Below are positions 1-64,000 of a stretch of 64,000 nt of DNA, one piece after another. Both the position numbers and the translations under genes were made by a program. The notes beneath the pieces were generated by a model, which had not been told where the DNA came from, did not search any database, and saw only the letters and a program-made list of their open reading frames with translations. The DNA is from Rhizobium pisi (GTDB lineage: Bacteria > Pseudomonadota > Alphaproteobacteria > Rhizobiales > Rhizobiaceae), in assembly GCF_003938655.1 (NCBI RefSeq), contig NZ_RJJT01000002.1, positions 186,001-250,000 on the forward strand. The letters run 5' to 3'. The stretch's first letter is position 1. Each line of letters begins with the position of its first letter.

Positions 1-451
1 CCGGCAGGTAGATCATCGGCATCCCGGCGCTGAGTGCGCCCATGATCAGGCCCGGCGTGGTCTTGTCGCATCCGCCCATCAGCACCACGCCGTCAACGGG
101 GTGGGCGCGGATCTGTTCTTCGGTCTCCATCGCCAGAAGGTTGCGGTAGAGCATGGTCGTCGGCTTCATGAAGTTCTCTGAAAGCGCCAGCGCCGGCATT
201 TCCACCGGAAAGCCGCCGGCCTGCAGCACCCCGCGCTTCACGTCTTCGACGCGATGCTTGAAATGGGCGTGGCAAGGATTGAGATCCGACCAGGTGGACA
301 GGATGCCGATCAGCGGCTTGCCGGCCCAATCGCCGGCGTCGTAACCCATCTGCATCAGGCGCGAGCGGTGGCCGAAGCCGCGCAGATCTTCGGATGCGAA
401 CCAGCGGGCCGACCGCAGCTCACCTGGTGTCTTGACCGCTTTCACAGACAT
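1..451 (-). CDS. IlvD/Edd-family sugar-acid dehydratase, C-terminal part outside window
   Basis: The first 150 residues of a dehydratase of the IlvD/Edd family, which removes water from sugar acids (arabonate, fuconate, xylonate, gluconate) or dihydroxy acids using an iron-sulfur cluster. Visible family marks are the N-terminal block ending in SDLNPC (Cys60, expected cluster ligand) and MGGCDKT (Cys128, second ligand), and a SENF motif near residue 91. The start is the ATG at 451; the nearby ATG at 459 is out of frame. It follows an enolase-family gene on the same strand after a 169-nt gap. The neighbouring sugar operon favours a pentonate/hexonate substrate over branched-chain amino acid synthesis; the exact substrate cannot be read. 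Truncated by the window edge. Confidence 0.88.
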   Translation of the reverse strand, partial: MSVKAVKTPGELRSARWFASEDLRGFGHRSRLMQMGYDAGDWAGKPLIGILSTWSDLNPCHAHFKHRVEDVKRGVLQAGGFPVEMPALALSENFMKPTTMLYRNLLAMETEEQIRAHPVDGVVLMGGCDKTTPGLIMGALSAGMPMIYLP

Positions 452-620
452 GCCGACATGCCTCCATTCCTATACAATATGCAACTATTGACACGACGCG
501 AAGCGTCCGAAGCCGGAAAGATATAGGTGCTCATCAATTCCTCAAGCCTGCCCCGCCCGCCGCAGGGACCGGAGAGTCCATGCATTGCAGCGCTCGACCC
601 ATGCCAACCACTCTTGGACA
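452..620 (-). promoter_or_regulatory. Intergenic region with possible promoter for the dehydratase gene
   Basis: The 169-nt gap between the enolase-family gene and the dehydratase gene is the largest gap in this leftward operon. It holds an AT-rich stretch near 470-495 that, read on the minus strand, contains TTGCATATTGTATAGG just before the dehydratase start and could be a promoter or operator. No clear terminator was seen. The dehydratase may therefore have its own promoter. This is inference only. Confidence 0.25.
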
Positions 621-2042
621 TTATGACAGCGGCTCCATCGCTTCGAAAGCTGGCAAGGCGCCGCTGGCATAGCCAATCGTCCCGAGCGAACCGATGGCGA
701 TCCGGCCGTCGCGGATCGACAGGAGCGGCCCATCCGGGCCTTGCTCATAGAGATCCGGATGGGCCGCGGCAAAGCGCGCTTTCTCCGCCAATGGCGCGCC
801 CTGCATGCCAGCCACATAGTGATGGCCGTTGCGCTCGACATGGGAAAGGCCGAGGAGAGACACCAGCGCCAGATCCTGCTGCACGGCAAGTCCTGCCTGG
901 CAGGTCAGGTCTTCGCCGGAGAGGAACAACCCCAGCACGCTTCCTGTCCTGATCCGGATCGCCTTCATGAGCGAGCGGTAAATGCCCTTGCAGGTTTTCG
1001 AAGAGACGCCGATATAGCCGAGCCCGCGGACCCGGGCGAAGGCGCCGTCGCCGTCGTCGCTTTCATCGATCAGGAAGGGCAGTTGCGCCGCGAGATCCCC
1101 GAGCGGCGTTTCCATGGTGATCTCGCGCGAGAACGGCTGTTCGACGAAGGCAATGGCGGCGCGCAGCCGCGCCAGGTGAGGCACGGCCTCGATCCGCGCC
1201 AGCAAGGCGGCAAGCTGTTCGGCGGTGGTGAATTGTTCGTTGCCGTCGACCGTCACCCGGTAATCGGGCACGCGGTCGAGCACGGCGGCGATTCGTCTGA
1301 GGCGGTCGAGATCGGCATCGATCACGCCTGAAAGCTTGATCTTGAACCAATGGTTGCCATAACGCGTTATCACCGCCTCGAGGCTCTGCGGCAGGCCATC
1401 GTCGATGGGTTCGGCGATATCGTTCTCGGTGATCGGATCGAGAAGCCCAATCGTATGCCGGGCCGAGATCGAGCCGGCGGGGCGAAGGCCGGCAAGCACC
1501 GCCGCCGCTGCATCGGCATCGATATCCCCAGGCAGCATATGGCCGCCGATGCCGATGATATTACGGCGCACTGCATCGAAAAACGAAATGCCGGCCATAC
1601 GGCAATAGGCATCCAGCGCCGCGCGGGCGATGAGCGAAGGGCCGAACCCGGCGGCCAATGGATTTCCCGGCAGGCGGCGCACGGTTTCGATCTCGTTGAC
1701 GCGTGCGGCGGTAAACAATGTCGTCGGGTGAGATGTTTCGAGCGACGCAGCGGCAGCGGCGCGGATCGAGGCGCGCAGCTGATCGACATTTTGCGCCGGC
1801 GTGAAGGCCGGGTTCTTGTCGAACCATTTCGGCACCATCATTTCGGCGGCTGCGCCGATGGCGGTTCGCCCCTCTTCATCCTCGACGCGGACCTTCAGGA
1901 AGGCCTGCGGCGCCTTTTCGAGGGTGGCAGCGCCGAAACGGAACGGCAGGCGCAGCCTGATATCACGCTCGAAGGCGTCGACTTCGATGATTCTGATGCG
2001 CCGCGCCGTCACGGAACCTCCAGTGCTTCTGTCCATGCTCAT
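621..2042 (-). CDS. Enolase-superfamily (mandelate racemase/muconate lactonising type) protein
   Basis: A 473-residue member of the enolase superfamily, whose enzymes abstract the proton alpha to a carboxylate of sugar acids or related compounds with Mg2+ help. Visible are a substrate-binding N-terminal domain, the KIKLSG stretch that usually carries the second-strand lysine, metal-ligand positions in VDGNEQ, VEQP and DESDD, and a SSKTCKG segment late in the barrel. The ATG at 2042 overlaps the upstream stop as ATGA, arguing for coupled translation; a GTG at 2012 has a closer GGAGG and is an alternative start. The protein is longer than the usual 380-420 residues. Likely a sugar-acid dehydratase or racemase in the oligosaccharide operon; substrate unknown. 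Confidence 0.82.
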   Translation of the reverse strand: MSMDRSTGGSVTARRIRIIEVDAFERDIRLRLPFRFGAATLEKAPQAFLKVRVEDEEGRTAIGAAAEMMVPKWFDKNPAFTPAQNVDQLRASIRAAAAASLETSHPTTLFTAARVNEIETVRRLPGNPLAAGFGPSLIARAALDAYCRMAGISFFDAVRRNIIGIGGHMLPGDIDADAAAAVLAGLRPAGSISARHTIGLLDPITENDIAEPIDDGLPQSLEAVITRYGNHWFKIKLSGVIDADLDRLRRIAAVLDRVPDYRVTVDGNEQFTTAEQLAALLARIEAVPHLARLRAAIAFVEQPFSREITMETPLGDLAAQLPFLIDESDDGDGAFARVRGLGYIGVSSKTCKGIYRSLMKAIRIRTGSVLGLFLSGEDLTCQAGLAVQQDLALVSLLGLSHVERNGHHYVAGMQGAPLAEKARFAAAHPDLYEQGPDGPLLSIRDGRIAIGSLGTIGYASGALPAFEAMEPLS

Positions 2043-3055
2043 GCCATGCGGTCGAGCATGGCGCGGGTGACCTCGTGGTGGAGCGGCTCCCGGCGAAGAA
2101 GCCTTCCGATCTCATCCACCATGGCCTGCCCCTGGGCGAAATGCGCCTCTTCGGTGTGACCTGCGGCATGCGGCGAAATGGTGACATTCGCAAGCATGGG
2201 ATCGCGGAAGGGACTGTCCGGCGGCAGCGGCTCGTTGTCGAAGACATCAAGAGCGGCCACGATACGGCCGGCCCGAATCTCGGCGAGCAGTGCCGCTTGA
2301 TCGACCAACTCCGCACGCGCCGTGTTGATGAACAGCGCGCCGGGGCGCAGCAGCGCCAGTTCGCGGGCGCCGATCATGCGGCGGGTCTCGGGCAGAACGG
2401 GCGCATGCAGGGAAATCACGTCGCTTTGAGCCAGCGCATCGTCCAGCGCGGCGCTGACAACGCCGAGCGCGGCAGCCTCAGTCTCGTCCAGATAGGGATC
2501 GAAGACCAGGACGCGGCAGCCGAAAGGAACAAGCAGGCGCATCACCGCCCGGCCGACATAGCCGGCACCGACGATGCCGACGGTTCTCGCGCCAAGCAAT
2601 CTCTGCGGTACGGCGGCGCGGACGTCGAGCCATTCGCCGCCGTTGCGCAGGCGATGATGCAGCCGATCAATGCCGCGCATGGCAAGCAGCGCTTCGGCGA
2701 CGACGAACTCGGCCACCGAGGCGGCGATTTTCGAAGCGGCATGGCTGACGCGAAGGCCATCGTCGAACAGGCGCGCCGGTATGAGCGTGCGGACGCTGCC
2801 TGCTGAATGGGCGACAAGGGCAAGCCGAGGATGGCGCTGGCGCGCGGCGGCATCAAAGGGCGGCGTGCCCCATCCGGTAAGGCAGGCCGTGGCGCCTTGC
2901 AGCAGGCGATCAACATCGCTTGCGTCGATTGTCGCGCCGGCCGGCCAGCGCACATCGCCAAGGGTATTCAACTGGGCAATCGCCGTATCGTCGAGCATCA
3001 TGCGACGTGTTTTTTCGGTCAAAAGAACGGAGATGACGGGAGCTTGTTTACGCAT
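2039..3055 (-). CDS. D-isomer-specific 2-hydroxyacid dehydrogenase
   Basis: A 338-residue NAD(P)-dependent oxidoreductase of the 2-hydroxyacid dehydrogenase family (phosphoglycerate, glyoxylate/hydroxypyruvate reductases). The Rossmann motif reads GIVGAGYVGRA; the catalytic Arg lies in NTARAELVD, the Glu in DNEPL and the His in SPHAAGHTEE, so all three active-site residues are present. The ATG at 3055 overlaps the end of the epimerase gene by 8 nt; a longer reading upstream is only the shadow of that gene. It sits between the epimerase and enolase-family genes and probably reduces or oxidises a 2-keto/2-hydroxy acid made by this pathway. No substrate-specific motif could be read. Confidence 0.88.
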   Translation of the reverse strand: MRKQAPVISVLLTEKTRRMMLDDTAIAQLNTLGDVRWPAGATIDASDVDRLLQGATACLTGWGTPPFDAAARQRHPRLALVAHSAGSVRTLIPARLFDDGLRVSHAASKIAASVAEFVVAEALLAMRGIDRLHHRLRNGGEWLDVRAAVPQRLLGARTVGIVGAGYVGRAVMRLLVPFGCRVLVFDPYLDETEAAALGVVSAALDDALAQSDVISLHAPVLPETRRMIGARELALLRPGALFINTARAELVDQAALLAEIRAGRIVAALDVFDNEPLPPDSPFRDPMLANVTISPHAAGHTEEAHFAQGQAMVDEIGRLLRREPLHHEVTRAMLDRMA

Positions 3056-3878
3056 GGTTTTGCTCTTTCGCTGCGGCGACCAGGCGCCTGAGATGGGCGA
3101 GATCGGCGCGGGCCTTGCCGAGCGCCTGCTCGCGGGGGACCCGGTATTGGGAATGAACCGAGAGCACACCGGCAAATCCGGTGGCGACCAGATGCGGGAC
3201 GATTTCGTTCCAGGGCACCATGCCCTCGTCGAGCCCATACCAATCCGAATGCCATGCGCGTTGGCCGTCGGCGCCGTAAGCGCCGGGAAACCAGCCGCCA
3301 TTCTTGACGCCTATGCAGCAGAACCACGGATCGAGAAGGTCGAGGCTCAGACGCCAATCCTCGCTGCCCTCGCGAACGATCTGATTGGCCGGATCGGGAT
3401 AGGCACCGATCCTGACGGGATCGCGGCCGGTGAGCAATTGCCTCGCCAGCGCGCCGGAGCTGTGCAGGGTCCCGCCGTGAAGCTGGATGGTCAGCTTGAC
3501 ACCGAAACGTTCGGCAAGGCGTTCGAAGCCATCAAGGTCACGCCGGGCTTCATCGACCTGCAGCTTCCAGCGGCGCGACGGATCATAGCGCCAGAAGCCA
3601 AGCCTGACCTGCCCGATGCCGGCCTCGCCGCAGCAGCCGACAAGCCGTGACGTGGAGTCGTCGGGCCGCGTGGAATCGATCGTCGCCATTGGCGTGCGCA
3701 CCCCCGCCTCGGCAAAGAGCTTTGCGGCCTTGACGATTTCCTCGGGTCTCTCAGGCGAGACGGCGTGTCCCTCGCGGATGAGAAGATCGGCGCAGTCGAA
3801 GCCCAAAGCGACCGTCATCTCTGCCGCTCTTTCGAGTGACAAGCCCTCAAGGGTCTTGGTGAAATAGGCGATATCCAT
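3048..3878 (-). CDS. Sugar phosphate isomerase/epimerase (TIM-barrel, AP-endonuclease family 2 fold)
   Basis: A 276-residue TIM-barrel protein of the xylose isomerase-like family that includes hydroxypyruvate isomerase, IolE, IolI and sugar epimerases. It begins MDIAYFTKTLEGLSLERAAEM, typical of the group, and has the LQLHGGT and SVHSQYR segments where the metal-binding His residues of the fold usually lie. No signal peptide, so cytoplasmic. It lies between the GH39 gene and the dehydrogenase gene with a short gap and an overlap. With an IolB-like gene two genes upstream, an inositol-like or uronate-like route is possible, but the substrate is not evident. Confidence 0.8.
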   Translation of the reverse strand: MDIAYFTKTLEGLSLERAAEMTVALGFDCADLLIREGHAVSPERPEEIVKAAKLFAEAGVRTPMATIDSTRPDDSTSRLVGCCGEAGIGQVRLGFWRYDPSRRWKLQVDEARRDLDGFERLAERFGVKLTIQLHGGTLHSSGALARQLLTGRDPVRIGAYPDPANQIVREGSEDWRLSLDLLDPWFCCIGVKNGGWFPGAYGADGQRAWHSDWYGLDEGMVPWNEIVPHLVATGFAGVLSVHSQYRVPREQALGKARADLAHLRRLVAAAKEQNHA

Positions 3879-3901
3879 GGCTCAGATCCGGAAGATGCTG
3901 T

Positions 3902-5767
3902 TCATGAGGCAGAGACACAAAGCTCGCTGCGGCGGCCGAATGCATCGCGGGCGCAGACCGCGTAACGCACACCCTGAGGCGGCGACATGTGCAGGAATGC
4001 CGTCGAGATCAGCGGTGCCGTGCTGACTTTTTCAAAGGCCTTGCCGTCGGCGCTGGCCAGGACATCGTAGAAGATGGCAGGGCCGGCATCGCCGGCGGCC
4101 CAGAACAGCATGCGTTCTTCCCGGCCGCCGAGACCAAGGTAACGGTCGACGACAAGGCCGGTCGGTGTCGCCGGGGCCGCGCCGGTGTCGGGAACGATAA
4201 GCACCTGCGTCAGCGACGGCAACGGCACATCCAGGTCGACGCTGAGCCGGCCTTCCTCACACGCGACGACACTGATTGGATGCAGCAAGGCGGGTTCCTG
4301 CGCATGGCGCAGCTCGGCGAATTGCGCTTCGGTCGGTTCGGATGGCGCGCCGACCGGTTCGAAGGGCCCGCGCGGATTGCTTTCGTCGCGCTGGGCCTCC
4401 CAGACCTCCATCGGATTGGTGAATTCCTCGTCGATGCGCAGCAGGCAAAGCGCGTGGCGGCCGGGAACCAACCCGCTCACCTCGAGGCGAACGGCGGTCC
4501 GGCCAGAACGGTTGATGGCATCGACGCTGTGGATGAGGCTGATGGAAACGCCGCCGCCCGGCAGTCGCGTCGGCAGGATCGCCAGGCCATCCTGATCGGG
4601 AGCAAGCGGCGGTTCGGCCGTCACCTTGCAAACGGTATCGCCGAGCGTTGCCAGCAGTTCCATCGATGTGAGGCCGGGCTTCTTGACGATGTCGAAGGGC
4701 GGTGCCTGATCGACATCCGTGACCAGCCGGTTCAGATCGGTCTTGTGCTCCCACTGCGCCTTGGTGAAATTGCGCGAACCGAAATAGGCAAAGATCGTGC
4801 GCTGACCCCAACCGCCGATAAAGGCGTGGTCATTGCTGAGGAAGGTGAAATCCGCCGCCTTCGGTGCGATGATGCGCCGGTCGTGCTGTTCGATGATCCG
4901 GGCGATAATCCCGGCATAATAGGCCTTGCCGTGCCAGCTGTGATGATCGCTCCAGCCGAGCTGCGGATCGCATTCGTCGTTGACGATGGGGAGGCCGGCA
5001 AGCCGTGGGTGATGTTCCGTGAGATAGTCGACGACGAGAAGCGTGCGGTCGACGATGGCATTGGTTTTTGGAGTCAGGTCTTCCTTGCTGCCGTTGACGG
5101 CTTTTTCGTGGATCGAGATGTAGTCAAGGCGCGGCGGCCCGTCACTGGTCAGGCAGCTCGTGCCGCTGTCGCAATGGGCCATGAGGGCGCGGAAGATCGG
5201 TGACAGGGTGCGGGCGGTACCGGGTCCGCCCATCGGCAGGTTGGGATCGATGGCGTCTAGTCCCGCGACGCAGGCATCGTAATAGTTGGTGTAACCCTTG
5301 ATCCCGTAGGTCCACCAGCCGGAGTCGGCCTCGTTGGTTGTTTCGAAATACCACGTGCGCAGTTCGTCCATGCCGTAACGCGCGCCATAGCGGTCCACTG
5401 TTGCCGTCACGAGATCCCGCCAGCGCCTGACCTGATCCATGTCCTCGTAATCGGTGAAGAGACCTGACGGGTTGCCCATCAGCTCGAAGAACGGCTTCAG
5501 GCGATGTTCGATCATCACGTCGAGCGCGCGGTCGAGCAGAGACCAGTCATAGCCGGTCCCGCCGGTCGCGCGCAGCAGATTGCAGAGGTAGTGCACACGC
5601 AAATACCGGATACCCTCGTTCGGCAGACCGCCGATATAGGCAAGCATCTGGCGCATCTCAGGCTCGAGCAGCAGTTCGGCCGGCGAAAAGCCGGTGCCGC
5701 GCCAGAACCGGTTGAACGGGCGGACCGCTTCACCGGCATCGACGCTGATTCGCGTACGTTCACGCAT
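3902..5767 (-). CDS. GH39-type glycoside hydrolase (beta-xylosidase-like)
   Basis: A 621-residue enzyme resembling GH39 beta-xylosidases and alpha-L-iduronidases. The (beta/alpha)8 domain occupies roughly the first 400 residues. The acid/base Glu is expected in FETTNEAD and the nucleophile Glu in VNDECDP, both visible. A beta-sandwich and a fibronectin-like tail follow. The ATG at 5767 has AGGAGAAACG just upstream and is preferred over a longer reading. No signal peptide is seen, so the enzyme should act on short oligosaccharides after import by the Opp-type transporter of the same operon. It is probably a xylosidase or a related enzyme; linkage specificity is not determined. Confidence 0.8.
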   Translation of the reverse strand: MRERTRISVDAGEAVRPFNRFWRGTGFSPAELLLEPEMRQMLAYIGGLPNEGIRYLRVHYLCNLLRATGGTGYDWSLLDRALDVMIEHRLKPFFELMGNPSGLFTDYEDMDQVRRWRDLVTATVDRYGARYGMDELRTWYFETTNEADSGWWTYGIKGYTNYYDACVAGLDAIDPNLPMGGPGTARTLSPIFRALMAHCDSGTSCLTSDGPPRLDYISIHEKAVNGSKEDLTPKTNAIVDRTLLVVDYLTEHHPRLAGLPIVNDECDPQLGWSDHHSWHGKAYYAGIIARIIEQHDRRIIAPKAADFTFLSNDHAFIGGWGQRTIFAYFGSRNFTKAQWEHKTDLNRLVTDVDQAPPFDIVKKPGLTSMELLATLGDTVCKVTAEPPLAPDQDGLAILPTRLPGGGVSISLIHSVDAINRSGRTAVRLEVSGLVPGRHALCLLRIDEEFTNPMEVWEAQRDESNPRGPFEPVGAPSEPTEAQFAELRHAQEPALLHPISVVACEEGRLSVDLDVPLPSLTQVLIVPDTGAAPATPTGLVVDRYLGLGGREERMLFWAAGDAGPAIFYDVLASADGKAFEKVSTAPLISTAFLHMSPPQGVRYAVCARDAFGRRSELCVSAS

Positions 5768-5822
5768 GGTCGTTTCTCCTTGGACGGAAGGTTGCCAGTT
5801 CCGCAATGCGGCAGAAGCCTGA

Positions 5823-6656
5823 TCATTTGAACTTGTCGCGCATCGCATCGATGCCGGGGATGGTTTTGGTCAGATGCTGATGGGCGGGATCGAAGCGCTG
5901 GATCAGACCGCGGCGATGCTTGCCGACGAGAATGGTGAAGATATAACCGCGATGCCCCGGCGAGGTGGCCGTCGGGTGGTAACCCCGGTCGAGCAGGAAG
6001 GTGTCGCCGTGGCGGGTCATCAGGATCTTGACCGGGCCGTCCTCGTCATAGGTGATCTGGCTGCCGAAGCCGGTCTCGGGCTGGAAGCGATAGTGATAGA
6101 GCTCCTCGTGCCGGGTCTCGGCATCGCCGTCTTCGGTGTCGTGCTTGTGCGGGGGATAGCCGGACCAGCAGCCCTCGCCGGCATAGAGTTCGCTGACCAG
6201 GAGATTGCCGCAGCGTCCGTTCTGTCGCTGGCCGAGCAGGTGGACAATCCGCCGCTGGCTGTGTGTGTCCAGCGAGCCGACATTGACCGCGTCGACCTCG
6301 GCGGGCGTGACCCGGAACGGGGCGTAACGCGTGTCGCAGAGGCCGCCGGCAATAGCAACTTCCGCAGGTCCGCCGTGAGCCGATATCCGGACTTTGGCGC
6401 CGACCGGCGCGTAAACCGAGTCCGCATCGCCTCCCCAGATATCGGCTCGCCGGCCCACAGCTTCGAACAAGATGTCATCCACCTCGATATCCACCCGACC
6501 CGACAGCACGACATAGAGGCTTTCATGCGTGAGCAATCGCCGGGTGTCCTGCTCGTTGGAGGCAAGCATGACGAGATCGAAGTAAATGAGATCGAGCGTC
6601 TTGGAGGAGGTATCCACAATAGGACGCTGCTCGGAGCGTGGAATGAAATCGGGCAT
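5823..6656 (-). CDS. IolB-family 5-deoxy-glucuronate isomerase-like protein
   Basis: A 277-residue double-cupin protein of the KduI/IolB family. IolB converts 5-deoxy-D-glucuronate to 2-deoxy-5-keto-gluconate in myo-inositol breakdown. The metal-site motif PPHKHDTEDG followed by EELYHYRF is the family signature, and HPTATSPGHRGY gives the late His. The ATG at 6656 overlaps the stop of the upstream ATPase gene (ATGA). No iolC, iolD, iolE or iolG genes are seen in the window, so this copy probably serves an uncommon uronate or oligosaccharide pathway rather than general inositol use. Family assignment is firm, in vivo substrate is inference. Confidence 0.82.
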   Translation of the reverse strand: MPDFIPRSEQRPIVDTSSKTLDLIYFDLVMLASNEQDTRRLLTHESLYVVLSGRVDIEVDDILFEAVGRRADIWGGDADSVYAPVGAKVRISAHGGPAEVAIAGGLCDTRYAPFRVTPAEVDAVNVGSLDTHSQRRIVHLLGQRQNGRCGNLLVSELYAGEGCWSGYPPHKHDTEDGDAETRHEELYHYRFQPETGFGSQITYDEDGPVKILMTRHGDTFLLDRGYHPTATSPGHRGYIFTILVGKHRRGLIQRFDPAHQHLTKTIPGIDAMRDKFK

Positions 6657-7717
6657 CAATTGAACTCCGGAATGGTACGGTCGGCAAAGGGATTGAGGCT
6701 CAAAGCTTCGGCGTGATGGCAGGCGACTGCGTGCCCGTCAGCTGTGACAGTGCGCAAGGCCGGCACCTCCTGCCTGCAAAGCTCGGTGGCGTGGCGGCAG
6801 CGCGGATGAAATGCGCAGCCGGGCGGCGGATGGGCGGGATCGGCGACCTCGCCCCCCAGCCGAATGCGCTGGCCGTGGCGGCGCATCCTCGGATCGGCGA
6901 TCGGCACTGCAGAGAGCAGCGCTTCGGTGTAGGGGTGGAGCGGGCGCGAGAAGATCTGCTCGGTCGGAGCCTTTTCGACGACCCGGCCGACATACATGAC
7001 GGCGATATTGTCGGAGATGTGCCGGACGACCGAGAGATCGTGGGCGACAAAGAGATAGGTCAACCCGAACTGCTCCTGCAGGTCCTGCAGCAAGTTGATG
7101 GTCTGCGCCTGCACGCTGACGTCGAGCGCCGAGACGGCCTCGTCGGCAATGACGAGGCGCGGATTGGACGCAAGCGCCCGGGCGATGCCGATGCGCTGGC
7201 GCTCACCGCCGGAGAAAGCGTGGGGATAGCGGCGCATATATTCGGGCCGCAAGCCGACGCTCCGCATGAGATCGGCGACCCGGTGCTCGAGTTCCCGGCC
7301 CTTGACGATGCCGTTGACGCTGAGGACCTCGCCGATGATGTCGATCACGGGAAGGCGCGGATTGAGCGAGGATTGCGGGTCCTGGAACACGATGCGCAGG
7401 TCGCGGTGGATTTCCTTGAGGGCAGGACCCGACAGCCCAGCGAGATCGACCGTGCCGCCGCTGCGGTCGCGATAGCGGATTTCCCCGCCTGTGGGCCGAT
7501 AGATGCGCAGGACGGTGCGGGCAAGCGTCGACTTGCCGCAACCGGATTCGCCGACGATGCCAAGCGTCTCGCCGTCCTCGACGCGAAGCGAAACGCCGTC
7601 GACCGCCTTGACGTGCCCGACCACGTGCCGGAACGCGCCCTTGCGAATGGGGAAATGCATCCTGAGGTCGTTGAGTTCGAGCAGCGGGCTGCGTGGTGTC
7701 GCGGGACCGGCCATCAT
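6656..7717 (-). CDS. Opp/Dpp-type ABC transporter ATP-binding protein (OppF-like)
   Basis: A 353-residue ATPase subunit of a peptide/oligosaccharide importer. Walker A is GESGCGKST, the signature is [15 protein letters not shown] and Walker B is [12 protein letters not shown]. The C-terminal extension with spaced Cys ([17 protein letters not shown]) matches the OppF/DppF iron-sulfur-like tail. The ATG at 7717 overlaps the stop of the OppD-like gene, with AGGAGGACG as ribosome site. It pairs with the second ATPase and two permeases encoded upstream. In rhizobia several Opp-type systems carry sugars (for example the Agp alpha-galactoside system), and the glycosidases here suggest the same. Confidence 0.93.
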
Positions 7718-8763
7718 CGTCCTCCTTCGTAAAGCAGACAGCTGGCGACGTGCCCGTCGCCAATGACGACGGATTGAGGGTCATTCCGGTCGCAAAGACC
7801 CGCCCTCGCCTGCTTGCATCGGGGATGGAAGCTGCAGCCTTCAGGCCGGGCGAAACGCGAAGGCACCATGCCGTCGATGACCGCGAGCCGTTCGCTGGGT
7901 TGCCCATGCATGCGCGGCACCGACTGCAGCAGCGCCTTGGTGTAGGGATGGGCCGGCGCGTGGAAGATCGTGTCGACGTCGCCCGCCTCCACGACCCGGC
8001 CGACATACATGACGACGACCTCGTCGGCGATCTCGGCGACGACGCCGAGATCATGGGTGACGAACAGCACCGAGAGCCCGAATTCGGCCTGCAGCGAGGC
8101 CAGGAGATCGAGGATGTTGGCCTGGGTGGTGACATCGAGCGCCGTGGTTGGCTCGTCGGCGATCAGCAGCTTCGGGCGACAGGCGAGCGCCAGCGCAATG
8201 CAGACGCGCTGGCGCATGCCGCCGGAAAACTGGAATGCGTAACTTTCCATGCGCTCGGCCGGCCGGGGAATGCCGACCAGAGCCAGGGTCTCGATCGCAT
8301 GCTCGCGCGCCTCCTTGCGGCCCATCTTCAGATGCAGGCGGATCACTTCCACCATCTGGTTGCCGATCGTATGGACGGGCGAAAGGGCGGCCATCGGCTC
8401 CTGGCTGATCAGGCCGATCTGAGCGCCGCGGATCGCCCGCATGTCACGGCCGCGCGGATCGAGCGCCGCGAGATCGACGGCGGGTGCGTCCGGATCGGGC
8501 CGGTAGCGGATCGCGCCCGAGACGATGCGGCCGCCACGCGGAACCTGATTGAGGATCGAGCGGCCGGTGATGCTCTTGCCCGAACCGGATTCGCCGACAA
8601 CGCAGACCGTCTTGCCGCGCGGGACGGTGAAGGAGACGCCGTCGACCGCCCTGATCGTGCCCAAACCGCCGAAGAAGTGGGTCCTGAGATCGTCGACCTC
8701 GATCAGCGGGTCGCGATCGGCGCGCCGCCCGCCGGCGGCGGCGAAATTGGAGTCAGTATTCAT
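7714..8763 (-). CDS. Opp/Dpp-type ABC transporter ATP-binding protein (OppD-like)
   Basis: A 349-residue ATPase, partner of the downstream OppF-like subunit. Walker A is [11 protein letters not shown], the signature [15 protein letters not shown] and Walker [14 protein letters not shown]. The tail contains the Cys-rich EGCSFHPRC and GLCDRN segment of the family. The ATG at 8763 overlaps the end of the OppC-like permease gene by 11 nt; an earlier in-frame ATG lies deeper inside that gene and is less likely. It energises import of the ligand bound by the family-5 binding protein encoded at the head of the operon. Confidence 0.92.
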
Positions 8764-9886
8764 AGGGATCTGCAGCATCGCGTAATCCATCACCAAGGAA
8801 ATTGAGGGCGAGCACCGTGACGATCACCGCGATGCCGGGAAGAAACAGCCAGGGTGCGCTTGAGACCGCGAGGATGTTCTGCGCTTCCTGCAGCAGCACG
8901 CCCCAGCTGACGACAGGCGGACGCAGGCCGATGCCGAGGAAGGAGAGCGCGGTTTCGGCCAGGATCATCGTCGGGATGGCGAGCGTCACCGAGGCGATGA
9001 TGTGGCTCATGAAGGACGGAACCATGTGCCGCCAGATGATGCGCATCCGGGAGCAACCATCGAGACCAGCGGCGAGGACGAAATCCTCGGTTTTCAGCGA
9101 CAGGAAGCGGCCGCGCACCACACGCGCGAGATCGGTCCAGCCGATCAGCGACAGGATGACCGTGATCCAGAGATAGACCAGGACCGGATCGGCGCTGATC
9201 GGGACGGCGGCCGCGAGGCCCATCCACAGCGGGATGGTCGGGATCGAGTTGATAAGCTCGATGCAGCGCTGGATCACATCGTCCACCCAGCCGCCATAGA
9301 GGCCGGAGATACCGCCCAGGATGATGCCGAGGACGAGGCTGATCGCGACGCCGATGAGGCCCACGGACATTGAAACGCGGGTGCCGTGGACCGTCCGGCT
9401 GAAGACGTCGCGGCCCAACCGGTCGGCGCCGAACAGGTAGAATGGTTTGCCGGGCTCGGTCGGGCCTATCAGGTGCCGATCAATATTGAACAGCCCCCAG
9501 AGCCGATAGGGTTCGCCTTTCACGAAGAAGCCGACAGAAATGACGATGGCCGGATCGGGCGCGTAATCGCGGCTGAGCGCGATCGGATCGACCTTCATCG
9601 AATAGCCGTTGACGTAAAGCGGATGAAATCCGCCCGCCGCATCGTAGCCGGCGAATCTGAGCTGCTGGGGCGGCGCATAGGTGTAGCGGGAATCGTAGGT
9701 CTGCGACGAAACCGGGGCGAGGACGTCGGCGAATAGGGCGACCAGGTAGATCAGGAAGATGACGATGCCTGCGGCGAGCGCCAGCCGATGACGGCAGAAG
9801 CGCCACCAGATGAGCTTCCATTGTCCGGCCAGGGCGTCAGCGTTTTGGACGGGTTCAGGCGACAGCGCGATGGCTTGATCTGTCAT
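8753..9886 (-). CDS. Opp/Dpp-type ABC transporter permease (OppC-like)
   Basis: A 377-residue inner-membrane permease. A first membrane segment near residues 35-55 is followed by a long periplasmic stretch, then about five more segments. The transporter domain contains the EAA-like loop AAGLDGCSRMRIIWRHMVPS. It is longer than typical OppC (about 300 residues) because of the roughly 100-residue insert after the first segment, a feature of sugar-type Opp permeases. It starts 12 nt after the OppB-like gene. Confidence 0.92.
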   Translation of the reverse strand: MTDQAIALSPEPVQNADALAGQWKLIWWRFCRHRLALAAGIVIFLIYLVALFADVLAPVSSQTYDSRYTYAPPQQLRFAGYDAAGGFHPLYVNGYSMKVDPIALSRDYAPDPAIVISVGFFVKGEPYRLWGLFNIDRHLIGPTEPGKPFYLFGADRLGRDVFSRTVHGTRVSMSVGLIGVAISLVLGIILGGISGLYGGWVDDVIQRCIELINSIPTIPLWMGLAAAVPISADPVLVYLWITVILSLIGWTDLARVVRGRFLSLKTEDFVLAAGLDGCSRMRIIWRHMVPSFMSHIIASVTLAIPTMILAETALSFLGIGLRPPVVSWGVLLQEAQNILAVSSAPWLFLPGIAVIVTVLALNFLGDGLRDAADPYEY

Positions 9887-9898
9887 TTTGTATGTCCT

Positions 9899-10885
9899 TC
9901 ATCCGTTGCGAATGCGGGGATCGAGCCAGGCGAGCAGCAGATCCGAGATCAGCGTGCCGATGAGGGTCAGCATGCTCATCAGCAGGATGAAGGTGCCGGC
10001 CAGATACATGTCCTGGGCAAACAGCGCATTGAGCAGAAGCGGCCCTGTGATCGGCAGGCTGAGGACGATCGAAACCACCACCGAGCCCGAGACGAGGTGC
10101 GGCAGCACCCAGCCGACTGTGGAGACGAAGGGGTTGAGCGCCACGCGCACCGGATATTTCAGCAGCAGCCGGATTTCGCTCAAACCCCGGGCGCGCGCCA
10201 TATCGACATAGGGCTTGTTGAGCTCGTCGAGCAGGTTGGCGCGCATGATGCGGATCAGCGCCGCGGTGGCGCCGGTGCCGAGCACGACGACCGGTATCCA
10301 CATATGGGAGATGAGATCGCCGAGCTTGGCCCAGCTCCAGGCGGCGTTGATGTAGGTGGGCGAAAACAACCCGCCGACGCTTTGGCCAAAATACTGCGAC
10401 GAGACGAACATCAGCACGAGCGCCAGCAGGAAGTTCGGGATGGCGAGGCCGAGAAAGCCGAAGAAGGTGGCGACGTAATCGCCCACCGAATATTGCCGCA
10501 CAGCCGAGTAAATGCCGATCGGAAAGGCCACCGCCCAAACGAACAGCAGCGTGGTGACCGAGACCACCATCGTCATGCCCATGCGCGCCCAGATCAGCTC
10601 GCTGACCGGCTTGTTCCAATCGAGGGACTGGCCGAAATCGCCGCGCAGCAGGATGCCGCTGATCCATTTCCAGTATTGGACCGCCCAAGGCTGATCGAGG
10701 CCATAGCGTTCGCGCAGGCCGGCGATCACACCGGGGTCGATCGTTTCGTTCTGGGAGGCCAGACGCGCGGTCATCGCCGTCAGGAAGTCGCCGGGCGGCA
10801 GCTGGATGATGATGAAGGTCACGACCGAGATCGCGAACATCATCGGGATCATGTAGAGCAGACGTCTGATGACGAAGCCGGCCAT
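9899..10885 (-). CDS. Opp/Dpp-type ABC transporter permease (OppB-like)
   Basis: A 328-residue inner-membrane permease with the classic OppB opening (RRLLYMIPMMFAISVVTFI) and six predicted membrane segments. The EAA loop is MARARGLSEIRLLLKYPVR. The ATG at 10885 follows AAGGAGCTTGAAC, a good ribosome site. It forms the channel with the OppC-like protein and is encoded directly after the binding-protein gene, from which it is separated by an intercistronic stem-loop. Confidence 0.93.
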   Translation of the reverse strand: MAGFVIRRLLYMIPMMFAISVVTFIIIQLPPGDFLTAMTARLASQNETIDPGVIAGLRERYGLDQPWAVQYWKWISGILLRGDFGQSLDWNKPVSELIWARMGMTMVVSVTTLLFVWAVAFPIGIYSAVRQYSVGDYVATFFGFLGLAIPNFLLALVLMFVSSQYFGQSVGGLFSPTYINAAWSWAKLGDLISHMWIPVVVLGTGATAALIRIMRANLLDELNKPYVDMARARGLSEIRLLLKYPVRVALNPFVSTVGWVLPHLVSGSVVVSIVLSLPITGPLLLNALFAQDMYLAGTFILLMSMLTLIGTLISDLLLAWLDPRIRNG

Positions 10886-10944
10886 GTTCAAGCTCCTTCA
10901 ACCGGCGATCGCCGATCGGATTGGGATTGGGCGGGGCTGGTGGT

Positions 10945-10970
10945 GGAATGGCGCCCGCGGACGCCATTCC
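10945..10970 (-). promoter_or_regulatory. Intercistronic stem-loop after binding-protein gene
   Basis: A perfect 9-bp inverted repeat (GGAATGGCG / CGCCATTCC) with an 8-nt loop lies between the family-5 binding-protein gene and the OppB-like gene. No T-run follows on the minus strand, so it is more likely an mRNA-stabilising or partial-termination hairpin that raises binding-protein levels relative to the membrane subunits. Confidence 0.55.
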
Positions 10971-10986
10971 CGCCGATCATTTGTCT

Positions 10987-12912
10987 TTATTGTTGGTAGT
11001 AGAAGGTCTCCGGCTTTGCCGGTCCCGGCGTCATGTAGAACGACGTGCTGGGGATGACCTTCGGGACATTGCGCATATTGGTCTTGACGATGCCGACGCG
11101 ATCCGGCTCCAGGTTGGTGCCGATGACGTAGAATTCGTCACGGGTGATCGCCAGCAGTTCTTTCATCGCGGCCAGCTGCTTTTCAAGAGTCGGGGCTTCC
11201 TGCACCTGCCGGTAGAGATCCATCTGCTTCTTGGCAGCGGGGCTCGGCTCCTCAGCGTTCGGATCCTTGGGGTTCTGGTAATAGAGGCCCCAGGCCGTCG
11301 CGAAGCTCGACTCGTATTCGTGCGGGAAATACCATTTGGGATCGAGCAGGCCGAGGAAGTCGTAGCCGCCGCCGCCAACCCATCCAAGGCCGTCATTCTC
11401 ATTGTTCTGCAGGCGGGAGAAGATCAGCGAACGTTCGGCCGGGCGGGGCTGCATGTCGATGCCGACGGCCCGCCAGTAGCGCTGGATCATCTCGAGGGCG
11501 TCGATCTGGATCGGGCTTCCCGTCAAGGCGTCGATCGCAAAGGTGATCCGCTTGCCGTCCTGGCCGAGGCGATAGCCTTCGGCGTCATGTTTGGTCAGGC
11601 CTGCCTTGTCGAGATACTGATTGGCGAGATCGACATTATATTCCAGATACTGCGTCGCCATTTTCTCGTCGTAGAGTGCACTGCCTTCGCGGGGTGCGGC
11701 CTGATAGGGTTTGGCTTGTCCGGCATAGATCAGCTGGTTGAGCTCTTCGCGGTTGATGGCGTAGCTGAGGCCGATGCGGAAATCCTTGTTGGAAAAGACG
11801 GCGCGCAAGGCCGGATTCTTATGGGTCTGGTTGAGGGTGATCAGCAGGGCATTCGACCATGCCGGCCGGGCGACGAAGAGGCCGTAGCCGCCCTTTTGCT
11901 GGTTCTGCACGATCACGGTGCGGGCATCCGTCGTCTCGATGAAGCGGTTCTGCATGTCGATTTCGCCGCTGATCGCCTTCAGGATGATCGCCTGGGTATC
12001 CTGCATCACGTCGATGGTGATGCGATCGAAGTAGGGAAGCTGGTTTCCGGCCGTATCCACCTTGGCGTAATATGGATTGCGTTCGGCAACGACCTGGGTG
12101 GTGCCGTTATAGGGTGCCGTCAGCACCCAGGCATCGAGCGTCGGACGACCGAGATCGCGCCAGCGGCCGGGAAAGCCGATCTTGTTGTTGAAGAGCTGAA
12201 CCCAGTCGGTTGCCCCCGCCGCCTTCACCAGGGCGTCGATGCCGTCGGGATTGAAATCCTTGTGGAACTGCTTGAGGTAGTGCGCCGGCGCGGCGGCCAG
12301 GATATCGGAGCCGCGCACGGTTGCCATATTCATCAGGAAGAGGCCGTTCGGCGCGGCAAACTTGAAGACGACCTTGTCGTCGGCGAGTTTCTCGACCTTG
12401 ACGGTCTCTCCGCCCGCGGTCAGCCAGTCGGGTGCGGCCGGCGTGATCTTGGTGTTGCGCAGCACGTTCTCGTTCCACCACACCAGATCGTCGGCGGTGA
12501 AGGGCTCGTCGTCCGACCAGCGCGTGCCTGCACGCAGGGTGAAGGTATATTCGGTGGCGTTGTCATTGACCTCGACGCTCTTGGCGATATCGGGGATCAC
12601 CTCGGTCCATTCCGGGTTCCAGCGGACCAGCCTGGTATAGCCGATCGAACGCTCGATCTCGCTGTCGCCGCCGCCAAAGGTGGCCGTGCGCCAGGTGCCG
12701 CCATAGGTACCTACCGATTCCAGCGGCGTGAGCACCAGCGGCTCCTTGGGCAATCGCTGGTCGACCGGCGGCAGCTTGCCGGAATCAACGAGCGCCTTGA
12801 GTTCCGGCGCCTCTTGAAAGCCGAAGGCGGCGCCCGCCCAACTGGAACCAATGAGGATCGCCGCGGCAATGGTCGAAACGACCTGCCGTCGTAGAATTCT
12901 GACGTGCTGCAT
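10987..12912 (-). CDS. Family-5 extracellular solute-binding protein (Opp-type, probably sugar-binding)
   Basis: A 641-residue periplasmic binding protein. The N-terminus (MQHVRILRRQVVSTIAAAIL...) is a signal peptide ending near GAAFG. The mature part carries the PPVDQRLPKEPLV opening and the large three-lobed fold of family 5. The ATG at 12912 has GGAGAGA upstream. The length, above the 530-550 of peptide binders, resembles rhizobial sugar-binding members such as AgpA. It is the first gene of the operon and is transcribed from the region shared with the divergent LacI regulator. Ligand is probably an oligosaccharide released from plant polymers (inference from the GH39, GH29 and sugar-acid genes). 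Confidence 0.9.
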   Translation of the reverse strand: MQHVRILRRQVVSTIAAAILIGSSWAGAAFGFQEAPELKALVDSGKLPPVDQRLPKEPLVLTPLESVGTYGGTWRTATFGGGDSEIERSIGYTRLVRWNPEWTEVIPDIAKSVEVNDNATEYTFTLRAGTRWSDDEPFTADDLVWWNENVLRNTKITPAAPDWLTAGGETVKVEKLADDKVVFKFAAPNGLFLMNMATVRGSDILAAAPAHYLKQFHKDFNPDGIDALVKAAGATDWVQLFNNKIGFPGRWRDLGRPTLDAWVLTAPYNGTTQVVAERNPYYAKVDTAGNQLPYFDRITIDVMQDTQAIILKAISGEIDMQNRFIETTDARTVIVQNQQKGGYGLFVARPAWSNALLITLNQTHKNPALRAVFSNKDFRIGLSYAINREELNQLIYAGQAKPYQAAPREGSALYDEKMATQYLEYNVDLANQYLDKAGLTKHDAEGYRLGQDGKRITFAIDALTGSPIQIDALEMIQRYWRAVGIDMQPRPAERSLIFSRLQNNENDGLGWVGGGGYDFLGLLDPKWYFPHEYESSFATAWGLYYQNPKDPNAEEPSPAAKKQMDLYRQVQEAPTLEKQLAAMKELLAITRDEFYVIGTNLEPDRVGIVKTNMRNVPKVIPSTSFYMTPGPAKPETFYYQQ

Positions 12913-12939
12913 TCTCTCCTCCCAACGATCGCGTTCTAG

Positions 12940-12949
12940 GTTATCGTTA
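12940..12949. promoter_or_regulatory. Candidate LacI-family operator, copy 1 (GTTATCGTTA)
   Basis: First of three identical copies of GTTATCGTTA between the binding-protein gene and the divergent LacI gene. Here it continues as ACG, giving a partly symmetrical site with a central CG, as usual for LacI-family operators. It lies 28 nt upstream of the binding-protein start. Confidence 0.5.
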
Positions 12950-12972
12950 ACGTATTCTCCTCTTTCCATTAC

Positions 12973-12982
12973 GTTATCGTTA
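12973..12982. promoter_or_regulatory. Candidate LacI-family operator, copy 2 (GTTATCGTTA)
   Basis: Second copy of the same 10-mer, preceded by AC and followed by CCGTTAAA. Spacing from copy 1 is 33 nt start to start, about three helical turns, so two bound regulators would lie on one face of the DNA. Confidence 0.5.
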
Positions 12983-13061
12983 CCGTTAAATCGTGTCAAA
13001 GAGTTTTTTGTTGTCGTACTCAGAGTCCGGAACTGCCTTGGCTTTCCCGGAAATTATGTTA

Positions 13062-13071
13062 GTTATCGTTA
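13062..13071. promoter_or_regulatory. Candidate LacI-family operator, copy 3 (GTTATCGTTA)
   Basis: Third copy, 35 nt upstream of the TTG start of the LacI gene and 89 nt from copy 2. Its position suggests autoregulation and possibly looping with copies 1 and 2. Confidence 0.5.
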
Positions 13072-13105
13072 TCTCAAATTCCTACTATCCAAAGAGACAT
13101 CCCAG

Positions 13106-14113
13106 TTGAGCCGCCCCAAAGAGCCAGAATCCAAAATAACCATCGCCGATGTCGCCCGCGCCGCAGGCGTGTCACCGATGACGGTGTCGCGCGTACTCAA
13201 CGACCAGGGCGGCGCCAGCGCGGAGACCACTCAGCGCATTATCCTGGCAGCCAACGAACTCAATTACCGGCCCAATCCCTTTGCGCGCGGATTGCGCTCC
13301 GATCGATCGAAGACCATCGGCCTTCTCGTTCCCGACATCACCAACCCGTTCTTTCCCGAGGTCATCCGGGGGGCCGAGGATGCGGCGACTGCCGCCGGTT
13401 ACAACCTGCTGCTCTCCAATGTCGTCGAAAACAGCAAGCGCGAGGGCGAGCTCATCGAAGCGCTGCTGCGCCATCGGGTCGACGGGATTATCGTCTGCAG
13501 CGCGCGGCTGCCGGATGCCGCTCTGCACAAGGCGCTCGCGCCTCACCGCGCCGTTGTGCTGATCAACCGCGAGGCCCCTACCGAGATCGCGGGAACGATC
13601 CTCACGGACTACGAGACCGGAGCCTCACGCGCCATCGATCACCTGGTCGAGCGCGGGCGCCGCAAGATCGCGATCGTCGCGGGACCACGCAGTTCGTTCG
13701 GCGGCAAGAGCCGTCTCGTCGGTGTCCGCAAGACGCTGGCGGCCCACGGGCTCAAGGCGGAAGGCATCGTCTATTGCGATCCGACCGCGGCGGGCGGACA
13801 GACGGCGGCAGCACAATTGCTAGCGGAAGCGCCCGGCATCGACGCCCTCGTATGCTACAACGACCTCAATGCGATCGGCGCCATGAAGGCCTGCCGGGCT
13901 GCCGGCATTTCGATCCCCGAGCAGATTGCCCTGATCGGTTTCGACGACATTCCGACGGCCGAACTGCTGTCTCCGGCGCTCACCACTTTGCGGGTGCAGA
14001 AGCGGGAAATGGGTGAGGAAGCCGTGCGCCTGCTGCTCAGCCGCATCGCCACCAAGAACCGCCAGCACGGCATCGTCATCGTACCCGAGCTCATTGTCCG
14101 CGAAACGACCTGA
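13106..14113 (+). CDS. LacI-family transcriptional regulator of the oligosaccharide operon
   Basis: A 335-residue repressor/activator. The helix-turn-helix reads TIADVARAAGVSPMTVSRVLN near residues 12-32, followed by a hinge and a periplasmic-binding-like effector domain starting at KTIGLLVPDITNPFF. No ATG or GTG is available in frame before the HTH; the most likely start is TTG at 13106, a rare codon that would keep the regulator scarce. It is divergent from the Opp operon and directly precedes the fucosidase gene. Three GTTATCGTTA repeats in the shared region are its probable binding sites. Effector is probably a sugar released by these hydrolases. Confidence 0.9.
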   Translation: MSRPKEPESKITIADVARAAGVSPMTVSRVLNDQGGASAETTQRIILAANELNYRPNPFARGLRSDRSKTIGLLVPDITNPFFPEVIRGAEDAATAAGYNLLLSNVVENSKREGELIEALLRHRVDGIIVCSARLPDAALHKALAPHRAVVLINREAPTEIAGTILTDYETGASRAIDHLVERGRRKIAIVAGPRSSFGGKSRLVGVRKTLAAHGLKAEGIVYCDPTAAGGQTAAAQLLAEAPGIDALVCYNDLNAIGAMKACRAAGISIPEQIALIGFDDIPTAELLSPALTTLRVQKREMGEEAVRLLLSRIATKNRQHGIVIVPELIVRETT

Positions 14114-14140
14114 ACTCCAATCCCAATAGGAGGAATATCC

Positions 14141-15478
14141 ATGGATGCCGATAATCTGCAGTCACTGGCCTTGCCTGAGGAGAAGAAGGCCTGGTTCGTC
14201 CACGACCGGTTCGGCATGTTCGTGCATTGGGGGCTCTATGCCCTGCCGGCCCGTCATGAATGGGTCAAGAGCCGTGAAGAACTGAACGATGCCGACTACC
14301 AGAAATATTTCGATCACTTCGACCCCGATCTCTACGATCCCAGAGAATGGGCGAGACGCGCGAAGGCTGCCGGCATGAAATATGTGGTGCTGACGACCAA
14401 GCACCATGAAGGCTTCTGCCTCTGGGACACCAAGGCGACCGATTTCAAGGTGACCAACACGCCTTACGGAAAAGATCTGCTGCGCCCCTTTGTCGATGCC
14501 TTTCGCGCGGAGGGCCTGAGGATCGGCTTCTACTACTCGCTGATCGACTGGCATCATCCCGACTTCACCGTCGATCCGCGCCACCCGCAGCGCAATCATC
14601 CCGATGCGATGAAGATCAACGAAGGCCGCGACATCAAGCGCTATGCCGCCTTCATGCGCGAGCAGGTGCGCGAGTTGCTGACCGAGTTCGGCCAGATCGA
14701 CATCATGTGGTTCGATTTCAGCTATCCGCAGTGGAAACTCGGAGAACTGGTCGGCAAGGGCCATCGGGACTGGGAAAGCGAGAAACTCGTGCGCCTGGTG
14801 CGCGAGCTTGCCCCCGATATCATCATCAACAACCGGCTCGATCTCGCCGGCCTGCAGCCCGACATCGTCACGCCGGAGCAATATATGCCGCGCGCCTGGC
14901 CGAAACGCGACGGCAGGCGCGTCGTCTGGGAGGCCTGCCATACGCTCAGCGGCTCCTGGGGTTATCACCGCGATGAGGATACCTGGAAAAGTGCCGAGCA
15001 ACTGGTACAGATGCTGATTGGCACCGTCGCCATGGGCGGCAACCTCCTGATGAACGTTGGGCCGACGGCTCGCGGCACGCTCGATCACCGTGCGATATCA
15101 GCTCTTGCCACGTATGAGGAATGGATGGCAGTGCACGAGCGCAGCATCGTCGGCTGCACTCAGTCCGACTTTACCGCCCCGCCCGATTGCCGGCTGACCC
15201 AGAATGGCGACCGCCTCTACATCCACCTCTTCAACTGGCCCTATCGCCATCTGCATTTCGATGCGCTGGCGGGGAAGATCGAATATGCGCAATTCCTGCA
15301 TGATGGCAGCGAGGTCACCTGGCTGCGCCCGTCCAGCAACACATTGTGGGTGAACACCCAGTTCCCCGTCGCCGAAGACGAGCTGACATTCGTCCTGCCG
15401 GTGCGCCGGCCCAAGGTCGTGGTCCCGGTCATCGAGGTCAAGCTCAAGGCCGCGAGCGCGGCCGGCCTTCAGGATTGA
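14141..15478 (+). CDS. GH29 alpha-L-fucosidase
   Basis: A 445-residue glycoside hydrolase of family GH29, releasing L-fucose from oligosaccharides. Seen: HWGLYALPARHEW near residue 29, TTKHHEGFCLWDT near 85-97, and DIMWFDF with Asp192 as the expected nucleophile. NVGPTARG near 300 closes the barrel. No signal peptide, so the enzyme is cytoplasmic and acts after import. AGGAGGAATA gives a strong ribosome site before the ATG. It starts 27 nt after the LacI gene and likely shares its transcript. Together with the IlvD-type dehydratase and the epimerase it suggests fucose- or arabinose-containing plant glycans as substrate. Confidence 0.88.
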   Translation: MDADNLQSLALPEEKKAWFVHDRFGMFVHWGLYALPARHEWVKSREELNDADYQKYFDHFDPDLYDPREWARRAKAAGMKYVVLTTKHHEGFCLWDTKATDFKVTNTPYGKDLLRPFVDAFRAEGLRIGFYYSLIDWHHPDFTVDPRHPQRNHPDAMKINEGRDIKRYAAFMREQVRELLTEFGQIDIMWFDFSYPQWKLGELVGKGHRDWESEKLVRLVRELAPDIIINNRLDLAGLQPDIVTPEQYMPRAWPKRDGRRVVWEACHTLSGSWGYHRDEDTWKSAEQLVQMLIGTVAMGGNLLMNVGPTARGTLDHRAISALATYEEWMAVHERSIVGCTQSDFTAPPDCRLTQNGDRLYIHLFNWPYRHLHFDALAGKIEYAQFLHDGSEVTWLRPSSNTLWVNTQFPVAEDELTFVLPVRRPKVVVPVIEVKLKAASAAGLQD

Positions 15479-15727
15479 GATGCAGCGAAAGCGATGAATC
15501 GGTCCGATTTTGAGAACGTGATCGAGCTACTGGGATGAAAGGCTCACGGCGCGGCGGCCCGAGATCGAGGCCGTCGTTCGGGGCTCAGATGTCATCGCTC
15601 GCGAGACTGGCAACACCTTTGCGGTTGAGCTCGGCGAAAGCCCGATGGAATTTCGCGCCAGAATTGGCTAGCAATGACCACCCGAATAAATTGCAGCGAG
15701 ATCCCCAGACATATCGGAGCGACGATC

Positions 15728-16828
15728 ATGGTGAGCACGACGCCGACTATCGCATATGGAAAGCATACCGACCTACAGATTGCCGCTTTGGGCGAGACGG
15801 GATTCAAGTCCGATCCAGTAAAACGCTTTGACGACTTTGAGAAAAGTGGCAGGCTTGCGGGCCTGCATGGGGTCGTAGCCCTTCGCGGCGGCCGTATCGT
15901 CTTCGAGCGGTATTTCGACGGCAACGACATGACGTGGGGGCGGCCGCTCGGGAATGTCAGATTCGGGCCGGACACGCTCCACGATATCAGATCCGTCACC
16001 AAAAGCATCGTCGGTCTGCTCTATGGCATCGCACTTGAAGAGGGTCGCGTGCCGGCGCTTGATGAACCGATCATCGAGCAGTTTCCCGAATACTCCGATC
16101 TTGCCAGCGACCCGCAGCGCAGACGATTGACCATCCGACATGCGTTGACGATGACGCTTGCCATGGAGTGGAACGAAAATGCGCCCTATACTGATGCGGC
16201 CAACAGCGAGATCGCCATGGAACAGGCGCAGGATCGCTATCGCTTCATCCTCGACCGCCCGATCCTTGCGGAGCCCGGACGCGGATGGATCTACAGTGGC
16301 GGGGCTGTTGCACTGCTTGGCAAGATCATTGAGCAAGGCACCGATCAATCCTTGCCGGAATTCGCAAGCGAAAAGCTGTTCTCCCCTCTCGGGATCGACA
16401 CCATCGAGTGGATCCGTGGCCAAGACGGCAAGGCATCGGCCGCATCGGGGCTGCGGATGGCGCCACGCTCGCTGGCTCGAATTGGGCAGATGATATTGGA
16501 CGGTGGCAGATCGGACGGTCGTTCCGTCGTTCCCAAATCCTGGCTGGACCAGAGTTTCCAGCCCGCCGCGATGGTCGATATCGGCTGGCCGGGAATGCAT
16601 TACGGCTACCTGTGGTATGTGGGTGAGGAAGCCATCACGGATAGGACTGGGACCTATGGCGAGCGCTTCATCGCCGCAATTGGAAATGGCGGGCAGCGGC
16701 TGTTTGTTTTCCCGCGCTTTGACTTCGTCCTTGCCATTGCCACCGGCAATTACGATTCTCCCGACCAGTGGAGAGCCCCTGCCGCATTGTTGTACGAGGT
16801 GTTTCTGCCCAGCCTGACGGCCACCTGA
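15728..16828 (+). CDS. Serine hydrolase of the beta-lactamase/class C-like esterase family
   Basis: A 366-residue protein of the beta-lactamase-related superfamily (PF00144: class C enzymes, family VIII esterases, D-aminopeptidases). The SxxK motif is SVTK (Ser89, Lys92), the YxN-equivalent is YSG in GWIYSGGAV, and the KTG-equivalent region is GNGGQRLFV. GGAGCGACGATC precedes the ATG at 15728. No clear signal peptide is seen. It lies alone between the fucosidase gene and the convergent M24 peptidase gene; a hydrolytic role on an ester or amide is expected, true beta-lactam resistance is not implied. Confidence 0.8.
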   Translation: MVSTTPTIAYGKHTDLQIAALGETGFKSDPVKRFDDFEKSGRLAGLHGVVALRGGRIVFERYFDGNDMTWGRPLGNVRFGPDTLHDIRSVTKSIVGLLYGIALEEGRVPALDEPIIEQFPEYSDLASDPQRRRLTIRHALTMTLAMEWNENAPYTDAANSEIAMEQAQDRYRFILDRPILAEPGRGWIYSGGAVALLGKIIEQGTDQSLPEFASEKLFSPLGIDTIEWIRGQDGKASAASGLRMAPRSLARIGQMILDGGRSDGRSVVPKSWLDQSFQPAAMVDIGWPGMHYGYLWYVGEEAITDRTGTYGERFIAAIGNGGQRLFVFPRFDFVLAIATGNYDSPDQWRAPAALLYEVFLPSLTAT

Positions 16829-16867
16829 AAAACCGGCTCGGCCTGAGCGGGCGGGAGACGGCGCCGT

Positions 16868-18010
16868 TCAGGAGAACGGCTCGGTCGGTCCCGCCGCCGG
16901 ATTGGTGAACCAGCGCGGGCCTTCGGCAGTCATGGTGATATGGTCCTCCAGCCGGATCCCGAATTTTTCGGGAAAGACGATCATCGGTTCGTTGGAAAAG
17001 CACATGCCGGCGGCAAGAGGCGTATCGTTGCCGCGAACGATATAGGGCTCTTCATGGATCTCCAGCCCGAGGCCATGACCGGCACGATGCGGCAGTCCCG
17101 GCAGGCGGTAATCGGGGCCGAGGGAGTGCCGGGCAAGCACCTTGCGGGCGGCATCGTCGAGGATTGAGCAGGCCACGCCGATCCGGGCTGCGTCGAAAAC
17201 GGCCTGCTGCGCCTCGCGTTCGATCCACCAGGCGCGCTCGAAGGCGCTGTCGCCGCCCTCCAGCATATAAGTCCTGGTGATATCGGAATGATAACCGTCG
17301 ATCCGGCAGCCGGTATCGACCAGAATGACGTCGCCCTGGCCAAGGACCTGATCGCCGTCGGCGCCATGCGGGAGCGAGGTCGCCGCGCCGAAGGAGACGA
17401 TTGCGAATGTCGACCCGTCGTCGGCGCCGGCCTGGCGATGCCGGCGATCGATGAAATCGACCACCTCGGATGCCCTCACGCCCGGCTTCATCAGCGCATG
17501 CACCTGCCTGTGGACATCGAGCGTCAGGTTCATCGCATATTGGATGAGCGCGATCTCCGCATCCGATTTAATACGACGCAGGCCGCGGATCAGCCGCCCG
17601 CCATTAGAAAGCCTTTCGGCGCCCATCGCCGCTGCCAATGCGTGATAGAAGAAAAGCGGCAGACCGTCGTCGAGCGCAAGCCGCCCGCCCCGGCCGACAA
17701 GCCGGGAGATGAGGGCAGCACTGCTCTCTTCCTCTTCCCAGACCAGGATTTCGCCGGGCAGATGCGGCAGGGTTTCGACGCGGCTGCGTTCGAATCCCGG
17801 AACGATGTAGGAGACTGCCGTGGGAGTCACCAGCGCGCCGAGGAATCTTTCGCTCGGATGCCAGACGAGACCAGTGAAATAGCGCAGGCTCTCGGTCGGC
17901 CCGAGAAGCACGCCGGCGAGCCCTTCGGCTTCGATCCCTTGCCGGAGTTTCGACAGACGGACCTGCCGTTCTTCCTCGGTGATGCGGGGTACAGGGTGCT
18001 GCCACGACAT
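16868..18010 (-). CDS. M24-family metallopeptidase (Xaa-Pro aminopeptidase/creatinase-like)
   Basis: A 380-residue pita-bread enzyme. The N-terminal creatinase-like domain (about residues 1-150) is followed by the catalytic domain with metal ligands visible as DTGCRIDGYHSDITRT (two Asp), HRAGHGLGLEIHEEP (His), FSNEPMI (Glu) and RLEDHI (Glu). Possible activities are Xaa-Pro dipeptidase, ectoine hydrolase or creatinase. It is 29 nt downstream of a GntR regulator gene in the same direction, and that regulator is divergent from a DapA-like lyase gene; the three may form one pathway for a proline-like or amide compound (inference). Confidence 0.85.
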   Translation of the reverse strand: MSWQHPVPRITEEERQVRLSKLRQGIEAEGLAGVLLGPTESLRYFTGLVWHPSERFLGALVTPTAVSYIVPGFERSRVETLPHLPGEILVWEEEESSAALISRLVGRGGRLALDDGLPLFFYHALAAAMGAERLSNGGRLIRGLRRIKSDAEIALIQYAMNLTLDVHRQVHALMKPGVRASEVVDFIDRRHRQAGADDGSTFAIVSFGAATSLPHGADGDQVLGQGDVILVDTGCRIDGYHSDITRTYMLEGGDSAFERAWWIEREAQQAVFDAARIGVACSILDDAARKVLARHSLGPDYRLPGLPHRAGHGLGLEIHEEPYIVRGNDTPLAAGMCFSNEPMIVFPEKFGIRLEDHITMTAEGPRWFTNPAAGPTEPFS

Positions 18011-18039
18011 GTCGTTTTCCTGTTTTTTCTCAGCTTGAT

Positions 18040-18753
18040 TCAGCGGTTTTGCGATATGTCGATCGCCACCGGCCGGTCGAGGTCGCGGGCGAGATAGTCC
18101 TGAATCTGACGGACGATCTGCGCGGCGTGCGCAATTGCCAGCCGGTCGGCGCGCTCGGCGTCGCCGGCCTCGATGGCGGCGATGATTTCCTCATGTTCAT
18201 CGACATATTGGCGCGGCAGCCGGTCGTCGAAGGTCGCATAGTAGAGGCGAAGGATGCGCCGGCCTTCGTCGAGCAGCTTGGCGAAGAAGGTCGTGTAATA
18301 GGAATTGCCGGCAAGCTCGGCAATCGCCACGTGGAATTCGCGGTTCGCCTCGATCATCGCATAGGGGTCGCGCGCGGCAACGGCGTCGGCGAAGTCTTTC
18401 TGGTGTCGGCGGATGGTCCTCATGATGTCACCATTTCGCCGCTCTGCCGCCCCGCGCGTCGTGACGCGGTACATCAGCGTCAGCGCTTCGAAATAGGTGG
18501 GCAGGCCTGCGAAATCGATCGGCGCAACGATCGTGTTCCGGTTCGGCAGCGTCGTGACTAGCCCGTCGGCGGCAAGCCGCAACAGCGCCTCGCGAATGGG
18601 TGTCCTCGACATCCCGAAGCGCTCGGACAGCCGGACCTCGTCGAGCGGGCTGCCGGGTTCCAGCGCCATCGACAGGATTTCCCGACGCAGCGTCACATAG
18701 ACGCTCTGCGTGCCCGAGCCGCGCACCCGTATATGTTCCGCGTCATTCTGCAT
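18040..18753 (-). CDS. GntR-family transcriptional regulator (FadR/FCD type)
   Basis: A 237-residue regulator. The winged helix occupies residues 15-80 (VRLSERFGMSRTPIREALLRLAADGLV) and the FCD effector domain follows, with metal-ligand-type His/Asp in REFHVAIAELAGN. It is divergent from the DapA-like gene and in tandem with the M24 peptidase gene. The intergenic region contains TTGTATATAAC near 18867, which resembles GntR half-sites. It probably represses one or both neighbours in the absence of an organic-acid ligand. Confidence 0.88.
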   Translation of the reverse strand: MQNDAEHIRVRGSGTQSVYVTLRREILSMALEPGSPLDEVRLSERFGMSRTPIREALLRLAADGLVTTLPNRNTIVAPIDFAGLPTYFEALTLMYRVTTRGAAERRNGDIMRTIRRHQKDFADAVAARDPYAMIEANREFHVAIAELAGNSYYTTFFAKLLDEGRRILRLYYATFDDRLPRQYVDEHEEIIAAIEAGDAERADRLAIAHAAQIVRQIQDYLARDLDRPVAIDISQNR

Positions 18754-18905
18754 TCCGTCCGTCCTCTTTCATGAAAGCCTTGTATTGCGTTTCTGCCGTT
18801 TCCCGCAACGGCGTCCATGGGTTCCCGAATTATTCGAGATCAGGACGATTGAGTCTTGTCGACAGTTTGTATATAACGAAATCAATCTTAACGGAGTTTC
18901 GATCG

Positions 18906-19817
18906 ATGACAACAGGATGGAAGGGCGTATTTCCCGCCGTAACGACGCAATTCAACGAAGATCTTTCCGTGGATCTGTCCGCGACCCAGCGTGTCCAGGA
19001 CGCACTCGTCAACGACGGCGTCAACGGGCTGATCGTCATGGGCACGTGCGGCGAAAACAATTCGCTCGATCCCGATGAGAAACGCACGATCCTCAAAGCC
19101 GCCGTCGAGGTCGTCAACGGCCGTGTTCCCGTTGTGACAGGCGTGTCCGAATTCGACACGCGCCGTGCCGTCGCCTATGCCCGCGATGCCGAAAAGCTTG
19201 GCGCCGACGGGCTGATGCTGCTGCCGGCCATGGTCTATGTGCCGAAGCCGCAAGAACTGATCGCGCATTTCCGAACCGTCGCCGAAGCGACCTCGCTGCC
19301 GATCATGCTCTACAACAACCCGCCGGCTTACCGCGTCAATATCGGCGCCGATGTGCTGAAGGTGCTGGCAGACGTGCCGAATATCAAGGCGGTCAAGGAA
19401 AGCGCGCCGGATCCGCGCCGCTTCACCGATCTCATCAATGAATTCGGCGATCGCTTCGATATTTTCGCCGGCCTCGACGACGTTGCGCTAGAGGGCCTGA
19501 TGCTCGGCGCCAAGGGCTGGGTCTCCGGCCTCACCAGCGCCTTCCCCGAGGAATCCGTGCAACTCGTTGCGGCCGCCGATCGCGGCGATTGGGAAGAGGC
19601 CCGCAGGATCTATCGCTGGTTCATGCCGCTTCTGCATCTCGATGCCGAACATGACCTCGTTCAGTCGATCAAGCTCGCCGAGCAGATCATGGGCCGCGGC
19701 TCCGAACGCGTCCGCCTGCCGCGCCTGCCGCTTTCGGGCGCCCGCCGCGCCGAAGTCACGGCAATGGTCGAAAAAGCCGCCGCGACGCGCCCCTCGAAGG
19801 CCCGTCAGGCGGCCTGA
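18906..19817 (+). CDS. DapA-like class I aldolase/lyase (dihydrodipicolinate synthase family)
   Basis: A 303-residue TIM-barrel enzyme of the DHDPS/N-acetylneuraminate lyase family. The Schiff-base Lys is Lys164 in IKAVKES and the catalytic Tyr is Tyr136 in MLYNNP. The pyruvate-carboxylate loop reads GTCGEN (residues 46-51) where GTTGE is usual, pointing away from lysine biosynthesis. The ATG at 18906 lies downstream of an AACGGAG ribosome site. Divergent GntR gene and M24 peptidase suggest a catabolic lyase or dehydratase for a keto or hydroxy acid. A hairpin follows the gene. Confidence 0.85.
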   Translation: MTTGWKGVFPAVTTQFNEDLSVDLSATQRVQDALVNDGVNGLIVMGTCGENNSLDPDEKRTILKAAVEVVNGRVPVVTGVSEFDTRRAVAYARDAEKLGADGLMLLPAMVYVPKPQELIAHFRTVAEATSLPIMLYNNPPAYRVNIGADVLKVLADVPNIKAVKESAPDPRRFTDLINEFGDRFDIFAGLDDVALEGLMLGAKGWVSGLTSAFPEESVQLVAAADRGDWEEARRIYRWFMPLLHLDAEHDLVQSIKLAEQIMGRGSERVRLPRLPLSGARRAEVTAMVEKAAATRPSKARQAA

Positions 19818-19824
19818 GACAAAG

Positions 19825-19859
19825 AGGCCGGCAAGCGCTCATAGCCGCTGCCGGCCTTT
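19825..19859 (+). terminator. Stem-loop terminator after the DapA-like gene
   Basis: AGGCCGGCA and TGCCGGCCT form a perfect 9-bp stem followed by TT on the plus strand. It lies between the DapA-like gene and the convergent LacI gene and may work in both directions. Confidence 0.65.
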
Positions 19860-19871
19860 CCATACCTCGCG

Positions 19872-20930
19872 CTAGGCGCCCGAAGCGCCGGCGGAACGGC
19901 TTAGGCTGTTGCGGCTGATCAGTGACGGTATCTGGAAAATATGCTCGGCACTGGTGCGGCCTTCTATCCTGGAAATCAGGGTTCGGGTGGCGACCTGGCC
20001 GAGTTCCCTGCCCGACTGATCGATGCTGGCGAGATTGACGAGGCCAAGGGCCGCGGTCGACGAATTGTCGTATCCGATGACGGCGAGGTCTTCGGGCACG
20101 CGCACGCCCATCTCCATGGCCAGGCTTAGAAGAGTGATCGCGTCGAGATCGCTCCAGCAGAACACCGCGCGCGGCCTGTCTTTCCTTGACAGGAACTTTC
20201 GCATCGCCTCTTCCCGCTTGGGCGAGGCGATAGGGATTTTTCCGATCGGCGCGGAGGAGCCGAACCCGCCGCGCTGCATCGCCCGGCGGAACCCGATCTC
20301 ACGCTGGCGGACGACTGAAACTGCGTGCCCCTCGCGCTCGCCGAGGCTCAGCATTTCGATATCGCAATAGCCTTCAGCGAGAAGCGCTTCGACCGCGATC
20401 TCCGCCCCGCGCTGATCGTCGGCATTAACGGTGTCGAAGGCCGTTGCGGCGGCATCATGGTAACCGACCGCGACAATCGGGATCTGGACCGCGAATTTTG
20501 CGATGATCTCAGAGGGCAGGCGTGGCGCAACGAGGATAAGGCCGTCCATCTTGTAGTCGATCATCGACTCGATCAAAGACGTCTCCAGCTGCACGCGCGC
20601 ATCGCTGACGCCGATCATCGCCTGGTAATGCGAAGGCGCCAGCACAGCGTTGACGCCGGCAATCACCTCGGGAAGGAAGGGATTACGGATGTCGATCAGG
20701 AGCACACCGATGGTGAAACTCCGGCCGCGCAGTCCACGCGCGGCCCGTGAGGGGCGATATCCGAGCGCGTCGATGGCATCGGTCACCTTTGCCCGCAACC
20801 CTTCGCTGACGCCGTAGGCGTTTCGCATCACCTTGGAAACCGCGGCGACCGATACGCCTGCGTGGGTTGCCACTGTCCGGATCGTCACGCGATCGTTTCG
20901 TTGCAGTTTTTGTTTGTCTTCGATCGACAT
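19872..20930 (-). CDS. LacI-family transcriptional regulator of the rhamnosidase operon
   Basis: A 352-residue regulator. The HTH is TIRTVATHAGVSVAAVSKVMRN near residues 16-37 and the effector domain begins at FTIGVLLIDIRNPF. The ATG at 20930 is preferred because the HTH then sits at the expected distance; an upstream in-frame ATG would add 28 residues without homology. It is divergent from the GH78 gene, and the strong palindrome at 21025-21054 is its likely site. Effector probably rhamnose or a rhamnosyl-oligosaccharide (inference). Confidence 0.9.
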   Translation of the reverse strand: MSIEDKQKLQRNDRVTIRTVATHAGVSVAAVSKVMRNAYGVSEGLRAKVTDAIDALGYRPSRAARGLRGRSFTIGVLLIDIRNPFLPEVIAGVNAVLAPSHYQAMIGVSDARVQLETSLIESMIDYKMDGLILVAPRLPSEIIAKFAVQIPIVAVGYHDAAATAFDTVNADDQRGAEIAVEALLAEGYCDIEMLSLGEREGHAVSVVRQREIGFRRAMQRGGFGSSAPIGKIPIASPKREEAMRKFLSRKDRPRAVFCWSDLDAITLLSLAMEMGVRVPEDLAVIGYDNSSTAALGLVNLASIDQSGRELGQVATRTLISRIEGRTSAEHIFQIPSLISRNSLSRSAGASGA

Positions 20931-21024
20931 GAAATCTCTGGGCTTACAGCGGGCCGTCAACAATTGCCCGCAGAACCACCATGGCAGACCGGCGACGAAA
21001 TTTCTATTGCACATCCGAAAAAAA

Positions 21025-21054
21025 TGTAGAACGTTATATGGAGAACGTTCTACA
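21025..21054. promoter_or_regulatory. Inverted-repeat operator upstream of the rhamnosidase gene
   Basis: TGTAGAACGTT (21025-21035) and AACGTTCTACA (21044-21054) are perfect inverted arms around an 8-nt spacer. The right arm also contains AGAACGTTCT, a short palindrome with a central CG as in LacI operators. It ends 18 nt before the GH78 start codon, a position suited to repression. Confidence 0.7.
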
Positions 21055-21072
21055 TTTTGTCGGGAGGACTTG

Positions 21073-23394
21073 ATGAACTTTCAGCCGGCAGCCATCAGCG
21101 GCAATCTCGTCTCGCGTGCCTGGTCCGGGGATATGGTCGCGCCACTCTCGGATGGCGGCCAGGGAACGGCCGCAAGCTTCATCGCTAAAAGCTTCGAGCA
21201 TGATGGCGCGGGACATCCGGTCGAACTCTTCATCTCCGCTCTCGGCCTCTACCGCTGCTTCATCAACGGCACCCGCGTCGGCGAGGATCTGCTGACTCCA
21301 GGCTGGACGAACTACGACGATCGCATTGCCTATCAGCGATACGACGTCTCGAACTTGCTGAAGCCCGGCCTGAACCGTATCGAGATCTGGATTGCCGACG
21401 GATGGTACCGGTCGCCTCTGATGTGGGGCGCCAAGGCTATTCCCAATTGCTGGGGCGACAGGATCGGCGCCATCGCCGATCTGGTCGGTCCCAGCGGTAT
21501 CATTCTTTCTACCGATACGACGTGGCGCAGCGGCCTCCTGCCGATCCTGAAGTCGGGGATCTATTTCGGCGAGGTCTACGATGCCCGTCAGGAAAATCTT
21601 GTCGAGACCCATGGCACGGAGAGATTGCCATTCGACAGAACGCTGCTCGTCGCGCATGAAACCCCGGCTGTGCGGGAATTGCAGCCGCTCGCCCCAGTCG
21701 AAAGCTGGACCGATGATAACGGCAGGACTGTCTATGATTTCGGCCAGAATGCCGGCGGCTATGTCAGATACACGGTGCGCGGGGCTGCCGGCGCCGAAGT
21801 GCGGGTGGAGCATTCGGAAGTCCTCGGCCCCGACCGACATTTCGACAATCGCAATTATCGCACGGCCGTGGCGCAGACCGTCTATACGCTGCGCGGAGAG
21901 GGCGACGAGAGCTATTCGCCGCATTTCACTTTCCAGGGCTTCCGCTATACCAGGGTGACCATCACCGGCGATGCAAAGATCCTGGCGATCGCCTCCATCC
22001 CGATCTCGTCGGTACCGGAGCCTGCCGGCGGCTTCACCACAGGCAATGCGCTCGTCAATCGCCTCGTCCAGAATACCATCTGGTCGCAGCGCGCCAATTT
22101 CGTCGAAGTGCCTACAGATTGCCCGCAGCGCGACGAACGCCTGGGCTGGACCGGCGATGCCCAGGTATTTGCCGCAACAGCATGCTGGCTGAGTGATAGC
22201 CAGTCCTTCCTCCGGAAATATCTGCGCGACGTGATGGCCGACCAGCGCGAGGACGGCGCCGTCTCGCATTTTTCGCCGGACCCGACGCGCCTGCATCCTG
22301 CCGACTTCCCAGGTTATGCCGGCTCGACCGGCTGGGGTGATGCGATCGTCGTCATCCCCTGGGTTCTCTACACCCATTATGGCGATCGGGCGGTTCTTTC
22401 GGAGTGCCTGGATTCCATGGTGCGCTGGGTCGATTTCGTCTGGTCGATCTCAGATGGTCCGCTGGTGCGCCCGCCGTCGCGCTGGGGCGACCGCGGCTTC
22501 ACCTTCGGCGACTGGCTGCAGCCGGTCGGCGACAATAGGAAGCCGCGACCGACGATTGCCGACGACTGCGCAGCCACCCTCTACCATTTCATCTCGACCG
22601 ACCGTCTGGCAAAGATCGCAGCCGTTCTTGGCGAGCGGGCGCTCGAAGATGAGATGAAACGCCGCGCCGGAGAGATCCGGCTGGCATTTGCGAACGAGTT
22701 CATCACGCCATCGGGACGCCTTGCCCACAACGACCAGACCTCCTATGCGCTGGCTTTCCTCCATGACCTGATACCGGCGGAACATCACGAGGCGGCCCGA
22801 CAGCATTTCAGGCAGGTGATCATCGATGCCGACTACAAGATCGGCACCGGCTTCATTGGGACGCCGGCCCTCTTGCCGGCCCTGACGAAGCTCGGAATGG
22901 ACGATCTCGCCGAAAAAGTCTTCCTGCAGGAGGATGTGCCGGGCTGGCTCTATCAGGTCTCGAAGGGGGCGACGACGATCTGGGAGCGCTGGGATTCCAT
23001 GGCGCCCGACGGCACCATCTACGAACCCGAGATGAACAGCTACAACCACTATGCCTATGGCGCCGTCTGCCAATGGCTGTTCGAATCCGTCGCCGGAATT
23101 TCGCCGAGCCCGGAGGCACCGGGCTTTGCCGAGGTGATCGTCGATCCCGCGCCGATTCCGTCCCTCTCGCCGGTTTCAGCCCATCATGACGTGAACCAGG
23201 GACGCATCGAAGCCGGCTGGCAGTGCGACGGCAACCAGATCACCTATGTGCTGACGCTTCCGGAAGGCTGCATCGGCCGCTTCCGGCCCGGAAACCGGCA
23301 CCGGAACCCGTCGCTCAACGGAGAGCCTGTCATCGGGGAAGCCATCATCCCCCCGGGAACGCACAAGCTGGTCTTTTCCCTATCCAATTCTTGA
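21073..23394 (+). CDS. GH78 alpha-L-rhamnosidase
   Basis: A 773-residue glycoside hydrolase removing terminal alpha-L-rhamnose. An N-terminal beta-domain with the LYRCFINGTRVGEDLLTPGWT block is followed by the (alpha/alpha)6 catalytic domain. The family core DCPQRDERLGWTGD and the WERWDS motif carry the expected acidic catalytic residues. No signal peptide, so cytoplasmic. The ATG at 21073 has GGGAGGACTTG upstream. First gene of the operon with a MalEFGK-type importer, suggesting uptake and intracellular cleavage of rhamnosylated oligosaccharides or plant glycosides. Confidence 0.92.
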   Translation: MNFQPAAISGNLVSRAWSGDMVAPLSDGGQGTAASFIAKSFEHDGAGHPVELFISALGLYRCFINGTRVGEDLLTPGWTNYDDRIAYQRYDVSNLLKPGLNRIEIWIADGWYRSPLMWGAKAIPNCWGDRIGAIADLVGPSGIILSTDTTWRSGLLPILKSGIYFGEVYDARQENLVETHGTERLPFDRTLLVAHETPAVRELQPLAPVESWTDDNGRTVYDFGQNAGGYVRYTVRGAAGAEVRVEHSEVLGPDRHFDNRNYRTAVAQTVYTLRGEGDESYSPHFTFQGFRYTRVTITGDAKILAIASIPISSVPEPAGGFTTGNALVNRLVQNTIWSQRANFVEVPTDCPQRDERLGWTGDAQVFAATACWLSDSQSFLRKYLRDVMADQREDGAVSHFSPDPTRLHPADFPGYAGSTGWGDAIVVIPWVLYTHYGDRAVLSECLDSMVRWVDFVWSISDGPLVRPPSRWGDRGFTFGDWLQPVGDNRKPRPTIADDCAATLYHFISTDRLAKIAAVLGERALEDEMKRRAGEIRLAFANEFITPSGRLAHNDQTSYALAFLHDLIPAEHHEAARQHFRQVIIDADYKIGTGFIGTPALLPALTKLGMDDLAEKVFLQEDVPGWLYQVSKGATTIWERWDSMAPDGTIYEPEMNSYNHYAYGAVCQWLFESVAGISPSPEAPGFAEVIVDPAPIPSLSPVSAHHDVNQGRIEAGWQCDGNQITYVLTLPEGCIGRFRPGNRHRNPSLNGEPVIGEAIIPPGTHKLVFSLSNS

Positions 23395-23431
23395 GGAGCA
23401 TACACGTCACACCGTTCAGAGGAGGAACGTC

Positions 23432-24715
23432 ATGACACATCGGATAAAGCTCATTCTTGCCGGCACGTCCGCGCTTTTGGCACTGGTCGCGGCCGGCCCG
23501 TCGCATGCGGAAGTCACGCTGTCGTTCCTGATCGACAACAATCCCGACACGGTCGCGGCTGCCGAGGCACTGGTTGCCGCTTATCAGGCCAAGGCGCCCG
23601 ACGTGACGATCGAAATCGAGCAGCGGCCCGGCGGCGGCGAGGGCGACAACATCATCAAGACGCGACTGGCGACCGGGGAAATGTCCGATGTATTCCTTTA
23701 TAATTCCGGTTCGCTGCTGCAGGCGCTGAAACCCGCCCAGACGCTCGTCGATCTGAGTGGTCTCTCGTCGCAGGCGAAGGTGGACGACGGTTTCAAGTCA
23801 GTCGTCCGCGCCGATGGCAAGCTCTACGGCGTTCCCTTCGGCACGGCGATGGCGGGCGGGATCCTCTATAACAGGAAAATCTATCAGGACCTCGGCCTCT
23901 CCGTACCGAAGACATGGGCGGAGTTCATGGCGAACAATGCGAAGGTCAAGACATCAGGCAAGGTCGCCGTGGCGCAGACCTATCGCGATACCTGGACCTC
24001 GCAGCTGTTCGTTCTGGCCGACTATTACAACCTGCATGCCGCCGTGCCGAATTTCGCAGCCGACTATACCGCCAATAAGGCGAAATATGCAGAGACGCCT
24101 GCGGCGATGAAGGGCTTCGAGCGGTTGAAGGATGTACACGATGCCGGCCTGATGAACGAAGATTTTGGCGCGGCAAGCTACGATGACGGCCTGAGATTGG
24201 TGGCGACCGGCGAGGCAGCGCATTATCCGATGCTGAGCTTTGCCGTCGGCGCGCTCAAGCAGAATTATCCCGAAAACCTCGCCGACGTCGGCTTCTTCGC
24301 GCAGCCGTCCGACGATGCTGGGACCAATGGCCTGACGGTCTGGATGCCGCCGGCCCTCTATATTCCCGCGACCAGCCAGCACGCTGAGGAAGCGCGGAAA
24401 TTCGTGGATTTCGCCGGAAGCGTCGAGGCTTGCAAGCTCATGGTGGAAACCAACGCCGTTCAGGGGCCTTCGCTGATTGATGGCTGCGACCTGCCGGCCG
24501 ACATACCGCCTGCAATAAAGGACATGCTCCCCTATTTCGAAGCCAAGGACAAGACGACACCGGCACTGGAATTCGTTTCGCCGATCAAGGGACCGTCGCT
24601 CGAGCAGATCACCGTCGAAGTCGGCTCGGGTATTCGCCAGCCGGCCGATGCAGCGAAACTCTATGACGATGATGTGCGCAAGCAGGCCAAGCAACTCGGG
24701 CTGCCCAACTGGTAG
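23432..24715 (+). CDS. Family-1 extracellular sugar-binding protein
   Basis: A 427-residue periplasmic binding protein. The N-terminus MTHRIKLILAGTSALLALVAAGPSHAE is a signal peptide cut after SHA. The mature part starts VTLSFLIDNNPDTVAAAEALVAAY, typical of MalE-like family-1 binders. AGAGGAGGAACGTC precedes the ATG. It delivers ligand to the two permeases encoded next. Placed after the GH78 gene, so a rhamnose-containing sugar is the likely ligand. Confidence 0.92.
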   Translation: MTHRIKLILAGTSALLALVAAGPSHAEVTLSFLIDNNPDTVAAAEALVAAYQAKAPDVTIEIEQRPGGGEGDNIIKTRLATGEMSDVFLYNSGSLLQALKPAQTLVDLSGLSSQAKVDDGFKSVVRADGKLYGVPFGTAMAGGILYNRKIYQDLGLSVPKTWAEFMANNAKVKTSGKVAVAQTYRDTWTSQLFVLADYYNLHAAVPNFAADYTANKAKYAETPAAMKGFERLKDVHDAGLMNEDFGAASYDDGLRLVATGEAAHYPMLSFAVGALKQNYPENLADVGFFAQPSDDAGTNGLTVWMPPALYIPATSQHAEEARKFVDFAGSVEACKLMVETNAVQGPSLIDGCDLPADIPPAIKDMLPYFEAKDKTTPALEFVSPIKGPSLEQITVEVGSGIRQPADAAKLYDDDVRKQAKQLGLPNW

Positions 24716-24735
24716 CGGTCTTTCGGGTCAATCGA

Positions 24736-24757
24736 CCTCGCTCCTGATGGAGCGAGG
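24736..24757 (+). promoter_or_regulatory. Intercistronic stem-loop after sugar-binding-protein gene
   Basis: CCTCGCTCC and GGAGCGAGG form a perfect 9-bp stem with a TGAT loop between the binding-protein gene and the first permease gene. No T-run follows. It probably protects the upstream mRNA or attenuates read-through. Confidence 0.55.
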
Positions 24758-24781
24758 CTCCACCCGATCGAAGAGGTAGAC

Positions 24782-25660
24782 ATGATCGAGACACGCCCCC
24801 GCTCGCGCAAATCGCCCTACCCGCTGTGGTTTTTCATTCCGGCCGCCATCATCTACGGCGTGCTGTTTCTTGTTCCCACGGTCTCATCTCTCTGGTTCAG
24901 CCTGACGCGCTGGGATCTTTCGACGGCCGAATTCATCGGGCTCGAGAATTTCCAGCAATTCTTTTCAGAGCCGTTCCTGATCAAGGGGCTCGTCAACACG
25001 CTGATCTACGCCGTGACGACATCGGGCCTGAAGACGGTCTGCGGGCTGCTGCTGGCCGTGCTGCTCACCAGCAATATATTTGCCCGTGGTTTTCTGCGAA
25101 CGCTGGTCTTCTTCCCCGTGCTGGTCTCGACGATCGGCATCGGCATCACCTTCGCCGTCATGATGCATCCGACCAAGGGCATCATCAATGTCACGCTGGA
25201 GGCGCTCGGCATTCCCGGGCCGGGATGGCTGACCAATCCGGCGCTCGCGCTGTTTTCGGTGGCCCTCGTCGATGTCTGGAAAGGTGTGGGGCTTGCCACG
25301 TTGATCTTCATCGCCGGTCTCGCTGCAATCAGCCCCGATTATTACGAGGCGGCGAGGATCGATGGCGCCACCCGGCTCCAGCAATTCTTCCGGATCACCC
25401 TGCCGCTCGTGCGTCCCGCCACCGTCATCGTGGTGACCTTGTCGCTGATCGGCGGGCTTCGTTCCTTCGACCTGATATGGGCCATGACCCGGGGCGGACC
25501 TGGTTTTTCCTCCGACGTGATCGCCTCGGTCATCTACAAGCAGTACCAGGCGGGTTTCTATGGTCTGTCGACGGCCGGAAACGTCATCCTGTTTGCGCTG
25601 ATCGCGGTGATCATCCTGCCATTCACCCTATGGTTCAACCGGCGCGAGGTCGAGGCATGA
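24782..25660 (+). CDS. Sugar ABC transporter permease (MalF/UgpA-like)
   Basis: A 292-residue inner-membrane permease with six membrane segments. The EAA loop is EAARIDGATRLQQFFRITLPLVRP, typical of carbohydrate importers of the CUT1 type. The stop overlaps the next permease gene by ATGA. It pairs with the MalG-like protein and the MalK-like ATPase encoded downstream. Confidence 0.93.
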   Translation: MIETRPRSRKSPYPLWFFIPAAIIYGVLFLVPTVSSLWFSLTRWDLSTAEFIGLENFQQFFSEPFLIKGLVNTLIYAVTTSGLKTVCGLLLAVLLTSNIFARGFLRTLVFFPVLVSTIGIGITFAVMMHPTKGIINVTLEALGIPGPGWLTNPALALFSVALVDVWKGVGLATLIFIAGLAAISPDYYEAARIDGATRLQQFFRITLPLVRPATVIVVTLSLIGGLRSFDLIWAMTRGGPGFSSDVIASVIYKQYQAGFYGLSTAGNVILFALIAVIILPFTLWFNRREVEA

Positions 25661-26484
25661 GAAGCGTCCGCCCTTATGTGACGGGGGCGATAGCCCTTGC
25701 CGTCGCCACCATCATCTTCGTCATGCCTTTTGCTTTCGTCGCGCTCCAGGCGGTCAAATCAAAGTCCGAAGCGTCCCGTCTCGACTTCGAATTGCCGGAG
25801 CACTGGCTGTTCTGGGATAATCTCGTCGCCGTCTTCAAGGCGCGCGACTACCAGCTCGTGCTTGCCTATTTCAACTCCACCCTGATCACGGTTGCCTCCG
25901 TGACAATCCTCATCCTGCTGTCGGCGATGGTCGGATACGTCATGCAGCGCCGCAAGACCGCCTGGAACAGGGTGGCCTTCATTGCACTTTTCATGGGCCT
26001 GATGATGCCGCCGGCCGTCGTGCCCACCATCGGCCTCTTGCAGGAGATCGGCCTCTTCAAGACCATGACGGGCATGATCCTGATCCAAGTCGCCTACAAT
26101 CTCTCCTTTTCGATATTACTCTACCGCTCGTTCATCTCGACCATCCCGCGCGATCTCGATGAAGCGGCGCTGATCGACGGCGCCAAACCCCGGCAGATCT
26201 TCTTCAGGGTGGTGCTGCCGCTTCTGAAGCCGGTGACCGTCACCAATATCGTCGTGCAATCGATCGCGATCTTCAACGATTTCACCAACCCGCTCTACTA
26301 CCTGCCCGGCAAGGAGAATGTGACGGTGCAGCTGACGCTCTATAATTTCCAGAGCATGTATACGAGCCAGTACAATCTCCTCTTCATGAACATCCTCCTC
26401 GTGACGATCCCGCCGCTGATCGTCTTCATCTTCTTCAACCGCCAGATCGTCGCGGGCATGACGTCAGGCGGAGTCAAAGGGTAG
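25657..26484 (+). CDS. Sugar ABC transporter permease (MalG/UgpE-like)
   Basis: A 275-residue CUT1 permease with six membrane segments and the EAA loop [25 protein letters not shown]. It starts at the ATGA overlap with the previous gene; a longer reading upstream lies inside that gene and is not used. It is followed after 5 nt by the ATPase gene. Confidence 0.93.
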
Positions 26485-26489
26485 TAGGA

Positions 26490-27467
26490 ATGGCCGAACT
26501 CACTCTCAAACAGGTTCGCAAGAACTTCGGCGCCCTTGAGGTCATCAAAGGTATCGATCTCGACGTTTCTTCCGGCGAATTCGTCGTTTTCGTCGGCCCG
26601 TCGGGCTGCGGAAAGTCGACGCTGCTGCGCATCATCGCCGGCCTCGAGGAAACGACGTCGGGCGCGCTGACCATCGGCGGCAAGGACGTGACCTACGCCG
26701 AACCCTCTGAGCGCGGCATCGCCATGGTCTTCCAGAGCTACGCGCTCTATCCGCACATGACCGTTGCAGAAAATATCGGCTTCGGGCTCTCGCTCGCGCG
26801 CCGCCCGAAAGCAGAGATCGCGGCCAAGGTCGCGGCGGCGGCCGAAACGCTGCAACTCACCCATCTGCTGGAAAGAAAGCCGAAAGCACTCTCCGGCGGC
26901 CAGCGACAGCGCGTCGCCATCGGCAGGGCCATCGTTCGCAATCCCAAGGTCTTCCTGTTCGACGAGCCGCTCTCCAACCTCGATGCCTCGCTCCGAGCCC
27001 AGATGCGCCTGGAGATATCAGAGCTCCACGCACGGCTGAAGGCGACGATGATCTACGTCACCCACGATCAGGTCGAAGCCATGACGATGGCAGACAAGAT
27101 CGTCGTCCTGAACGGCGGCGCGGTCGAACAGATCGGCAGTCCGATGGAACTCTACCGCAATCCCGCAACCCCCTTCGTCGCCGGCTTCATCGGCGGCCCG
27201 AAGATGAACCTCTACGGCGGCGATACGGCCCGGCGAAAGAACTGCACCACCTACGGCATCCGCCCGGAACACATCAGGCTTTCGGACGGCGCCGGGCAGT
27301 GGCAGGGAAAGATCCGGCATGTGGAGCGGTTGGGCGCCGACGCGATCCTCTATCTCGACGTTCCCGACCTCGGCGAGATGGTCGTGCGCGCCGAAGGCGA
27401 GACGCCGTTTGCGCCTGGCATGACAGTCTGGGCAAATCCGGTCGAGGGAGCGGAGCACCGGTTCTGA
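26490..27467 (+). CDS. Sugar ABC transporter ATP-binding protein (MalK/UgpC-like)
   Basis: A 325-residue ATPase of CUT1 importers. Walker A is GPSGCGKST, the signature [15 protein letters not shown] and Walker [18 protein letters not shown]/MalK regulatory domain follows ([12 protein letters not shown]). The C-terminal domain is shorter than usual (MalK is about 360-370 residues). Last gene of the rhamnosidase operon. Confidence 0.93.
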
Positions 27468-27541
27468 GGCTAACATCATGGCTTCGTCAGTCGATGTTTT
27501 CCTACGCCGCCATTAATCACGCCAATCTTGAAAATCTGCAA

Positions 27542-27566
27542 TCAATGATTAATATGCAGTCATTGA
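27542..27566. promoter_or_regulatory. Inverted repeat upstream of the toxin-antitoxin pair
   Basis: TCAATGA (27542-27548) and TCATTGA (27560-27566) form a perfect 7-bp inverted repeat with an 11-nt spacer, 15 nt before the antitoxin start. FitA/VapB antitoxins bind such repeats to autoregulate the pair, so this is the likely operator. Confidence 0.5.
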
Positions 27567-27581
27567 TGAATGGAGATAGAG

Positions 27582-27830
27582 ATGGCAAGCATGACGATCC
27601 GCAATCTCGATGACGGGCTGAAGCAACGGCTGCGCATGAGGGCCGCAACGCATGGCCGCTCCATGGAGGATGAAGCGCGGGATATCCTGCGTGCGGCCCT
27701 TGCGACCAACGAACCGCCGGCGCGCAATCTCGCGGATGCCATCCGAGCGCGCCTGCTCTCGGTTGGCGGCGTTGAACTTGATATCCCGCCGCGTGAGCCG
27801 ATCCGCGAGCCACCGGACTTCGCGGCGTGA
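27582..27830 (+). CDS. FitA/VapB-like ribbon-helix-helix antitoxin
   Basis: An 82-residue antitoxin. The N-terminal ribbon-helix-helix reads MTIRNLDDGLKQRLRMRAATHGRSMEDEARDILRAAL; the tail (LDIPPREPIREPPDF) should wrap the toxin. The ATG at 27582 is preferred because GGAGATAGAG lies just before it; an ATG at 27570 is also in frame. It overlaps the toxin gene by GTGA. Stabilises the replicon or acts in stress. Confidence 0.9.
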   Translation: MASMTIRNLDDGLKQRLRMRAATHGRSMEDEARDILRAALATNEPPARNLADAIRARLLSVGGVELDIPPREPIREPPDFAA

Positions 27831-28249
27831 TCGTTCTCGATACCAATGTCATTTCGGAGTTGCTGACGCCTGTCCCGAATACATCAGTGCTCAATTGGCT
27901 CGCCGCGCAGCATCCTCCGTCAATTTTCACGACAGCAGTCACTGAGGCGGAGATCCTCTATGGCCTGCGCCTCCTGCCCGAGGGACGCCGCCGGCGTGAT
28001 CTCGAAGCGGCAATCCTCCCGATCTTCAGCGAGGATATCGGCGGGCGCGTATTGCCGTTTGATCGTGACGCCTCAAATGTCTATGCCATGATCGCCAGCG
28101 ACCGCCGCAGAGCGGGTCGGCCGATCAGCCAGTTCGATGCCCAGATCGCCGCCATCGCGATTTCGCGCGGGGCTTCGCTCGCGACGCGCAACGTCTCCGA
28201 TTTCACAGGCATTGACCTCGAAATTATCAATCCGTGGAAAGACAGATAG
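27827..28249 (+). CDS. VapC/FitB-type PIN-domain toxin
   Basis: A 140-residue PIN-domain ribonuclease toxin starting at GTG, coupled to the antitoxin. The acidic active-site residues are seen in VLDTNVISEL (Asp), TEAEILYG (Glu), and FDAQIAAIA plus NVSDF (Asp). VapC/FitB toxins cleave RNA when the antitoxin is degraded. The pair sits between the sugar operon and the WGR gene and appears intact. Confidence 0.92.
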   Translation: MIVLDTNVISELLTPVPNTSVLNWLAAQHPPSIFTTAVTEAEILYGLRLLPEGRRRRDLEAAILPIFSEDIGGRVLPFDRDASNVYAMIASDRRRAGRPISQFDAQIAAIAISRGASLATRNVSDFTGIDLEIINPWKDR

Positions 28250-28429
28250 AGGCGCGGGCAGCCGGCGCGTTGCAAATCTGGGCAGAATTGCGTCGGAACA
28301 GCCAATAACTCCGACTTGTGAAACATCACGCGATGGAATCGCCGCCGCCTGATCGATTCAGCATATTCATTGGACGCGGGCAGCACTCGCATAGGATTCT
28401 TGGGTCTGACCCAAGCGACCCATCCGACA

Positions 28430-28699
28430 TTGCTTTTTCGTATAAACCCCGCGCAGAATATGGCGCGCTTCTATCTGCTGACGGTCGAACCGACCCTGTT
28501 CGGCGGCGGTTCGCTCATGCGTTGCTGGGGACGGATCGGAACCAAAGGGCAGCTGAAGATCGACCTGTTCGACACGGTTGTCGAAGCCAGTGAGGCTGCC
28601 GGGAAGCTGTTGCACGACAAGCTCAAACGCGGATACAGCCGGAATGAAGAAAATTCCCGTGAACCCGGCTCAAAACCGATCGGGACGCAAAGGCGCTAA
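28430..28699 (+). CDS. WGR-domain protein
   Basis: A WGR-domain protein of about 89 residues. The WGR signature is in LMRCWGRIGTKGQ, and the family opening RINPAQNMARFYLLTVEPTLFGG is present. The only ATG that fits is 28460, which would cut off the conserved RINPAQN; the TTG at 28430 includes it and is preferred. WGR domains bind nucleic acids in PARPs, DNA ligases and small bacterial proteins; the role here is unknown. It ends by overlapping the convergent PhnD-like gene. Confidence 0.75.
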   Translation: MLFRINPAQNMARFYLLTVEPTLFGGGSLMRCWGRIGTKGQLKIDLFDTVVEASEAAGKLLHDKLKRGYSRNEENSREPGSKPIGTQRR

Positions 28700-29502
28700 T
28701 CCGCGCCAGCTCTCAATGGCGGTGCATCGCCGGCCAAGGAGAGAAGCGGCTCGTAATCGGCTTCGGAAAGCACCGCAAAATCGACGAGACCCAGAGTGCC
28801 GAGCGTCGCGGCCAGCGATGGCTCCTTGATGGCGGCATGAAGTGCACTACGCAGCAGAAGGACTCTCTCGTCCGATGCGTCGCCGGAGGTGATGAACGGC
28901 AGACCCGGACCTCTCGGCGTCTCGGCAATGATGCGGATATCCTGGAGAAGGTCGGGATCGAAGCGGAGAATATTGGCATAGGTGACGCAATCGATCGCCG
29001 CACTATCCGCCCTGCCTTCCGCCACAGCGGCGATGCTGCCGCCATGGCTGCCGGTTTCGATGATCCGGCCGAAGAAGCGGCCATTGCGGGCAAGCGGCGC
29101 GACGGCGGCGCGAAAGAAATTGCTGCCGGAATTGCTCTCGGGGCTGTTGATCGCAGCCGTCGTGCCACGCAAGTCCTCCGGCGACCGAAGGGGGGAATCC
29201 TTGCGGGCGATAATGAAGCTGCACATCGACGGGCCGTCGCAGCCGGGATGGTCATAAACCGGCGTCGCCACCAGGCGGACCTTGCCGCGCAGGTTCTTCA
29301 CATAGGGATAGCCGCATGTCTGCGAGAGAAGAAGATCGGGCCGCAGCCAGGCCTCATCGTAGGGAATGCTCTGATCGCGCGTCTCGGGCAAGTCCTCGAG
29401 ACCGGCCTGCGCGAGGGTGCGGCGGAGAAACGACCAGAGTTCTGCTGTCGCATCCTCGAGCGGCTGGGATGTGACATACATGGCGATGCTGACGAGATGC
29501 AT
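28696..29502 (-). CDS. PhnD-like phosphate/phosphonate-binding-fold protein, no signal peptide
   Basis: A 268-residue protein of the PhnD/SsuA-like periplasmic-binding fold. Seen: LSQTCGYPYVKNLRGKVRLV, INSPESNSGSNFFRAAV and AIDCVTYANI, all typical of the family. The start MHLVSIAMYVTSQPLEDA has no hydrophobic leader, so it is likely cytoplasmic and could be a ligand sensor or an enzyme-associated protein rather than a transport partner. It is the last gene of the 40158-28696 operon, 41 nt after the aldehyde dehydrogenase gene. Confidence 0.78.
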   Translation of the reverse strand: MHLVSIAMYVTSQPLEDATAELWSFLRRTLAQAGLEDLPETRDQSIPYDEAWLRPDLLLSQTCGYPYVKNLRGKVRLVATPVYDHPGCDGPSMCSFIIARKDSPLRSPEDLRGTTAAINSPESNSGSNFFRAAVAPLARNGRFFGRIIETGSHGGSIAAVAEGRADSAAIDCVTYANILRFDPDLLQDIRIIAETPRGPGLPFITSGDASDERVLLLRSALHAAIKEPSLAATLGTLGLVDFAVLSEADYEPLLSLAGDAPPLRAGAD

Positions 29503-29543
29503 TCCGGTCTTTCCTTGCGGCGAAAGCGCAAGCATCGACCAAG

Positions 29544-30998
29544 TCAGGCGATGCCGCCCAAGCACACATATTTGAGTTCGGTATATTCGTCCAACCCGTG
29601 CCTGGATCCTTCGCGGCCGAGGCCCGACATCTTCACGCCGCCGAACGGCGCCTCGGCGGTGGAGACGAGACCGGTATTGACACCGACCATCCCATATTCG
29701 AGCGCCTCGGCGACGCGGAATACCCGCGACAGATCACGGGCGTAAAAATACGAGGCCAGCCCGAATTCGGTATCGTTTGCCTGCTCGATCACATCCTGCT
29801 CGTCGCGGAAACGAAAGAGCGGCGCAAGAGGCCCGAAGGTTTCCTCGCGAGCGACCTGCATGCTCCCGTCGACGTCGCGCAGAATGGTCGGCTCGAAGAA
29901 CAGGCCGCCGAGCGCGTGGCGTTTGCCGCCCGAAACGAGGCTGGCACCCTTCGACACGGCATCGCGAATATGGGTCTCGATCTTGGCGACGGCATTCTCG
30001 TCGATGAGCGGGCCGAGCACGACGTCGCGCTCCAGGCCGTTGCCGACCTTCAATGCCGCAACGGCCGTCGCGAGCTTGGCGGCGAAGGCTTCGTAGACGC
30101 CGCCCTGGACATAGATCCGGTTTGCGCAGACGCAGGTCTGGCCGTTGTTGCGGAACTTGGCGATGATTGCGCCTTCGACCGCAGCATCGAGATCCGCATC
30201 GTCAAACACGATGAAGGGTGCATTGCCGCCAAGCTCGAGGCCGAGCTTTTTGATCGTCGGCGCACATTGCCGGTAGAGCAGCTCGCCTGTGCGGGTGGAG
30301 CCGGTAAACGTCAGGACCCTGATGTCGCGGCTTGCGGTCAATACTCCGCCGATTGCCGCTGCGTCACCGGTCACGATGCTGAGGAGGCCTGGCGGCAAGC
30401 CGGCGCGCTCCGCGAGAACGGCAAGCGCGATGGCCGAGAACGGCGTCTGCGGCGCGGGCTTGAGAACGACGGCACAGCCGGCGGCAAGTGCCGGTCCGAC
30501 CTTGCGCGTCATCATCGCATTCGGAAAATTCCACGGCGTGATGGCCGCCACCACTCCTGCGGGCTGACGCAGGACGAGGATGCGCTTGTCCGGCTGATGT
30601 CCCGGGATGATCTCGCCATTGATGCGCCTCGCTTCTTCGGCGAACCATTCGATGAAACTGGCACCATAGGTGATCTCCCCCTTGGCCTCGCCCAAGGGTT
30701 TTCCCTGCTCCAGCGTCAGGATCATCGCCAGATCGTCGCGGTTTTCGATCATCAGGCGGTGCCACGCCTTGAGAACGGATGCGCGTTCGCCGGCAGTCTT
30801 CTTCGCCCAAAGCTTCTGGGCAATGACGGCCGCTTTGATGGCATCCACCGTCTCCGCGGCTCCGAGATCGGGGACCGCGCCCAGCGCCTCGCCCGTCGCC
30901 GGGTTGCGGATCGTCGTCGCCTGCCGGCCTTCCGCTTCGATCCAGCGATCGGCGACCGGGCATGCCTGACGGAACAGCGAGGGATCAACGAGCTTCAT
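29544..30998 (-). CDS. Succinate-semialdehyde dehydrogenase-like aldehyde dehydrogenase (GabD-type)
   Basis: A 484-residue NAD(P)-dependent aldehyde dehydrogenase. The catalytic Cys is in NNGQTCVCANR, the Glu in LELGGNAPFIVFDDAD, and the cofactor loop is FTGSTRTGELLY. ITPWNFPNAMMTRK and PFGGVKMSGLGREGS are typical of GabD. The start at 30998 (MKLVDPSLFRQACPVADRWIEAEG) fits the family. It oxidises a semialdehyde to the acid and probably acts late in the pathway encoded by this operon, next to the PotA-like gene. Confidence 0.9.
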   Translation of the reverse strand: MKLVDPSLFRQACPVADRWIEAEGRQATTIRNPATGEALGAVPDLGAAETVDAIKAAVIAQKLWAKKTAGERASVLKAWHRLMIENRDDLAMILTLEQGKPLGEAKGEITYGASFIEWFAEEARRINGEIIPGHQPDKRILVLRQPAGVVAAITPWNFPNAMMTRKVGPALAAGCAVVLKPAPQTPFSAIALAVLAERAGLPPGLLSIVTGDAAAIGGVLTASRDIRVLTFTGSTRTGELLYRQCAPTIKKLGLELGGNAPFIVFDDADLDAAVEGAIIAKFRNNGQTCVCANRIYVQGGVYEAFAAKLATAVAALKVGNGLERDVVLGPLIDENAVAKIETHIRDAVSKGASLVSGGKRHALGGLFFEPTILRDVDGSMQVAREETFGPLAPLFRFRDEQDVIEQANDTEFGLASYFYARDLSRVFRVAEALEYGMVGVNTGLVSTAEAPFGGVKMSGLGREGSRHGLDEYTELKYVCLGGIA

Positions 30999-31008
30999 GT
31001 GCCAACTT

Positions 31009-32085
31009 TCAGCAGAACACGTGCGCCGCACCAGGATCGAACTCCAGATGCACGGTATCTCCGCGGCTGAGACCGGTGATCGCCTCATGACCAAACGGCA
31101 GGCGAACCGCGAGCGCCTCGCCCGCCGCCGTTTCGGTCGCGACATGGATATTGTTGCCGAGGAAGGTGATGTCGCTGACCGTGGCGGCAAGACCCGTTCC
31201 CGCCGGAGCGCGCGACAGCCGAATGCGCTCCGGCCGCAGCATCAGGGCTGCCCTTGTGCCCGAGGCGCCTTTTCCGTGCACCGGGATGCGGTTGAAGACG
31301 GTCCCGCCACCGAGCGAAATGGTGGCCTGCCCATCGGACGACGACAGCAGGTCGCAGGAAATGAAGTCGCTGTCCCCGATGAATTCCGCAACGAAACGGG
31401 TCTTGGGATTGGCATAGAGTTCGGGGCCGGTTCCGATCTGGTCGATGATGCCCTTCGAAAAGACCGCGATGCGGTCGGAGAGCCGCAAGGCTTCCTCCTG
31501 ATCGTGCGTGACGTAGAGGATCGTCACTTCGGTCTGTTGGTGGATCCGGCGGATCTCGTGCTGGATTTCCTCGCGCAGCTTCTTGTCGAGCGCCGACAGC
31601 GGCTCGTCCATCAGCAGCACCGGCGGATCATAGGCAAGGGCCCTGGCGAGGGCGACGCGCTGCTGCTGACCGCCGGACATCTGTGCCGGTTTGCGATCCT
31701 CGAAGCCTTCCAGCCGGACGAGGCGCAGCATCTCCTTCACCTTGCTGTCGATCTCGGCCTTGGACTTGCGCCTGACCTTCAGCGGAAATGCGATGTTTTC
31801 GCCCACCGTCAGATGCGGAAACAGGGTGTAACGCTGGAACACCATGCCGATGTTGCGCTTGTGCGACGGCGTGGCGAGCAGGGTCTTGCCCTCCAGCGCA
31901 ATGTCGCCTTTCGTCGGGTTGTCAAATCCCGCCAGGATGTAGAGCGTCGTGCTCTTGCCGGATCCGGAGGGTCCGAGAAAGGTGAGGAACTCACCACGCC
32001 TGACGTCGAGAGTGACATCGTGCACGGCGACGACAGGGCCGTATTCCTTGCGTATACCGCGGATCTGAAGGAATGGTTCGTTCAT
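31009..32085 (-). CDS. PotA-like ABC transporter ATP-binding protein
   Basis: A 358-residue ATPase of the spermidine/putrescine-type importer family. Walker A is [10 protein letters not shown], the signature [15 protein letters not shown] and Walker B VLLMDEPLSALD; a TOBE domain follows (LMLRPERIRLSR). The ATG at 32085 overlaps the permease gene by ATGA. Substrate may be a polyamine-like amine or another small nitrogen compound fed to the LLM/aldehyde dehydrogenase genes (inference). Confidence 0.92.
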   Translation of the reverse strand: MNEPFLQIRGIRKEYGPVVAVHDVTLDVRRGEFLTFLGPSGSGKSTTLYILAGFDNPTKGDIALEGKTLLATPSHKRNIGMVFQRYTLFPHLTVGENIAFPLKVRRKSKAEIDSKVKEMLRLVRLEGFEDRKPAQMSGGQQQRVALARALAYDPPVLLMDEPLSALDKKLREEIQHEIRRIHQQTEVTILYVTHDQEEALRLSDRIAVFSKGIIDQIGTGPELYANPKTRFVAEFIGDSDFISCDLLSSSDGQATISLGGGTVFNRIPVHGKGASGTRAALMLRPERIRLSRAPAGTGLAATVSDITFLGNNIHVATETAAGEALAVRLPFGHEAITGLSRGDTVHLEFDPGAAHVFC

Positions 32086-32882
32086 TGTTTCAGTACCTTA
32101 CGCACGACGGCAACAAGGGCCATCAAGATGATCGTCAAAAGGATGAGAAGGGTCGACGCTGCAGCGACGACAGGCGTCAGGTCTTGCCGGAGCGTCGCCC
32201 ATACCTTCACGGGCAGCGTCTGCAGGGTTGGGCTGGACATGAAGATCGCCACCACCACCTCGTCCCAGGATGTGAGGAACGAGAAGACGGCTGCCGAAAA
32301 CAGCCCATGGCTGATCGCAGGAAGCGTGATCCTGATCTTTGCCTCCAGCGGCGAGGCGCCACAGAGCACCGCCGCATCCTCGATCGACTTGTCGAAACCC
32401 TCCAGCGCGCTCGATATCGACAGGATCGAGAAAGGTAGCGCGAGGACGAGATGCGAAATGACGAAACCCGTCAGCGTCCCACCAAGGCCGATCCTCAAGA
32501 AAAAGGCGTAGAGAGCAACCGCGAGAACCACGACCGGAAGGATCATCGGCGTGAGGAACAGCGCTTTCAGCGCATCGCGAAAGACGAACGAGCCGCGCAC
32601 CAGCCCGAAGGACGTCACGAGCCCGAGCAGCACCGACAGGACGGTGACGATGACGGCGATCTTGAAGCTCGTCAGAGCCGATTCCAGCCAGCGCGGATCG
32701 GCGAAGAGCTCGCCATACCATTGAAGCGTCCAGCCCGGCGGCGGAAAGATCAGCCACTGCGAGGAACCGAAGGACAGCGCCGCGATGAAGAGGATCGGCA
32801 GCAGCAGGAAGGCGGCGGTCAGAAGCGTTATCGCGAGAAGCACGTATTTCCACCAGCCGAGACGGTCGAAATTGAGCAACAT
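32082..32882 (-). CDS. PotC-like ABC transporter permease
   Basis: A 266-residue inner-membrane permease with about six membrane segments and the EAA-like loop EDAAVLCGASPLEAKIRITLPA. The ATG at 32882 gives MLLNFDRLGWWKYVLLAI, a cytoplasmic start before the first segment. It begins 1 nt after the PotB-like gene stops. Confidence 0.92.
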   Translation of the reverse strand: MLLNFDRLGWWKYVLLAITLLTAAFLLLPILFIAALSFGSSQWLIFPPPGWTLQWYGELFADPRWLESALTSFKIAVIVTVLSVLLGLVTSFGLVRGSFVFRDALKALFLTPMILPVVVLAVALYAFFLRIGLGGTLTGFVISHLVLALPFSILSISSALEGFDKSIEDAAVLCGASPLEAKIRITLPAISHGLFSAAVFSFLTSWDEVVVAIFMSSPTLQTLPVKVWATLRQDLTPVVAAASTLLILLTIILMALVAVVRKVLKQ

Positions 32883-32883
32883 G

Positions 32884-33756
32884 TCAACGTCCTCCCGGGT
32901 TCTGGCTGCCGAAGAAACGCAGCTGCACGGCATAAAGCGACAGGGTCACGACGAGAAGAACCAGTGCCGCAGCACCGCCCATTCCCCAATTGACCAGCGA
33001 CTGCACGAATTGCGCGATCAGCTCTGCGAGCATCATGTTGGCGGTGCCGCCGAGAAGCGACGGCGTGACGAAATAGCCGAGCGACATGACGAAGACCATG
33101 AGGGCGCCGGCCGCCATGCCGGGTGTTGCCAGCGGCAGGAGAACGCGCGTCAGACACTGCCACCGGTTGGCGCCGCAAAGGGCGGCCGCCTGCAGGATCG
33201 ACGGGTCGATCTTCCTGATGACGCCGTAGAGCGGCAGGATGATGAAGGGCAGCATGATATAGGTCATGCCGATCGTCACCCCGGTCAGATTGTTGACGAG
33301 GGCCAGCGGTTTGTCGATCAGGCCCATTCCGATCAGCATCTTGTTGATGAGCCCCGTGCGCTGTAGAAGTACCATCCAGGCATAGGTGCGGGCGAGCAGG
33401 TTGGTCCACATCGACAGAAGCAGGATCGCAAAGATCACCGAGGTCAGCCGTCCGGGCATGATTGCCAGCGCCCAGGCAACGGGAAAACCGATCAGCAGCG
33501 AAATCACCGTGACGAGGCCCGAGACGATGAAGGTGTTGGCGAAAATCTTCAGATAGGTCGCAGACCCGATCAGCTGCGCATAATTGCCGAGGCCCGGCAC
33601 CGGCTCCAGCACGCTTCGCAACAGCAGTATCGCCACCGGCACGATGAAAAAGATGCCGACGAAGGCGAAAGCCGGAGCGACCGCGCCAAAACCTGTTGCC
33701 CTGCGCACCTTTGGCAAAGGCGCAATTATGCCGGAGGCATCGCTATACGTCGACAT
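32884..33756 (-). CDS. PotB-like ABC transporter permease
   Basis: A 290-residue permease with six membrane segments and the EAA-like loop LQAAALCGANRWQCLTRVLLPLATP. The ATG at 33756 follows GGAAGGACTGTC, a good ribosome site, and is preferred over an in-frame GTG 15 nt upstream. It forms the channel with the PotC-like protein. Confidence 0.92.
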   Translation of the reverse strand: MSTYSDASGIIAPLPKVRRATGFGAVAPAFAFVGIFFIVPVAILLLRSVLEPVPGLGNYAQLIGSATYLKIFANTFIVSGLVTVISLLIGFPVAWALAIMPGRLTSVIFAILLLSMWTNLLARTYAWMVLLQRTGLINKMLIGMGLIDKPLALVNNLTGVTIGMTYIMLPFIILPLYGVIRKIDPSILQAAALCGANRWQCLTRVLLPLATPGMAAGALMVFVMSLGYFVTPSLLGGTANMMLAELIAQFVQSLVNWGMGGAAALVLLVVTLSLYAVQLRFFGSQNPGGR

Positions 33757-33829
33757 GACAGTCCTTCCCACCCGTCAATTTCCGCGGGGCGCGCGCCGAA
33801 TACAACCGATTGGCACCGGCGCGCCGCGG

Positions 33830-33854
33830 GGGCACGGCGACCTTCGCCGTGCCC
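33830..33854 (-). promoter_or_regulatory. Intercistronic stem-loop after PotD-like gene
   Basis: GGGCACGGCG and CGCCGTGCCC form a perfect 10-bp stem with a 5-nt loop between the PotD-like gene and the PotB-like gene. No T-run follows on the minus strand. It probably stabilises the binding-protein mRNA or lowers read-through. Confidence 0.6.
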
Positions 33855-33873
33855 GTTCATCTCAAGTTTCAGC

Positions 33874-34884
33874 CTATTTCGCCTGCCAGGCGTACCACTT
33901 CTCGCCGATGGCATCGCGGTTCTCTGCCCAATAGTTCATATCGGCATTCACCTGGCTTGCCGTCTGCTGGTCCGGCAGGGTCTTGGCCGTCTCCGGGTCC
34001 ATCAGCTTGGCCGAGTCGAGATTGATCGGCGCGTAGCCGGTGGCTTTTGCGAGGGCCGCCTGCGGTTCAGCCGAGGTCGCCAGCGCGATGAACTTCATCG
34101 CAGCCTCGGCGTTCGGCGAGCCCTTCGGCACGACGAGCGCATCGGCAGCGGTGATGTTCTGTTCCCAGGAAGTTTCAACCTTGATGCCGGTCGCTGCAAG
34201 CGCCGTCATGCGGCCATTCCAGACACTGCCGAAGGGAGCCTCGGCGGAAGCCAGAAGCTGCTGCGACTGCGCGCCGCCCGACCACCAGATGATGTCGGAT
34301 TTGATCGTATCGAGCTTCTTGAAGGCACGATCGAGATCAAGCGGATAAAGCTTGTCGGCAGGCACGCCGTCGGCAAGCAGTGCCGCTTCAATCACGCCGG
34401 GAGCCGACCACTTGTAGAATGTGCGCTTTCCCGGAAACTTGGCCGTATCGAACAGATCGGCCCATGTCTTCGGGCAGGCGCTGACGGCATCGGCATTGCA
34501 ACCGATCACGAAGGAATAATAGAAACTGCCGACCGAATAGTCGGTGACGAAGCGCGGATCGAGCTTGGATTTGTCGATGACCGAGAAATCGAGCTTCTCG
34601 AGCTGGCCGTTCTTGCCGGCCTGGGCGGCATAATCGCCTTCGACGTCGACAACATCCCAGCTGACCTGACCGGCTTCGACCATCGCCTTGAGCTTGCCGT
34701 AGTCGGTCGGCCCGTCCTGGACGACGGTGACGCCGGTCTTCTCGGTGAACGGACTTGCCCATGCAGCCTTCTGCGCGTCCTGGGTCGTTCCTCCCCAGCT
34801 CGAAAAGACGAGGTTTTCAGCCTGTGCCGGCGCGGACACAGCCACAAATGCGGCGACCGCCGCGAAAGCAAATGTTGTTTTCAT
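33874..34884 (-). CDS. PotD-like extracellular solute-binding protein
   Basis: A 336-residue periplasmic binding protein with a clear signal peptide (MKTTFAFAAVAAFVAVSAPAQA). The mature part starts ENLVFSSWGGTTQDAQKAAW and carries WDVVDVEGD and GVIEAALLADG, as in the PotD/family-1 binders of amines and small organics. It is followed by a strong stem-loop and then the permease genes. The ligand is unknown and is expected to be the substrate of the operon. Confidence 0.9.
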   Translation of the reverse strand: MKTTFAFAAVAAFVAVSAPAQAENLVFSSWGGTTQDAQKAAWASPFTEKTGVTVVQDGPTDYGKLKAMVEAGQVSWDVVDVEGDYAAQAGKNGQLEKLDFSVIDKSKLDPRFVTDYSVGSFYYSFVIGCNADAVSACPKTWADLFDTAKFPGKRTFYKWSAPGVIEAALLADGVPADKLYPLDLDRAFKKLDTIKSDIIWWSGGAQSQQLLASAEAPFGSVWNGRMTALAATGIKVETSWEQNITAADALVVPKGSPNAEAAMKFIALATSAEPQAALAKATGYAPINLDSAKLMDPETAKTLPDQQTASQVNADMNYWAENRDAIGEKWYAWQAK

Positions 34885-34930
34885 GTTCCCTTATCCTTGT
34901 TCTGTTTGCCTACGGGTATGCCTTATGCCG

Positions 34931-35254
34931 TCAGTGCGCCTCGCTCCTGGGAGAAAAGTTGGCTGGCTTCATAATCTTGTTTTCCGCCACCTCGATCAGA
35001 TCGCGGATCTTGGGCAGGAAAGCCTGCCATCGGGGGTCGGCCATGAGCCTCTGGCGCCTCGCCTCCCGGTCGTCCAGGCTCGTAAAGGCCCAGATGTGGA
35101 CGATCTCGTTGATCGTTCCGATTTCCGAGAAGAAGTAGCCGACGAGCGTGCCGAGATGGCTCTTCTGGATCTCGATCCCTTCTTCCTCGACGACCTTGAG
35201 ATATTGCGGGATGGCGCCATTCTTCAGCCGATAGGTCCGGATTTCGTAAAACAT
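34931..35254 (-). CDS. NIPSNAP-family protein
   Basis: A 107-residue ferredoxin-like-fold protein of the NIPSNAP family. The family opening MFYEIRTYRLKNGAIPQYLK and the VHIWAFTSLDDREARRQRLMADP block are clear. Members often accompany catabolic monooxygenase or dehydrogenase genes, but no reaction is established. It lies 5 nt after the aldehyde dehydrogenase gene and before the PotD-like gene. Confidence 0.9.
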   Translation of the reverse strand: MFYEIRTYRLKNGAIPQYLKVVEEEGIEIQKSHLGTLVGYFFSEIGTINEIVHIWAFTSLDDREARRQRLMADPRWQAFLPKIRDLIEVAENKIMKPANFSPRSEAH

Positions 35255-35259
35255 CGGCG

Positions 35260-36723
35260 CTATCTCATCACGAAGGGATCGGGGATCGGATCATCCGACG
35301 TCCTGAGCCAGATCGTCTTGGTGCGGGTATAGTCGAGGGCCGCGGCCATGCCGCCTTCCCTGCCATGGCCCGACAAGCCGAAACCGCCGAAGGGCGCAAT
35401 CGGCGACACCGCGCGGTAGGTGTTGACCCAGACGATGCCGGCGCGAATGCCCTTCATCAGCCGGTGCGCCCGGGTCAGGTTCTGGGTAAAGAGGCCGGAG
35501 GCAAGGCCATAGCGGGTATTGTTGGCAAGCATCAGCGCCTCGGTCTCGGTCTCGAATGAGACAACGGACAGGACTGGCCCGAAGAATTCCTCGATCAGCG
35601 AGGGTGAATCGACATCGTCGCAGTCCAGGATCGTCGGCGGGAAATAAAAGCCTTCGCCATCGATCTTGCTGCCACCGGTGACAAGGCGGGCGCCACTTTC
35701 GATCGACCTGGCGACAAGCGCGCCGATATTGTCCTGTTGGCGCTTGGTGGCAAGCGGGCCGACTTCGGTCGCCATATCGAGCGGCGCGCCGATCCGGATC
35801 GCCTGCGCCTTCTCACGCAGCAAGGCGACGAATTTGTCCTTGACGCTGCGTTCGACGATCAGCCGCGATCCGGCAACGCAGCTTTGTCCCGTCGCGGCGA
35901 AGATGCCGGCGACCTGGGCGTTGGCGGCACTTTCGAGATCCGCGTCGGCAAACACGATGAACGGCGACTTGCCACCGAGTTCGAGCGAGGTGGAGGCGAG
36001 GTTTTCGGCCGAGTTGCGAACGACGTGCCGAGCGGTTTCGGGACCGCCGGTGAAGGCGACATGTGCGACCTTTGGATGGCGGCCGAGGGCCGCGCCGCAG
36101 GAGCCGCCGAAGCCCGTGATGATGTTGACGACGCCTGCGGGAAAGCCGGCCTGATGGACGAGACGCGCAAATTCGAGAAGCGGCGCTGGCCCGTCTTCCG
36201 AGGCCTTGACCACCATCGTGCAGCCGGCAGCGAGCGCCGGGCCGATCTTGACCGCCGACAGGAAGAGCTGGCTGTTCCACGGCACGACCATGGCGACGAC
36301 GCCGATCGGCTCGCGGCGAAGCCAGACATCCATGTCAGGCTTGTCGATTGGCAGGTAGGAGCCTTCGATCTTGTCGGCGATGCCGGCATAGTAACGATAA
36401 TATTCGGCGACATAGGCGATCTGCGCGGATGTTTCGCGGATGATCTTGCCGGTGTCCTGCGTCTCCAGCTCAGCCAGGATCTGCGCATTGGCGGCAACAA
36501 GATCGGCGAGCTTGTAAAGCAGCTTGCCGCGTTGCGTGGCTGTCATTTTCGACCAGGGGCCATCGTAGAGCGCCCTGTCGGCAGCGTTCACGGCTCGGTC
36601 GACATCAGCCTCGCGCGCTTCCGGCATATCAGCCCAGATGGCGCCAGTGGCCGGATCGATGCTGGGATAACGGGCCTCGCCGTCCGAGAATTCGCCGTCG
36701 ATGTAATGCTGGAAACGCCGCAT
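35260..36723 (-). CDS. Aldehyde dehydrogenase
   Basis: A 487-residue NAD(P)-dependent aldehyde dehydrogenase, about the usual length. The catalytic Cys is in ATGQSCVAGSR, the Glu in LELGGKSPFIVFADAD, and VPWNSQLFLSAVKIGPALAAG lines the cofactor site. It differs from the second aldehyde dehydrogenase of this operon and probably acts right after the LLM monooxygenase, whose gene ends 4 nt upstream. Confidence 0.92.
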   Translation of the reverse strand: MRRFQHYIDGEFSDGEARYPSIDPATGAIWADMPEAREADVDRAVNAADRALYDGPWSKMTATQRGKLLYKLADLVAANAQILAELETQDTGKIIRETSAQIAYVAEYYRYYAGIADKIEGSYLPIDKPDMDVWLRREPIGVVAMVVPWNSQLFLSAVKIGPALAAGCTMVVKASEDGPAPLLEFARLVHQAGFPAGVVNIITGFGGSCGAALGRHPKVAHVAFTGGPETARHVVRNSAENLASTSLELGGKSPFIVFADADLESAANAQVAGIFAATGQSCVAGSRLIVERSVKDKFVALLREKAQAIRIGAPLDMATEVGPLATKRQQDNIGALVARSIESGARLVTGGSKIDGEGFYFPPTILDCDDVDSPSLIEEFFGPVLSVVSFETETEALMLANNTRYGLASGLFTQNLTRAHRLMKGIRAGIVWVNTYRAVSPIAPFGGFGLSGHGREGGMAAALDYTRTKTIWLRTSDDPIPDPFVMR

Positions 36724-36727
36724 GGCC

Positions 36728-37768
36728 CTACTCCTGAAATGCTGGCATGACCTCGGCGATGAAGCGTTCGAGCGACGCCTTCTTGCGCTCGAATCTCATG
36801 CCGGTGTCGATCCAGAAGGAATACTCGTCGTAACCGAGTGCTTCATAGGTCTTGAGCCGGTCGATGACGGTCCGTGCGTCTCCAACGACGTTGTTGGTGC
36901 GCATGACCTGATCCGAAAGCATGGCGTTCGACCTGATCTGGTCGTCCGGAATCCGCTCGATCAGGCCTTGGGTAACCGGCTTCTCATTTTTGAACCAAGC
37001 GAAGAAATAGTTGTAGTAAACGCTGAGTTCGTGCGCGGCCTGGGCGACATCTTCTTCTGACGAGCCGACATAGGTGTGGCGCAGCAGCATGATCTTCGGC
37101 CGCTCGATCTCAGGATTCTTGGCGCAGGCATCGTTGAAGCGGTCCATCAGTGACTGAACCTCGTCATCGCCCTGCCAGAGCGGCGTGACTTGAACATTGC
37201 AGCCGTTGGCGACGGCGAATTCGTGCGAGTTGGGATCGCGCGCCGCGACCCAGATCGGCGGGTTCGGCTGCTGCAACGGCTTCGGGGCGGAGGTGGTCGC
37301 GGGGAACTTGAAGAATTCGCCGTCATGGGCGTAGTCACCGTTCCAGATTCCTTTGATTGCCGGGATGAGCTCGCGCATGCGCTGACCGGCGCCCCAGGCA
37401 TCGAGACCCGGGAGCAGGCGCTCGTATTCGAAGGAATAGGCGCCGCGCGCAATGCCGATATCGAGCCTGCCGTCGCAGATGATGTCGGTCATAGCCGCTT
37501 CGCCGGCAAGCTTGATCGGATGCCAGAAGGGAGCGATCACCGTTCCCGTGCCGAGCCGTGCCTGCGATGTGCGGCGCGCGAGATCGGCGATGGTGACGAA
37601 CGGGTTGGGTGCGATGGTGAAATCCATGCCATGGTGCTCACCCGTCCAGATCGCATGCATGCCACCCTTATCGGCAATCTCACAGAGCGCGACGAATTCC
37701 TCGTAAAGGCTCTTGTGGCTCTGGCTGGCATCGAGCCGTTCCATATGGACGAAGAGGGAGAACTTCAT
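36728..37768 (-). CDS. LLM-class flavin-dependent monooxygenase
   Basis: A 346-residue luciferase-like monooxygenase that would use reduced FMN and O2. Seen: AIWTGEHHGMDF, RLGTGTVIAPFWHPI and DGRLDIGIARGAYSFEY, the usual flavin-pocket blocks. It overlaps the flavin-reductase gene by ATGA, so reductase and oxygenase are made together. With the alpha/beta hydrolase two genes upstream the set resembles RutA-RutF-RutD of pyrimidine breakdown in composition, although the substrate is probably different. Confidence 0.9.
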   Translation of the reverse strand: MKFSLFVHMERLDASQSHKSLYEEFVALCEIADKGGMHAIWTGEHHGMDFTIAPNPFVTIADLARRTSQARLGTGTVIAPFWHPIKLAGEAAMTDIICDGRLDIGIARGAYSFEYERLLPGLDAWGAGQRMRELIPAIKGIWNGDYAHDGEFFKFPATTSAPKPLQQPNPPIWVAARDPNSHEFAVANGCNVQVTPLWQGDDEVQSLMDRFNDACAKNPEIERPKIMLLRHTYVGSSEEDVAQAAHELSVYYNYFFAWFKNEKPVTQGLIERIPDDQIRSNAMLSDQVMRTNNVVGDARTVIDRLKTYEALGYDEYSFWIDTGMRFERKKASLERFIAEVMPAFQE

Positions 37769-38700
37769 GCTTTTGCGCCCTTGGCTGGAATGGGATGAAC
37801 TTTGCCGCCGGTCTCGTCACCGAAATAGACGCCGAAATTGCCGATCGAGCTTTCCATCGCGAAGCGATTGACGATGTCGGCGGTCGAGCTGGTCTTGAAC
37901 TGCGCGCCAGATAGAGCATCGGGCTTCAGGAACCTGCCGCTCGCTGGCTCCCCATCGCCTGCGACAGCGTGGTAGACGATGTGCTGCTTGCCGTCGCTCT
38001 TGCCCTCGTAAACCGAATAGAGAAAGCCGATGCTGACCTTCAGCCCGGTTGATGTCTCCAGGTATTTTTCCAGCATCTCCGTCGGGTTGCCGTCATGGGC
38101 GTCAATGCTTGGGAGAAACAGAACGTCATCGCCGAGCAGCAGAACCTCTCCGCGCCGTTCGACGACGGCGGCAAGTTCCAGATTGCCTTCGCTCGCCGCG
38201 GAAACCGCCTTGCTGGCGAGCGTCGGCGTGAAATAGCCGCCACGGGCATAGCCGAGACCATTGCGGCCGCTATTGTCGAAGGATTCGATCCGTCCCATCA
38301 GGATGACGTGGTCGCCGGCCTCGATGACCTCTTCCATCGCGCATTCGAACCATGCCGCCACGTTCGAGAAGACCGGGCAGCCTGCTGATCCCTTCGACCA
38401 CTCGACCGCCGCAAACCTGTCTTCGACCGGCCGCGCAAAGGTATTCGACACGTCCTTCTGCGTTTCCGACAGCACGTTGATCGCGAAATGCTGCGCGCCG
38501 GTCATGGTCGCGAAATTGCGCGACGTCTTGGCGAGGCAAACAAGGAGCAAGGGCGGATTGAGCGAGACTGACGTGAAGGAATTCGCCGTGAACCCGATCG
38601 GATTTCCATCCCTGTCGCAGGCGGTGACGACGGTCACGCCTGTGGGAAAAGCCCCGAATGCATCGCGCAATGCCCTTGGATCGGCAGTCTGGATTGTCAT
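37765..38700 (-). CDS. Flavin reductase-domain protein with C-terminal extension
   Basis: A 311-residue protein. Residues 1-165 form a flavin reductase domain (AFPTGVTVVTACDRDGNPIGFTANSF, PPLLLVCLAKTSRN), the type that supplies FMNH2 to LLM oxygenases (HpaC, RutF). Residues 170-311 are an added domain not typical of such reductases; it resembles nothing I can name. Overlaps both neighbours by ATGA. It should support the adjacent LLM monooxygenase. Confidence 0.88.
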   Translation of the reverse strand: MTIQTADPRALRDAFGAFPTGVTVVTACDRDGNPIGFTANSFTSVSLNPPLLLVCLAKTSRNFATMTGAQHFAINVLSETQKDVSNTFARPVEDRFAAVEWSKGSAGCPVFSNVAAWFECAMEEVIEAGDHVILMGRIESFDNSGRNGLGYARGGYFTPTLASKAVSAASEGNLELAAVVERRGEVLLLGDDVLFLPSIDAHDGNPTEMLEKYLETSTGLKVSIGFLYSVYEGKSDGKQHIVYHAVAGDGEPASGRFLKPDALSGAQFKTSSTADIVNRFAMESSIGNFGVYFGDETGGKVHPIPAKGAKA

Positions 38701-39539
38701 CGTTCATCCTCCCCCAACGACAGCCACTCAGCGAGTAGCGAATTTACGATTTCAGGCGCGGTGAGGTTCACCATATGACGATGACCCTCCACGATGCGGA
38801 CCCTGCCTTTCGGCGCAAGCGCCGCCATTTGCGTCGCCATCAAGGGCGTCGAGTTCGGATCATCGGATCCCGTCAGGAACAGGGCTGGACCTTGAACGTC
38901 TTTCCAGCCATCGGCATAGGTCTCGTCTCCCCCGGCGAAGGCGGCGTAAGCCACAGCATAACCCTCGGGATCGACGAGGTTGAGCCATTTCCGCGTCAGT
39001 TCGCGAGCGGCGTTGCTGCCCGGATCGTCGCCGAACCAGCGCGCCAGTGGACCTTCCTTATCCACGCCCGCTACAGGAATGGCCGCGGCCCGCGCAAGCA
39101 CCGCAGCCTTTGCTTCCGGGTCGCGCCTAAAGACCCCGTTGAGGTAGGCGACACGCTTGATGCGTTGACCGAACGTCGCCGCCGCCCCTCCCGACACCAG
39201 CGCGCCCATGGAGTGCCCGGCGACATTCGTCGCTTCGATTTCCATCTCGTCGAGAAATCGGCCGAACCAGGCGACGAATTCCTCGAGGCGGCTGCCCACC
39301 GGCAGCTTTGCACTCTCGCCGTGGCCCGGCATGTCGACGGCGATGACGCGCTTTCCGCCGGAAAGCGATGCGATCTGCGGCGCCCAGGCTTCGAGCCGCA
39401 TGCCGACGCCATGGATCAGAACCAGCGGCTCGCCGTCGCCGGCCTCGTGATAGGCCGTTCCGCCCGCCGTCTTCTTTCGAGGCAAGGAACCGGCGTCCTT
39501 CGCTGCAGCGGCGCCTGAGATCGATCCGGCTGTCAGCAT
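38697..39539 (-). CDS. Alpha/beta hydrolase
   Basis: A 280-residue alpha/beta hydrolase. The nucleophile is in AGHSMGALVSG, the oxyanion region in LVLIHGVGMRLEAW, and the late His in VEGHRHMVNL. The ATG at 39539 is preferred; an in-frame GTG 12 nt upstream is possible. In the order AA_synth protein, hydrolase, flavin reductase, LLM it would match a RutD-like role, hydrolysing the product of oxygenation. Confidence 0.88.
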   Translation of the reverse strand: MLTAGSISGAAAAKDAGSLPRKKTAGGTAYHEAGDGEPLVLIHGVGMRLEAWAPQIASLSGGKRVIAVDMPGHGESAKLPVGSRLEEFVAWFGRFLDEMEIEATNVAGHSMGALVSGGAAATFGQRIKRVAYLNGVFRRDPEAKAAVLARAAAIPVAGVDKEGPLARWFGDDPGSNAARELTRKWLNLVDPEGYAVAYAAFAGGDETYADGWKDVQGPALFLTGSDDPNSTPLMATQMAALAPKGRVRIVEGHRHMVNLTAPEIVNSLLAEWLSLGEDER

Positions 39540-39555
39540 GTCAACGCCCACCCTT

Positions 39556-40158
39556 TCAAACGCCCGCAGGATTGGCGACGTCCTGCCCCAGGTCCTTCAG
39601 ATCCTGGTAGCGGTCGCCGATGCGGTGATGGGGACGCCCGCCCACCGACGCGCCCAGAGCCACGACGATCTCGTCTGCGGCGGGCGCGTCGGGGATCGAC
39701 GTCTGGATGGTCAGGTAGTGCGAGCGGCGGCCTTCATCATTCTTGTCCATCAGCGGGATCATGATCGGCGCATTGGCAGGGCCGCGCGTGTTGCAGAAGG
39801 CGAGATAGGACTTTGCGCCCACGGCCTGGCGATAGAAATTGCCGAAGCGCAGGGTGTGGATGAGCGCCGATGCATGCTCGATCTCGCCATTCAGGCCGAC
39901 GACAGCAGCCTTTCCATATCCCTCGACAGCCTCGCCGGAGCCGACCGCCTCGATGATCATCTTGGTGAGCAATTCGCCGAGAATAGGAGCGGCCGCATGG
40001 ATTTCCGGCTTGAGGTCTTCGACGAAGCCGCGTCCCGCCCAGGGATTGTTCACGACCGCAAAGGCGGAGAACAGCTTCAGCGGCACCGCCGCAGCCTTGC
40101 CGCCCTCGATCAGCGTCGTTTCGATCTGCAGTCCCGTCTTGCGAATTTGAATGGCCAT
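39556..40158 (-). CDS. AA_synth-family (DUF1185) protein
   Basis: A 200-residue member of the amino acid synthesis family (PF06684), a group of uncertain function. Seen: FSAFAVVNNPWAGRG, AVEGYGKAAVVGLNGEIEHASALIHTLRFGN and FCNTRGPANAPIMIPLMDK, which are typical of the family. First gene of the 11-kb operon; the ATG at 40158 gives MAIQIRKTGLQIE. A strong palindrome 25 nt upstream is the likely GntR operator. Its co-occurrence with oxygenase, reductase and hydrolase suggests a catabolic rather than biosynthetic role. Confidence 0.85.
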   Translation of the reverse strand: MAIQIRKTGLQIETTLIEGGKAAAVPLKLFSAFAVVNNPWAGRGFVEDLKPEIHAAAPILGELLTKMIIEAVGSGEAVEGYGKAAVVGLNGEIEHASALIHTLRFGNFYRQAVGAKSYLAFCNTRGPANAPIMIPLMDKNDEGRRSHYLTIQTSIPDAPAADEIVVALGASVGGRPHHRIGDRYQDLKDLGQDVANPAGV

Positions 40159-40183
40159 CGAATACCTCATTTCTCATTTTGGT

Positions 40184-40201
40184 ATTATGGTATGCCATAA
40201 T
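40184..40201. promoter_or_regulatory. GntR operator candidate 1 at head of the LLM/Pot operon
   Basis: ATTATGGTATGCCATAAT is an 18-bp palindrome with one imperfect pair, 25 nt before the first gene of the operon. FCD-type GntR regulators bind such TGGNATNCCA-like sites. Two related sites at 40462 and 41340 surround the regulator gene. Confidence 0.65.
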
Positions 40202-40398
40202 ATGACGCTGTCAAGTTCGTTTCTACGAAGCCGGGGATTTAAGCATCAATCCAGAAATAGCCTTTACAAAACAGTAATTTATAACTGCTGATGCGCTCAT
40301 CAGCATCTATCGCTGCGGATCTTGCCCTGGCGAAAATCTCCAAGACGGCAGGCGAGCACTCATAGGCTCCCCGGAGAGAACTTCTTCATTCAGCTTGC

Positions 40399-40414
40399 GT
40401 TGTCAGCTGACACA
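40399..40414. other. parS-like palindrome, second copy
   Basis: GTTGTCAGCTGACACA shares its first 14 bases with the palindrome at the end of repB (62839-62854, minus strand). RepB of repABC replicons binds parS sites of the form GTTNNNNGCNNNNAAC, and this copy departs from that form in its last bases. It lies in a non-coding region 22 kb from the rep genes. Confidence 0.35.
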
Positions 40415-40461
40415 GCCGCGAAGATCCCAGCTCATGCAATGCCACCTCACATATTATTTAA

Positions 40462-40474
40462 TATGGCATACCAT
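40462..40474. promoter_or_regulatory. GntR operator candidate 2
   Basis: TATGGCATACCAT is the same core as candidate 1 read on the other strand (TGGCATACCA). It lies in the 375-nt region downstream of the GntR gene and about 300 nt upstream of the operon. Confidence 0.5.
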
Positions 40475-40576
40475 CACATTGAGCAAAGTTGGGTGTCAAG
40501 CCGGGAGTGCGCACTCCCCGGAATCGCGCGATCGATGTTTACTGGCTGCCGCCGATGGCTGCGGCGGGCGGTCGGC

Positions 40577-41272
40577 CTATTCGGCGGACGTCTTGGCGGA
40601 TAGCACCGCTTCGGCAATCGCGCAGGCGGCGGCGACATGGTCCATCGCGGCCTGATAGGCCCCATCGCCATCACCGCGGCGGATGGCATCAACGATCTTC
40701 GACATCTGCGCCGGTCCTTCGATGCCTCGCCGCTCCGTCTTGATCGTCATCGAGCGCAGGTGGTTTATGCGCACGGTGAGGAGATTGACGACGCCCCAGG
40801 CGACATGCCTGTCGACCATCGTGAACAGCGTCTGATAGAAGGAAGTGGTGTTCGCGAGCACAGCCGTCATATCATTGTCGCGATAGCTGTTGCGGATCCC
40901 GGTCAGGGATTCTTCCAGCGCGGCGACGATCTCTGGACTGCTGCGCTCCGCGCATAGCCGCGCTGCCATACCCTCGAGCGCGCCGCGGATCTCATAGATC
41001 TGTTTGGCTTCGTCGATGTCGAGCTGGGCAACGATCGGCCCCTTGTTCGGCAGATTGGCGACGAGCCCTTCCGATTCCAGGTGCCTTAGAACCTCACGCA
41101 CGACGGTCCGGCTGACGCCGAGCTGGGCACAGAGGTCGCGTTCGACAAGGCGGTCACCGGGACGGAAATAGCCGTTCACAATGGCTTCGCGGACCTTGTC
41201 AAGCGCCAATTCCCGCAATGTCTTTGCAGGACGCTCGACCCTGATTGTTGCGTCCTTCAGAGCACCGCTCAT
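40577..41272 (-). CDS. GntR-family transcriptional regulator (FCD type) of the LLM/Pot operon
   Basis: A 231-residue regulator. The winged helix is LVERDLCAQLGVSRTVVREVLRHLESEGLV near residues 35-65, and an all-helical FCD domain follows. The ATG at 41272 is chosen because residues upstream have no similarity to the family. It lies in tandem with and upstream of the AA_synth operon. Three related palindromes (40184, 40462, 41340) suggest that it controls that operon and itself. Confidence 0.9.
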   Translation of the reverse strand: MSGALKDATIRVERPAKTLRELALDKVREAIVNGYFRPGDRLVERDLCAQLGVSRTVVREVLRHLESEGLVANLPNKGPIVAQLDIDEAKQIYEIRGALEGMAARLCAERSSPEIVAALEESLTGIRNSYRDNDMTAVLANTTSFYQTLFTMVDRHVAWGVVNLLTVRINHLRSMTIKTERRGIEGPAQMSKIVDAIRRGDGDGAYQAAMDHVAAACAIAEAVLSAKTSAE

Positions 41273-41339
41273 TCTGCACCTCAGAGTTGGACTGACTTCG
41301 CGCTCAAATTCCCGCACGGCAGCCGAATTCGAAAACCGT

Positions 41340-41357
41340 ATTATGGCGTACCAGATA
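41340..41357. promoter_or_regulatory. GntR operator candidate 3, upstream of the regulator gene
   Basis: ATTATGGCGTACCAGATA keeps the ATTATGG half and the CCA of the other half at the same spacing as candidate 1. It is 68 nt upstream of the GntR start codon and fits autoregulation. Confidence 0.45.
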
Positions 41358-41414
41358 CTGTAGCTGTCGCCGGCCGGCAATTCAACCGCACCATAGCGAT
41401 CGGGGATTGTCAGC

Positions 41415-42785
41415 CTATGCTTCGGCACTCGGCCGTTTCGCGACGATCTCTTCGACCACGGCCTTCGCCTGCACCCGAATGTCGGGAACGGCCGTGATCT
41501 CCCAGAATTGGCCCGCGGTCAAGGCGCCGACCGAAAACAGCCGGGCGGGCGAGATCCGCGATGGCGCCGTCACCTCGGAAGCGGCATCCACCTGGATCCC
41601 GAGGCCGAGAGGATCAGGGGCGATCAGTTGAAACCGGCTCATTTCCTTCAAAAGCGGTGAATGGCTGATCCCGGCACGCTCCATTCCCGTGCAGTTGACG
41701 AGCCAATCCGCCCTGATCTCGGCGATGTCCCCTGTCCCTCTGATCCTGTATCCGGCAAGGAGCCTGTCCTCCTCGGCCCCGAGCGATTTCAGGAAGCCTG
41801 CATGGAAACGGACGGTTCCCTCCGAGACCAGTTTCTCGAACGTACCGAACACGTCGGGCGCGACCCGGTGACGATGGATGTTCCACCAGGGGAGTGCATG
41901 CCTGAGGAAGCGTGCCCGCTCCTTGCTGGAAAGACGCTGCCAGAGAGCCTGCGTGACGGGCCTCAGGCCGTCCATTACGCTTCGCCAGTCGTCGACCGCC
42001 CTGCTCTTTTCCCGTAGGCTCTTCAATATGCCGCTGATCGTACCCGGAAGCGCCTGGACATCGATCGGAAGCGGCGGCAGCGGCTTCCTGGCATGTCCGA
42101 GCGGCGCGAGCCCGCGGCGTGAAAGCACGTCGATCCTGCCATTGTGGCCGTGAGCGCGAAGTGCCAGAACCTGGTCGATCATCGTCAGCCCGGAGCCGAG
42201 GATACAGACGGCATCGGACGATGCGACGCGCCTCAGCCAAGAGAGCCGCCACGGGTTCTCGACGATCCGCGATCTCAGCGACAGCGGGACCCCAGCCGGG
42301 TTGACCGGGAGGTTGGCGTTGCCGACGCCAAGGCAGAGCACCACGTTCTTCCCGGCGATCTCGTCGCCATTGCCGAGGTGAAAGGCCAGCGTGCTGCTAT
42401 AACGTTCGACACATCCCGTCGCCTTGGCCCTGATGAAATCGACCCGGCAGCGGCCGTCCCGCTTTCGAAGCAGCCGCGCAAGCGTATCCCTGACATAGAG
42501 ACCGTAGTCGCTGCGCGATGCGAAATCGCCTGCCTGCATCAGGCGTCCATGGCGTTTCAGCCAGTCGACGAAGTCGTCGGGATGATGCGGCAACAGGCTC
42601 ATGCGGCCCGCGGGCACGTTAAGGCGATGGAGATAGAGTTCCGTCCGATAGGCCGTCCCGCGGCCGAAGCCGGGATCGTCGCCAACGACGGCAATCTTCG
42701 CCGAGGCGGGAAGCTGCTCGATGAGATTGCAGGTCACGGCTATGGCCGAAAAACCGGAACCGACCACGATAACATCATATATCAC
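41415..42785 (-). CDS. FAD/NAD(P)-binding protein (FAD_NAD_binding_9 type)
   Basis: A 456-residue flavoprotein. The N-terminal dinucleotide motif is VIVVGSGFSAIAV, followed by GDDPGFGRGTAYRTELYLHRLNVPAGRMSLLP, typical of the family that includes hydroxyacylglutathione-like uncharacterised oxidoreductases. A second motif, CILGSGLTMIDQ, lies near residue 200. It is divergent from tauA and could be regulated with the sulfur genes, but the reaction is unknown. Confidence 0.82.
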   Translation of the reverse strand: MIYDVIVVGSGFSAIAVTCNLIEQLPASAKIAVVGDDPGFGRGTAYRTELYLHRLNVPAGRMSLLPHHPDDFVDWLKRHGRLMQAGDFASRSDYGLYVRDTLARLLRKRDGRCRVDFIRAKATGCVERYSSTLAFHLGNGDEIAGKNVVLCLGVGNANLPVNPAGVPLSLRSRIVENPWRLSWLRRVASSDAVCILGSGLTMIDQVLALRAHGHNGRIDVLSRRGLAPLGHARKPLPPLPIDVQALPGTISGILKSLREKSRAVDDWRSVMDGLRPVTQALWQRLSSKERARFLRHALPWWNIHRHRVAPDVFGTFEKLVSEGTVRFHAGFLKSLGAEEDRLLAGYRIRGTGDIAEIRADWLVNCTGMERAGISHSPLLKEMSRFQLIAPDPLGLGIQVDAASEVTAPSRISPARLFSVGALTAGQFWEITAVPDIRVQAKAVVEEIVAKRPSAEA

Positions 42786-42882
42786 CGCATTCTCCCTGAA
42801 GCTCCGTACGCCCTAGCTCTCGTCGCTCACGCGTCCTTGGGATCGCGCAAGTGGCAGAATCACGAAAACAAATGTCTTCATA

Positions 42883-42896
42883 GTCTATAAATATAG
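42883..42896. promoter_or_regulatory. Shared sulfur-region operator-like element, tau copy
   Basis: GTCTATAAATATAG lies 94 nt before tauA, between it and the divergent FAD protein gene. Its first nine bases match the elements in front of the S-cysteine operon (61236) and the desaturase gene (51438), and it ends with the same ATAG. TATAAA may also serve as a -10 element. Confidence 0.45.
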
Positions 42897-42937
42897 TTTG
42901 TTATTTCTCCCGCTAGCCCATTCTCAACCATTACCCT

Positions 42938-42975
42938 TTTGAGGGTGAGATTAAGGGGGCCGGGTGGCCCTCAAA
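42938..42975 (+). promoter_or_regulatory. Leader with two mutually exclusive hairpins before tauA
   Basis: TTTGAGGG (42938-42945) pairs perfectly with CCCTCAAA (42968-42975). An inner hairpin GGGCC-GGGT-GGCCC (42957-42970) uses the same CCC, so the two cannot form together. The tauA ribosome site (AAAGGGG) follows directly. This could be an attenuator or a regulated leader. No known riboswitch was recognised. Confidence 0.35.
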
Positions 42976-42989
42976 CAAAGGGGCTCAAG

Positions 42990-44003
42990 ATGAATTTCAA
43001 AAATTTGGTTGCCGCCATCGCTATCGGCGTCGGCACTCTCGCAGCGGCTGTTGTCGCCGAAGCGGCGGACAAGAAAGTCGTCGTCGGCTATCAAACCGAT
43101 GCCCTGCCGTCCTCAGTGGCAATCGCCAATGGCGAATTCGCCAAGTCGACGGGATACGACATCGACTTCCGCAGGTTCAATTCGGGCGCCGAGATCTTTG
43201 CGGCCATTGCCTCGGGCGATGTCCAGGTCGGCTATGTCGGCTCCAGCCCGTTTGCGGCCGCGGTATCACGCGGGCTTGAGGTCAAGGCCTTCTACCTCGC
43301 CTCCATCTCGGGCATCGACGAGGCTCTCGTCGTCCGCAACGGTTCCGGCATCGAAAGCGTGAATGACCTGAAGGGCAAGAAGCTTGCCGCCGCGCCTGTT
43401 TCCACGGACCACTATCAGCTCCTGGCGCTGATCAAATCGCTGGGCCTGACCGAAAAGGACGTTCAGGTCTTCGCAATCCCTCAGCCCGAGATCGTCGCAA
43501 GCTATAATCGCGGCGATATCGACGGCGGCTTCGTCTGGGATCCGGCGCTGACCGAACTCAAGAAGAACGGAAAGGTTCTCGTCACCTCGAAGGATGTGGC
43601 AGACAAGGGTGCGCCGACCTTCTCGGCCTGGGTGGCGACCTCGAAGTTTGCCGCCGACAACCCGCAATTTCTCAAGAGCTTCGCCGCGGTCATCAACAAA
43701 TACTACACGTCCTTCGCCTCGGACAAGGCCGCCTGGGGTCCCGACAGCGACAACGCCAAGTCGCTCGCCAAGCTTCTCGGCGGAACGCCCGACCAGCAGG
43801 CATCGGCCCTGAAGAACCTCACGCTTCTGACGCCTGAGGTCCAGGCATCGGATGCCTGGCTCGGCGGCGGCGAAAAGGCAGGTGCCGGCAGGATCCTCAA
43901 GGACACGGCATCCTTCCTGAAGGAACAGGGCAAGGTTTCCGACGTGCTGGCCAACTACGGTGCCTTCGTCACCGCCGACGCGCTCACCGGCGTCAGCAAC
44001 TGA
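42990..44003 (+). CDS. tauA: Taurine/aliphatic sulfonate ABC transporter binding protein
   Basis: A 337-residue periplasmic binding protein. The signal peptide [26 protein letters not shown] is followed by [40 protein letters not shown], and [17 protein letters not shown] and [20 protein letters not shown] are close to TauA. It captures taurine or another sulfonate for use as sulfur source. ATG at 42990 follows AAAGGGGCTCAAG. First gene of tauABC. No tauD dioxygenase is present in the window, so sulfur release relies on other enzymes. Confidence 0.92.
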
Positions 44004-44011
44004 TCCTCCCC

Positions 44012-44041
44012 GACGTCGGCCCGGCTTGCCGCGCCGGCGTC
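44012..44041 (+). promoter_or_regulatory. Intercistronic stem-loop after tauA
   Basis: GACGTCGGC and GCCGGCGTC form a 9-bp stem with one G-U pair and a 12-nt loop, between tauA and tauB. Same placement as the hairpins behind the other binding-protein genes in the window. Confidence 0.45.
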
Positions 44042-44058
44042 AAACAGCGAGCGGCCAC

Positions 44059-44847
44059 ATGCTTAAAGTCGATCACGCCAGCGTCTTCTTCTCAGCCCGC
44101 GACGGACGGACCGTCCACGCGCTCGATCGCGTCTCTTTCGATATTCCCGAACGAGGCTTCGTCGTCGCGCTGGGAGCGTCGGGATGCGGCAAATCAACCC
44201 TTCTCAATGCGATTGCCGGATTTCTTCCGCTTTCGGACGGCCGGATAACGCTCGATGGTCGCGCGGTCGAACGACCAGGCGCGGATCGTGGCGTCGTCTT
44301 TCAGAAGGACTCGCTGCTGCCCTGGAAATCCGTGGTCGACAATGTCGCGCTCGGTTTGAAATTCGCGGGCGTAAACCCGAAGGAGCGGCAAGCGCACGCG
44401 CTGGAGCTTCTCAGGCTCGTCGGACTCGACGAATTCGCCGGCGCCTTTCCCTACGAGCTGTCGGGCGGCATGCGGCAGCGTGTCGGCATCGCGCGCGCTC
44501 TGGCGACAAATCCAGACATCCTGCTGATGGACGAGCCATTCGGCGCGCTCGACAGCCTGACGCGCGAGCAGATGCAGGAACTGCTGGTTTCCATCTGGGA
44601 CAAGACGGCAAAGAAGGTTTTCTTCATTACACATTCGATCGAAGAGGCATTGTTCCTGGGCACGCAGGTCCTGGTCATGTCACCGCGGCCGGGGCGCGTC
44701 GTCGCGCGCTTCGACCTCGATTTCATCAGCCGCTTCGCCGAAACCGGCGATGCCCGATCCATCAAGGCGTCGCCACAATTTGCCGAGCTGCGCGAGGAAA
44801 TACGCGCCATTCTCCACAGCACCGAAGACTTGAGGAGCGCCGCATGA
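44059..44847 (+). CDS. tauB: Taurine/sulfonate ABC transporter ATP-binding protein
   Basis: A 262-residue ATPase of the nitrate/sulfonate/taurine type. Walker A is GASGCGKST, the signature [16 protein letters not shown] and Walker [13 protein letters not shown]; the [12 protein letters not shown] switch motif is typical of TauB/SsuB. ATG at 44059 gives [17 protein letters not shown]. The stop overlaps tauC by ATGA. Confidence 0.92.
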
Positions 44848-45698
44848 GCGATATAGTACAGGCCACACCGATTGTGGCCGATACGGCGGACCGCCAGGTC
44901 AAGCTGGTGAAAATGGCAAGCTTCGGCGCCGGCGAGAAGTCGACGGTGGCGATCAGCGTCGCCACTGCCTTGGCCCTATTGCTGTTGTGGTGGCTCGTAT
45001 CGGCGCTCGGCGTCGTTCCACACCTCTTCCTGCCGCGCCCGGACGAGGTGCTGAAGCAGATCGGCGTCATCTATCGCGACGGCTACGCCGGGGCGTCGCT
45101 GTCCGAGCATGTCTTTGCGAGCCTGTTCCGCATCGTGGTCGCGGCCCTCATCGCCGTCTCCGCCGGCATTCCGCTGGGTTTGCTGATGGGCCTGAACCGC
45201 TGGGCAAAAGGCGTCCTCGACGCGCCGATCGAGTTCTACTGGCCGCTTCCGCCGCTCTCCTACCTGCCGCTGATGATCATCTGGCTCGGCATCGGCGAGA
45301 CATCGAAGATCACGTTGCTGGTGCTTGCGATGTTCGCGCCGATCTGCCTCTCGGCCCAGGCCGGCGTTCGTTCGCTGCCGATCGAGCGCGTCAATGCCGC
45401 CCGTTCGCTGGGCGCGAGCCGGCTGCAGCTCTTCCTGGATATCGTCCTGCCCTCCGCCCTGCCCGAGATCCTCACCGGCATCCGGATTGCGCTCGGGGTC
45501 GGCTGGGGCACGCTGGTTGCCGCCGAATTGATCGCTTCCACGCGCGGGATCGGTTTCATGATCATGTCTGCGTCGCAGTTCCTGGCAACCGACGTCGTCT
45601 TCGTCGGCATCGGCATCATCGCCATCTGCGCCTTCACCTTCTCGGCGGCCATTCGTTTCCTGGAGGCATTCCTCGTGCCGTGGAAGGGCAAGATTTGA
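44844..45698 (+). CDS. tauC: Taurine/sulfonate ABC transporter permease
   Basis: A 284-residue permease with six membrane segments. The EAA loop is [27 protein letters not shown] and the [22 protein letters not shown] block is the hallmark of TauC/SsuC. It starts at the ATGA overlap with tauB. Last gene of the tau operon, convergent with the 102-residue protein gene. Confidence 0.92.
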
Positions 45699-45731
45699 CG
45701 CGTAGCGGCGATCGCGGATATCCGCCGCGTG

Positions 45732-46040
45732 TCAATGCACCGTAAATCTGGCCGCCTCGGCTTGGCGCCGTTGCAGGGTGCGGATCAGCATTGCGGCTTC
45801 CCTGACGATCCCCGAAAATGTCGCATCGTCGGCATCGGCGATCCTTCCCGTCATGTCACGGATGATCGTCGTCAAATGGATGATCGCGCTGCGGCTTTGC
45901 GCATCTTCGGGTCCGAATTCAGTATTGGCCATGGCGAGCAGCGCCTGCACCAAACGATCCATGGTCTGCCGGCGCCTGCTTCTCGGGTCGGCGTTCGGAT
46001 CTTCGCTGAGGCGCAGGAGGTCGGCTACGATGTCGGACAT
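45732..46040 (-). CDS. Small protein of unknown function (102 residues)
   Basis: A 102-residue, mostly helical, charged protein (MSDIVADLLRLSEDPNADPR at the start). No domain recognised and no membrane segment seen. The ATG at 46040 is 11 nt after the stop of the RBBP9-like hydrolase gene, and it is the last gene of the leftward unit that begins with the FMN reductase gene. A larger in-frame reading upstream is the shadow of the hydrolase gene. Confidence 0.7.
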   Translation of the reverse strand: MSDIVADLLRLSEDPNADPRSRRRQTMDRLVQALLAMANTEFGPEDAQSRSAIIHLTTIIRDMTGRIADADDATFSGIVREAAMLIRTLQRRQAEAARFTVH

Positions 46041-46051
46041 TCCGGCCCCAT

Positions 46052-46633
46052 TCACAACGCAAAAGCGGGCGGCATCGAAACGAACCGCTTTCGAGCGCCC
46101 GGACGCGTCTTCAATGCGTCCAGCAAGCGGTAGCCATTGCGCCAACGGCCGAAGCCGCTGGCAATATTGATATGCCCGGCAAGGCCGATATTCCTGGTCT
46201 CGGCGTTCCATAGGCCGCCGAACAGGGTCAACCGATCGACCGTCATGTACGCATCGTTCATGCTGCCGACGACGATGCTCGGAAAAGGCAGGGGCGCCGT
46301 CGGCATGGCGCCAAACGAGATATGCCCCGGATGCAGGATTTCCGTGGCGGGCAGATCGCATGGAGCAACGAGCAATGCCCCTTTGACGCGACGCGCGGCA
46401 TTCCGTCCCGCCAGCCGGGCGGCCAGCAGGCACCCGAGACTGTGGGCCACCAGATAGGCCTCGCCGGCCTCTTCAAGCGCACCCTCCAGCCGCGGCAACC
46501 AGCTGTCGAGGTTCGGATGGTCCCAATCGTCCTGGACGACGCAACGGCTGTCCGGATGATCCTGCAGCCAATGTCGCTGCCAATGCCCTTCTCCCGAGCC
46601 GAACAGTCCGGGAAGGATAAGGATGTGGCTCAT
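46052..46633 (-). CDS. RBBP9/YdeN-family serine hydrolase
   Basis: A 193-residue alpha/beta hydrolase of the RBBP9 (PF06821) family. It opens MSHILILPGLFGSGEGHWQ, with Ser in VAHSLGC, Asp in NDAYM and His in AGHINIASGFG, so the triad is complete. The ATG overlaps the stop of the 50-residue gene by ATGA. Its substrate is unknown. It belongs to the msuE-like unit. Confidence 0.88.
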   Translation of the reverse strand: MSHILILPGLFGSGEGHWQRHWLQDHPDSRCVVQDDWDHPNLDSWLPRLEGALEEAGEAYLVAHSLGCLLAARLAGRNAARRVKGALLVAPCDLPATEILHPGHISFGAMPTAPLPFPSIVVGSMNDAYMTVDRLTLFGGLWNAETRNIGLAGHINIASGFGRWRNGYRLLDALKTRPGARKRFVSMPPAFAL

Positions 46634-46782
46634 CGGATCAGCCCGATCACTAGGGCGAACAGGAATGTGAAAGAGCCGGTGATCGTGCAGATTCCGGCCG
46701 CATGCCTGATCTGCGACATGAGGCCGGTGGAAGCCCTTCTTGCACCGCGCCGGCCGAGGCCGGTCTCAACGACGATTGCCAT
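46630..46782 (-). CDS. Small membrane protein (50 residues), unknown function
   Basis: A 50-residue gene with a strong AGGAGGTGGCGTG ribosome site. The N-terminus is basic (GLGRRGARRASTG) and the last 25 residues form one membrane segment (TITGSFTFLFALVIGLI). Its stop overlaps the hydrolase start by ATGA, so it is translationally coupled. I recognise no family. Its operon position next to the FMN reductase suggests a sulfur-related role. Confidence 0.68.
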   Translation of the reverse strand: MAIVVETGLGRRGARRASTGLMSQIRHAAGICTITGSFTFLFALVIGLIR

Positions 46783-46794
46783 CACGCCACCTCC

Positions 46795-46959
46795 TCAATA
46801 CCAAAGTCCGGGAATCGCGCCCCAATAATGGAGTTCGTATTCGCGCGCGGACCAGTCACGTTCGTCCCGCGCGAATGATCCATTCACAGGCTCGCGCACC
46901 TTCACCGCAAGGAGGAGGCCGATCACGAGTTTCAGCCAGACGTGAAATTCAAGCTTCAT
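46795..46959 (-). CDS. Small protein (54 residues), unknown function
   Basis: A 54-residue gene preceded by CAGGAGGTTCGC. It opens MKLEFHVWLKLVIGLLLAVK, a single hydrophobic segment, then a charged, Trp/Tyr-rich tail (DWSAREYELHYWG). No family recognised. It lies 12 nt before the 50-residue gene. The strong ribosome site and tight packing with the neighbours argue that it is real. Confidence 0.66.
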   Translation of the reverse strand: MKLEFHVWLKLVIGLLLAVKVREPVNGSFARDERDWSAREYELHYWGAIPGLWY

Positions 46960-46992
46960 GCGAACCTCCTGTCAGGGACCGATAGTTTTCTG

Positions 46993-47205
46993 TTAAGAAA
47001 TCAGCGAATGACGTCTCGCATTGGCAAGAAGATCGCGAAGCGATGCCTCTGGCCCATAGAGCATCAGCAGGCGATTTTCCTCGCGTTTGGCGAGGCGATA
47101 TCGTCGGGCGAATTCGAAGACGCTCCACAATTGATCGCTGGCCGCCGGCCTTTCCGCATCAATGTTCGTTGCTTCCTGAGATCGAGCCATGGCGACGATC
47201 CTCAT
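46993..47205 (-). CDS. Small protein (70 residues), unknown function
   Basis: A 70-residue gene whose ATG overlaps the stop of the FMN reductase gene (ATGA). A second ATG at 47190 is possible. The sequence (RYRLAKREENRLLMLYGPEASLRDLLANARR) looks helical and soluble; no domain recognised. Confidence 0.62.
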   Translation of the reverse strand: MRIVAMARSQEATNIDAERPAASDQLWSVFEFARRYRLAKREENRLLMLYGPEASLRDLLANARRHSLIS

Positions 47206-47762
47206 TCGGCAGCCGCCAGCGCCGGGTTTGCGCCCGGGAAGAAGGCTCTCAATTCGCCGATCACTTCACTGATGCGGCTCGAAAGCGGTTCGGATGCAAC
47301 CGCATAATCCTGGAAGTCACGATCGGACGCATAAACAGCGGTTGGCAGCGTGTGAGCCATGAAAAACCCGAACAGCGGCCGAAGCTGGTGCTCGACCATC
47401 AAGGCATGTCGGTCACCGCCGCCTGTCGCCGTGATGATGATCGGCTTGCCTCGAAGCTCATGCGGATCGATCAGGTCGATCAGGTGCTTGAAAAGACCGG
47501 GATAGGAACCCTTGTAGGTCGGCGAGCCGATGATCAGGGCGTCGGCCTGCACGATCTCGCCGACGACACGCCTGGCCTGCTCGTCGAGGTCCTTGCGCCA
47601 TAAGGCGCTGCCCAGCGACGGACCGAAATCGTGCAGATCATAGGTCTTGCTGGCAAAGCCGTATCGGATGCTTGCGCGTTCGGCGACGTGGCGCACAAGC
47701 GCCAATGTTTTCGAAGGACGGTTGAAGCTGCCAGCAATGCCGACGAGTTTGAAACCTGACAT
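47202..47762 (-). CDS. NADPH-dependent FMN reductase (MsuE/SsuE-like)
   Basis: A 186-residue flavodoxin-fold reductase that supplies FMNH2 to two-component monooxygenases. It opens MSGFKLVGIAGSFNRPSKT; GSPTYKGSYPGLFKHLIDL and TATGGGDRHALMVEHQLRPLFGFF are typical of MsuE/SsuE. First gene of a leftward unit with three small genes and two more. It could serve the LLM enzymes of the 52160-61201 operon, which has no reductase of its own. An element resembling that operon's operator lies 33 nt upstream. Confidence 0.9.
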   Translation of the reverse strand: MSGFKLVGIAGSFNRPSKTLALVRHVAERASIRYGFASKTYDLHDFGPSLGSALWRKDLDEQARRVVGEIVQADALIIGSPTYKGSYPGLFKHLIDLIDPHELRGKPIIITATGGGDRHALMVEHQLRPLFGFFMAHTLPTAVYASDRDFQDYAVASEPLSSRISEVIGELRAFFPGANPALAAAE

Positions 47763-47794
47763 GGTTTTTCCTCTCTTTGGATTGCTCAACTATT

Positions 47795-47811
47795 GTCTAC
47801 ACAATTGATAG
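47795..47811. promoter_or_regulatory. Shared sulfur-region operator-like element, msuE copy
   Basis: GTCTACACAATTGATAG matches the desaturase copy (GTCTATAAAATAGATAG) at 14 of 17 positions. It lies 33 nt upstream of the FMN reductase start, between this gene and the AraC pseudogene. Confidence 0.45.
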
Positions 47812-47984
47812 ATTAAAGGAACGTAAGTCTCTCCTTGCTGGCGTCGTTGAAAAAAACGTTCGCCACCACTTCGGCACGCATAAGCTGCGCTTCGTGTCGC
47901 AATTTCGGGAAACATCGATTTTCAGCCGAGCAGTTCGCAACCTGCCGGCTTTTCGACCTGCGGGTGATCGTCAATCGCTTCGGC

Positions 47985-48690
47985 AAAGACCGCAATCAGA
48001 ACGACGCTCTACCGCATGAGATCTGGTCAGTGGGTGGACAGTGACGCTGCCCTCAGACGCGTATCCTTCGGGCATTCGCCGAACGCACTGAAAAGGCTCT
48101 AAAACCATTCTGCAACGCACGAAGCGAGACCCCGACGGCCTCTGCAACCATTGTGATCGTGAACGGTTCGCTGATGTTTGCGTGCATGTAGTCGATAGCG
48201 CGCCGAACATGCCAAGGGGCGATTGCCGATACTTTTTGTCCCAAATACTCAGTAAAAGATGCTGGGTAAACCGGAGGATAAGGTCCGACATCGCTTCGCT
48301 CAGCAAGGAAAGACCGACAGGCGATGACAGGAGAGGACCGTTGTTGCGCATGCCCTGCATGATTGTCCCCACCAGGTTGCCAATGATCTGACCCGCTGGA
48401 CTTGTGAGATCGAGAACCGGTTCAAGATCAAGCGACTCCAGAACTGGTTTCTCCAAAAGGGCCGAAATCGTGCGTTCACGATGCTCCAATCGAGACACAG
48501 AATCGTGCCTTTTCGTTGAACCTCGGCGCCCACGAAAAAGTTCGATCCTTCGTCAACGGCTGCGCTCCGATGAGCCCATAACTCGTCGAATATGAATGAA
48601 CCATCGACTCGAAGTCGTTTCCTTGATGAGTCGGAGAAAAACGGAACACAAGACGTCTGACGACTTATGAAGTCAGATGCTGCTGTCGTC
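47985..48690 (-). pseudogene. AraC-family regulator pseudogene (multiple frameshifts)
   Basis: Pieces of one AraC-type regulator appear in different frames of the minus strand: an N-terminal piece ending FFVGAEVQRK (near 48520), then SRLEHRERTISALLEKPVLESLDLEPVLDLTSPAG...HLLLSIWDKKYRQ (48500-48225), then APWHVRRAIDYMHANISEPFTITMVAEAVGVSLRALQNGFRAF (48220-48085), the first HTH. After that the reading is lost and only scraps of a C-terminus remain. At least two indels and a stop separate them. It was probably a regulator with an AraC-binding-like domain, divergent from the msuE-like unit or nearby genes. Confidence 0.75.
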
Positions 48691-48941
48691 ATTGCACTGC
48701 GATCACATTGGTAAAATCCGCAGCGGCGAAACCGGTTTTGGCTTCTATTAGACAAACGTCTTTGCAGCTGGCACGGCTGGCGGGCACTATCCCGTCCCCG
48801 CCAGCCTGACCAAATGGCTTTGCCGCAAGGGTGAATATTATTGGTATAAGATTTCCGGTTCAGGGGTCGGATTGGACGACACGCTCTGCTTTTTTCGCCC
48901 TCAGAAATATATACTTCTTATAGATTTAGCGGGAGTTTTTC
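48691..48941. other. Intergenic region with hairpin
   Basis: A 251-nt stretch without a supported gene. It contains a perfect 10-bp stem (GGCTGGCGGG at 48775-48784 with CCCGCCAGCC at 48797-48806) and, from 48900, an AT-rich part (AAATATATACTTCTTATAGATTTAG) that probably holds the promoter of the next small gene. Confidence 0.4.
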
Positions 48942-49124
48942 ATGCCATTGCAGACGGCTGATGTCATCGATTTCCAGGCTTACCGGCAGTCGCGCAGCAA
49001 ACATGCTGATGTGGTTCAAGCGACCGCACCGGTATCATTTGCAATGCAGCCAGTCCTGATGTGGGTGCCGTATTGGGGTTTCGTCCCCGTCATGGCAATG
49101 GGCACTCCGGGATATGGGGTCTGA
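48942..49124 (+). CDS. Small protein (60 residues), unknown function
   Basis: A 60-residue gene with GCGGGAG before the ATG. The first half is polar, the second half is hydrophobic and Met/Trp/Pro-rich (MQPVLMWVPYWGFVPVMAMGTPGYG). No signal peptide. It overlaps the XRE-cupin regulator gene by 11 nt and is probably co-transcribed. No family recognised. Confidence 0.65.
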   Translation: MPLQTADVIDFQAYRQSRSKHADVVQATAPVSFAMQPVLMWVPYWGFVPVMAMGTPGYGV

Positions 49125-49734
49125 TCAAGCGCTTCTCTCGGACGGCGAAGCCAGAGATACCGCCGAGGAGATCACGGTTCAAACAGGACAAAATTTGCGG
49201 CGCATCCGTACCCGGCGCGGCTATTCCCTGGACAGGCTGGCAAAGATCGCCGGCGTGAGCCGTGCGATGCTCGGCCAGATCGAGACGGGCAAAAGCAGCC
49301 CGACATTAAGCATTCTCTCGAAGATCGCGCTTGCTCTAGGCATTCCCTGCGCCGCTCTGATCGCCGAACGCGGCGAGAGCCCGGTCATCGCCGTGCCCAG
49401 GGCAAGATCGAAAATTCTCTCCTCCTCCGAGGGGCGCTTTCGGACACGGGCTCTTTTCCCCTTCGAAGGCGAGCGGAAGGTGGAATTCTACGAGCTCAGG
49501 ATCGCTCCGCACCATACCGAAAACGCCGACGCCCATCAGCACGGAACGGTTGAGAATCTGGTCGTTGCTCAAGGCACCGTCGAAATCATCGCCGGCAAGC
49601 AATCGCCGCATATCCTGGGTGAAGGCGACGCCATCATCTTCGACGCAGATGTACCCCATATCTATCGCAACATGACGGGAACGGAAGCGATCCTCTACCT
49701 GGTGACGACCTATCTCGAAGACGTTCGCGCATGA
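49114..49734 (+). CDS. XRE-family regulator with C-terminal cupin (SutR/YdcN-like)
   Basis: A 206-residue regulator. The XRE helix-turn-helix spans about residues 27-82 (RRIRTRRGYSLDRLAKIAGVSRAMLGQIETGKSSPTLSILSKIALAL), and a cupin domain follows near 125-200 with HQHGTVENLVV and GDAIIFDADVPHIY. The architecture is that of E. coli SutR (YdcN), which controls sulfur-use genes. Sulfonate, FMN-reductase and S-cysteine genes around it support a sulfur role, but many XRE-cupins regulate other pathways. Convergent with the methionine-rich gene. Confidence 0.88.
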   Translation: MGSDQALLSDGEARDTAEEITVQTGQNLRRIRTRRGYSLDRLAKIAGVSRAMLGQIETGKSSPTLSILSKIALALGIPCAALIAERGESPVIAVPRARSKILSSSEGRFRTRALFPFEGERKVEFYELRIAPHHTENADAHQHGTVENLVVAQGTVEIIAGKQSPHILGEGDAIIFDADVPHIYRNMTGTEAILYLVTTYLEDVRA

Positions 49735-49737
49735 CGC

Positions 49738-49764
49738 AAAAGAGCCCCCGTCTCCGGAGGCTCT
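49738..49764 (-). terminator. Stem-loop terminator between XRE-cupin and methionine-rich genes
   Basis: On the minus strand AGAGCC...GGCTCT forms a GC-rich stem followed by TTTT, a typical terminator for the methionine-rich gene; the same hairpin lies 4 nt after the XRE-cupin stop and may act there too. Confidence 0.65.
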
Positions 49765-49790
49765 CGATCGTTTCCCTGAGGGACGATGGC

Positions 49791-50129
49791 TCAGGCGGCC
49801 ATCATGCAGCACATCATCATGCCGCCGCAGTTCATCATGACGGGCATGCCGCCCGACATCATCGACATCATGCGCTTGCAGCACTCCATGAACATTTCGT
49901 TGTTCATGCCTTCCATCGGCTTCATTTCACAGATCATGCCCTCGGCGGTCATGGTGCACTTCATGGAGCCCATCATCATCATTGGCATGGAGGCCATCAT
50001 CGGCATCATTGCACCCGACATCATGGGCATGCCACCCATCATCGGCATCATTCCGCCCATCATCGGGTTCATCATGGCGGGCATCATGTTGTTCATCATC
50101 GGCATCATGTTCATGGCGGGGTTCATCAT
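49791..50129 (-). CDS. Methionine-rich, cysteine-containing protein (112 residues)
   Basis: A 112-residue protein with 49 Met (44 percent), 7 Cys and no His. The first 60 residues are Met-Pro/Gly/Asn repeats (MMPMM, MMGGMM); the rest carries Cys pairs (MECCKRMM, MMMCCMM) among Met. No signal peptide is evident. The minus strand has a GGAGAG ribosome site; the ATG at 50126 has better spacing than that at 50129. A terminator follows. The antisense reading is a His-rich shadow. It may store sulfur or bind a soft metal such as copper; the sulfur-scavenging context favours the first. I know no characterised homologue. Confidence 0.8.
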   Translation of the reverse strand: MMNPAMNMMPMMNNMMPAMMNPMMGGMMPMMGGMPMMSGAMMPMMASMPMMMMGSMKCTMTAEGMICEMKPMEGMNNEMFMECCKRMMSMMSGGMPVMMNCGGMMMCCMMAA

Positions 50130-50216
50130 CTCTCTCCGGCAGTGGCGTTTCGCGTTTTAATGAGCAGGGAGATAAAAGAACTAATTGCAGCAAACAATGT
50201 AAAAAAATCTTCCCAT
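50126..50216 (-). pseudogene. Homopolymer-interrupted mini-ORF upstream of the methionine-rich gene
   Basis: GGAGGA (50223-50228, minus strand) with ideal spacing precedes ATG at 50216. As written the frame stops after 11 codons (MGRFFYIVCCN) at 50181. The codons pass through a run of seven T (50201-50207). With six T the frame would continue for 29 residues as a hydrophobic peptide (FFTLFAAISSFISLLIK) and end in a TGA that overlaps the methionine-rich start (ATGA). It may be a frameshifted coupled small gene, a phase-variable one, a leader peptide with two Cys codons, or a sequencing error. Confidence 0.45.
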
Positions 50217-50450
50217 ATCTTTTCCTCCAATAGAATGGAGCGGTTTCGATGGGATTGCACAAACTTGCCAAAATAACGGAATTCCGTCCGCTATCATCGA
50301 TCAAGCGGAGCGGCGCTTGCTTCGCCGACGTTCGGGAACGGCAATTCGACTCAGCTCCTGCAAAAGCACAAACGCCGTCGCGCCGGGCGCGACTGACAAC
50401 GGCATTGGCGGCCTGAGTCGGTGACCTTCGGGTGCCTGACGCCGCACCCG
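50217..50450. other. Intergenic region upstream of the methionine-rich unit
   Basis: 234 nt between the mini-ORF start and the end of the desaturase gene. Apart from the ribosome site for the mini-ORF, no gene was supported. It is less AT-rich from 50290 on; the promoter for the leftward methionine-rich unit should lie here. No operator similar to the shared element was found. Confidence 0.35.
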
Positions 50451-51374
50451 TCACGAATGACGGGGATGCTTCGGATCGTCGTGCGGCTTCAGGAAAAACC
50501 GGCGGACAATGTCCCAATAGCCGTCATAGACAAGCCCGCCATTCGAACAGACGAGCGTTTCGCGATTTTGGCGATAGACCGTGGGAAGGCGATACCACGA
50601 GATGCCCGGCCGGCGATGATGGAGAACATGCAGGTTGTTGTAGAGGAACAGCAAGCCGAAGAAATGGCTGTTTTCGACGATAGCGGTGCGCTCCTCGTGG
50701 CTCTCGGCATATCTGTGCTCGGCATAGGATCTGAGCCGCGTCATCGCCGCGCCGGTGTAGACGAAAGCAAGGTAAAGCCACAGCGGCACGCCGCAGACGA
50801 GCGTCGCCCAGAATAGAACGGCGGCGACACCGATGCCGTGTGCTGCCCATATCCGCCGTCTTCCCGGTTCGTTCGTCCAGATCAACCGCCATTCCTGCCC
50901 AAGGAAACTCAAAATCATAACCGCGGGACCGATGGTCAAACGACCGAACAGGGTGGTGTTCCATCGCGCCAGCAGCCTGCCGGTCGCGCCGAGCTGCTCC
51001 CAGGCAGCCTTGGTGAAATAGGACGATTCAGGATCCTCGATGGGATCGGTCAGAAATTCGTCGCGATGATGCTCCAGATGGCTGTCCTTATAGATCGGAT
51101 AAGGCAGCCACAGCGACAGCGGTATCGATCCGATCGCATCGTTTAGCCATCGGATTCCTGTGGGGTGGCCGTGAATAACCTCGTGCTGAAGCGATCCGTG
51201 CCAGGCGATCAGCCAGCCTCCAACAATGATCGCCACGATCGGGGATAATGATTGCCACCACCCGGTGAGCGCAAAAAATCCCCCATGGATGACGAATGCG
51301 AGAATGATGGTCGGCCATTCCGTCGGGCGCGTGGGAATAATGGTCCCGGCGGTCTGCGAAGTCTTTTCGGGCAT
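50451..51374 (-). CDS. Membrane fatty acid desaturase-family protein
   Basis: A 307-residue membrane di-iron enzyme of the fatty-acid desaturase superfamily. The three His boxes are HEVIHGH (residues 64-70), HLEHH (99-103) and HVLHH near residue 265, and four or more membrane segments surround them. The ATG at 51374 is preferred; a GTG at 51398 is in frame. Members act on acyl chains, carotenoids or alkanes. It has its own copy of the shared element upstream, so it could be expressed with the sulfur genes, but no direct sulfur role is known. Confidence 0.87.
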   Translation of the reverse strand: MPEKTSQTAGTIIPTRPTEWPTIILAFVIHGGFFALTGWWQSLSPIVAIIVGGWLIAWHGSLQHEVIHGHPTGIRWLNDAIGSIPLSLWLPYPIYKDSHLEHHRDEFLTDPIEDPESSYFTKAAWEQLGATGRLLARWNTTLFGRLTIGPAVMILSFLGQEWRLIWTNEPGRRRIWAAHGIGVAAVLFWATLVCGVPLWLYLAFVYTGAAMTRLRSYAEHRYAESHEERTAIVENSHFFGLLFLYNNLHVLHHRRPGISWYRLPTVYRQNRETLVCSNGGLVYDGYWDIVRRFFLKPHDDPKHPRHS

Positions 51375-51437
51375 GCGTGTGATTTCCTGATCAATCACAC
51401 CAATCTATCGCATGGCATCGGCAGTAGAGAATAATAC

Positions 51438-51454
51438 CTATCTATTTTATAGAC
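51438..51454. promoter_or_regulatory. Shared sulfur-region operator-like element, desaturase copy
   Basis: On the minus strand GTCTATAAAATAGATAG, which contains the palindrome TCTAT-AAA-ATAGA. It is 64 nt upstream of the desaturase start and downstream of the DsbA-fold gene. It matches the copy at 61236 in its first 11 bases. Confidence 0.45.
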
Positions 51455-51503
51455 TTATGTGAAAAAATCCGCCTCAACCCTGGCTGGATTCCTCGATCCA
51501 GAC

Positions 51504-52100
51504 CTAGGGCCTGTCGCCGCGAAGATGACGTTCGAGGAAGGGCAGGTTGTCCTGTCCCCAATAGAGTTCGCCGTCGTGGACATAGGTGGGAAAGCCGAAG
51601 ACGCCGCTGTCGCGCGCGCGCGCGCGGTCGGCCGACCATTTGTTCTGGACATCGTCATCAGCCTGCCGCCGGAGCAGTGCCGCGCCATCGAACCCTGCTG
51701 CGGTCACGATCGCCTCGCGCACGTCGGACCTGCCGATGTCCTTCGCCTCGCTCCAGAAGGCATGCTGCAGGGCGCGGGCAACGCCGATCCAATCCTGGCC
51801 GTCGAGATAGGCTGCAATGACGAAGAGAGATGCCCGCGTCGGATCGCTCAACTCCGGGCGATGTTCGAGCCACAGCTCCTTGCCGCGCACCCGCGCCCAG
51901 CGTTTGAGATCCCGTGTCCAATAGGCACGCCGGATCTCGGGGCGATTGCGCGAGAAGATACCGCCATTTTCTTCGACCACCGTCGTCAGATAGGGCGTGA
52001 TGGCAACCTCGTTCTTTGCCGCAAGTTCGGTAAAGGCGTCGAAGCCGATGTAAGACCAGGGCGAGCCGATCGAAAAGAAATAGTCTACCGATTTGGTCAC
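51504..52100 (-). CDS. DsbA-fold 2-hydroxychromene-2-carboxylate isomerase-like protein
   Basis: A 198-residue thioredoxin/DsbA-fold protein of the HCCA isomerase/kappa-GST family. It opens with TKSVDYFFSIGSPWSYIGFDAF, where the usual Ser of SPWSY replaces the CxxC of DsbA, so it is a glutathione-type isomerase/transferase. The start is a GTG at 52100 after CAGGGAATATGCAACA. It is 59 nt after the LLM gene at the end of the S-cysteine operon and may act on a glutathione or cysteine adduct. Confidence 0.85.
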   Translation of the reverse strand: MTKSVDYFFSIGSPWSYIGFDAFTELAAKNEVAITPYLTTVVEENGGIFSRNRPEIRRAYWTRDLKRWARVRGKELWLEHRPELSDPTRASLFVIAAYLDGQDWIGVARALQHAFWSEAKDIGRSDVREAIVTAAGFDGAALLRRQADDDVQNKWSADRARARDSGVFGFPTYVHDGELYWGQDNLPFLERHLRGDRP

Positions 52101-52159
52101 TGTTGCATATTCCCTGAGAGATGATGGTTCTGGCGCCGAATGGATGTGGCTGAGGGCAT

Positions 52160-53197
52160 TCAGGAGGCGGCACGAACGTCGGATTGCCCTTTCCATCCAA
52201 GCTCCGGTGCGATCCGCGTCACGAAATCGTGGAGAATCTGGCGGTACTCCTCGTGCTCGAACTCGTAAGGGAGCTCCAGCCTCAGCTCGCTGACCTCGGG
52301 CAGGATCGGATCGGCGAAAAGCCGCCCCAGGATCTCATCCGACGTGCCGACGATATCGCGGGCGAACAAGGTGCGCCGCTCGCCCTGCGGCGAAAGCGTC
52401 CGCTCATGGCGGCCATCGGCATAGTCGCGATAGCGGCGGCGCGTTGGGGCATCGGCGCTGTCGAAGGGCACGATGACGCGGCCGAGCGCGACCCGGCGCT
52501 GCGTTTTGGCGGCGCGAAAGGTTTCGATCAGCCTGGATTGCGCGGTGAAGAAATCATCCGTCCCCTCCCCCGTTATCACATTCCCGGTCAACAGGTTGAA
52601 GCCGTTGCGGCCGGCCCATTCAGCCGAGCGCTGCGATCCGCCGCCATACCAGATCCGGTCGATCAGGCCTTTGGCATAAGGCTGCAGGCGCGGTCGCTGC
52701 GGACCGAAAGGCGTCTTGATGAAGGTCTGTTCGTCTCCGAGATAGGTGCCGCGCAGATTATCGGCAAAGCGCAGCACGCGCTCATGCGAGAAGTCGTAGC
52801 CCGTCCAGTCGCCGTCGAAGACGAGCGGCGCGATCAGGTCGGCATGCAGCGGCCGGCCGGCGCTGACGCCGATATTCAGGCGCCCACGCGAGAGAACATC
52901 GACCGTGGCGAGGTCTTCGGCGAGCCGATAGGGGCTTTCATAGCCGATCGGAATGACCGCAGTTCCAAGCTCGATCCGGCTGGTACGCTGCGTCGCCGCC
53001 GCCAGGAAGGCGCTCGCGGAAGAGATCCCGGGCTCCAGGTGCCGCTGGCGGACCCAGGCGCTGTCGAAACCCAGATCTTCGCCATATTGCAGCTGCTGGA
53101 GTGTCTGCTCCAGTCCCGACAACGGATCGTCGTCGGGATAGTTGCCGGGGGTAAGGAAGCCGATATGGCTGATGGATATGTTGCCCACTCGTGCCAT
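52160..53197 (-). CDS. LLM-class flavin-dependent monooxygenase (third in this operon)
   Basis: A 345-residue luciferase-like protein. ISHIGFLTPGNYPDDDP, DSAWVRQRHLEPGISSASAFLAAATQ and RGRLNIGVSAGRP are family blocks. It starts 7 nt after the first binding-protein gene stops and shares the operon with two other LLM enzymes. It probably oxidises another sulfur substrate with FMNH2. Confidence 0.87.
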   Translation of the reverse strand: MARVGNISISHIGFLTPGNYPDDDPLSGLEQTLQQLQYGEDLGFDSAWVRQRHLEPGISSASAFLAAATQRTSRIELGTAVIPIGYESPYRLAEDLATVDVLSRGRLNIGVSAGRPLHADLIAPLVFDGDWTGYDFSHERVLRFADNLRGTYLGDEQTFIKTPFGPQRPRLQPYAKGLIDRIWYGGGSQRSAEWAGRNGFNLLTGNVITGEGTDDFFTAQSRLIETFRAAKTQRRVALGRVIVPFDSADAPTRRRYRDYADGRHERTLSPQGERRTLFARDIVGTSDEILGRLFADPILPEVSELRLELPYEFEHEEYRQILHDFVTRIAPELGWKGQSDVRAAS

Positions 53198-53204
53198 CCG
53201 ACGA

Positions 53205-54149
53205 TCAGTATTTCGGCAGGCCGGGCGGGTTGGTCTCGGATGCCGGCAAGGCTTCCTCTGAAAGATGCCAGTGGTCGAGGATCTTTGCGTAGGTGCCGTC
53301 CTTAATCAGGCCATTGGTGGCGATGGTCAGCGCATCGGCCAGCCCGCTTCCCTTGCGGGTGGTGATCGCGACATCAGAGCGATCCGGCCAGCCGGCGCTC
53401 AGCGTGCCGACGCGCTTGATGTTCTTGTCGCGCGCGGCGATGAAGACGAGCTGCGCATGCGGCTGGACGATGACATCGGCCCGGCCGGAACGCAGCGCGA
53501 GAAGGCTCGCTGCCTCGTCGTCGTAATATTGTAGTTCGATCGGCTTCAGGCCGGCCGCGACATCTTCCTCGCTCCACTTCACCAGGATACGCTCCTGGTT
53601 GGTGCCGGCGCCGACAATGATCCTGAGGCCTGCAGCGTCCCTGGGCTCCTTGATCGAGGCCATGGGACTGTCGGATTTCACGAAGATACCGTGCAGGCCC
53701 TGGCGGTAGGTGGAGAAATCGAACTTCTCCTTGCGCTGCTCGGTGACGCCGACATTGGAGATGACGGCATCGTACTTGCCCGAGGTCAGGCCGAGCGGCC
53801 AGTCGATCCAGGCGACGGGCACAATCTCCAGGGTCAGGCCGAGGCTGTCGGCAATGGCGTAGGCATAGTCGGGATCGGCCCCGACTACGGTCTTGGCGTC
53901 GGTTGCATAGGTGGCAAGCGGCGGGCCGCCGGGGCTGACGGCGATAGTGAACTTGCCTGGCGTAACGAACTTGAATTCTCTAGGGATCGCGGCGACGGCC
54001 GCATCGTTCTTGACGGCATGAAGCCGACCCGGCTGCTGCGGGCTGAGGTCGAATTCATCGGCGGCCTGGGCTGCCCCAAGGCCGGTCAAAACAGCTATCA
54101 ATGCTGCGAGGAAGAAGGTGCGGATATCGGGAAAGGTCACGTTCGACAT
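53205..54149 (-). CDS. Cystine/amino-acid-type family-3 binding protein, paralog 1
   Basis: A 314-residue periplasmic binding protein. A signal peptide (FFLAALIAVLTGLGAAQAA) is followed by DEFDLSPQQPGRLHAVKNDAAVAAI. It is clearly a duplicate of the next gene upstream: both are 314 residues and share WPLGLTSGKxDAVISNVxVTExRKEKFDFSTYR and NVAAGLKPIE-like stretches. B. subtilis TcyJ and TcyK are a similar pair in a sulfur operon. It delivers an S-containing amino acid to the fused transporter. Confidence 0.9.
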   Translation of the reverse strand: MSNVTFPDIRTFFLAALIAVLTGLGAAQAADEFDLSPQQPGRLHAVKNDAAVAAIPREFKFVTPGKFTIAVSPGGPPLATYATDAKTVVGADPDYAYAIADSLGLTLEIVPVAWIDWPLGLTSGKYDAVISNVGVTEQRKEKFDFSTYRQGLHGIFVKSDSPMASIKEPRDAAGLRIIVGAGTNQERILVKWSEEDVAAGLKPIELQYYDDEAASLLALRSGRADVIVQPHAQLVFIAARDKNIKRVGTLSAGWPDRSDVAITTRKGSGLADALTIATNGLIKDGTYAKILDHWHLSEEALPASETNPPGLPKY

Positions 54150-54175
54150 ATCTCCGTTTGCATGAAAGTCGGGGA

Positions 54176-54199
54176 CGGACCGGCCCACCCGCCGGTCCG
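54176..54199 (-). promoter_or_regulatory. Intercistronic stem-loop between the two binding-protein genes
   Basis: CGGACCGG and CCGGTCCG form a perfect 8-bp stem with an 8-nt loop between paralog 2 (transcribed first) and paralog 1. It may give the two proteins different levels. Confidence 0.5.
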
Positions 54200-54210
54200 C
54201 CAAGTGAACG

Positions 54211-55155
54211 TTACGAACCGCTCTTCGGCAGGCCGGGCGGATTGGTCTGGGCCTTGTCGATCGCCTCAGGCCCGAGGTTCCAGGTATCGAGGATCTTCCT
54301 GTAGGCGCCGCTGGCGATCAGGTCGTTGACGACATCGGTCACCGGCGCCGCCAGGCCGCTGCCCTTGCGTGTGGTGACGGCAATCTCGGCCGTGATCGGC
54401 CAGCCGCCGCTGACGGTGCCGACGAGCTTGGTCTTGCCGTTTATCCCCGCCGAATAGGCCTGCGTCGCGTTCACGCTGAAGACGGCGTCGGCCCTGCCGG
54501 ACTGGACGGAAAGATCCTTGACCGCGCCGTCGTCGTAATATTGCACCTCGATCGGCTTGAGGCCGGCCGCGACGTTCTGTCGGTCCCATTCCAACAGGAT
54601 CTTCTCCTGGTTGGTGCCGGCATCCGTGATGACTTTCAGGCCGGCAATATCCTTCGGCTGTTTAATCGAGGTGATTGGATTGTCGACCTTGACGTAGAAG
54701 CCGAGCTCATCCTTGCGGTAGGTCGAGAAATCGAACTTTTCCTTGCGCTCTTCCGTGACCGTCACGTTCGAAATCACCGCATCGAACTTTCCGGATGTGA
54801 GCCCCAGCGGCCAATCCGCCCATGCGACAGAAACGAGATTGAGTTTCAGGCCCAGGCTGTCGGCGATCGCCTGCGCGAGATCGACGTCATAACCGATGAC
54901 GGTCTTGGAATCGGAGGCGTAATCATGCAGCGGCAGATTGCCGCTCGAGCTGATGCCGACGGTGAAGACGCCGTTTTCAACGAACTTGAAGTCCTTGACC
55001 TCGGCGATGCGCTTCTCGTTCTTTTCCACCCGTAGCCGGTTCGGCTGCTCGGGGCTGAGATCGAACTTCTGCTGTGCCTGAGCCGATCCGAAACCGAGTG
55101 CGGCAATGGTGACCGCTCCTGCTATGACTAGCTTTGTTCTATCTGCAAATGTCAT
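54211..55155 (-). CDS. Cystine/amino-acid-type family-3 binding protein, paralog 2
   Basis: A 314-residue family-3 binding protein with signal peptide (TKLVIAGAVTIAALGFGSAQAQ) and mature start QKFDLSPEQPNRLRVEKNEK. It is the tandem paralog of the previous entry. The start at 55155 (MTFADRTKLVIAG) fits the signal peptide; longer readings have no support. Transcribed after the permease-ATPase gene. Likely ligand a cystine-like or S-substituted cysteine (inference). Confidence 0.9.
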   Translation of the reverse strand: MTFADRTKLVIAGAVTIAALGFGSAQAQQKFDLSPEQPNRLRVEKNEKRIAEVKDFKFVENGVFTVGISSSGNLPLHDYASDSKTVIGYDVDLAQAIADSLGLKLNLVSVAWADWPLGLTSGKFDAVISNVTVTEERKEKFDFSTYRKDELGFYVKVDNPITSIKQPKDIAGLKVITDAGTNQEKILLEWDRQNVAAGLKPIEVQYYDDGAVKDLSVQSGRADAVFSVNATQAYSAGINGKTKLVGTVSGGWPITAEIAVTTRKGSGLAAPVTDVVNDLIASGAYRKILDTWNLGPEAIDKAQTNPPGLPKSGS

Positions 55156-55247
55156 GTCCCGTCTCCATTTCATCTTTAGGTTGTTGTTATTGTCAGTCGA
55201 CCGGAGCAGCCCGTCGCGGCCCGGCATTTCGCCAGCGCTGTCAGGCG

Positions 55248-57026
55248 CTAGAGAACCTTGGCGAGGAACTCCCGTGTGCGGGGATGTTCCGCTTGCGTGA
55301 AGATGCGGGCCGGCGGGCCAGCCTCCAGAATGCGGCCGCTTTCCATGAAGACGACGGTGTCGGCGACCTCACGGGCAAAGCCGATTTCATGGGTGACGAT
55401 GACGAGCGTCGTGCCGGTGCGGGCAAGCTCTTTGATGACATCGAGCACTTCGCCGACCAGCTCCGGATCGAGCGCCGAAGTCGGCTCGTCGAAGAGCAGC
55501 ACTTTCGGGCGGAGCGCCAGCGCGCGGGCGATCGCCACACGCTGCTGCTGGCCGCCGGAGAGCTGGCGCGGATAGGCGTTGATCTTGTCGCTGAGGCCGA
55601 TGCGAGCCAACAGCTCCTGCGCCAGTTGCACCGCTTCCTCGCGGCGGATGCCGCGCACCTGGATCGGTGCCTCGATGAGGTTTTCGAGCACGGTCAGATG
55701 CGGGAAGAGATTGAAGCTCTGGAAGACCATGCCGATATCGGCGCGGCGCTTGAGAATATCCTTCTCCTTGAGCTCGTAGAGCGTATCTCCCTTCCTGCTG
55801 TAGCCGACGAAATCACCGTCGACGGAGATGAAGCCCTCCTCGAGACGCTCCAGATGATTGATGGCGCGCAGCAACGTCGATTTGCCGGAGCCGGATGGAC
55901 CCAGGATGGCCGTGACGCTGCCTGCCGGCAGATTGAGTTCGACGTCGTCGAGCACCTTCAGCGAGCCGAAGCTTTTGGAGATACCGTGGATGCGCACCGC
56001 ACCGCCCGCGGCTCGCAGCGTCGACGCATCCTGGAAACCGATCTTGCGCACGCTGTCGGTCGCCGTGTCGAACGCAGGCAGCGGACGACGGAAGCGTTCC
56101 AGGAATGCCTGGAAGGGCAGCGGCGTTGGGTTGCGAACGGCGCCCCTGGAGAAATAGCGCTCGATATAGTGCTGGGCGATCGACAGCACCGTCATAATGA
56201 TCAGATACCAGACGGTCGCAACTATCAGCAGCGGAATGACTTCGAGATTGCGGCGGTAGATCACCTGGACCGTATAGAAGAGTTCCGGCAGCGCCAGCAC
56301 GTAGACCATGGACGTGCTTTTCGCCAGGCCGATCAGTTCGTTGAAGCCGGTCGGCAGGATGGAGCGCATGGCCTGCGGCAGCACGATGCGGAAAGCCTGG
56401 CGACGCCGCGGCAGGCCGAGTGCGGCCGCCGCTTCCAGTTGCCCGTGATCGACTGACAGAATGCCGCCGCGCACGATCTCGGCGAAGAAGGCGGATTGGT
56501 TGAGCGTGAGGCCGAGGAAGGCCGCGGCGAAGGGCGTCAGCAACTGCACGGTAGGATAGTCGAGCAAGACCGTATCGGTGAAAGGAACGCCGATTCTGAT
56601 CGTCTCGTAGAGATAGCCGAGATTGTTCAGTATCAAGAGCAGCACGATCATGGGGATCGAGCGCAACAGCCAGATATAACCCCAAGAGAGACCGGAAAGC
56701 AGCGGCGACTTGGAAACGCGGGCAAGCGCCAGAGCCGTGCCGAGAATGGAACCGGATATGGCGGCGAGCACCGTCAAGAGCAACGTCCGACCGAGGCCGA
56801 CCAGCACCGGCTCGGCAAAGAACCATTCAGCAAAGACGTTCCAACCCCAGCGCGGGTTGGTGAAGGTGGAATAGAGCACGGCGACGATGACGAGGGCGGC
56901 GAAGATCGTGCCCGCCACCCGCTCGGGATGGCGCGCCGGCACGATGCGGTAGCGGGAATAATCCTGCCTTGGTTCTGCCGTCCTGCTGCCGGGCTCGATA
57001 CCCGCGAAATCCGTCGTCAGTGCCAT
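55248..57026 (-). CDS. Fused amino-acid ABC transporter permease/ATP-binding protein
   Basis: A 592-residue fusion. Residues 40-300 are a HisM/TcyL-type permease with about five membrane segments and the EAA loop [24 protein letters not shown]; residues 345-592 are a GlnQ/TcyN-type ATPase with Walker [10 protein letters not shown], signature [15 protein letters not shown] and Walker [13 protein letters not shown]. One polypeptide thus replaces two or three subunits of cystine importers. It works with the two binding proteins encoded next. Confidence 0.92.
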
Positions 57027-57064
57027 TGCCTTTTCCCTCTTATGATTGTCGGCCTTTGCCGTTT

Positions 57065-57619
57065 TCAGTGACTTGCGCCCGCCACGCGCAGGCGCGGCTC
57101 CGCCTCTTCGAGAAGAGGCTGCGCGAGATGGGTGATGTCCTTCTCGAAGGGCAGGCTCTTGTAGATCTCGGGATCGACCGACGTGTCGAAGAGAGCGGTG
57201 TAGCCATAGTTCACATAGAGGCCGACGGCCTCGGGCTGGCGAAAGCCGGTCGTCAGATAGATGCGGGCATAACCCTGGCGGGCGGCCTGGGCCTCCAGTT
57301 CCACCAGCACCTTGCGGGCAAGGCCCTGGCGGCGCAGATCGGAGCGCGTCCAGATGCGTTTGAACTCGGCCGTGCGCTCGGCATAGTGCTTGAACGCGCC
57401 GCCGCCGATGGTTTCGCCATCGCGGATCAACAGGAGAAAATTGCCGTAGGGCGGTGCGAAGGCTTCGGGGGGATAGCGGTTGAGTTCGGCGGCCGCACCT
57501 TCGGCATTGAAATAGGTGCCGTAGCGGCTGTCATATTCGTAGATCAATTCATCGATCAGCGGCTTGGCGCGCGGGTCGAGAGGGCTGGTATAGAGAAAGG
57601 TATCGCTCATATCGTTCAT
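57065..57619 (-). CDS. GNAT N-acetyltransferase (SnaA/YxeL-like by context)
   Basis: A 184-residue GNAT-fold acetyltransferase. The acetyl-CoA loop is RSDLRRQGLARKVLVELEAQAARQG and GLYVNYGYTALF is typical of the C-terminus. It overlaps the M20 deacetylase gene by TGATG. In B. subtilis SnaA and YxeL N-acetylate S-(2-succino)cysteine and related compounds before oxidation. The neighbouring deacetylase, oxygenases and cystine-type importer make the same role likely here, but the substrate is inferred. Confidence 0.86.
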   Translation of the reverse strand: MNDMSDTFLYTSPLDPRAKPLIDELIYEYDSRYGTYFNAEGAAAELNRYPPEAFAPPYGNFLLLIRDGETIGGGAFKHYAERTAEFKRIWTRSDLRRQGLARKVLVELEAQAARQGYARIYLTTGFRQPEAVGLYVNYGYTALFDTSVDPEIYKSLPFEKDITHLAQPLLEEAEPRLRVAGASH

Positions 57620-58818
57620 CACCCGTTGTCATCAGTGAGGAAGGTTTCGGCGAGCCGCACCCAGTAGCGGGCGGCAGGCGCGATGATCGCGTCGTTGAAA
57701 TTATAATGCGCGCTGTGGAGTGGAGCGCTGTCGCCATTCCCCACGAAGAGATAGCTGCCTGGATTCGCCTGCAGCATGAAGGCGAAGTCCTCACTCGCCG
57801 TTCTCGGCCGGAAATCCTTCTCGATCGCGGCGAGACCGAGCGCGTCATATGCGACATCGCGGGCGAAGGCGGTTTCTTTGGCGTGATTGACGAGCGCTGG
57901 AAAGCCGAGACGGTAATTCACATCGGCCTCTGCGCCGAAGCTTTCGGCCTGGGCGCGAGCAAGGGCTGGAATGCGCTCCTGCAACAGCTGGCGGACCGTC
58001 TCGCTGAAGGCCCGCATGGTGAGCTTCATCTCGACGCTTTCCGGGATGACGTTGGAGGCGGAACCGGCATGAATCGAACCGACGGTGGCGACCGCCATGT
58101 CCTGCGGATCGACATTGCGCGAGACGACGCTCTGCAGGGCGGTGATGAAAGAGGCGGAGGCGAGCACGGGATCAACGGCGCGGTGCGGCTCGGCCCCATG
58201 GCCGCCCTTGCCGACGATCTTGATGACCGCCTGATCGACCGATGCCATGGCAGGACCGGTGACGAAGCCGAATTGACCCGCCGGCACACCCGGCCAGTTA
58301 TGCAGCCCGAAGACCGCATCGACTGGGAAACGTTCGAACAGGCCTTCCGAGATCATCTTGCGGGCGCCGGCACCGATCTCTTCCGCAGGCTGGAAGATCA
58401 GCCGCAGCGTGCCGCTGAAATTGCCGCTCTCGGCGAGATAACGGGCGGCGGCGAGCAGGATCGATGTATGCCCGTCATGGCCGCAGGCATGCATGACCCC
58501 GGGATTGCTGCTGGCATAGGCAAGCTCCGTGGCCTCCTCGATCGGCAGGGCGTCCATGTCGGCGCGAATGCCGATCCGTTTCTCGCCCGCACCGCGCCTG
58601 AGGGTGGCGACGACGCCGGTTCCGGCGATGCCCGTCGCCACCTCGTAGCCCCAGGAGGAAAGCCGGGATGCCACGAGCTTGCTGGTCCTCAACTCCTGGA
58701 ATGCAAGCTCCGGATATTGGTGCAGGTCGTGGCGAAGCGCGATGATCTCGTCGAGATAACCGGCGATGCCCTTCTCGACCGGATCGTTGCTGCGCGGGTT
58801 CTGAGCGATGAGGTCCAT
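57619..58818 (-). CDS. M20-family amidohydrolase/deacetylase (SndA/YxeP-like by context)
   Basis: A 399-residue peptidase M20D enzyme (hippurate hydrolase/N-acyl amino acid deacetylase). The metal site is MHACGHDGH, the Asp lies in RADMDALPIEE, the general-base Glu in QPAEEIGAGA and the late His in GLHNWPGVPAG. The ATG at 58818 is chosen over an upstream ATG without similarity. In the B. subtilis snd and yxe pathways such an enzyme releases cysteine from N-acetylcysteine after C-S cleavage. Confidence 0.9.
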   Translation of the reverse strand: MDLIAQNPRSNDPVEKGIAGYLDEIIALRHDLHQYPELAFQELRTSKLVASRLSSWGYEVATGIAGTGVVATLRRGAGEKRIGIRADMDALPIEEATELAYASSNPGVMHACGHDGHTSILLAAARYLAESGNFSGTLRLIFQPAEEIGAGARKMISEGLFERFPVDAVFGLHNWPGVPAGQFGFVTGPAMASVDQAVIKIVGKGGHGAEPHRAVDPVLASASFITALQSVVSRNVDPQDMAVATVGSIHAGSASNVIPESVEMKLTMRAFSETVRQLLQERIPALARAQAESFGAEADVNYRLGFPALVNHAKETAFARDVAYDALGLAAIEKDFRPRTASEDFAFMLQANPGSYLFVGNGDSAPLHSAHYNFNDAIIAPAARYWVRLAETFLTDDNG

Positions 58819-58834
58819 GACGGTTCGCCGGCGC

Positions 58835-60184
58835 TCAGGCGCCGACGGCCTTTCCGTGCTCGACCTGATCAGCACCGGCCGCATAGCGGCTTTCGCGGAA
58901 GGGTAGGCCCAGATGATCCCGCAGCGTCTCGCCCTTCAGAACCGGATCGAAGTAACCGCGTTCGGTGAGGATCGGCAGAACGTATCTGGCGAAATCGTCG
59001 AAGCCCTCGGCGATGACGGGAAAGCCGAGGATGAAGCCGTCGGCGGCCCCATGGTCGACCCAGCGGATGATTTCGTCGGCGACGTGCGCGGCGGTGCCGA
59101 TGAAGGCGGTGCGCGGCGTTGCGGAATCGAGCGCGACCTGGCGGAGCGTCAGGCCCTTTTCGCGCGCCGTCCTTTTGATGCGGTCTGTGGTGGCGCGGAA
59201 ATTGTTCCTGCCGATATCGCCGAGGTCCGGGAACGGCTCATCGAGCGGGTAAACGCTGAAATCGTGATGATCGAAGAAACGGCCGAGATAGAGCAACGCC
59301 TCCTCAATAGTGACGAGGTTGCGGATCGCCTGGTACTTGGCTTCCGCTTCGTCAGGCGTTGCCCCGACGATCGGTCCGATACCCGGGTAAATACCGACTT
59401 CCGCAGCACTTCGGCCCTGCGCAATCACGCTGTCCTTGAGCTGCCGGTAAAAGGCCTGCGCCTCTTCGAAAGGCCCGCCATTGGTGAAGACGGCATCAGC
59501 ATGCTTGCCGGCGAGCCGGATACCGGAATCCGAGGCGCCGGCCTGGAAAACGACCGGTTGGCCTTGCTTCGAACGGCCGATGTTGAGCGGGCCCTCGATG
59601 CGGAAGAACCGGCCTTTGTGGTTGAGACGATGCATCTTCGTCTTGTCGACAAAGACGCCTGTCTCGCGGTTGCGGATAAAGGCGTTATCGTCCCAGGAAT
59701 CCCAGAGACCCTTGATCGCATCGATATAGTCCTCGGCGATCTCGTAGCGCAGCTCGTGCTCCGGATGCTCGCGGCTGTAGTTGCGCCCCGATCCCTCGAG
59801 CGGCGAGGTCACCGCGTTCCACCCTGCCCTGCCGCCGCTGATGAGGTCGATCGAGGCGAACTGGCGGGCGATGGTGAAGGGATCGCTGTAGGAGGTCGAG
59901 ACTGTACCGACGAGGCCGATCTTCGAGGTAGAGGCGGCGAGCGCCGACAGAATGGCGATCGGCTCGAATCGGTTGAGGAAATGCGGGATCGACTGCTCGT
60001 TGATATAAAGCCCATCGGCGACGAAGGCGAAAGCGATGCCGGCCTCCTCAGCCTTACGCGCGGTCTTGACGAAGAAATCGAAATTGACGCTGGCATCGGC
60101 CGGTCCGCTCGGATGTTTCCAGGCATTCATGTGGCCACCGGGACCCTGCAACATGATGCCGAACGTGACGTGTTTCTGAGCCAT
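58835..60184 (-). CDS. NtaA/SnaA/DszA-family flavin monooxygenase (CmoJ/YxeK-like)
   Basis: A 449-residue two-component FMN monooxygenase of the NtaA/SnaA/SoxA/DszA family. The opening GIMLQGPGGHMNAWKHP, WNAVTSPLEGSGRNYSREHPEHELRYEIAEDY and QPVVFQAGASDSG are hallmarks. CmoJ and YxeK of B. subtilis belong here and cleave the C-S bond of N-acetylated S-alkylcysteines. It needs FMNH2 from a reductase not encoded in this operon; the MsuE-like gene at 47202 is a candidate. Confidence 0.9.
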   Translation of the reverse strand: MAQKHVTFGIMLQGPGGHMNAWKHPSGPADASVNFDFFVKTARKAEEAGIAFAFVADGLYINEQSIPHFLNRFEPIAILSALAASTSKIGLVGTVSTSYSDPFTIARQFASIDLISGGRAGWNAVTSPLEGSGRNYSREHPEHELRYEIAEDYIDAIKGLWDSWDDNAFIRNRETGVFVDKTKMHRLNHKGRFFRIEGPLNIGRSKQGQPVVFQAGASDSGIRLAGKHADAVFTNGGPFEEAQAFYRQLKDSVIAQGRSAAEVGIYPGIGPIVGATPDEAEAKYQAIRNLVTIEEALLYLGRFFDHHDFSVYPLDEPFPDLGDIGRNNFRATTDRIKRTAREKGLTLRQVALDSATPRTAFIGTAAHVADEIIRWVDHGAADGFILGFPVIAEGFDDFARYVLPILTERGYFDPVLKGETLRDHLGLPFRESRYAAGADQVEHGKAVGA

Positions 60185-60208
60185 GGGATCAATCCTCCTT
60201 GGAAACGG

Positions 60209-61201
60209 TCAGGCGACGAGGGAAAGCCGCTCCTTGGCGAGCAGCTCGATGGAGGCAAGGCGCTCGGCGATCGAAAGCGCTGGCGTGTCGAGCACAAACT
60301 CCTTGACGCCGTAGCGGCCGTGAAGTTCGTCCAGCTCCTTGCGGATCTGCTCGGCCGTGCCGTGCAGCACGTTCGGCACCTTTTCCTCGATGCGGTAATC
60401 GGTGACGCCGGCCTGCCGGGCGAATTCGGCCGCCTGCTCCTCGCTGCCGACATTGACGGTCTGGCCGTTCGGCAGGAATACCTTGACAAGGCGCAGCCTG
60501 CCGACACGCTCGCGGGCATAGTCCTCGCTTTCCGCGGCAAAGGCGGCTAGCGCCAGGATCGGACGCTTTCCGCCGGAAGCGTGCTCATAGGCCTCGAAGC
60601 TCCTGCGCAGATTGTCCGGATCACCGTTCAGGTGACCGGCGAAGACAAGCTCCCAGCCTTTCTCGGCGGCGAGTTCGGCGCTTTCGACGCTGGCGCCGAG
60701 CAGGAAACGTTCGGGAGGCGTCGGCGGGAAAGGTGTCGCCTGCGCGCCATCGTATTTCGGATCGGCGGCGAGATATGTGTTGAGATCGGAAAGCTGACTT
60801 GCAAAATCCGGCTTTCTGGACGGATCGACGGCTAGTTGAAGGGCGCGCGTCGACAGCGGAAAGCCACCCGGCGCCTTGCCGACACCGAGATCGACCCGGC
60901 CGGGTGCCAGCGAAGCCAGAAGATTGAAGGTCTCGGCAACCTTGTAGGCGCTGTAATGCTGCAGCATCACGCCGCCGGAGCCGATGCGGATCCTCGAAGT
61001 CCTGGCGAGAAGGTAGGCTATCAACGCTTCCGGCGCGGAACTCGCCAGATTGGACATGTTATGATGCTCGGCGACCCAGAAACGGTGATAACCGAGTTCC
61101 TCGGCCCGGGCGGCGATCTTTACCGTCGCCCGTAGCGCATCCGCGGCGGTGAGCCCCTCTTCGATCGGGCTTTTGTCGAGAAGGCTGAGGAGATAGGACA
61201 T
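60209..61201 (-). CDS. LLM-class monooxygenase (CmoO-like by context)
   Basis: A 330-residue luciferase-like protein. It opens MSYLLSLLDKSPIEEGLTAADALR, and HRFWVAEHHNM, SGGVMLQHYSAYKVAETF and RVDLGVGKAPGGFPLSTRA are typical of the MsnO8-type subgroup. It is the first gene of the operon and is preceded by an extended inverted repeat. B. subtilis cmoO holds a similar place. Confidence 0.9.
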   Translation of the reverse strand: MSYLLSLLDKSPIEEGLTAADALRATVKIAARAEELGYHRFWVAEHHNMSNLASSAPEALIAYLLARTSRIRIGSGGVMLQHYSAYKVAETFNLLASLAPGRVDLGVGKAPGGFPLSTRALQLAVDPSRKPDFASQLSDLNTYLAADPKYDGAQATPFPPTPPERFLLGASVESAELAAEKGWELVFAGHLNGDPDNLRRSFEAYEHASGGKRPILALAAFAAESEDYARERVGRLRLVKVFLPNGQTVNVGSEEQAAEFARQAGVTDYRIEEKVPNVLHGTAEQIRKELDELHGRYGVKEFVLDTPALSIAERLASIELLAKERLSLVA

Positions 61202-61227
61202 GATACCACGATCCGATCACTGGTTGC

Positions 61228-61261
61228 AAAGTTTAGTCTATAAAATCAGTAGACAAACTTT
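61228..61261. promoter_or_regulatory. Extended inverted repeat and shared element before the S-cysteine operon
   Basis: AAAGTTTAGTCTA (61228-61240) and TAGACAAACTTT (61250-61261) pair over 12 positions with one bulged A. The core GTCTATAAAATCAGTAGAC (61236-61254) shares 11 bases with the desaturase copy. It is 27 nt before the first gene on the minus strand and is the best operator candidate in the region. Confidence 0.6.
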
Positions 61262-61423
61262 ATTATAAGAAATCCCATTCTCTTTGGGGCCGGCGGAGTG
61301 AAAAAAAGCATCCACTCCCCCGAGGGGATAATCGACCGCTGGGAATGCGCCGCCGCGGTGTCCAAAAGTGTCTTTAAATTGACCATTTAATGATCAACAT
61401 TCTGGTCGAAAGGGAGTGAGCAG

Positions 61424-61704
61424 ATGAAGCTGTCAGAACAGGTCAAGCCGATCAGCTATCTCAAGGCGCACTCGCCGAGATCATCAGGACACTGAAGGAT
61501 AATCCTCAGCCTGTTGTCATTACGCTGCACGGAGAGGCGAAAGCCATCCTTCAAGACGTCGGCCAATATGAAGAAACGCAGGAAACGCTAGCGCTTCTGA
61601 AGGTGCTCGCGCTCACCAACCGTCAGGTTGACGAAGGCAAGCTGCGCCCAGCAACGGAGTCCTTCGCGCGCATCCGCAAACGTCTGGCCGACAGCCAACC
61701 CTGA
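61424..61704 (+). pseudogene. Phd/YefM-type antitoxin gene with a frameshift
   Basis: The ATG at 61424, after AAAGGGAGTGAGCAG, opens MKLSEQVKPISYLKAH and then shifts out of frame near 61472, stopping after 20 codons. One missing base restores AEIIRTLKDNPQPVVITLHGEAKAILQD, a typical Phd/YefM antitoxin, which runs to a TGA overlapping the toxin ATG at 61704. No ATG, GTG or TTG was found in the restored frame before the conserved part. As written the toxin would lack an antitoxin; a sequencing error or slippage is possible. Confidence 0.72.
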
Positions 61705-62021
61705 TGTCATATCGTGTTCTGTTCGCCGAGGACGCGGAACGCGATGTTGAGGATCTCTATCGCTTTATCGCTCACCGTGACGGTGCCGAAACTGCAGAGC
61801 GCATCCTGACGGAAATCGAGCGCGCCTCTACCGATCTCGAAGAATTCCCCGCCCGCGGAAATAAGGAGCTCGCGAGCATCGGCATCTCCGAATATAGGGA
61901 ACTGCACCATAAACCCTGGCGCATGATTTATCGCATCATGGGCACCGATGTCGTCGTCTATTGCGTGATCGACGGACGCCGCGACGTGCAGGCTTTCCTG
62001 GAGCGAAGGCTGATCCGCTGA
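61704..62021 (+). CDS. ParE/RelE-family toxin
   Basis: A 105-residue toxin of the ParE/RelE superfamily. It opens MSYRVLFAEDAERDVEDLYRFIAHRDG and contains IGISEYRELHHKPWRMIYRIM and VYCVIDGRRDVQAFLERRL, typical of ParE. The ATG overlaps the antitoxin stop (TGATG). ParE-type toxins poison gyrase, RelE types cleave mRNA. It lies next to the rep locus, as expected of plasmid maintenance genes. The frame is intact. Confidence 0.9.
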   Translation: MSYRVLFAEDAERDVEDLYRFIAHRDGAETAERILTEIERASTDLEEFPARGNKELASIGISEYRELHHKPWRMIYRIMGTDVVVYCVIDGRRDVQAFLERRLIR

Positions 62022-62139
62022 GGTTCGGCATATCGTTCTTCGCCAGGTCCGACATGTGGCTTGCCCGATCCCCTGCCCTCAAAAAACCGCTGGCCATTCC
62101 TCGGACCTGGCCATAAACGCCCACACGGAGACCTGACGC

Positions 62140-62785
62140 CTACCCCGCCTTTCGGCCGGCCGGCGCGTTTGCCCGCAGCAGCGCCATGAACATCGGGCCG
62201 ATCGCGAATTCTCCCTTCTCGCTTCGCCGCGTCAGGTCGCGAAGATTGCCGCCGGCCGAATTGATGTGACCGCCGCGCTCCAGGATGCATGCATCACCGT
62301 TGCGGCGTTTTCCGCGCCCATCACATTTGCCGCCTCCTCATAGGCTGACGGGCTCACGCCCAGCATCGATCGAACCGTGATGGCTGCGGTAATCAGGTCG
62401 CGCCAAGCAACGGCGCCAGCGAAAAGGTGAAGGCTTCCTCCACCTCCCCTGCCCTGTCTCTGCGCACATAGCGCTTACCGTTGGGGCTATCCTTACGCAG
62501 CAGAAGACCTGCTTCGACCAGCGCTGCGAGATGCCGCCGGACGGTCTGCTCGGCCATGCCGTGCGTTCTCAAGGAAAGCTGGATATTCGTCAGGCCATTT
62601 TCCTGGGCCAGCTCGTTCTTCGGATAAAAACTCAGCAGTGCATTGAGCACGGCAAGCGCACAATCGGTGATGCCGAGCAACGGCTTTGCTTCGCACAACG
62701 CGCGAAACAATTTCCATTTATCGGCCGATTGATCCGGCTTGATTTCACCTGCCATGACCTGGCTTGCGAGCATGCCAAGTGTCAT
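62140..62785 (-). pseudogene. repC: repC replication initiator pseudogene (internal deletion plus frameshift)
   Basis: The first 125 or so codons (MTLGMLASQVMAGEIKPDQSADKWKLFRALCEAK to EEAFTFSLAPLL) match the N-terminus of RepC. The frame then stops at 62393. In another frame WRDLITAAITVRSMLGVSPSAYEEAANVMGAENAATVM (62403-62288) and, after a further one-base shift near 62287, ILERGGHINSAGGNLRDLTRRSEKGEF...RKAG (to 62140) are its C-terminus. Normal RepC is about 400 residues; about 185 central codons are lost. The ATG at 62785 is 42 nt from the only AGGAG, so the native start may also be gone. Not expected to initiate replication. Confidence 0.88.
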
Positions 62786-62838
62786 CGACCGCCGCCCGGT
62801 TCGGTGCCTTTTTCTTTTGCGCGTTATCTCCTATCCGA

Positions 62839-62854
62839 ATTGTCAGCTGACAAC
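62839..62854. other. parS-like palindrome overlapping the 3' end of repB
   Basis: Minus strand GTTGTCAGCTGACAAT; TTGTCAGCTGACAA is a perfect 14-bp palindrome. RepB of repABC plasmids binds sites of the form GTTNNNNGCNNNNAAC, matched at all but the last base. Its place between repB and repC is one of the usual positions for parS. A 14-base match lies at 40399. Confidence 0.6.
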
Positions 62855-63847
62855 CGGTCTAACTGCCTCATTTTCCTCTTCGAACTCGGCGGCGAGGCCT
62901 GCCAACCGCTGAGCCAGGAATTCCGAAAACGCCGCCGATTTGACGGTGATGCGAAAGGTTTTGCCGGAGCGGGACACCGAAGCAAGCGGCGCCCCCGCTT
63001 GGGTCCGCAGCGTCTGCTCGGCCCGCTGCGGTGCGCTCTTCTCTTCCAGCGCCTTCCAGACGGCGTCGAAACGACCGTTAGTCTCTAACGCCTCGAAACC
63101 GCCGGCACGAATTGCCGCCTGCGCCTTTTTCGACCCGCCCGTTTCCCTGAATTTTTCAGAAAACGCCAGCCAGCGCGGGCGCCCAACCTTGGGGGCCGGC
63201 CCCACGGCAAGAATGATCTCTGGATCGATCGTCTGCGCCACCTGCAGCAGCCTCGAGGTTTCCGGCTTATCGGTCGCCAGCGCCTTGGCAATCATGTCTC
63301 GGCTAAAGCCATGTTCATCCATGCGCCGCGCAAACAGCGCCCGTTCGATAAAGCTCAAGTCAACGCGGGGACCGTTTTCCTGACCCTGCGCGAGGATCAG
63401 TTCCTCATCCGTGAGCTTGCGCACGACGGCCTTGACCGCAACCCCGATCTCGGCGGCCGCGCGAAGTCGCCTGTGTCCATAAGCCGCCTGGTAATGCCCG
63501 GCCTTTACAGGATCCGGCCGCACCAGGATCGGGACCTGCTGTCCGCTTTCGCGAATTGACTGCTTCAACCGCTCGAATTCGGGATCTTGATCGACCGGAA
63601 TGCGGTCGCGGATAAAGGACATTTCGACGGTGGCCGGATCGATCTCCAGCACCTTGTCGCCGGAGGCCAGCGATTCACGAAGCGCCTTGGCGGCGGCCGC
63701 TTCCTCGCCCAGCCGCCCTAGCGACAGGTTCATCGCCTTGACCGCACCCGAGGGCCGATGCGCCGGCTGCGCGCTTGGTGCTTCGGGCCGCGCCGGCTCT
63801 ACGGAGCCGACCATACTCTTCAGGATATCGCGACCTTTTGGGCTCAT
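62843..63847 (-). CDS. repB: RepB, ParB-like plasmid partitioning protein
   Basis: A 334-residue centromere-binding protein. The ParB/sulfiredoxin-like domain has DRIPVDQDPEFERLKQSI, RPDPVKAGHYQAAYGHRRLRAA and LAQGQENGPRVDLSFIERALFARRM, followed by the HTH (SRDMIAKALATDKPETSRLLQVAQ) and a C-terminal dimerisation part. The ATG at 63847 overlaps the repA stop (ATGA), so I prefer it to the ATG at 63859. It acts with RepA on parS to segregate the replicon and looks intact. Confidence 0.93.
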   Translation of the reverse strand: MSPKGRDILKSMVGSVEPARPEAPSAQPAHRPSGAVKAMNLSLGRLGEEAAAAKALRESLASGDKVLEIDPATVEMSFIRDRIPVDQDPEFERLKQSIRESGQQVPILVRPDPVKAGHYQAAYGHRRLRAAAEIGVAVKAVVRKLTDEELILAQGQENGPRVDLSFIERALFARRMDEHGFSRDMIAKALATDKPETSRLLQVAQTIDPEIILAVGPAPKVGRPRWLAFSEKFRETGGSKKAQAAIRAGGFEALETNGRFDAVWKALEEKSAPQRAEQTLRTQAGAPLASVSRSGKTFRITVKSAAFSEFLAQRLAGLAAEFEEENEAVRPVVS

Positions 63848-64000
63848 GTCCGGCTCCATGCACTGCGAATGAGTTGCTCGACCTCGGCATTGACGCTGTC
63901 GACGGATTCGACACCGCGGTCATAGGTCTGGCGATGCATCGTCTCGCGCCCCGCCTCGTAGATCGTCTGCTTGGACAGGCCCGCATCCGAGACCGCAGTC
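63844..64000 (-). CDS. repA: RepA, ParA-like partitioning ATPase (3' end only)
   Basis: The last 51 codons of RepA. The sequence TAVSDAGLSKQTIYEAGRETMHRQTYDRGVESVDSVNAEVEQLIRSAW is the standard C-terminus of RepA of repABC plasmids. The stop TGA overlaps the repB ATG. The rest, with the Walker motifs, lies outside the window. Confidence 0.9.
   Translation of the reverse strand, partial: TAVSDAGLSKQTIYEAGRETMHRQTYDRGVESVDSVNAEVEQLIRSAWSRT

Follow-up and report, generated by a model that had tools for sequence, protein, structure and literature searches.

What does a bacterium gain from a small protein in which nearly every second residue is methionine, and which is encoded beside a SutR-like regulator? 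An open reading frame (ORF) for such a protein lies in the window analysed here, a stretch of 64,000 nucleotides from Rhizobium pisi, and the first-pass annotation of this DNA proposed for it either a store of sulfur or the binding of Cu(I).

The methionine-rich reading frame is a conserved coding gene

The gene and the elements in its immediate vicinity are as follows:

49791..50129, minus strand: gene for the Met-rich protein, 112 codons plus stop (or 111 from the second ATG, at 50126)
49965..50129, minus strand: variable N-terminal Met/Pro/Gly/Asn repeat, residues 1–55, predicted to be disordered (pLDDT)
49794..49964, minus strand: conserved C-terminal Met/Cys module, residues 56–112, predicted hairpin-helix-hairpin
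50130..50137, minus strand: Shine-Dalgarno-like GGAGAGAG immediately 5′ of ATGATG, read from the sequence
49740..49765, no strand: terminator-like hairpin between the convergent Met-rich and regulator genes, from folding

The ORF count gave 112 residues with 49 Met (44%), 7 Cys and no His, identical to the figures of the first-pass annotation, and its description of a first half with Met-Pro/Gly/Asn repeats and a second half with the cysteines was confirmed as well: residues 1–56 hold 30 Met and no Cys, while residues 57–112 hold 19 Met and all seven Cys. Among the 286 stop-to-stop frames of at least 100 residues in the window, the Met-rich ORF has the highest Met fraction (0.40, counted including the open stretch ahead of the start), and the runner-up, at 0.14, is an antisense frame at the same locus. 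The ribosome site claimed earlier is there, with GGAGAGAG abutting ATGATG; since the alignment of the relatives begins at the second ATG, the product may have 111 residues. As to the claimed hairpin with a T-run, the hairpin stood up to folding (an 11-bp stem, −21.8 kcal/mol, z −4.17 vs. 200 shuffles), whereas the T-run 3′ of it consists of four T only, and the hairpin was missing from the output of the consensus terminator scan.

In the C-terminal module, pN/pS was 0.47 in the Met frame (61 sequences, L037 left out, 1080 pairs) vs. 0.87, 0.90, 0.99, 1.01 and 1.32 in the other five frames, a frame-to-frame contrast that carries no significance level because the sequence pairs are non-independent. 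The Met-rich ORF is a real conserved coding gene. In two of the three annotated Rhizobium plasmids it is the antisense frame that is annotated, as a hypothetical protein, and in the third it is the Met strand. The antisense plus-strand frame was considered as the true gene and rejected, since selection favours the Met frame; the conserved Met-rich gene is thus hidden in two R. leguminosarum plasmids by the annotation of the opposite strand (L061, 7790–8167; L063, 5781–6155). The window counterpart of that antisense frame spans 49786–50160 on the plus strand.

The Met-rich protein matched none of the Pfam-A and NCBIfam families at E 1 or better. A translated search with one genome per species revealed 39 Met-rich loci in Rhizobium, Pararhizobium, Neorhizobium, Shinella, Phyllobacterium, Kaistia, Chelatococcus, Tianweitania, Siculibacillus, Tardiphaga and unclassified Rhizobiales, as well as in metagenome-assembled genomes (MAGs) of Afipia, Magnetospirillum and Pseudomonas. 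Protein searches gave 84 Met-rich relatives at E 0.001, and a profile search gave 259, the best 120 of which were listed; among the relatives are some that carry the names Microvirga, Bradyrhizobium or Devosia. The protein belongs to an unnamed, overlooked conserved family. Two Rfam matches inside the repeat were under the gathering score and were taken as chance.

The distribution of the gene is rare and patchy. With the window's genome included, it is carried by 2 of 385 genomes from across the class, by 6 of 297 from the order and by 4 of 247 from the window's family; another family gave 16 of 248, and one genus 7 of 146. This patchiness, along with the changing neighbours described below, suggests movement of the module or its repeated loss.

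A SutR-like XRE-cupin regulator is the near-constant partner

49114..49734, plus strand: SutR-like XRE-cupin regulator, the convergent partner (HTH_3 and Cupin_2; 34% identity to SutR)
48942..49124, plus strand: ORF of 60 aa that overlaps the start of the regulator gene; its type is conserved, and it is annotated in relatives

The window regulator consists of an N-terminal XRE-type HTH and a C-terminal cupin, with HTH_3 and Cupin_2 both above their cut-offs. Its identity to E. coli SutR is 34% over 160 aa (E 6e-33) vs. 22% to PuuR (E 7e-07), so that the first-pass assignment of a SutR-like neighbour was right, and by sequence comparison the partner is closer to SutR than to E. coli PuuR.

Of the 39 loci, 36 have a convergent XRE-cupin gene next to the Met-rich gene, as do 22 of 24 further ones; as L101 proved to be the same contig as L035, this makes 57 of 62 distinct loci, the window not counted. 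The partner is missing at L005 (a contig end), L019, L104, L111 and L037, where it is absent on the fetched stretch. In the genus of 146 genomes, for which 21 first-look candidates were scored per genome, a close regulator (56–58% identity) occurs in exactly the seven genomes with the Met-rich gene, adjacent to it; the one other match at E 1e-30, 41% identical, belongs to a genome without the gene. On the Rhizobium lentis plasmid p3 (L062, 5656–6728), the incomplete gene table lists no regulator beside the Met-rich gene, and the pair is perhaps decaying there.

The best solved match of the window regulator is Vibrio cholerae 1Y9Q (E 1.2e-22). A paper on Pseudomonas XRE-cupin factors reports D-methionine bound in the cupin pocket of 1Y9Q; the factors studied there repress locally and have palindromic sites, and the signals known for such factors are metabolites from the pathway under their control or its precursors (PMC7901475). 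Elsewhere 1Y9Q is given as a dimer with Zn (PMC2684688), and a palindromic motif from ChIP-exo is given for E. coli YdcN/SutR (PMC8464067). By this homology, the window regulator may sense methionine. The cupin motif HxxGx[VILM]E, common to SutR and 1Y9Q, is present in 42 of 58 regulators, the window's included; this looser motif was counted because the metal motif HxHxxxE occurs in 21 of the 58.

The partner is like SutR (YdcN) and 1Y9Q in its full-length HTH plus cupin architecture and sulfur setting, and is unlike them in being dedicated to a Met-rich gene and in being preceded by the 60-aa ORF, a counterpart of which was detected by motif search ahead of 48 of the 58 regulators. In the window, this ORF has a VIDFQAYR-like start and a hydrophobic, Trp/Pro-rich end. 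Ten regulators have no such ORF ahead of them, among them those at six of the seven loci retrieved from the 146-genome genus, so that there the ORF is either absent or too different for the motif.

Neighbouring genes are enriched in sulfur functions

47202..47789, minus strand: MsuE-type FMN reductase (TIGR03566), the nearest recognised sulfur gene

The first-pass annotation placed the gene inside a sulfur-scavenging region, and this was borne out: MsuE scored 253.5 bits against NCBIfam TIGR03566 (cut-off 212.5), and in an annotated relative of the window block there are genes for TauA, MsuE, an LLM oxidoreductase and a gamma-glutamylcyclotransferase. On one flank of the window module are msuE and, as judged by eye and by that relative's annotation, ABC genes of the taurine type; the other flank has a desaturase, a DsbA-type protein, an LLM oxidoreductase and ABC genes for amino acids. 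Short ORFs at 48053–48498 on the minus strand, between msuE and the module, resemble, by eye, pieces of an AraC-type regulator.

In each of 20 genomes, the seven called genes closest to the module (140 proteins in all) were set against seven from a stretch 60–200 kb off on that contig (136 proteins, once the four longest had been dropped from 140); the 20 genomes include related strains, and the counts are not independent. At E 1e-10, the Pfam family NMT1 was matched by 7 test proteins, Rhodanese by 4, Bac_luciferase by 3, and Sulf_transp, NIL and PALP by 2 each, in every case vs. at most 1 in the control, an upper bound since the ranked control families were already down to single members. 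ABC families are generally commoner near the module (ABC_tran 12 vs. 8, BPD_transp_1 11 vs. 5), so part of the excess is due to transporter genes. With NCBIfam at E 1e-50, where the tallies are blurred by cross-matching among ABC ATPases, SsuA-family matches were found in 4 and MetN in 5 test proteins, with at most 1 each in the control; sulfate-type TIGR00968 matched 6 proteins of the test set and 4 of the control, in which CysA-type NF008105 matched 3. Among ten sulfur-looking neighbours picked, a cystathionine beta-lyase, MetI and an NtaA/DmoA-type monooxygenase were above the cut-off; relatives of cysteine synthase, cystathionine synthase, SsuA, alkanesulfonate monooxygenase, MetQ and, twice, mercaptopyruvate sulfurtransferase were under it. 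The neighbours differ by lineage, yet organosulfur and Met/Cys genes are more frequent among them than in the control stretches. In the loci of the R. rhizogenes group and Kaistia, no sulfur gene was seen nearby by eye. Taken together, the selected composition described below, the near-fixed SutR-like partner and the unrelated sulfur genes around the pair in other lineages strengthen the link to sulfur beyond what a single window can tell.

The neighbourhood also bears on another possible role, that of an oxidant sink, where Met would be oxidised instead of other proteins and then restored by methionine sulfoxide reductases. The very high Met content would suit this role, which has been proposed for MrpX and BcrX and has in them a precedent for a sacrificial Met-rich protein; PMC8315932 describes these as MXKDX-repeat proteins that function in hypochlorite scavenging and are encoded alongside a sulfoxide reductase, in one operon controlled by an ECF sigma factor. 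Both these and the present protein are small, very Met-rich and bacterial, but the latter differs in having a Cys-bearing module and a SutR-like partner, and on reading it has no MXKDX repeats; neither was a signal peptide found in it by eye. Judged by the MsrA profile in 21 genomes, MsrA is encoded in all 21, the nearest same-contig copy being 173 kb away, and no ECF-sigma or reductase operon was noticed beside the Met-rich gene. We regard the oxidant sink as quite improbable.

Composition and predicted structure of the protein

The gene models of 62 members contain 36–48% Met (median 44%), 4–16 Cys per protein (median 7), 0.2% each of Leu and Ile, 3.1% Lys and 1.9% Asp. The free drift of composition between close relatives that would be expected of a non-coding reading was thus not seen; conservation of Met content and position had been put forward as a check, and the Met content is kept, as is, in 57 of 62 distinct loci, the place beside the regulator. 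His is absent from all 62 models. A few metagenomic relatives from the protein search (P0021, P0024, P0049, P0052 and P0077) have some His, and its absence is therefore a strong tendency, not a rule.

The N-terminal repeat varies in length and order even among close relatives, with its composition kept. The conserved module of ~55 residues has the consensus MTCxMTxxGMxCxMMPMxGMxxxMFxECCxRMMxMMxxGMPMMMxCGGMMMMC (42 chosen sequences), in which the Cys columns C3, C12, C29 and C46 are near-invariant. The use of Met at the hydrophobic positions suggests selection on the sulfur-bearing side chain, and the composition is, as judged from the aligned sequences, under selection for sulfur amino acids. 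To protein chemistry, a module with Met at almost all of its hydrophobic positions is something unusual. A Pseudomonas MAG protein (L037, 1947–2459) has two C-terminal modules, and in the R. lentis protein P0004 the C-terminal end has diverged, a further hint that the R. lentis pair is perhaps decaying.

In the AlphaFold2 model of the window protein, pLDDT is below 50 over nearly all of residues 1–52, the block means for residues 51–90 (first hairpin and helix) are 65–79, and the second hairpin has 67 for residues 91–100 and 51 for residues 101–110. The predicted strands 55–61 and 64–70 would set C58 opposite C67, with the register inferred. A fold search of the model returned 157 PDB matches, none of them at E 0.001, and the module sequence had no PDB match at E 1.

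One could imagine the protein as a regulatory partner or gauge, in the sense that the making of a 44% Met protein, or the module itself, would report Met supply to the regulator rather than store sulfur in bulk. The one-to-one pairing with the regulator and the conserved module would fit such a role, but a repeat varying in length and order under a constant composition would not, and the present analysis gave no sign of contact with the regulator, which makes the gauge very improbable.

The main rival is a cytosolic buffer of a soft metal (Cu(I), Ag, Cd or Zn), where the module Cys and nearby Met would form the site. Met and Cys serve as soft ligands in SilE/CusF-type proteins, Csp and metallothioneins, and the present family is alike in this ligand chemistry. 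Because of the conserved Cys columns a metal site is possible, the more so if C58 and C67 are indeed opposed in the predicted hairpin. Unlike those proteins, however, the present family has no His in the 62 models, no PDB match of the module sequence at E 1 or of the fold at E 0.001, and no HMA gene nearby: judged by the HMA domain in 21 genomes, such genes are present in 20, and the nearest one that shares a contig with the Met-rich gene lies 73.6 kb from it. The regulator, moreover, is SutR-like and not of a metal-sensor family. A metal buffer is, on these grounds, unlikely, and the same holds for its further parts, that the tail would add weak sites and that the sulfur setting would reflect thiol supply. 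Of the copper idea in the first-pass annotation, the conserved Cys thus leave room for metal binding, whereas the distance of HMA genes (at least 73.6 kb on the same contig), the missing His of the 62 models and the lack, by eye, of a signal peptide speak against it. If the protein is a metal binder nevertheless, it would represent a new soft-metal family under sulfur-type control.

A candidate sulfur reserve

Since a protein selected for its sulfur content adjoins a methionine-type regulator, a store is the most economical reading, and we give about an even chance to the Met-rich protein serving in the cytoplasm as a sink or reserve of sulfur, controlled by a regulator that responds to methionine. 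Acting as a reserve, the protein would hold reduced sulfur, mainly methionine, in the cytoplasm; its disordered tail would bear most of this sulfur, and the C-terminal module, with its Cys and with Met at hydrophobic positions, would fold, stabilise or address the protein. The cupin of the SutR-like regulator would sense methionine or a related sulfur metabolite, and the regulator would set the level of the Met-rich protein via the conserved promoter element. Upon sulfur shortage, proteolysis would return methionine from the protein.

The gene, its composition, its partner and its sulfur connection are well supported. The sulfur-store idea of the first-pass annotation has accordingly gained in its link to sulfur (selected composition, SutR-like partner, sulfur neighbours), and it is storage and release themselves, as well as the ligand (by homology), the protein that binds the promoter element and the direction of control, that we infer. 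Some observations run against the reserve: the Cys positions of the module are conserved beyond what a plain store would need, some loci (the R. rhizogenes group and Kaistia) have, by eye, no sulfur gene nearby, the promoter element sits where an activator would bind although the studied Pseudomonas XRE-cupin factors repress, no more than 42 of 58 regulators keep the HxxGx[VILM]E motif, and motif searches found no sulfur regulon. The broader proposal, that bacteria own a reserve protein made on ribosomes and dedicated to sulfur, which a methionine-sensing SutR-type regulator of its own keeps at its level and which lies in differing alphaproteobacterial sulfur-scavenging neighbourhoods, is tentative, and we put it somewhat short of an even chance.

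In the accessible parts of the literature on Met-rich proteins, mostly non-subscription, a bacterial sulfur-storage protein of such a kind was not found, and a search on XRE-cupin factors with sulfur gave none either. Plant Met-rich seed storage proteins (zeins, 2S albumins) are eukaryotic, secreted into storage organelles and unrelated in sequence; by analogy, they would share with the present protein the banking of sulfur as protein Met. Such a reserve, if true, would be the sulfur counterpart of the bacterial nitrogen and carbon reserves, would show how a scavenger of scarce organic sulfur banks it, and would offer a one-gene, one-regulator system for testing sulfur banking.

The upstream region bears a conserved element

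50169..50174, minus strand: predicted −10 hexamer TATCTC, 17 nt past the predicted −35, by eye
50192..50197, minus strand: predicted −35 hexamer TTGTTT, with the TTG offset conserved
50221..50240, minus strand: conserved upstream element CTCC-N8-GGAGGAAA (GGAGGAAA at 50221–50228), from comparison of upstream regions
50273..50294, no strand: 22-bp palindrome ATAACGGA-N6-TCCGCTAT, upstream of the promoter element

An exact GGAGGAAA lies 75–150 nt 5′ of the start in 50 of the 62 upstream regions; five of the remaining 12 have it with one change, and seven have none there. Among 29 non-redundant regions, 27 have TTG at an offset of 31 or 32 from GGAGGAAA, in many of them followed, by eye, by a −10-like hexamer ~17 nt beyond, and the conserved element is ~24 nt upstream of the predicted −35. 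By analogy, a position 5′ of the predicted −35 would suit an activator, whereas the studied XRE-cupin factors are repressors. That GGAGGAAA might be the Shine-Dalgarno sequence of a leader peptide looked attractive for some of the Rhizobium regions; this reading was dropped because GC-rich relatives have, by eye, no start codon behind it.

Several lineages have a dyad, TTTCCTCC-N8-GGAGGAAA, with the conserved GGAGGAAA as its right half. The dyad TTCCTCC-N8-GGAGGAA is exact at the Met-rich promoter in four of six genomes searched, and the window's genome has one other exact match (L142). The surroundings were read for four of seven one-mismatch sites: L145 and L148 lie inside ORFs, and L144 and L149 (1501–1522), from two relatives, are orthologous sites flanked by a gene for a PucR-like regulator and a gene divergent from it, so that such a site may serve another regulon too. 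Searches with ATTCTATTGGAGGAAA, with the palindrome and with the dyad (the latter exact or with one mismatch) did not find a sulfur regulon, and with two mismatches the 22-bp palindrome pattern gave genome matches not above the control. ATTCTATTGGAGGAAA and the 22-bp palindrome each have one exact place in the genome, at the Met-rich promoter, and sequences related to the palindrome were seen by eye in other Rhizobium upstream regions.
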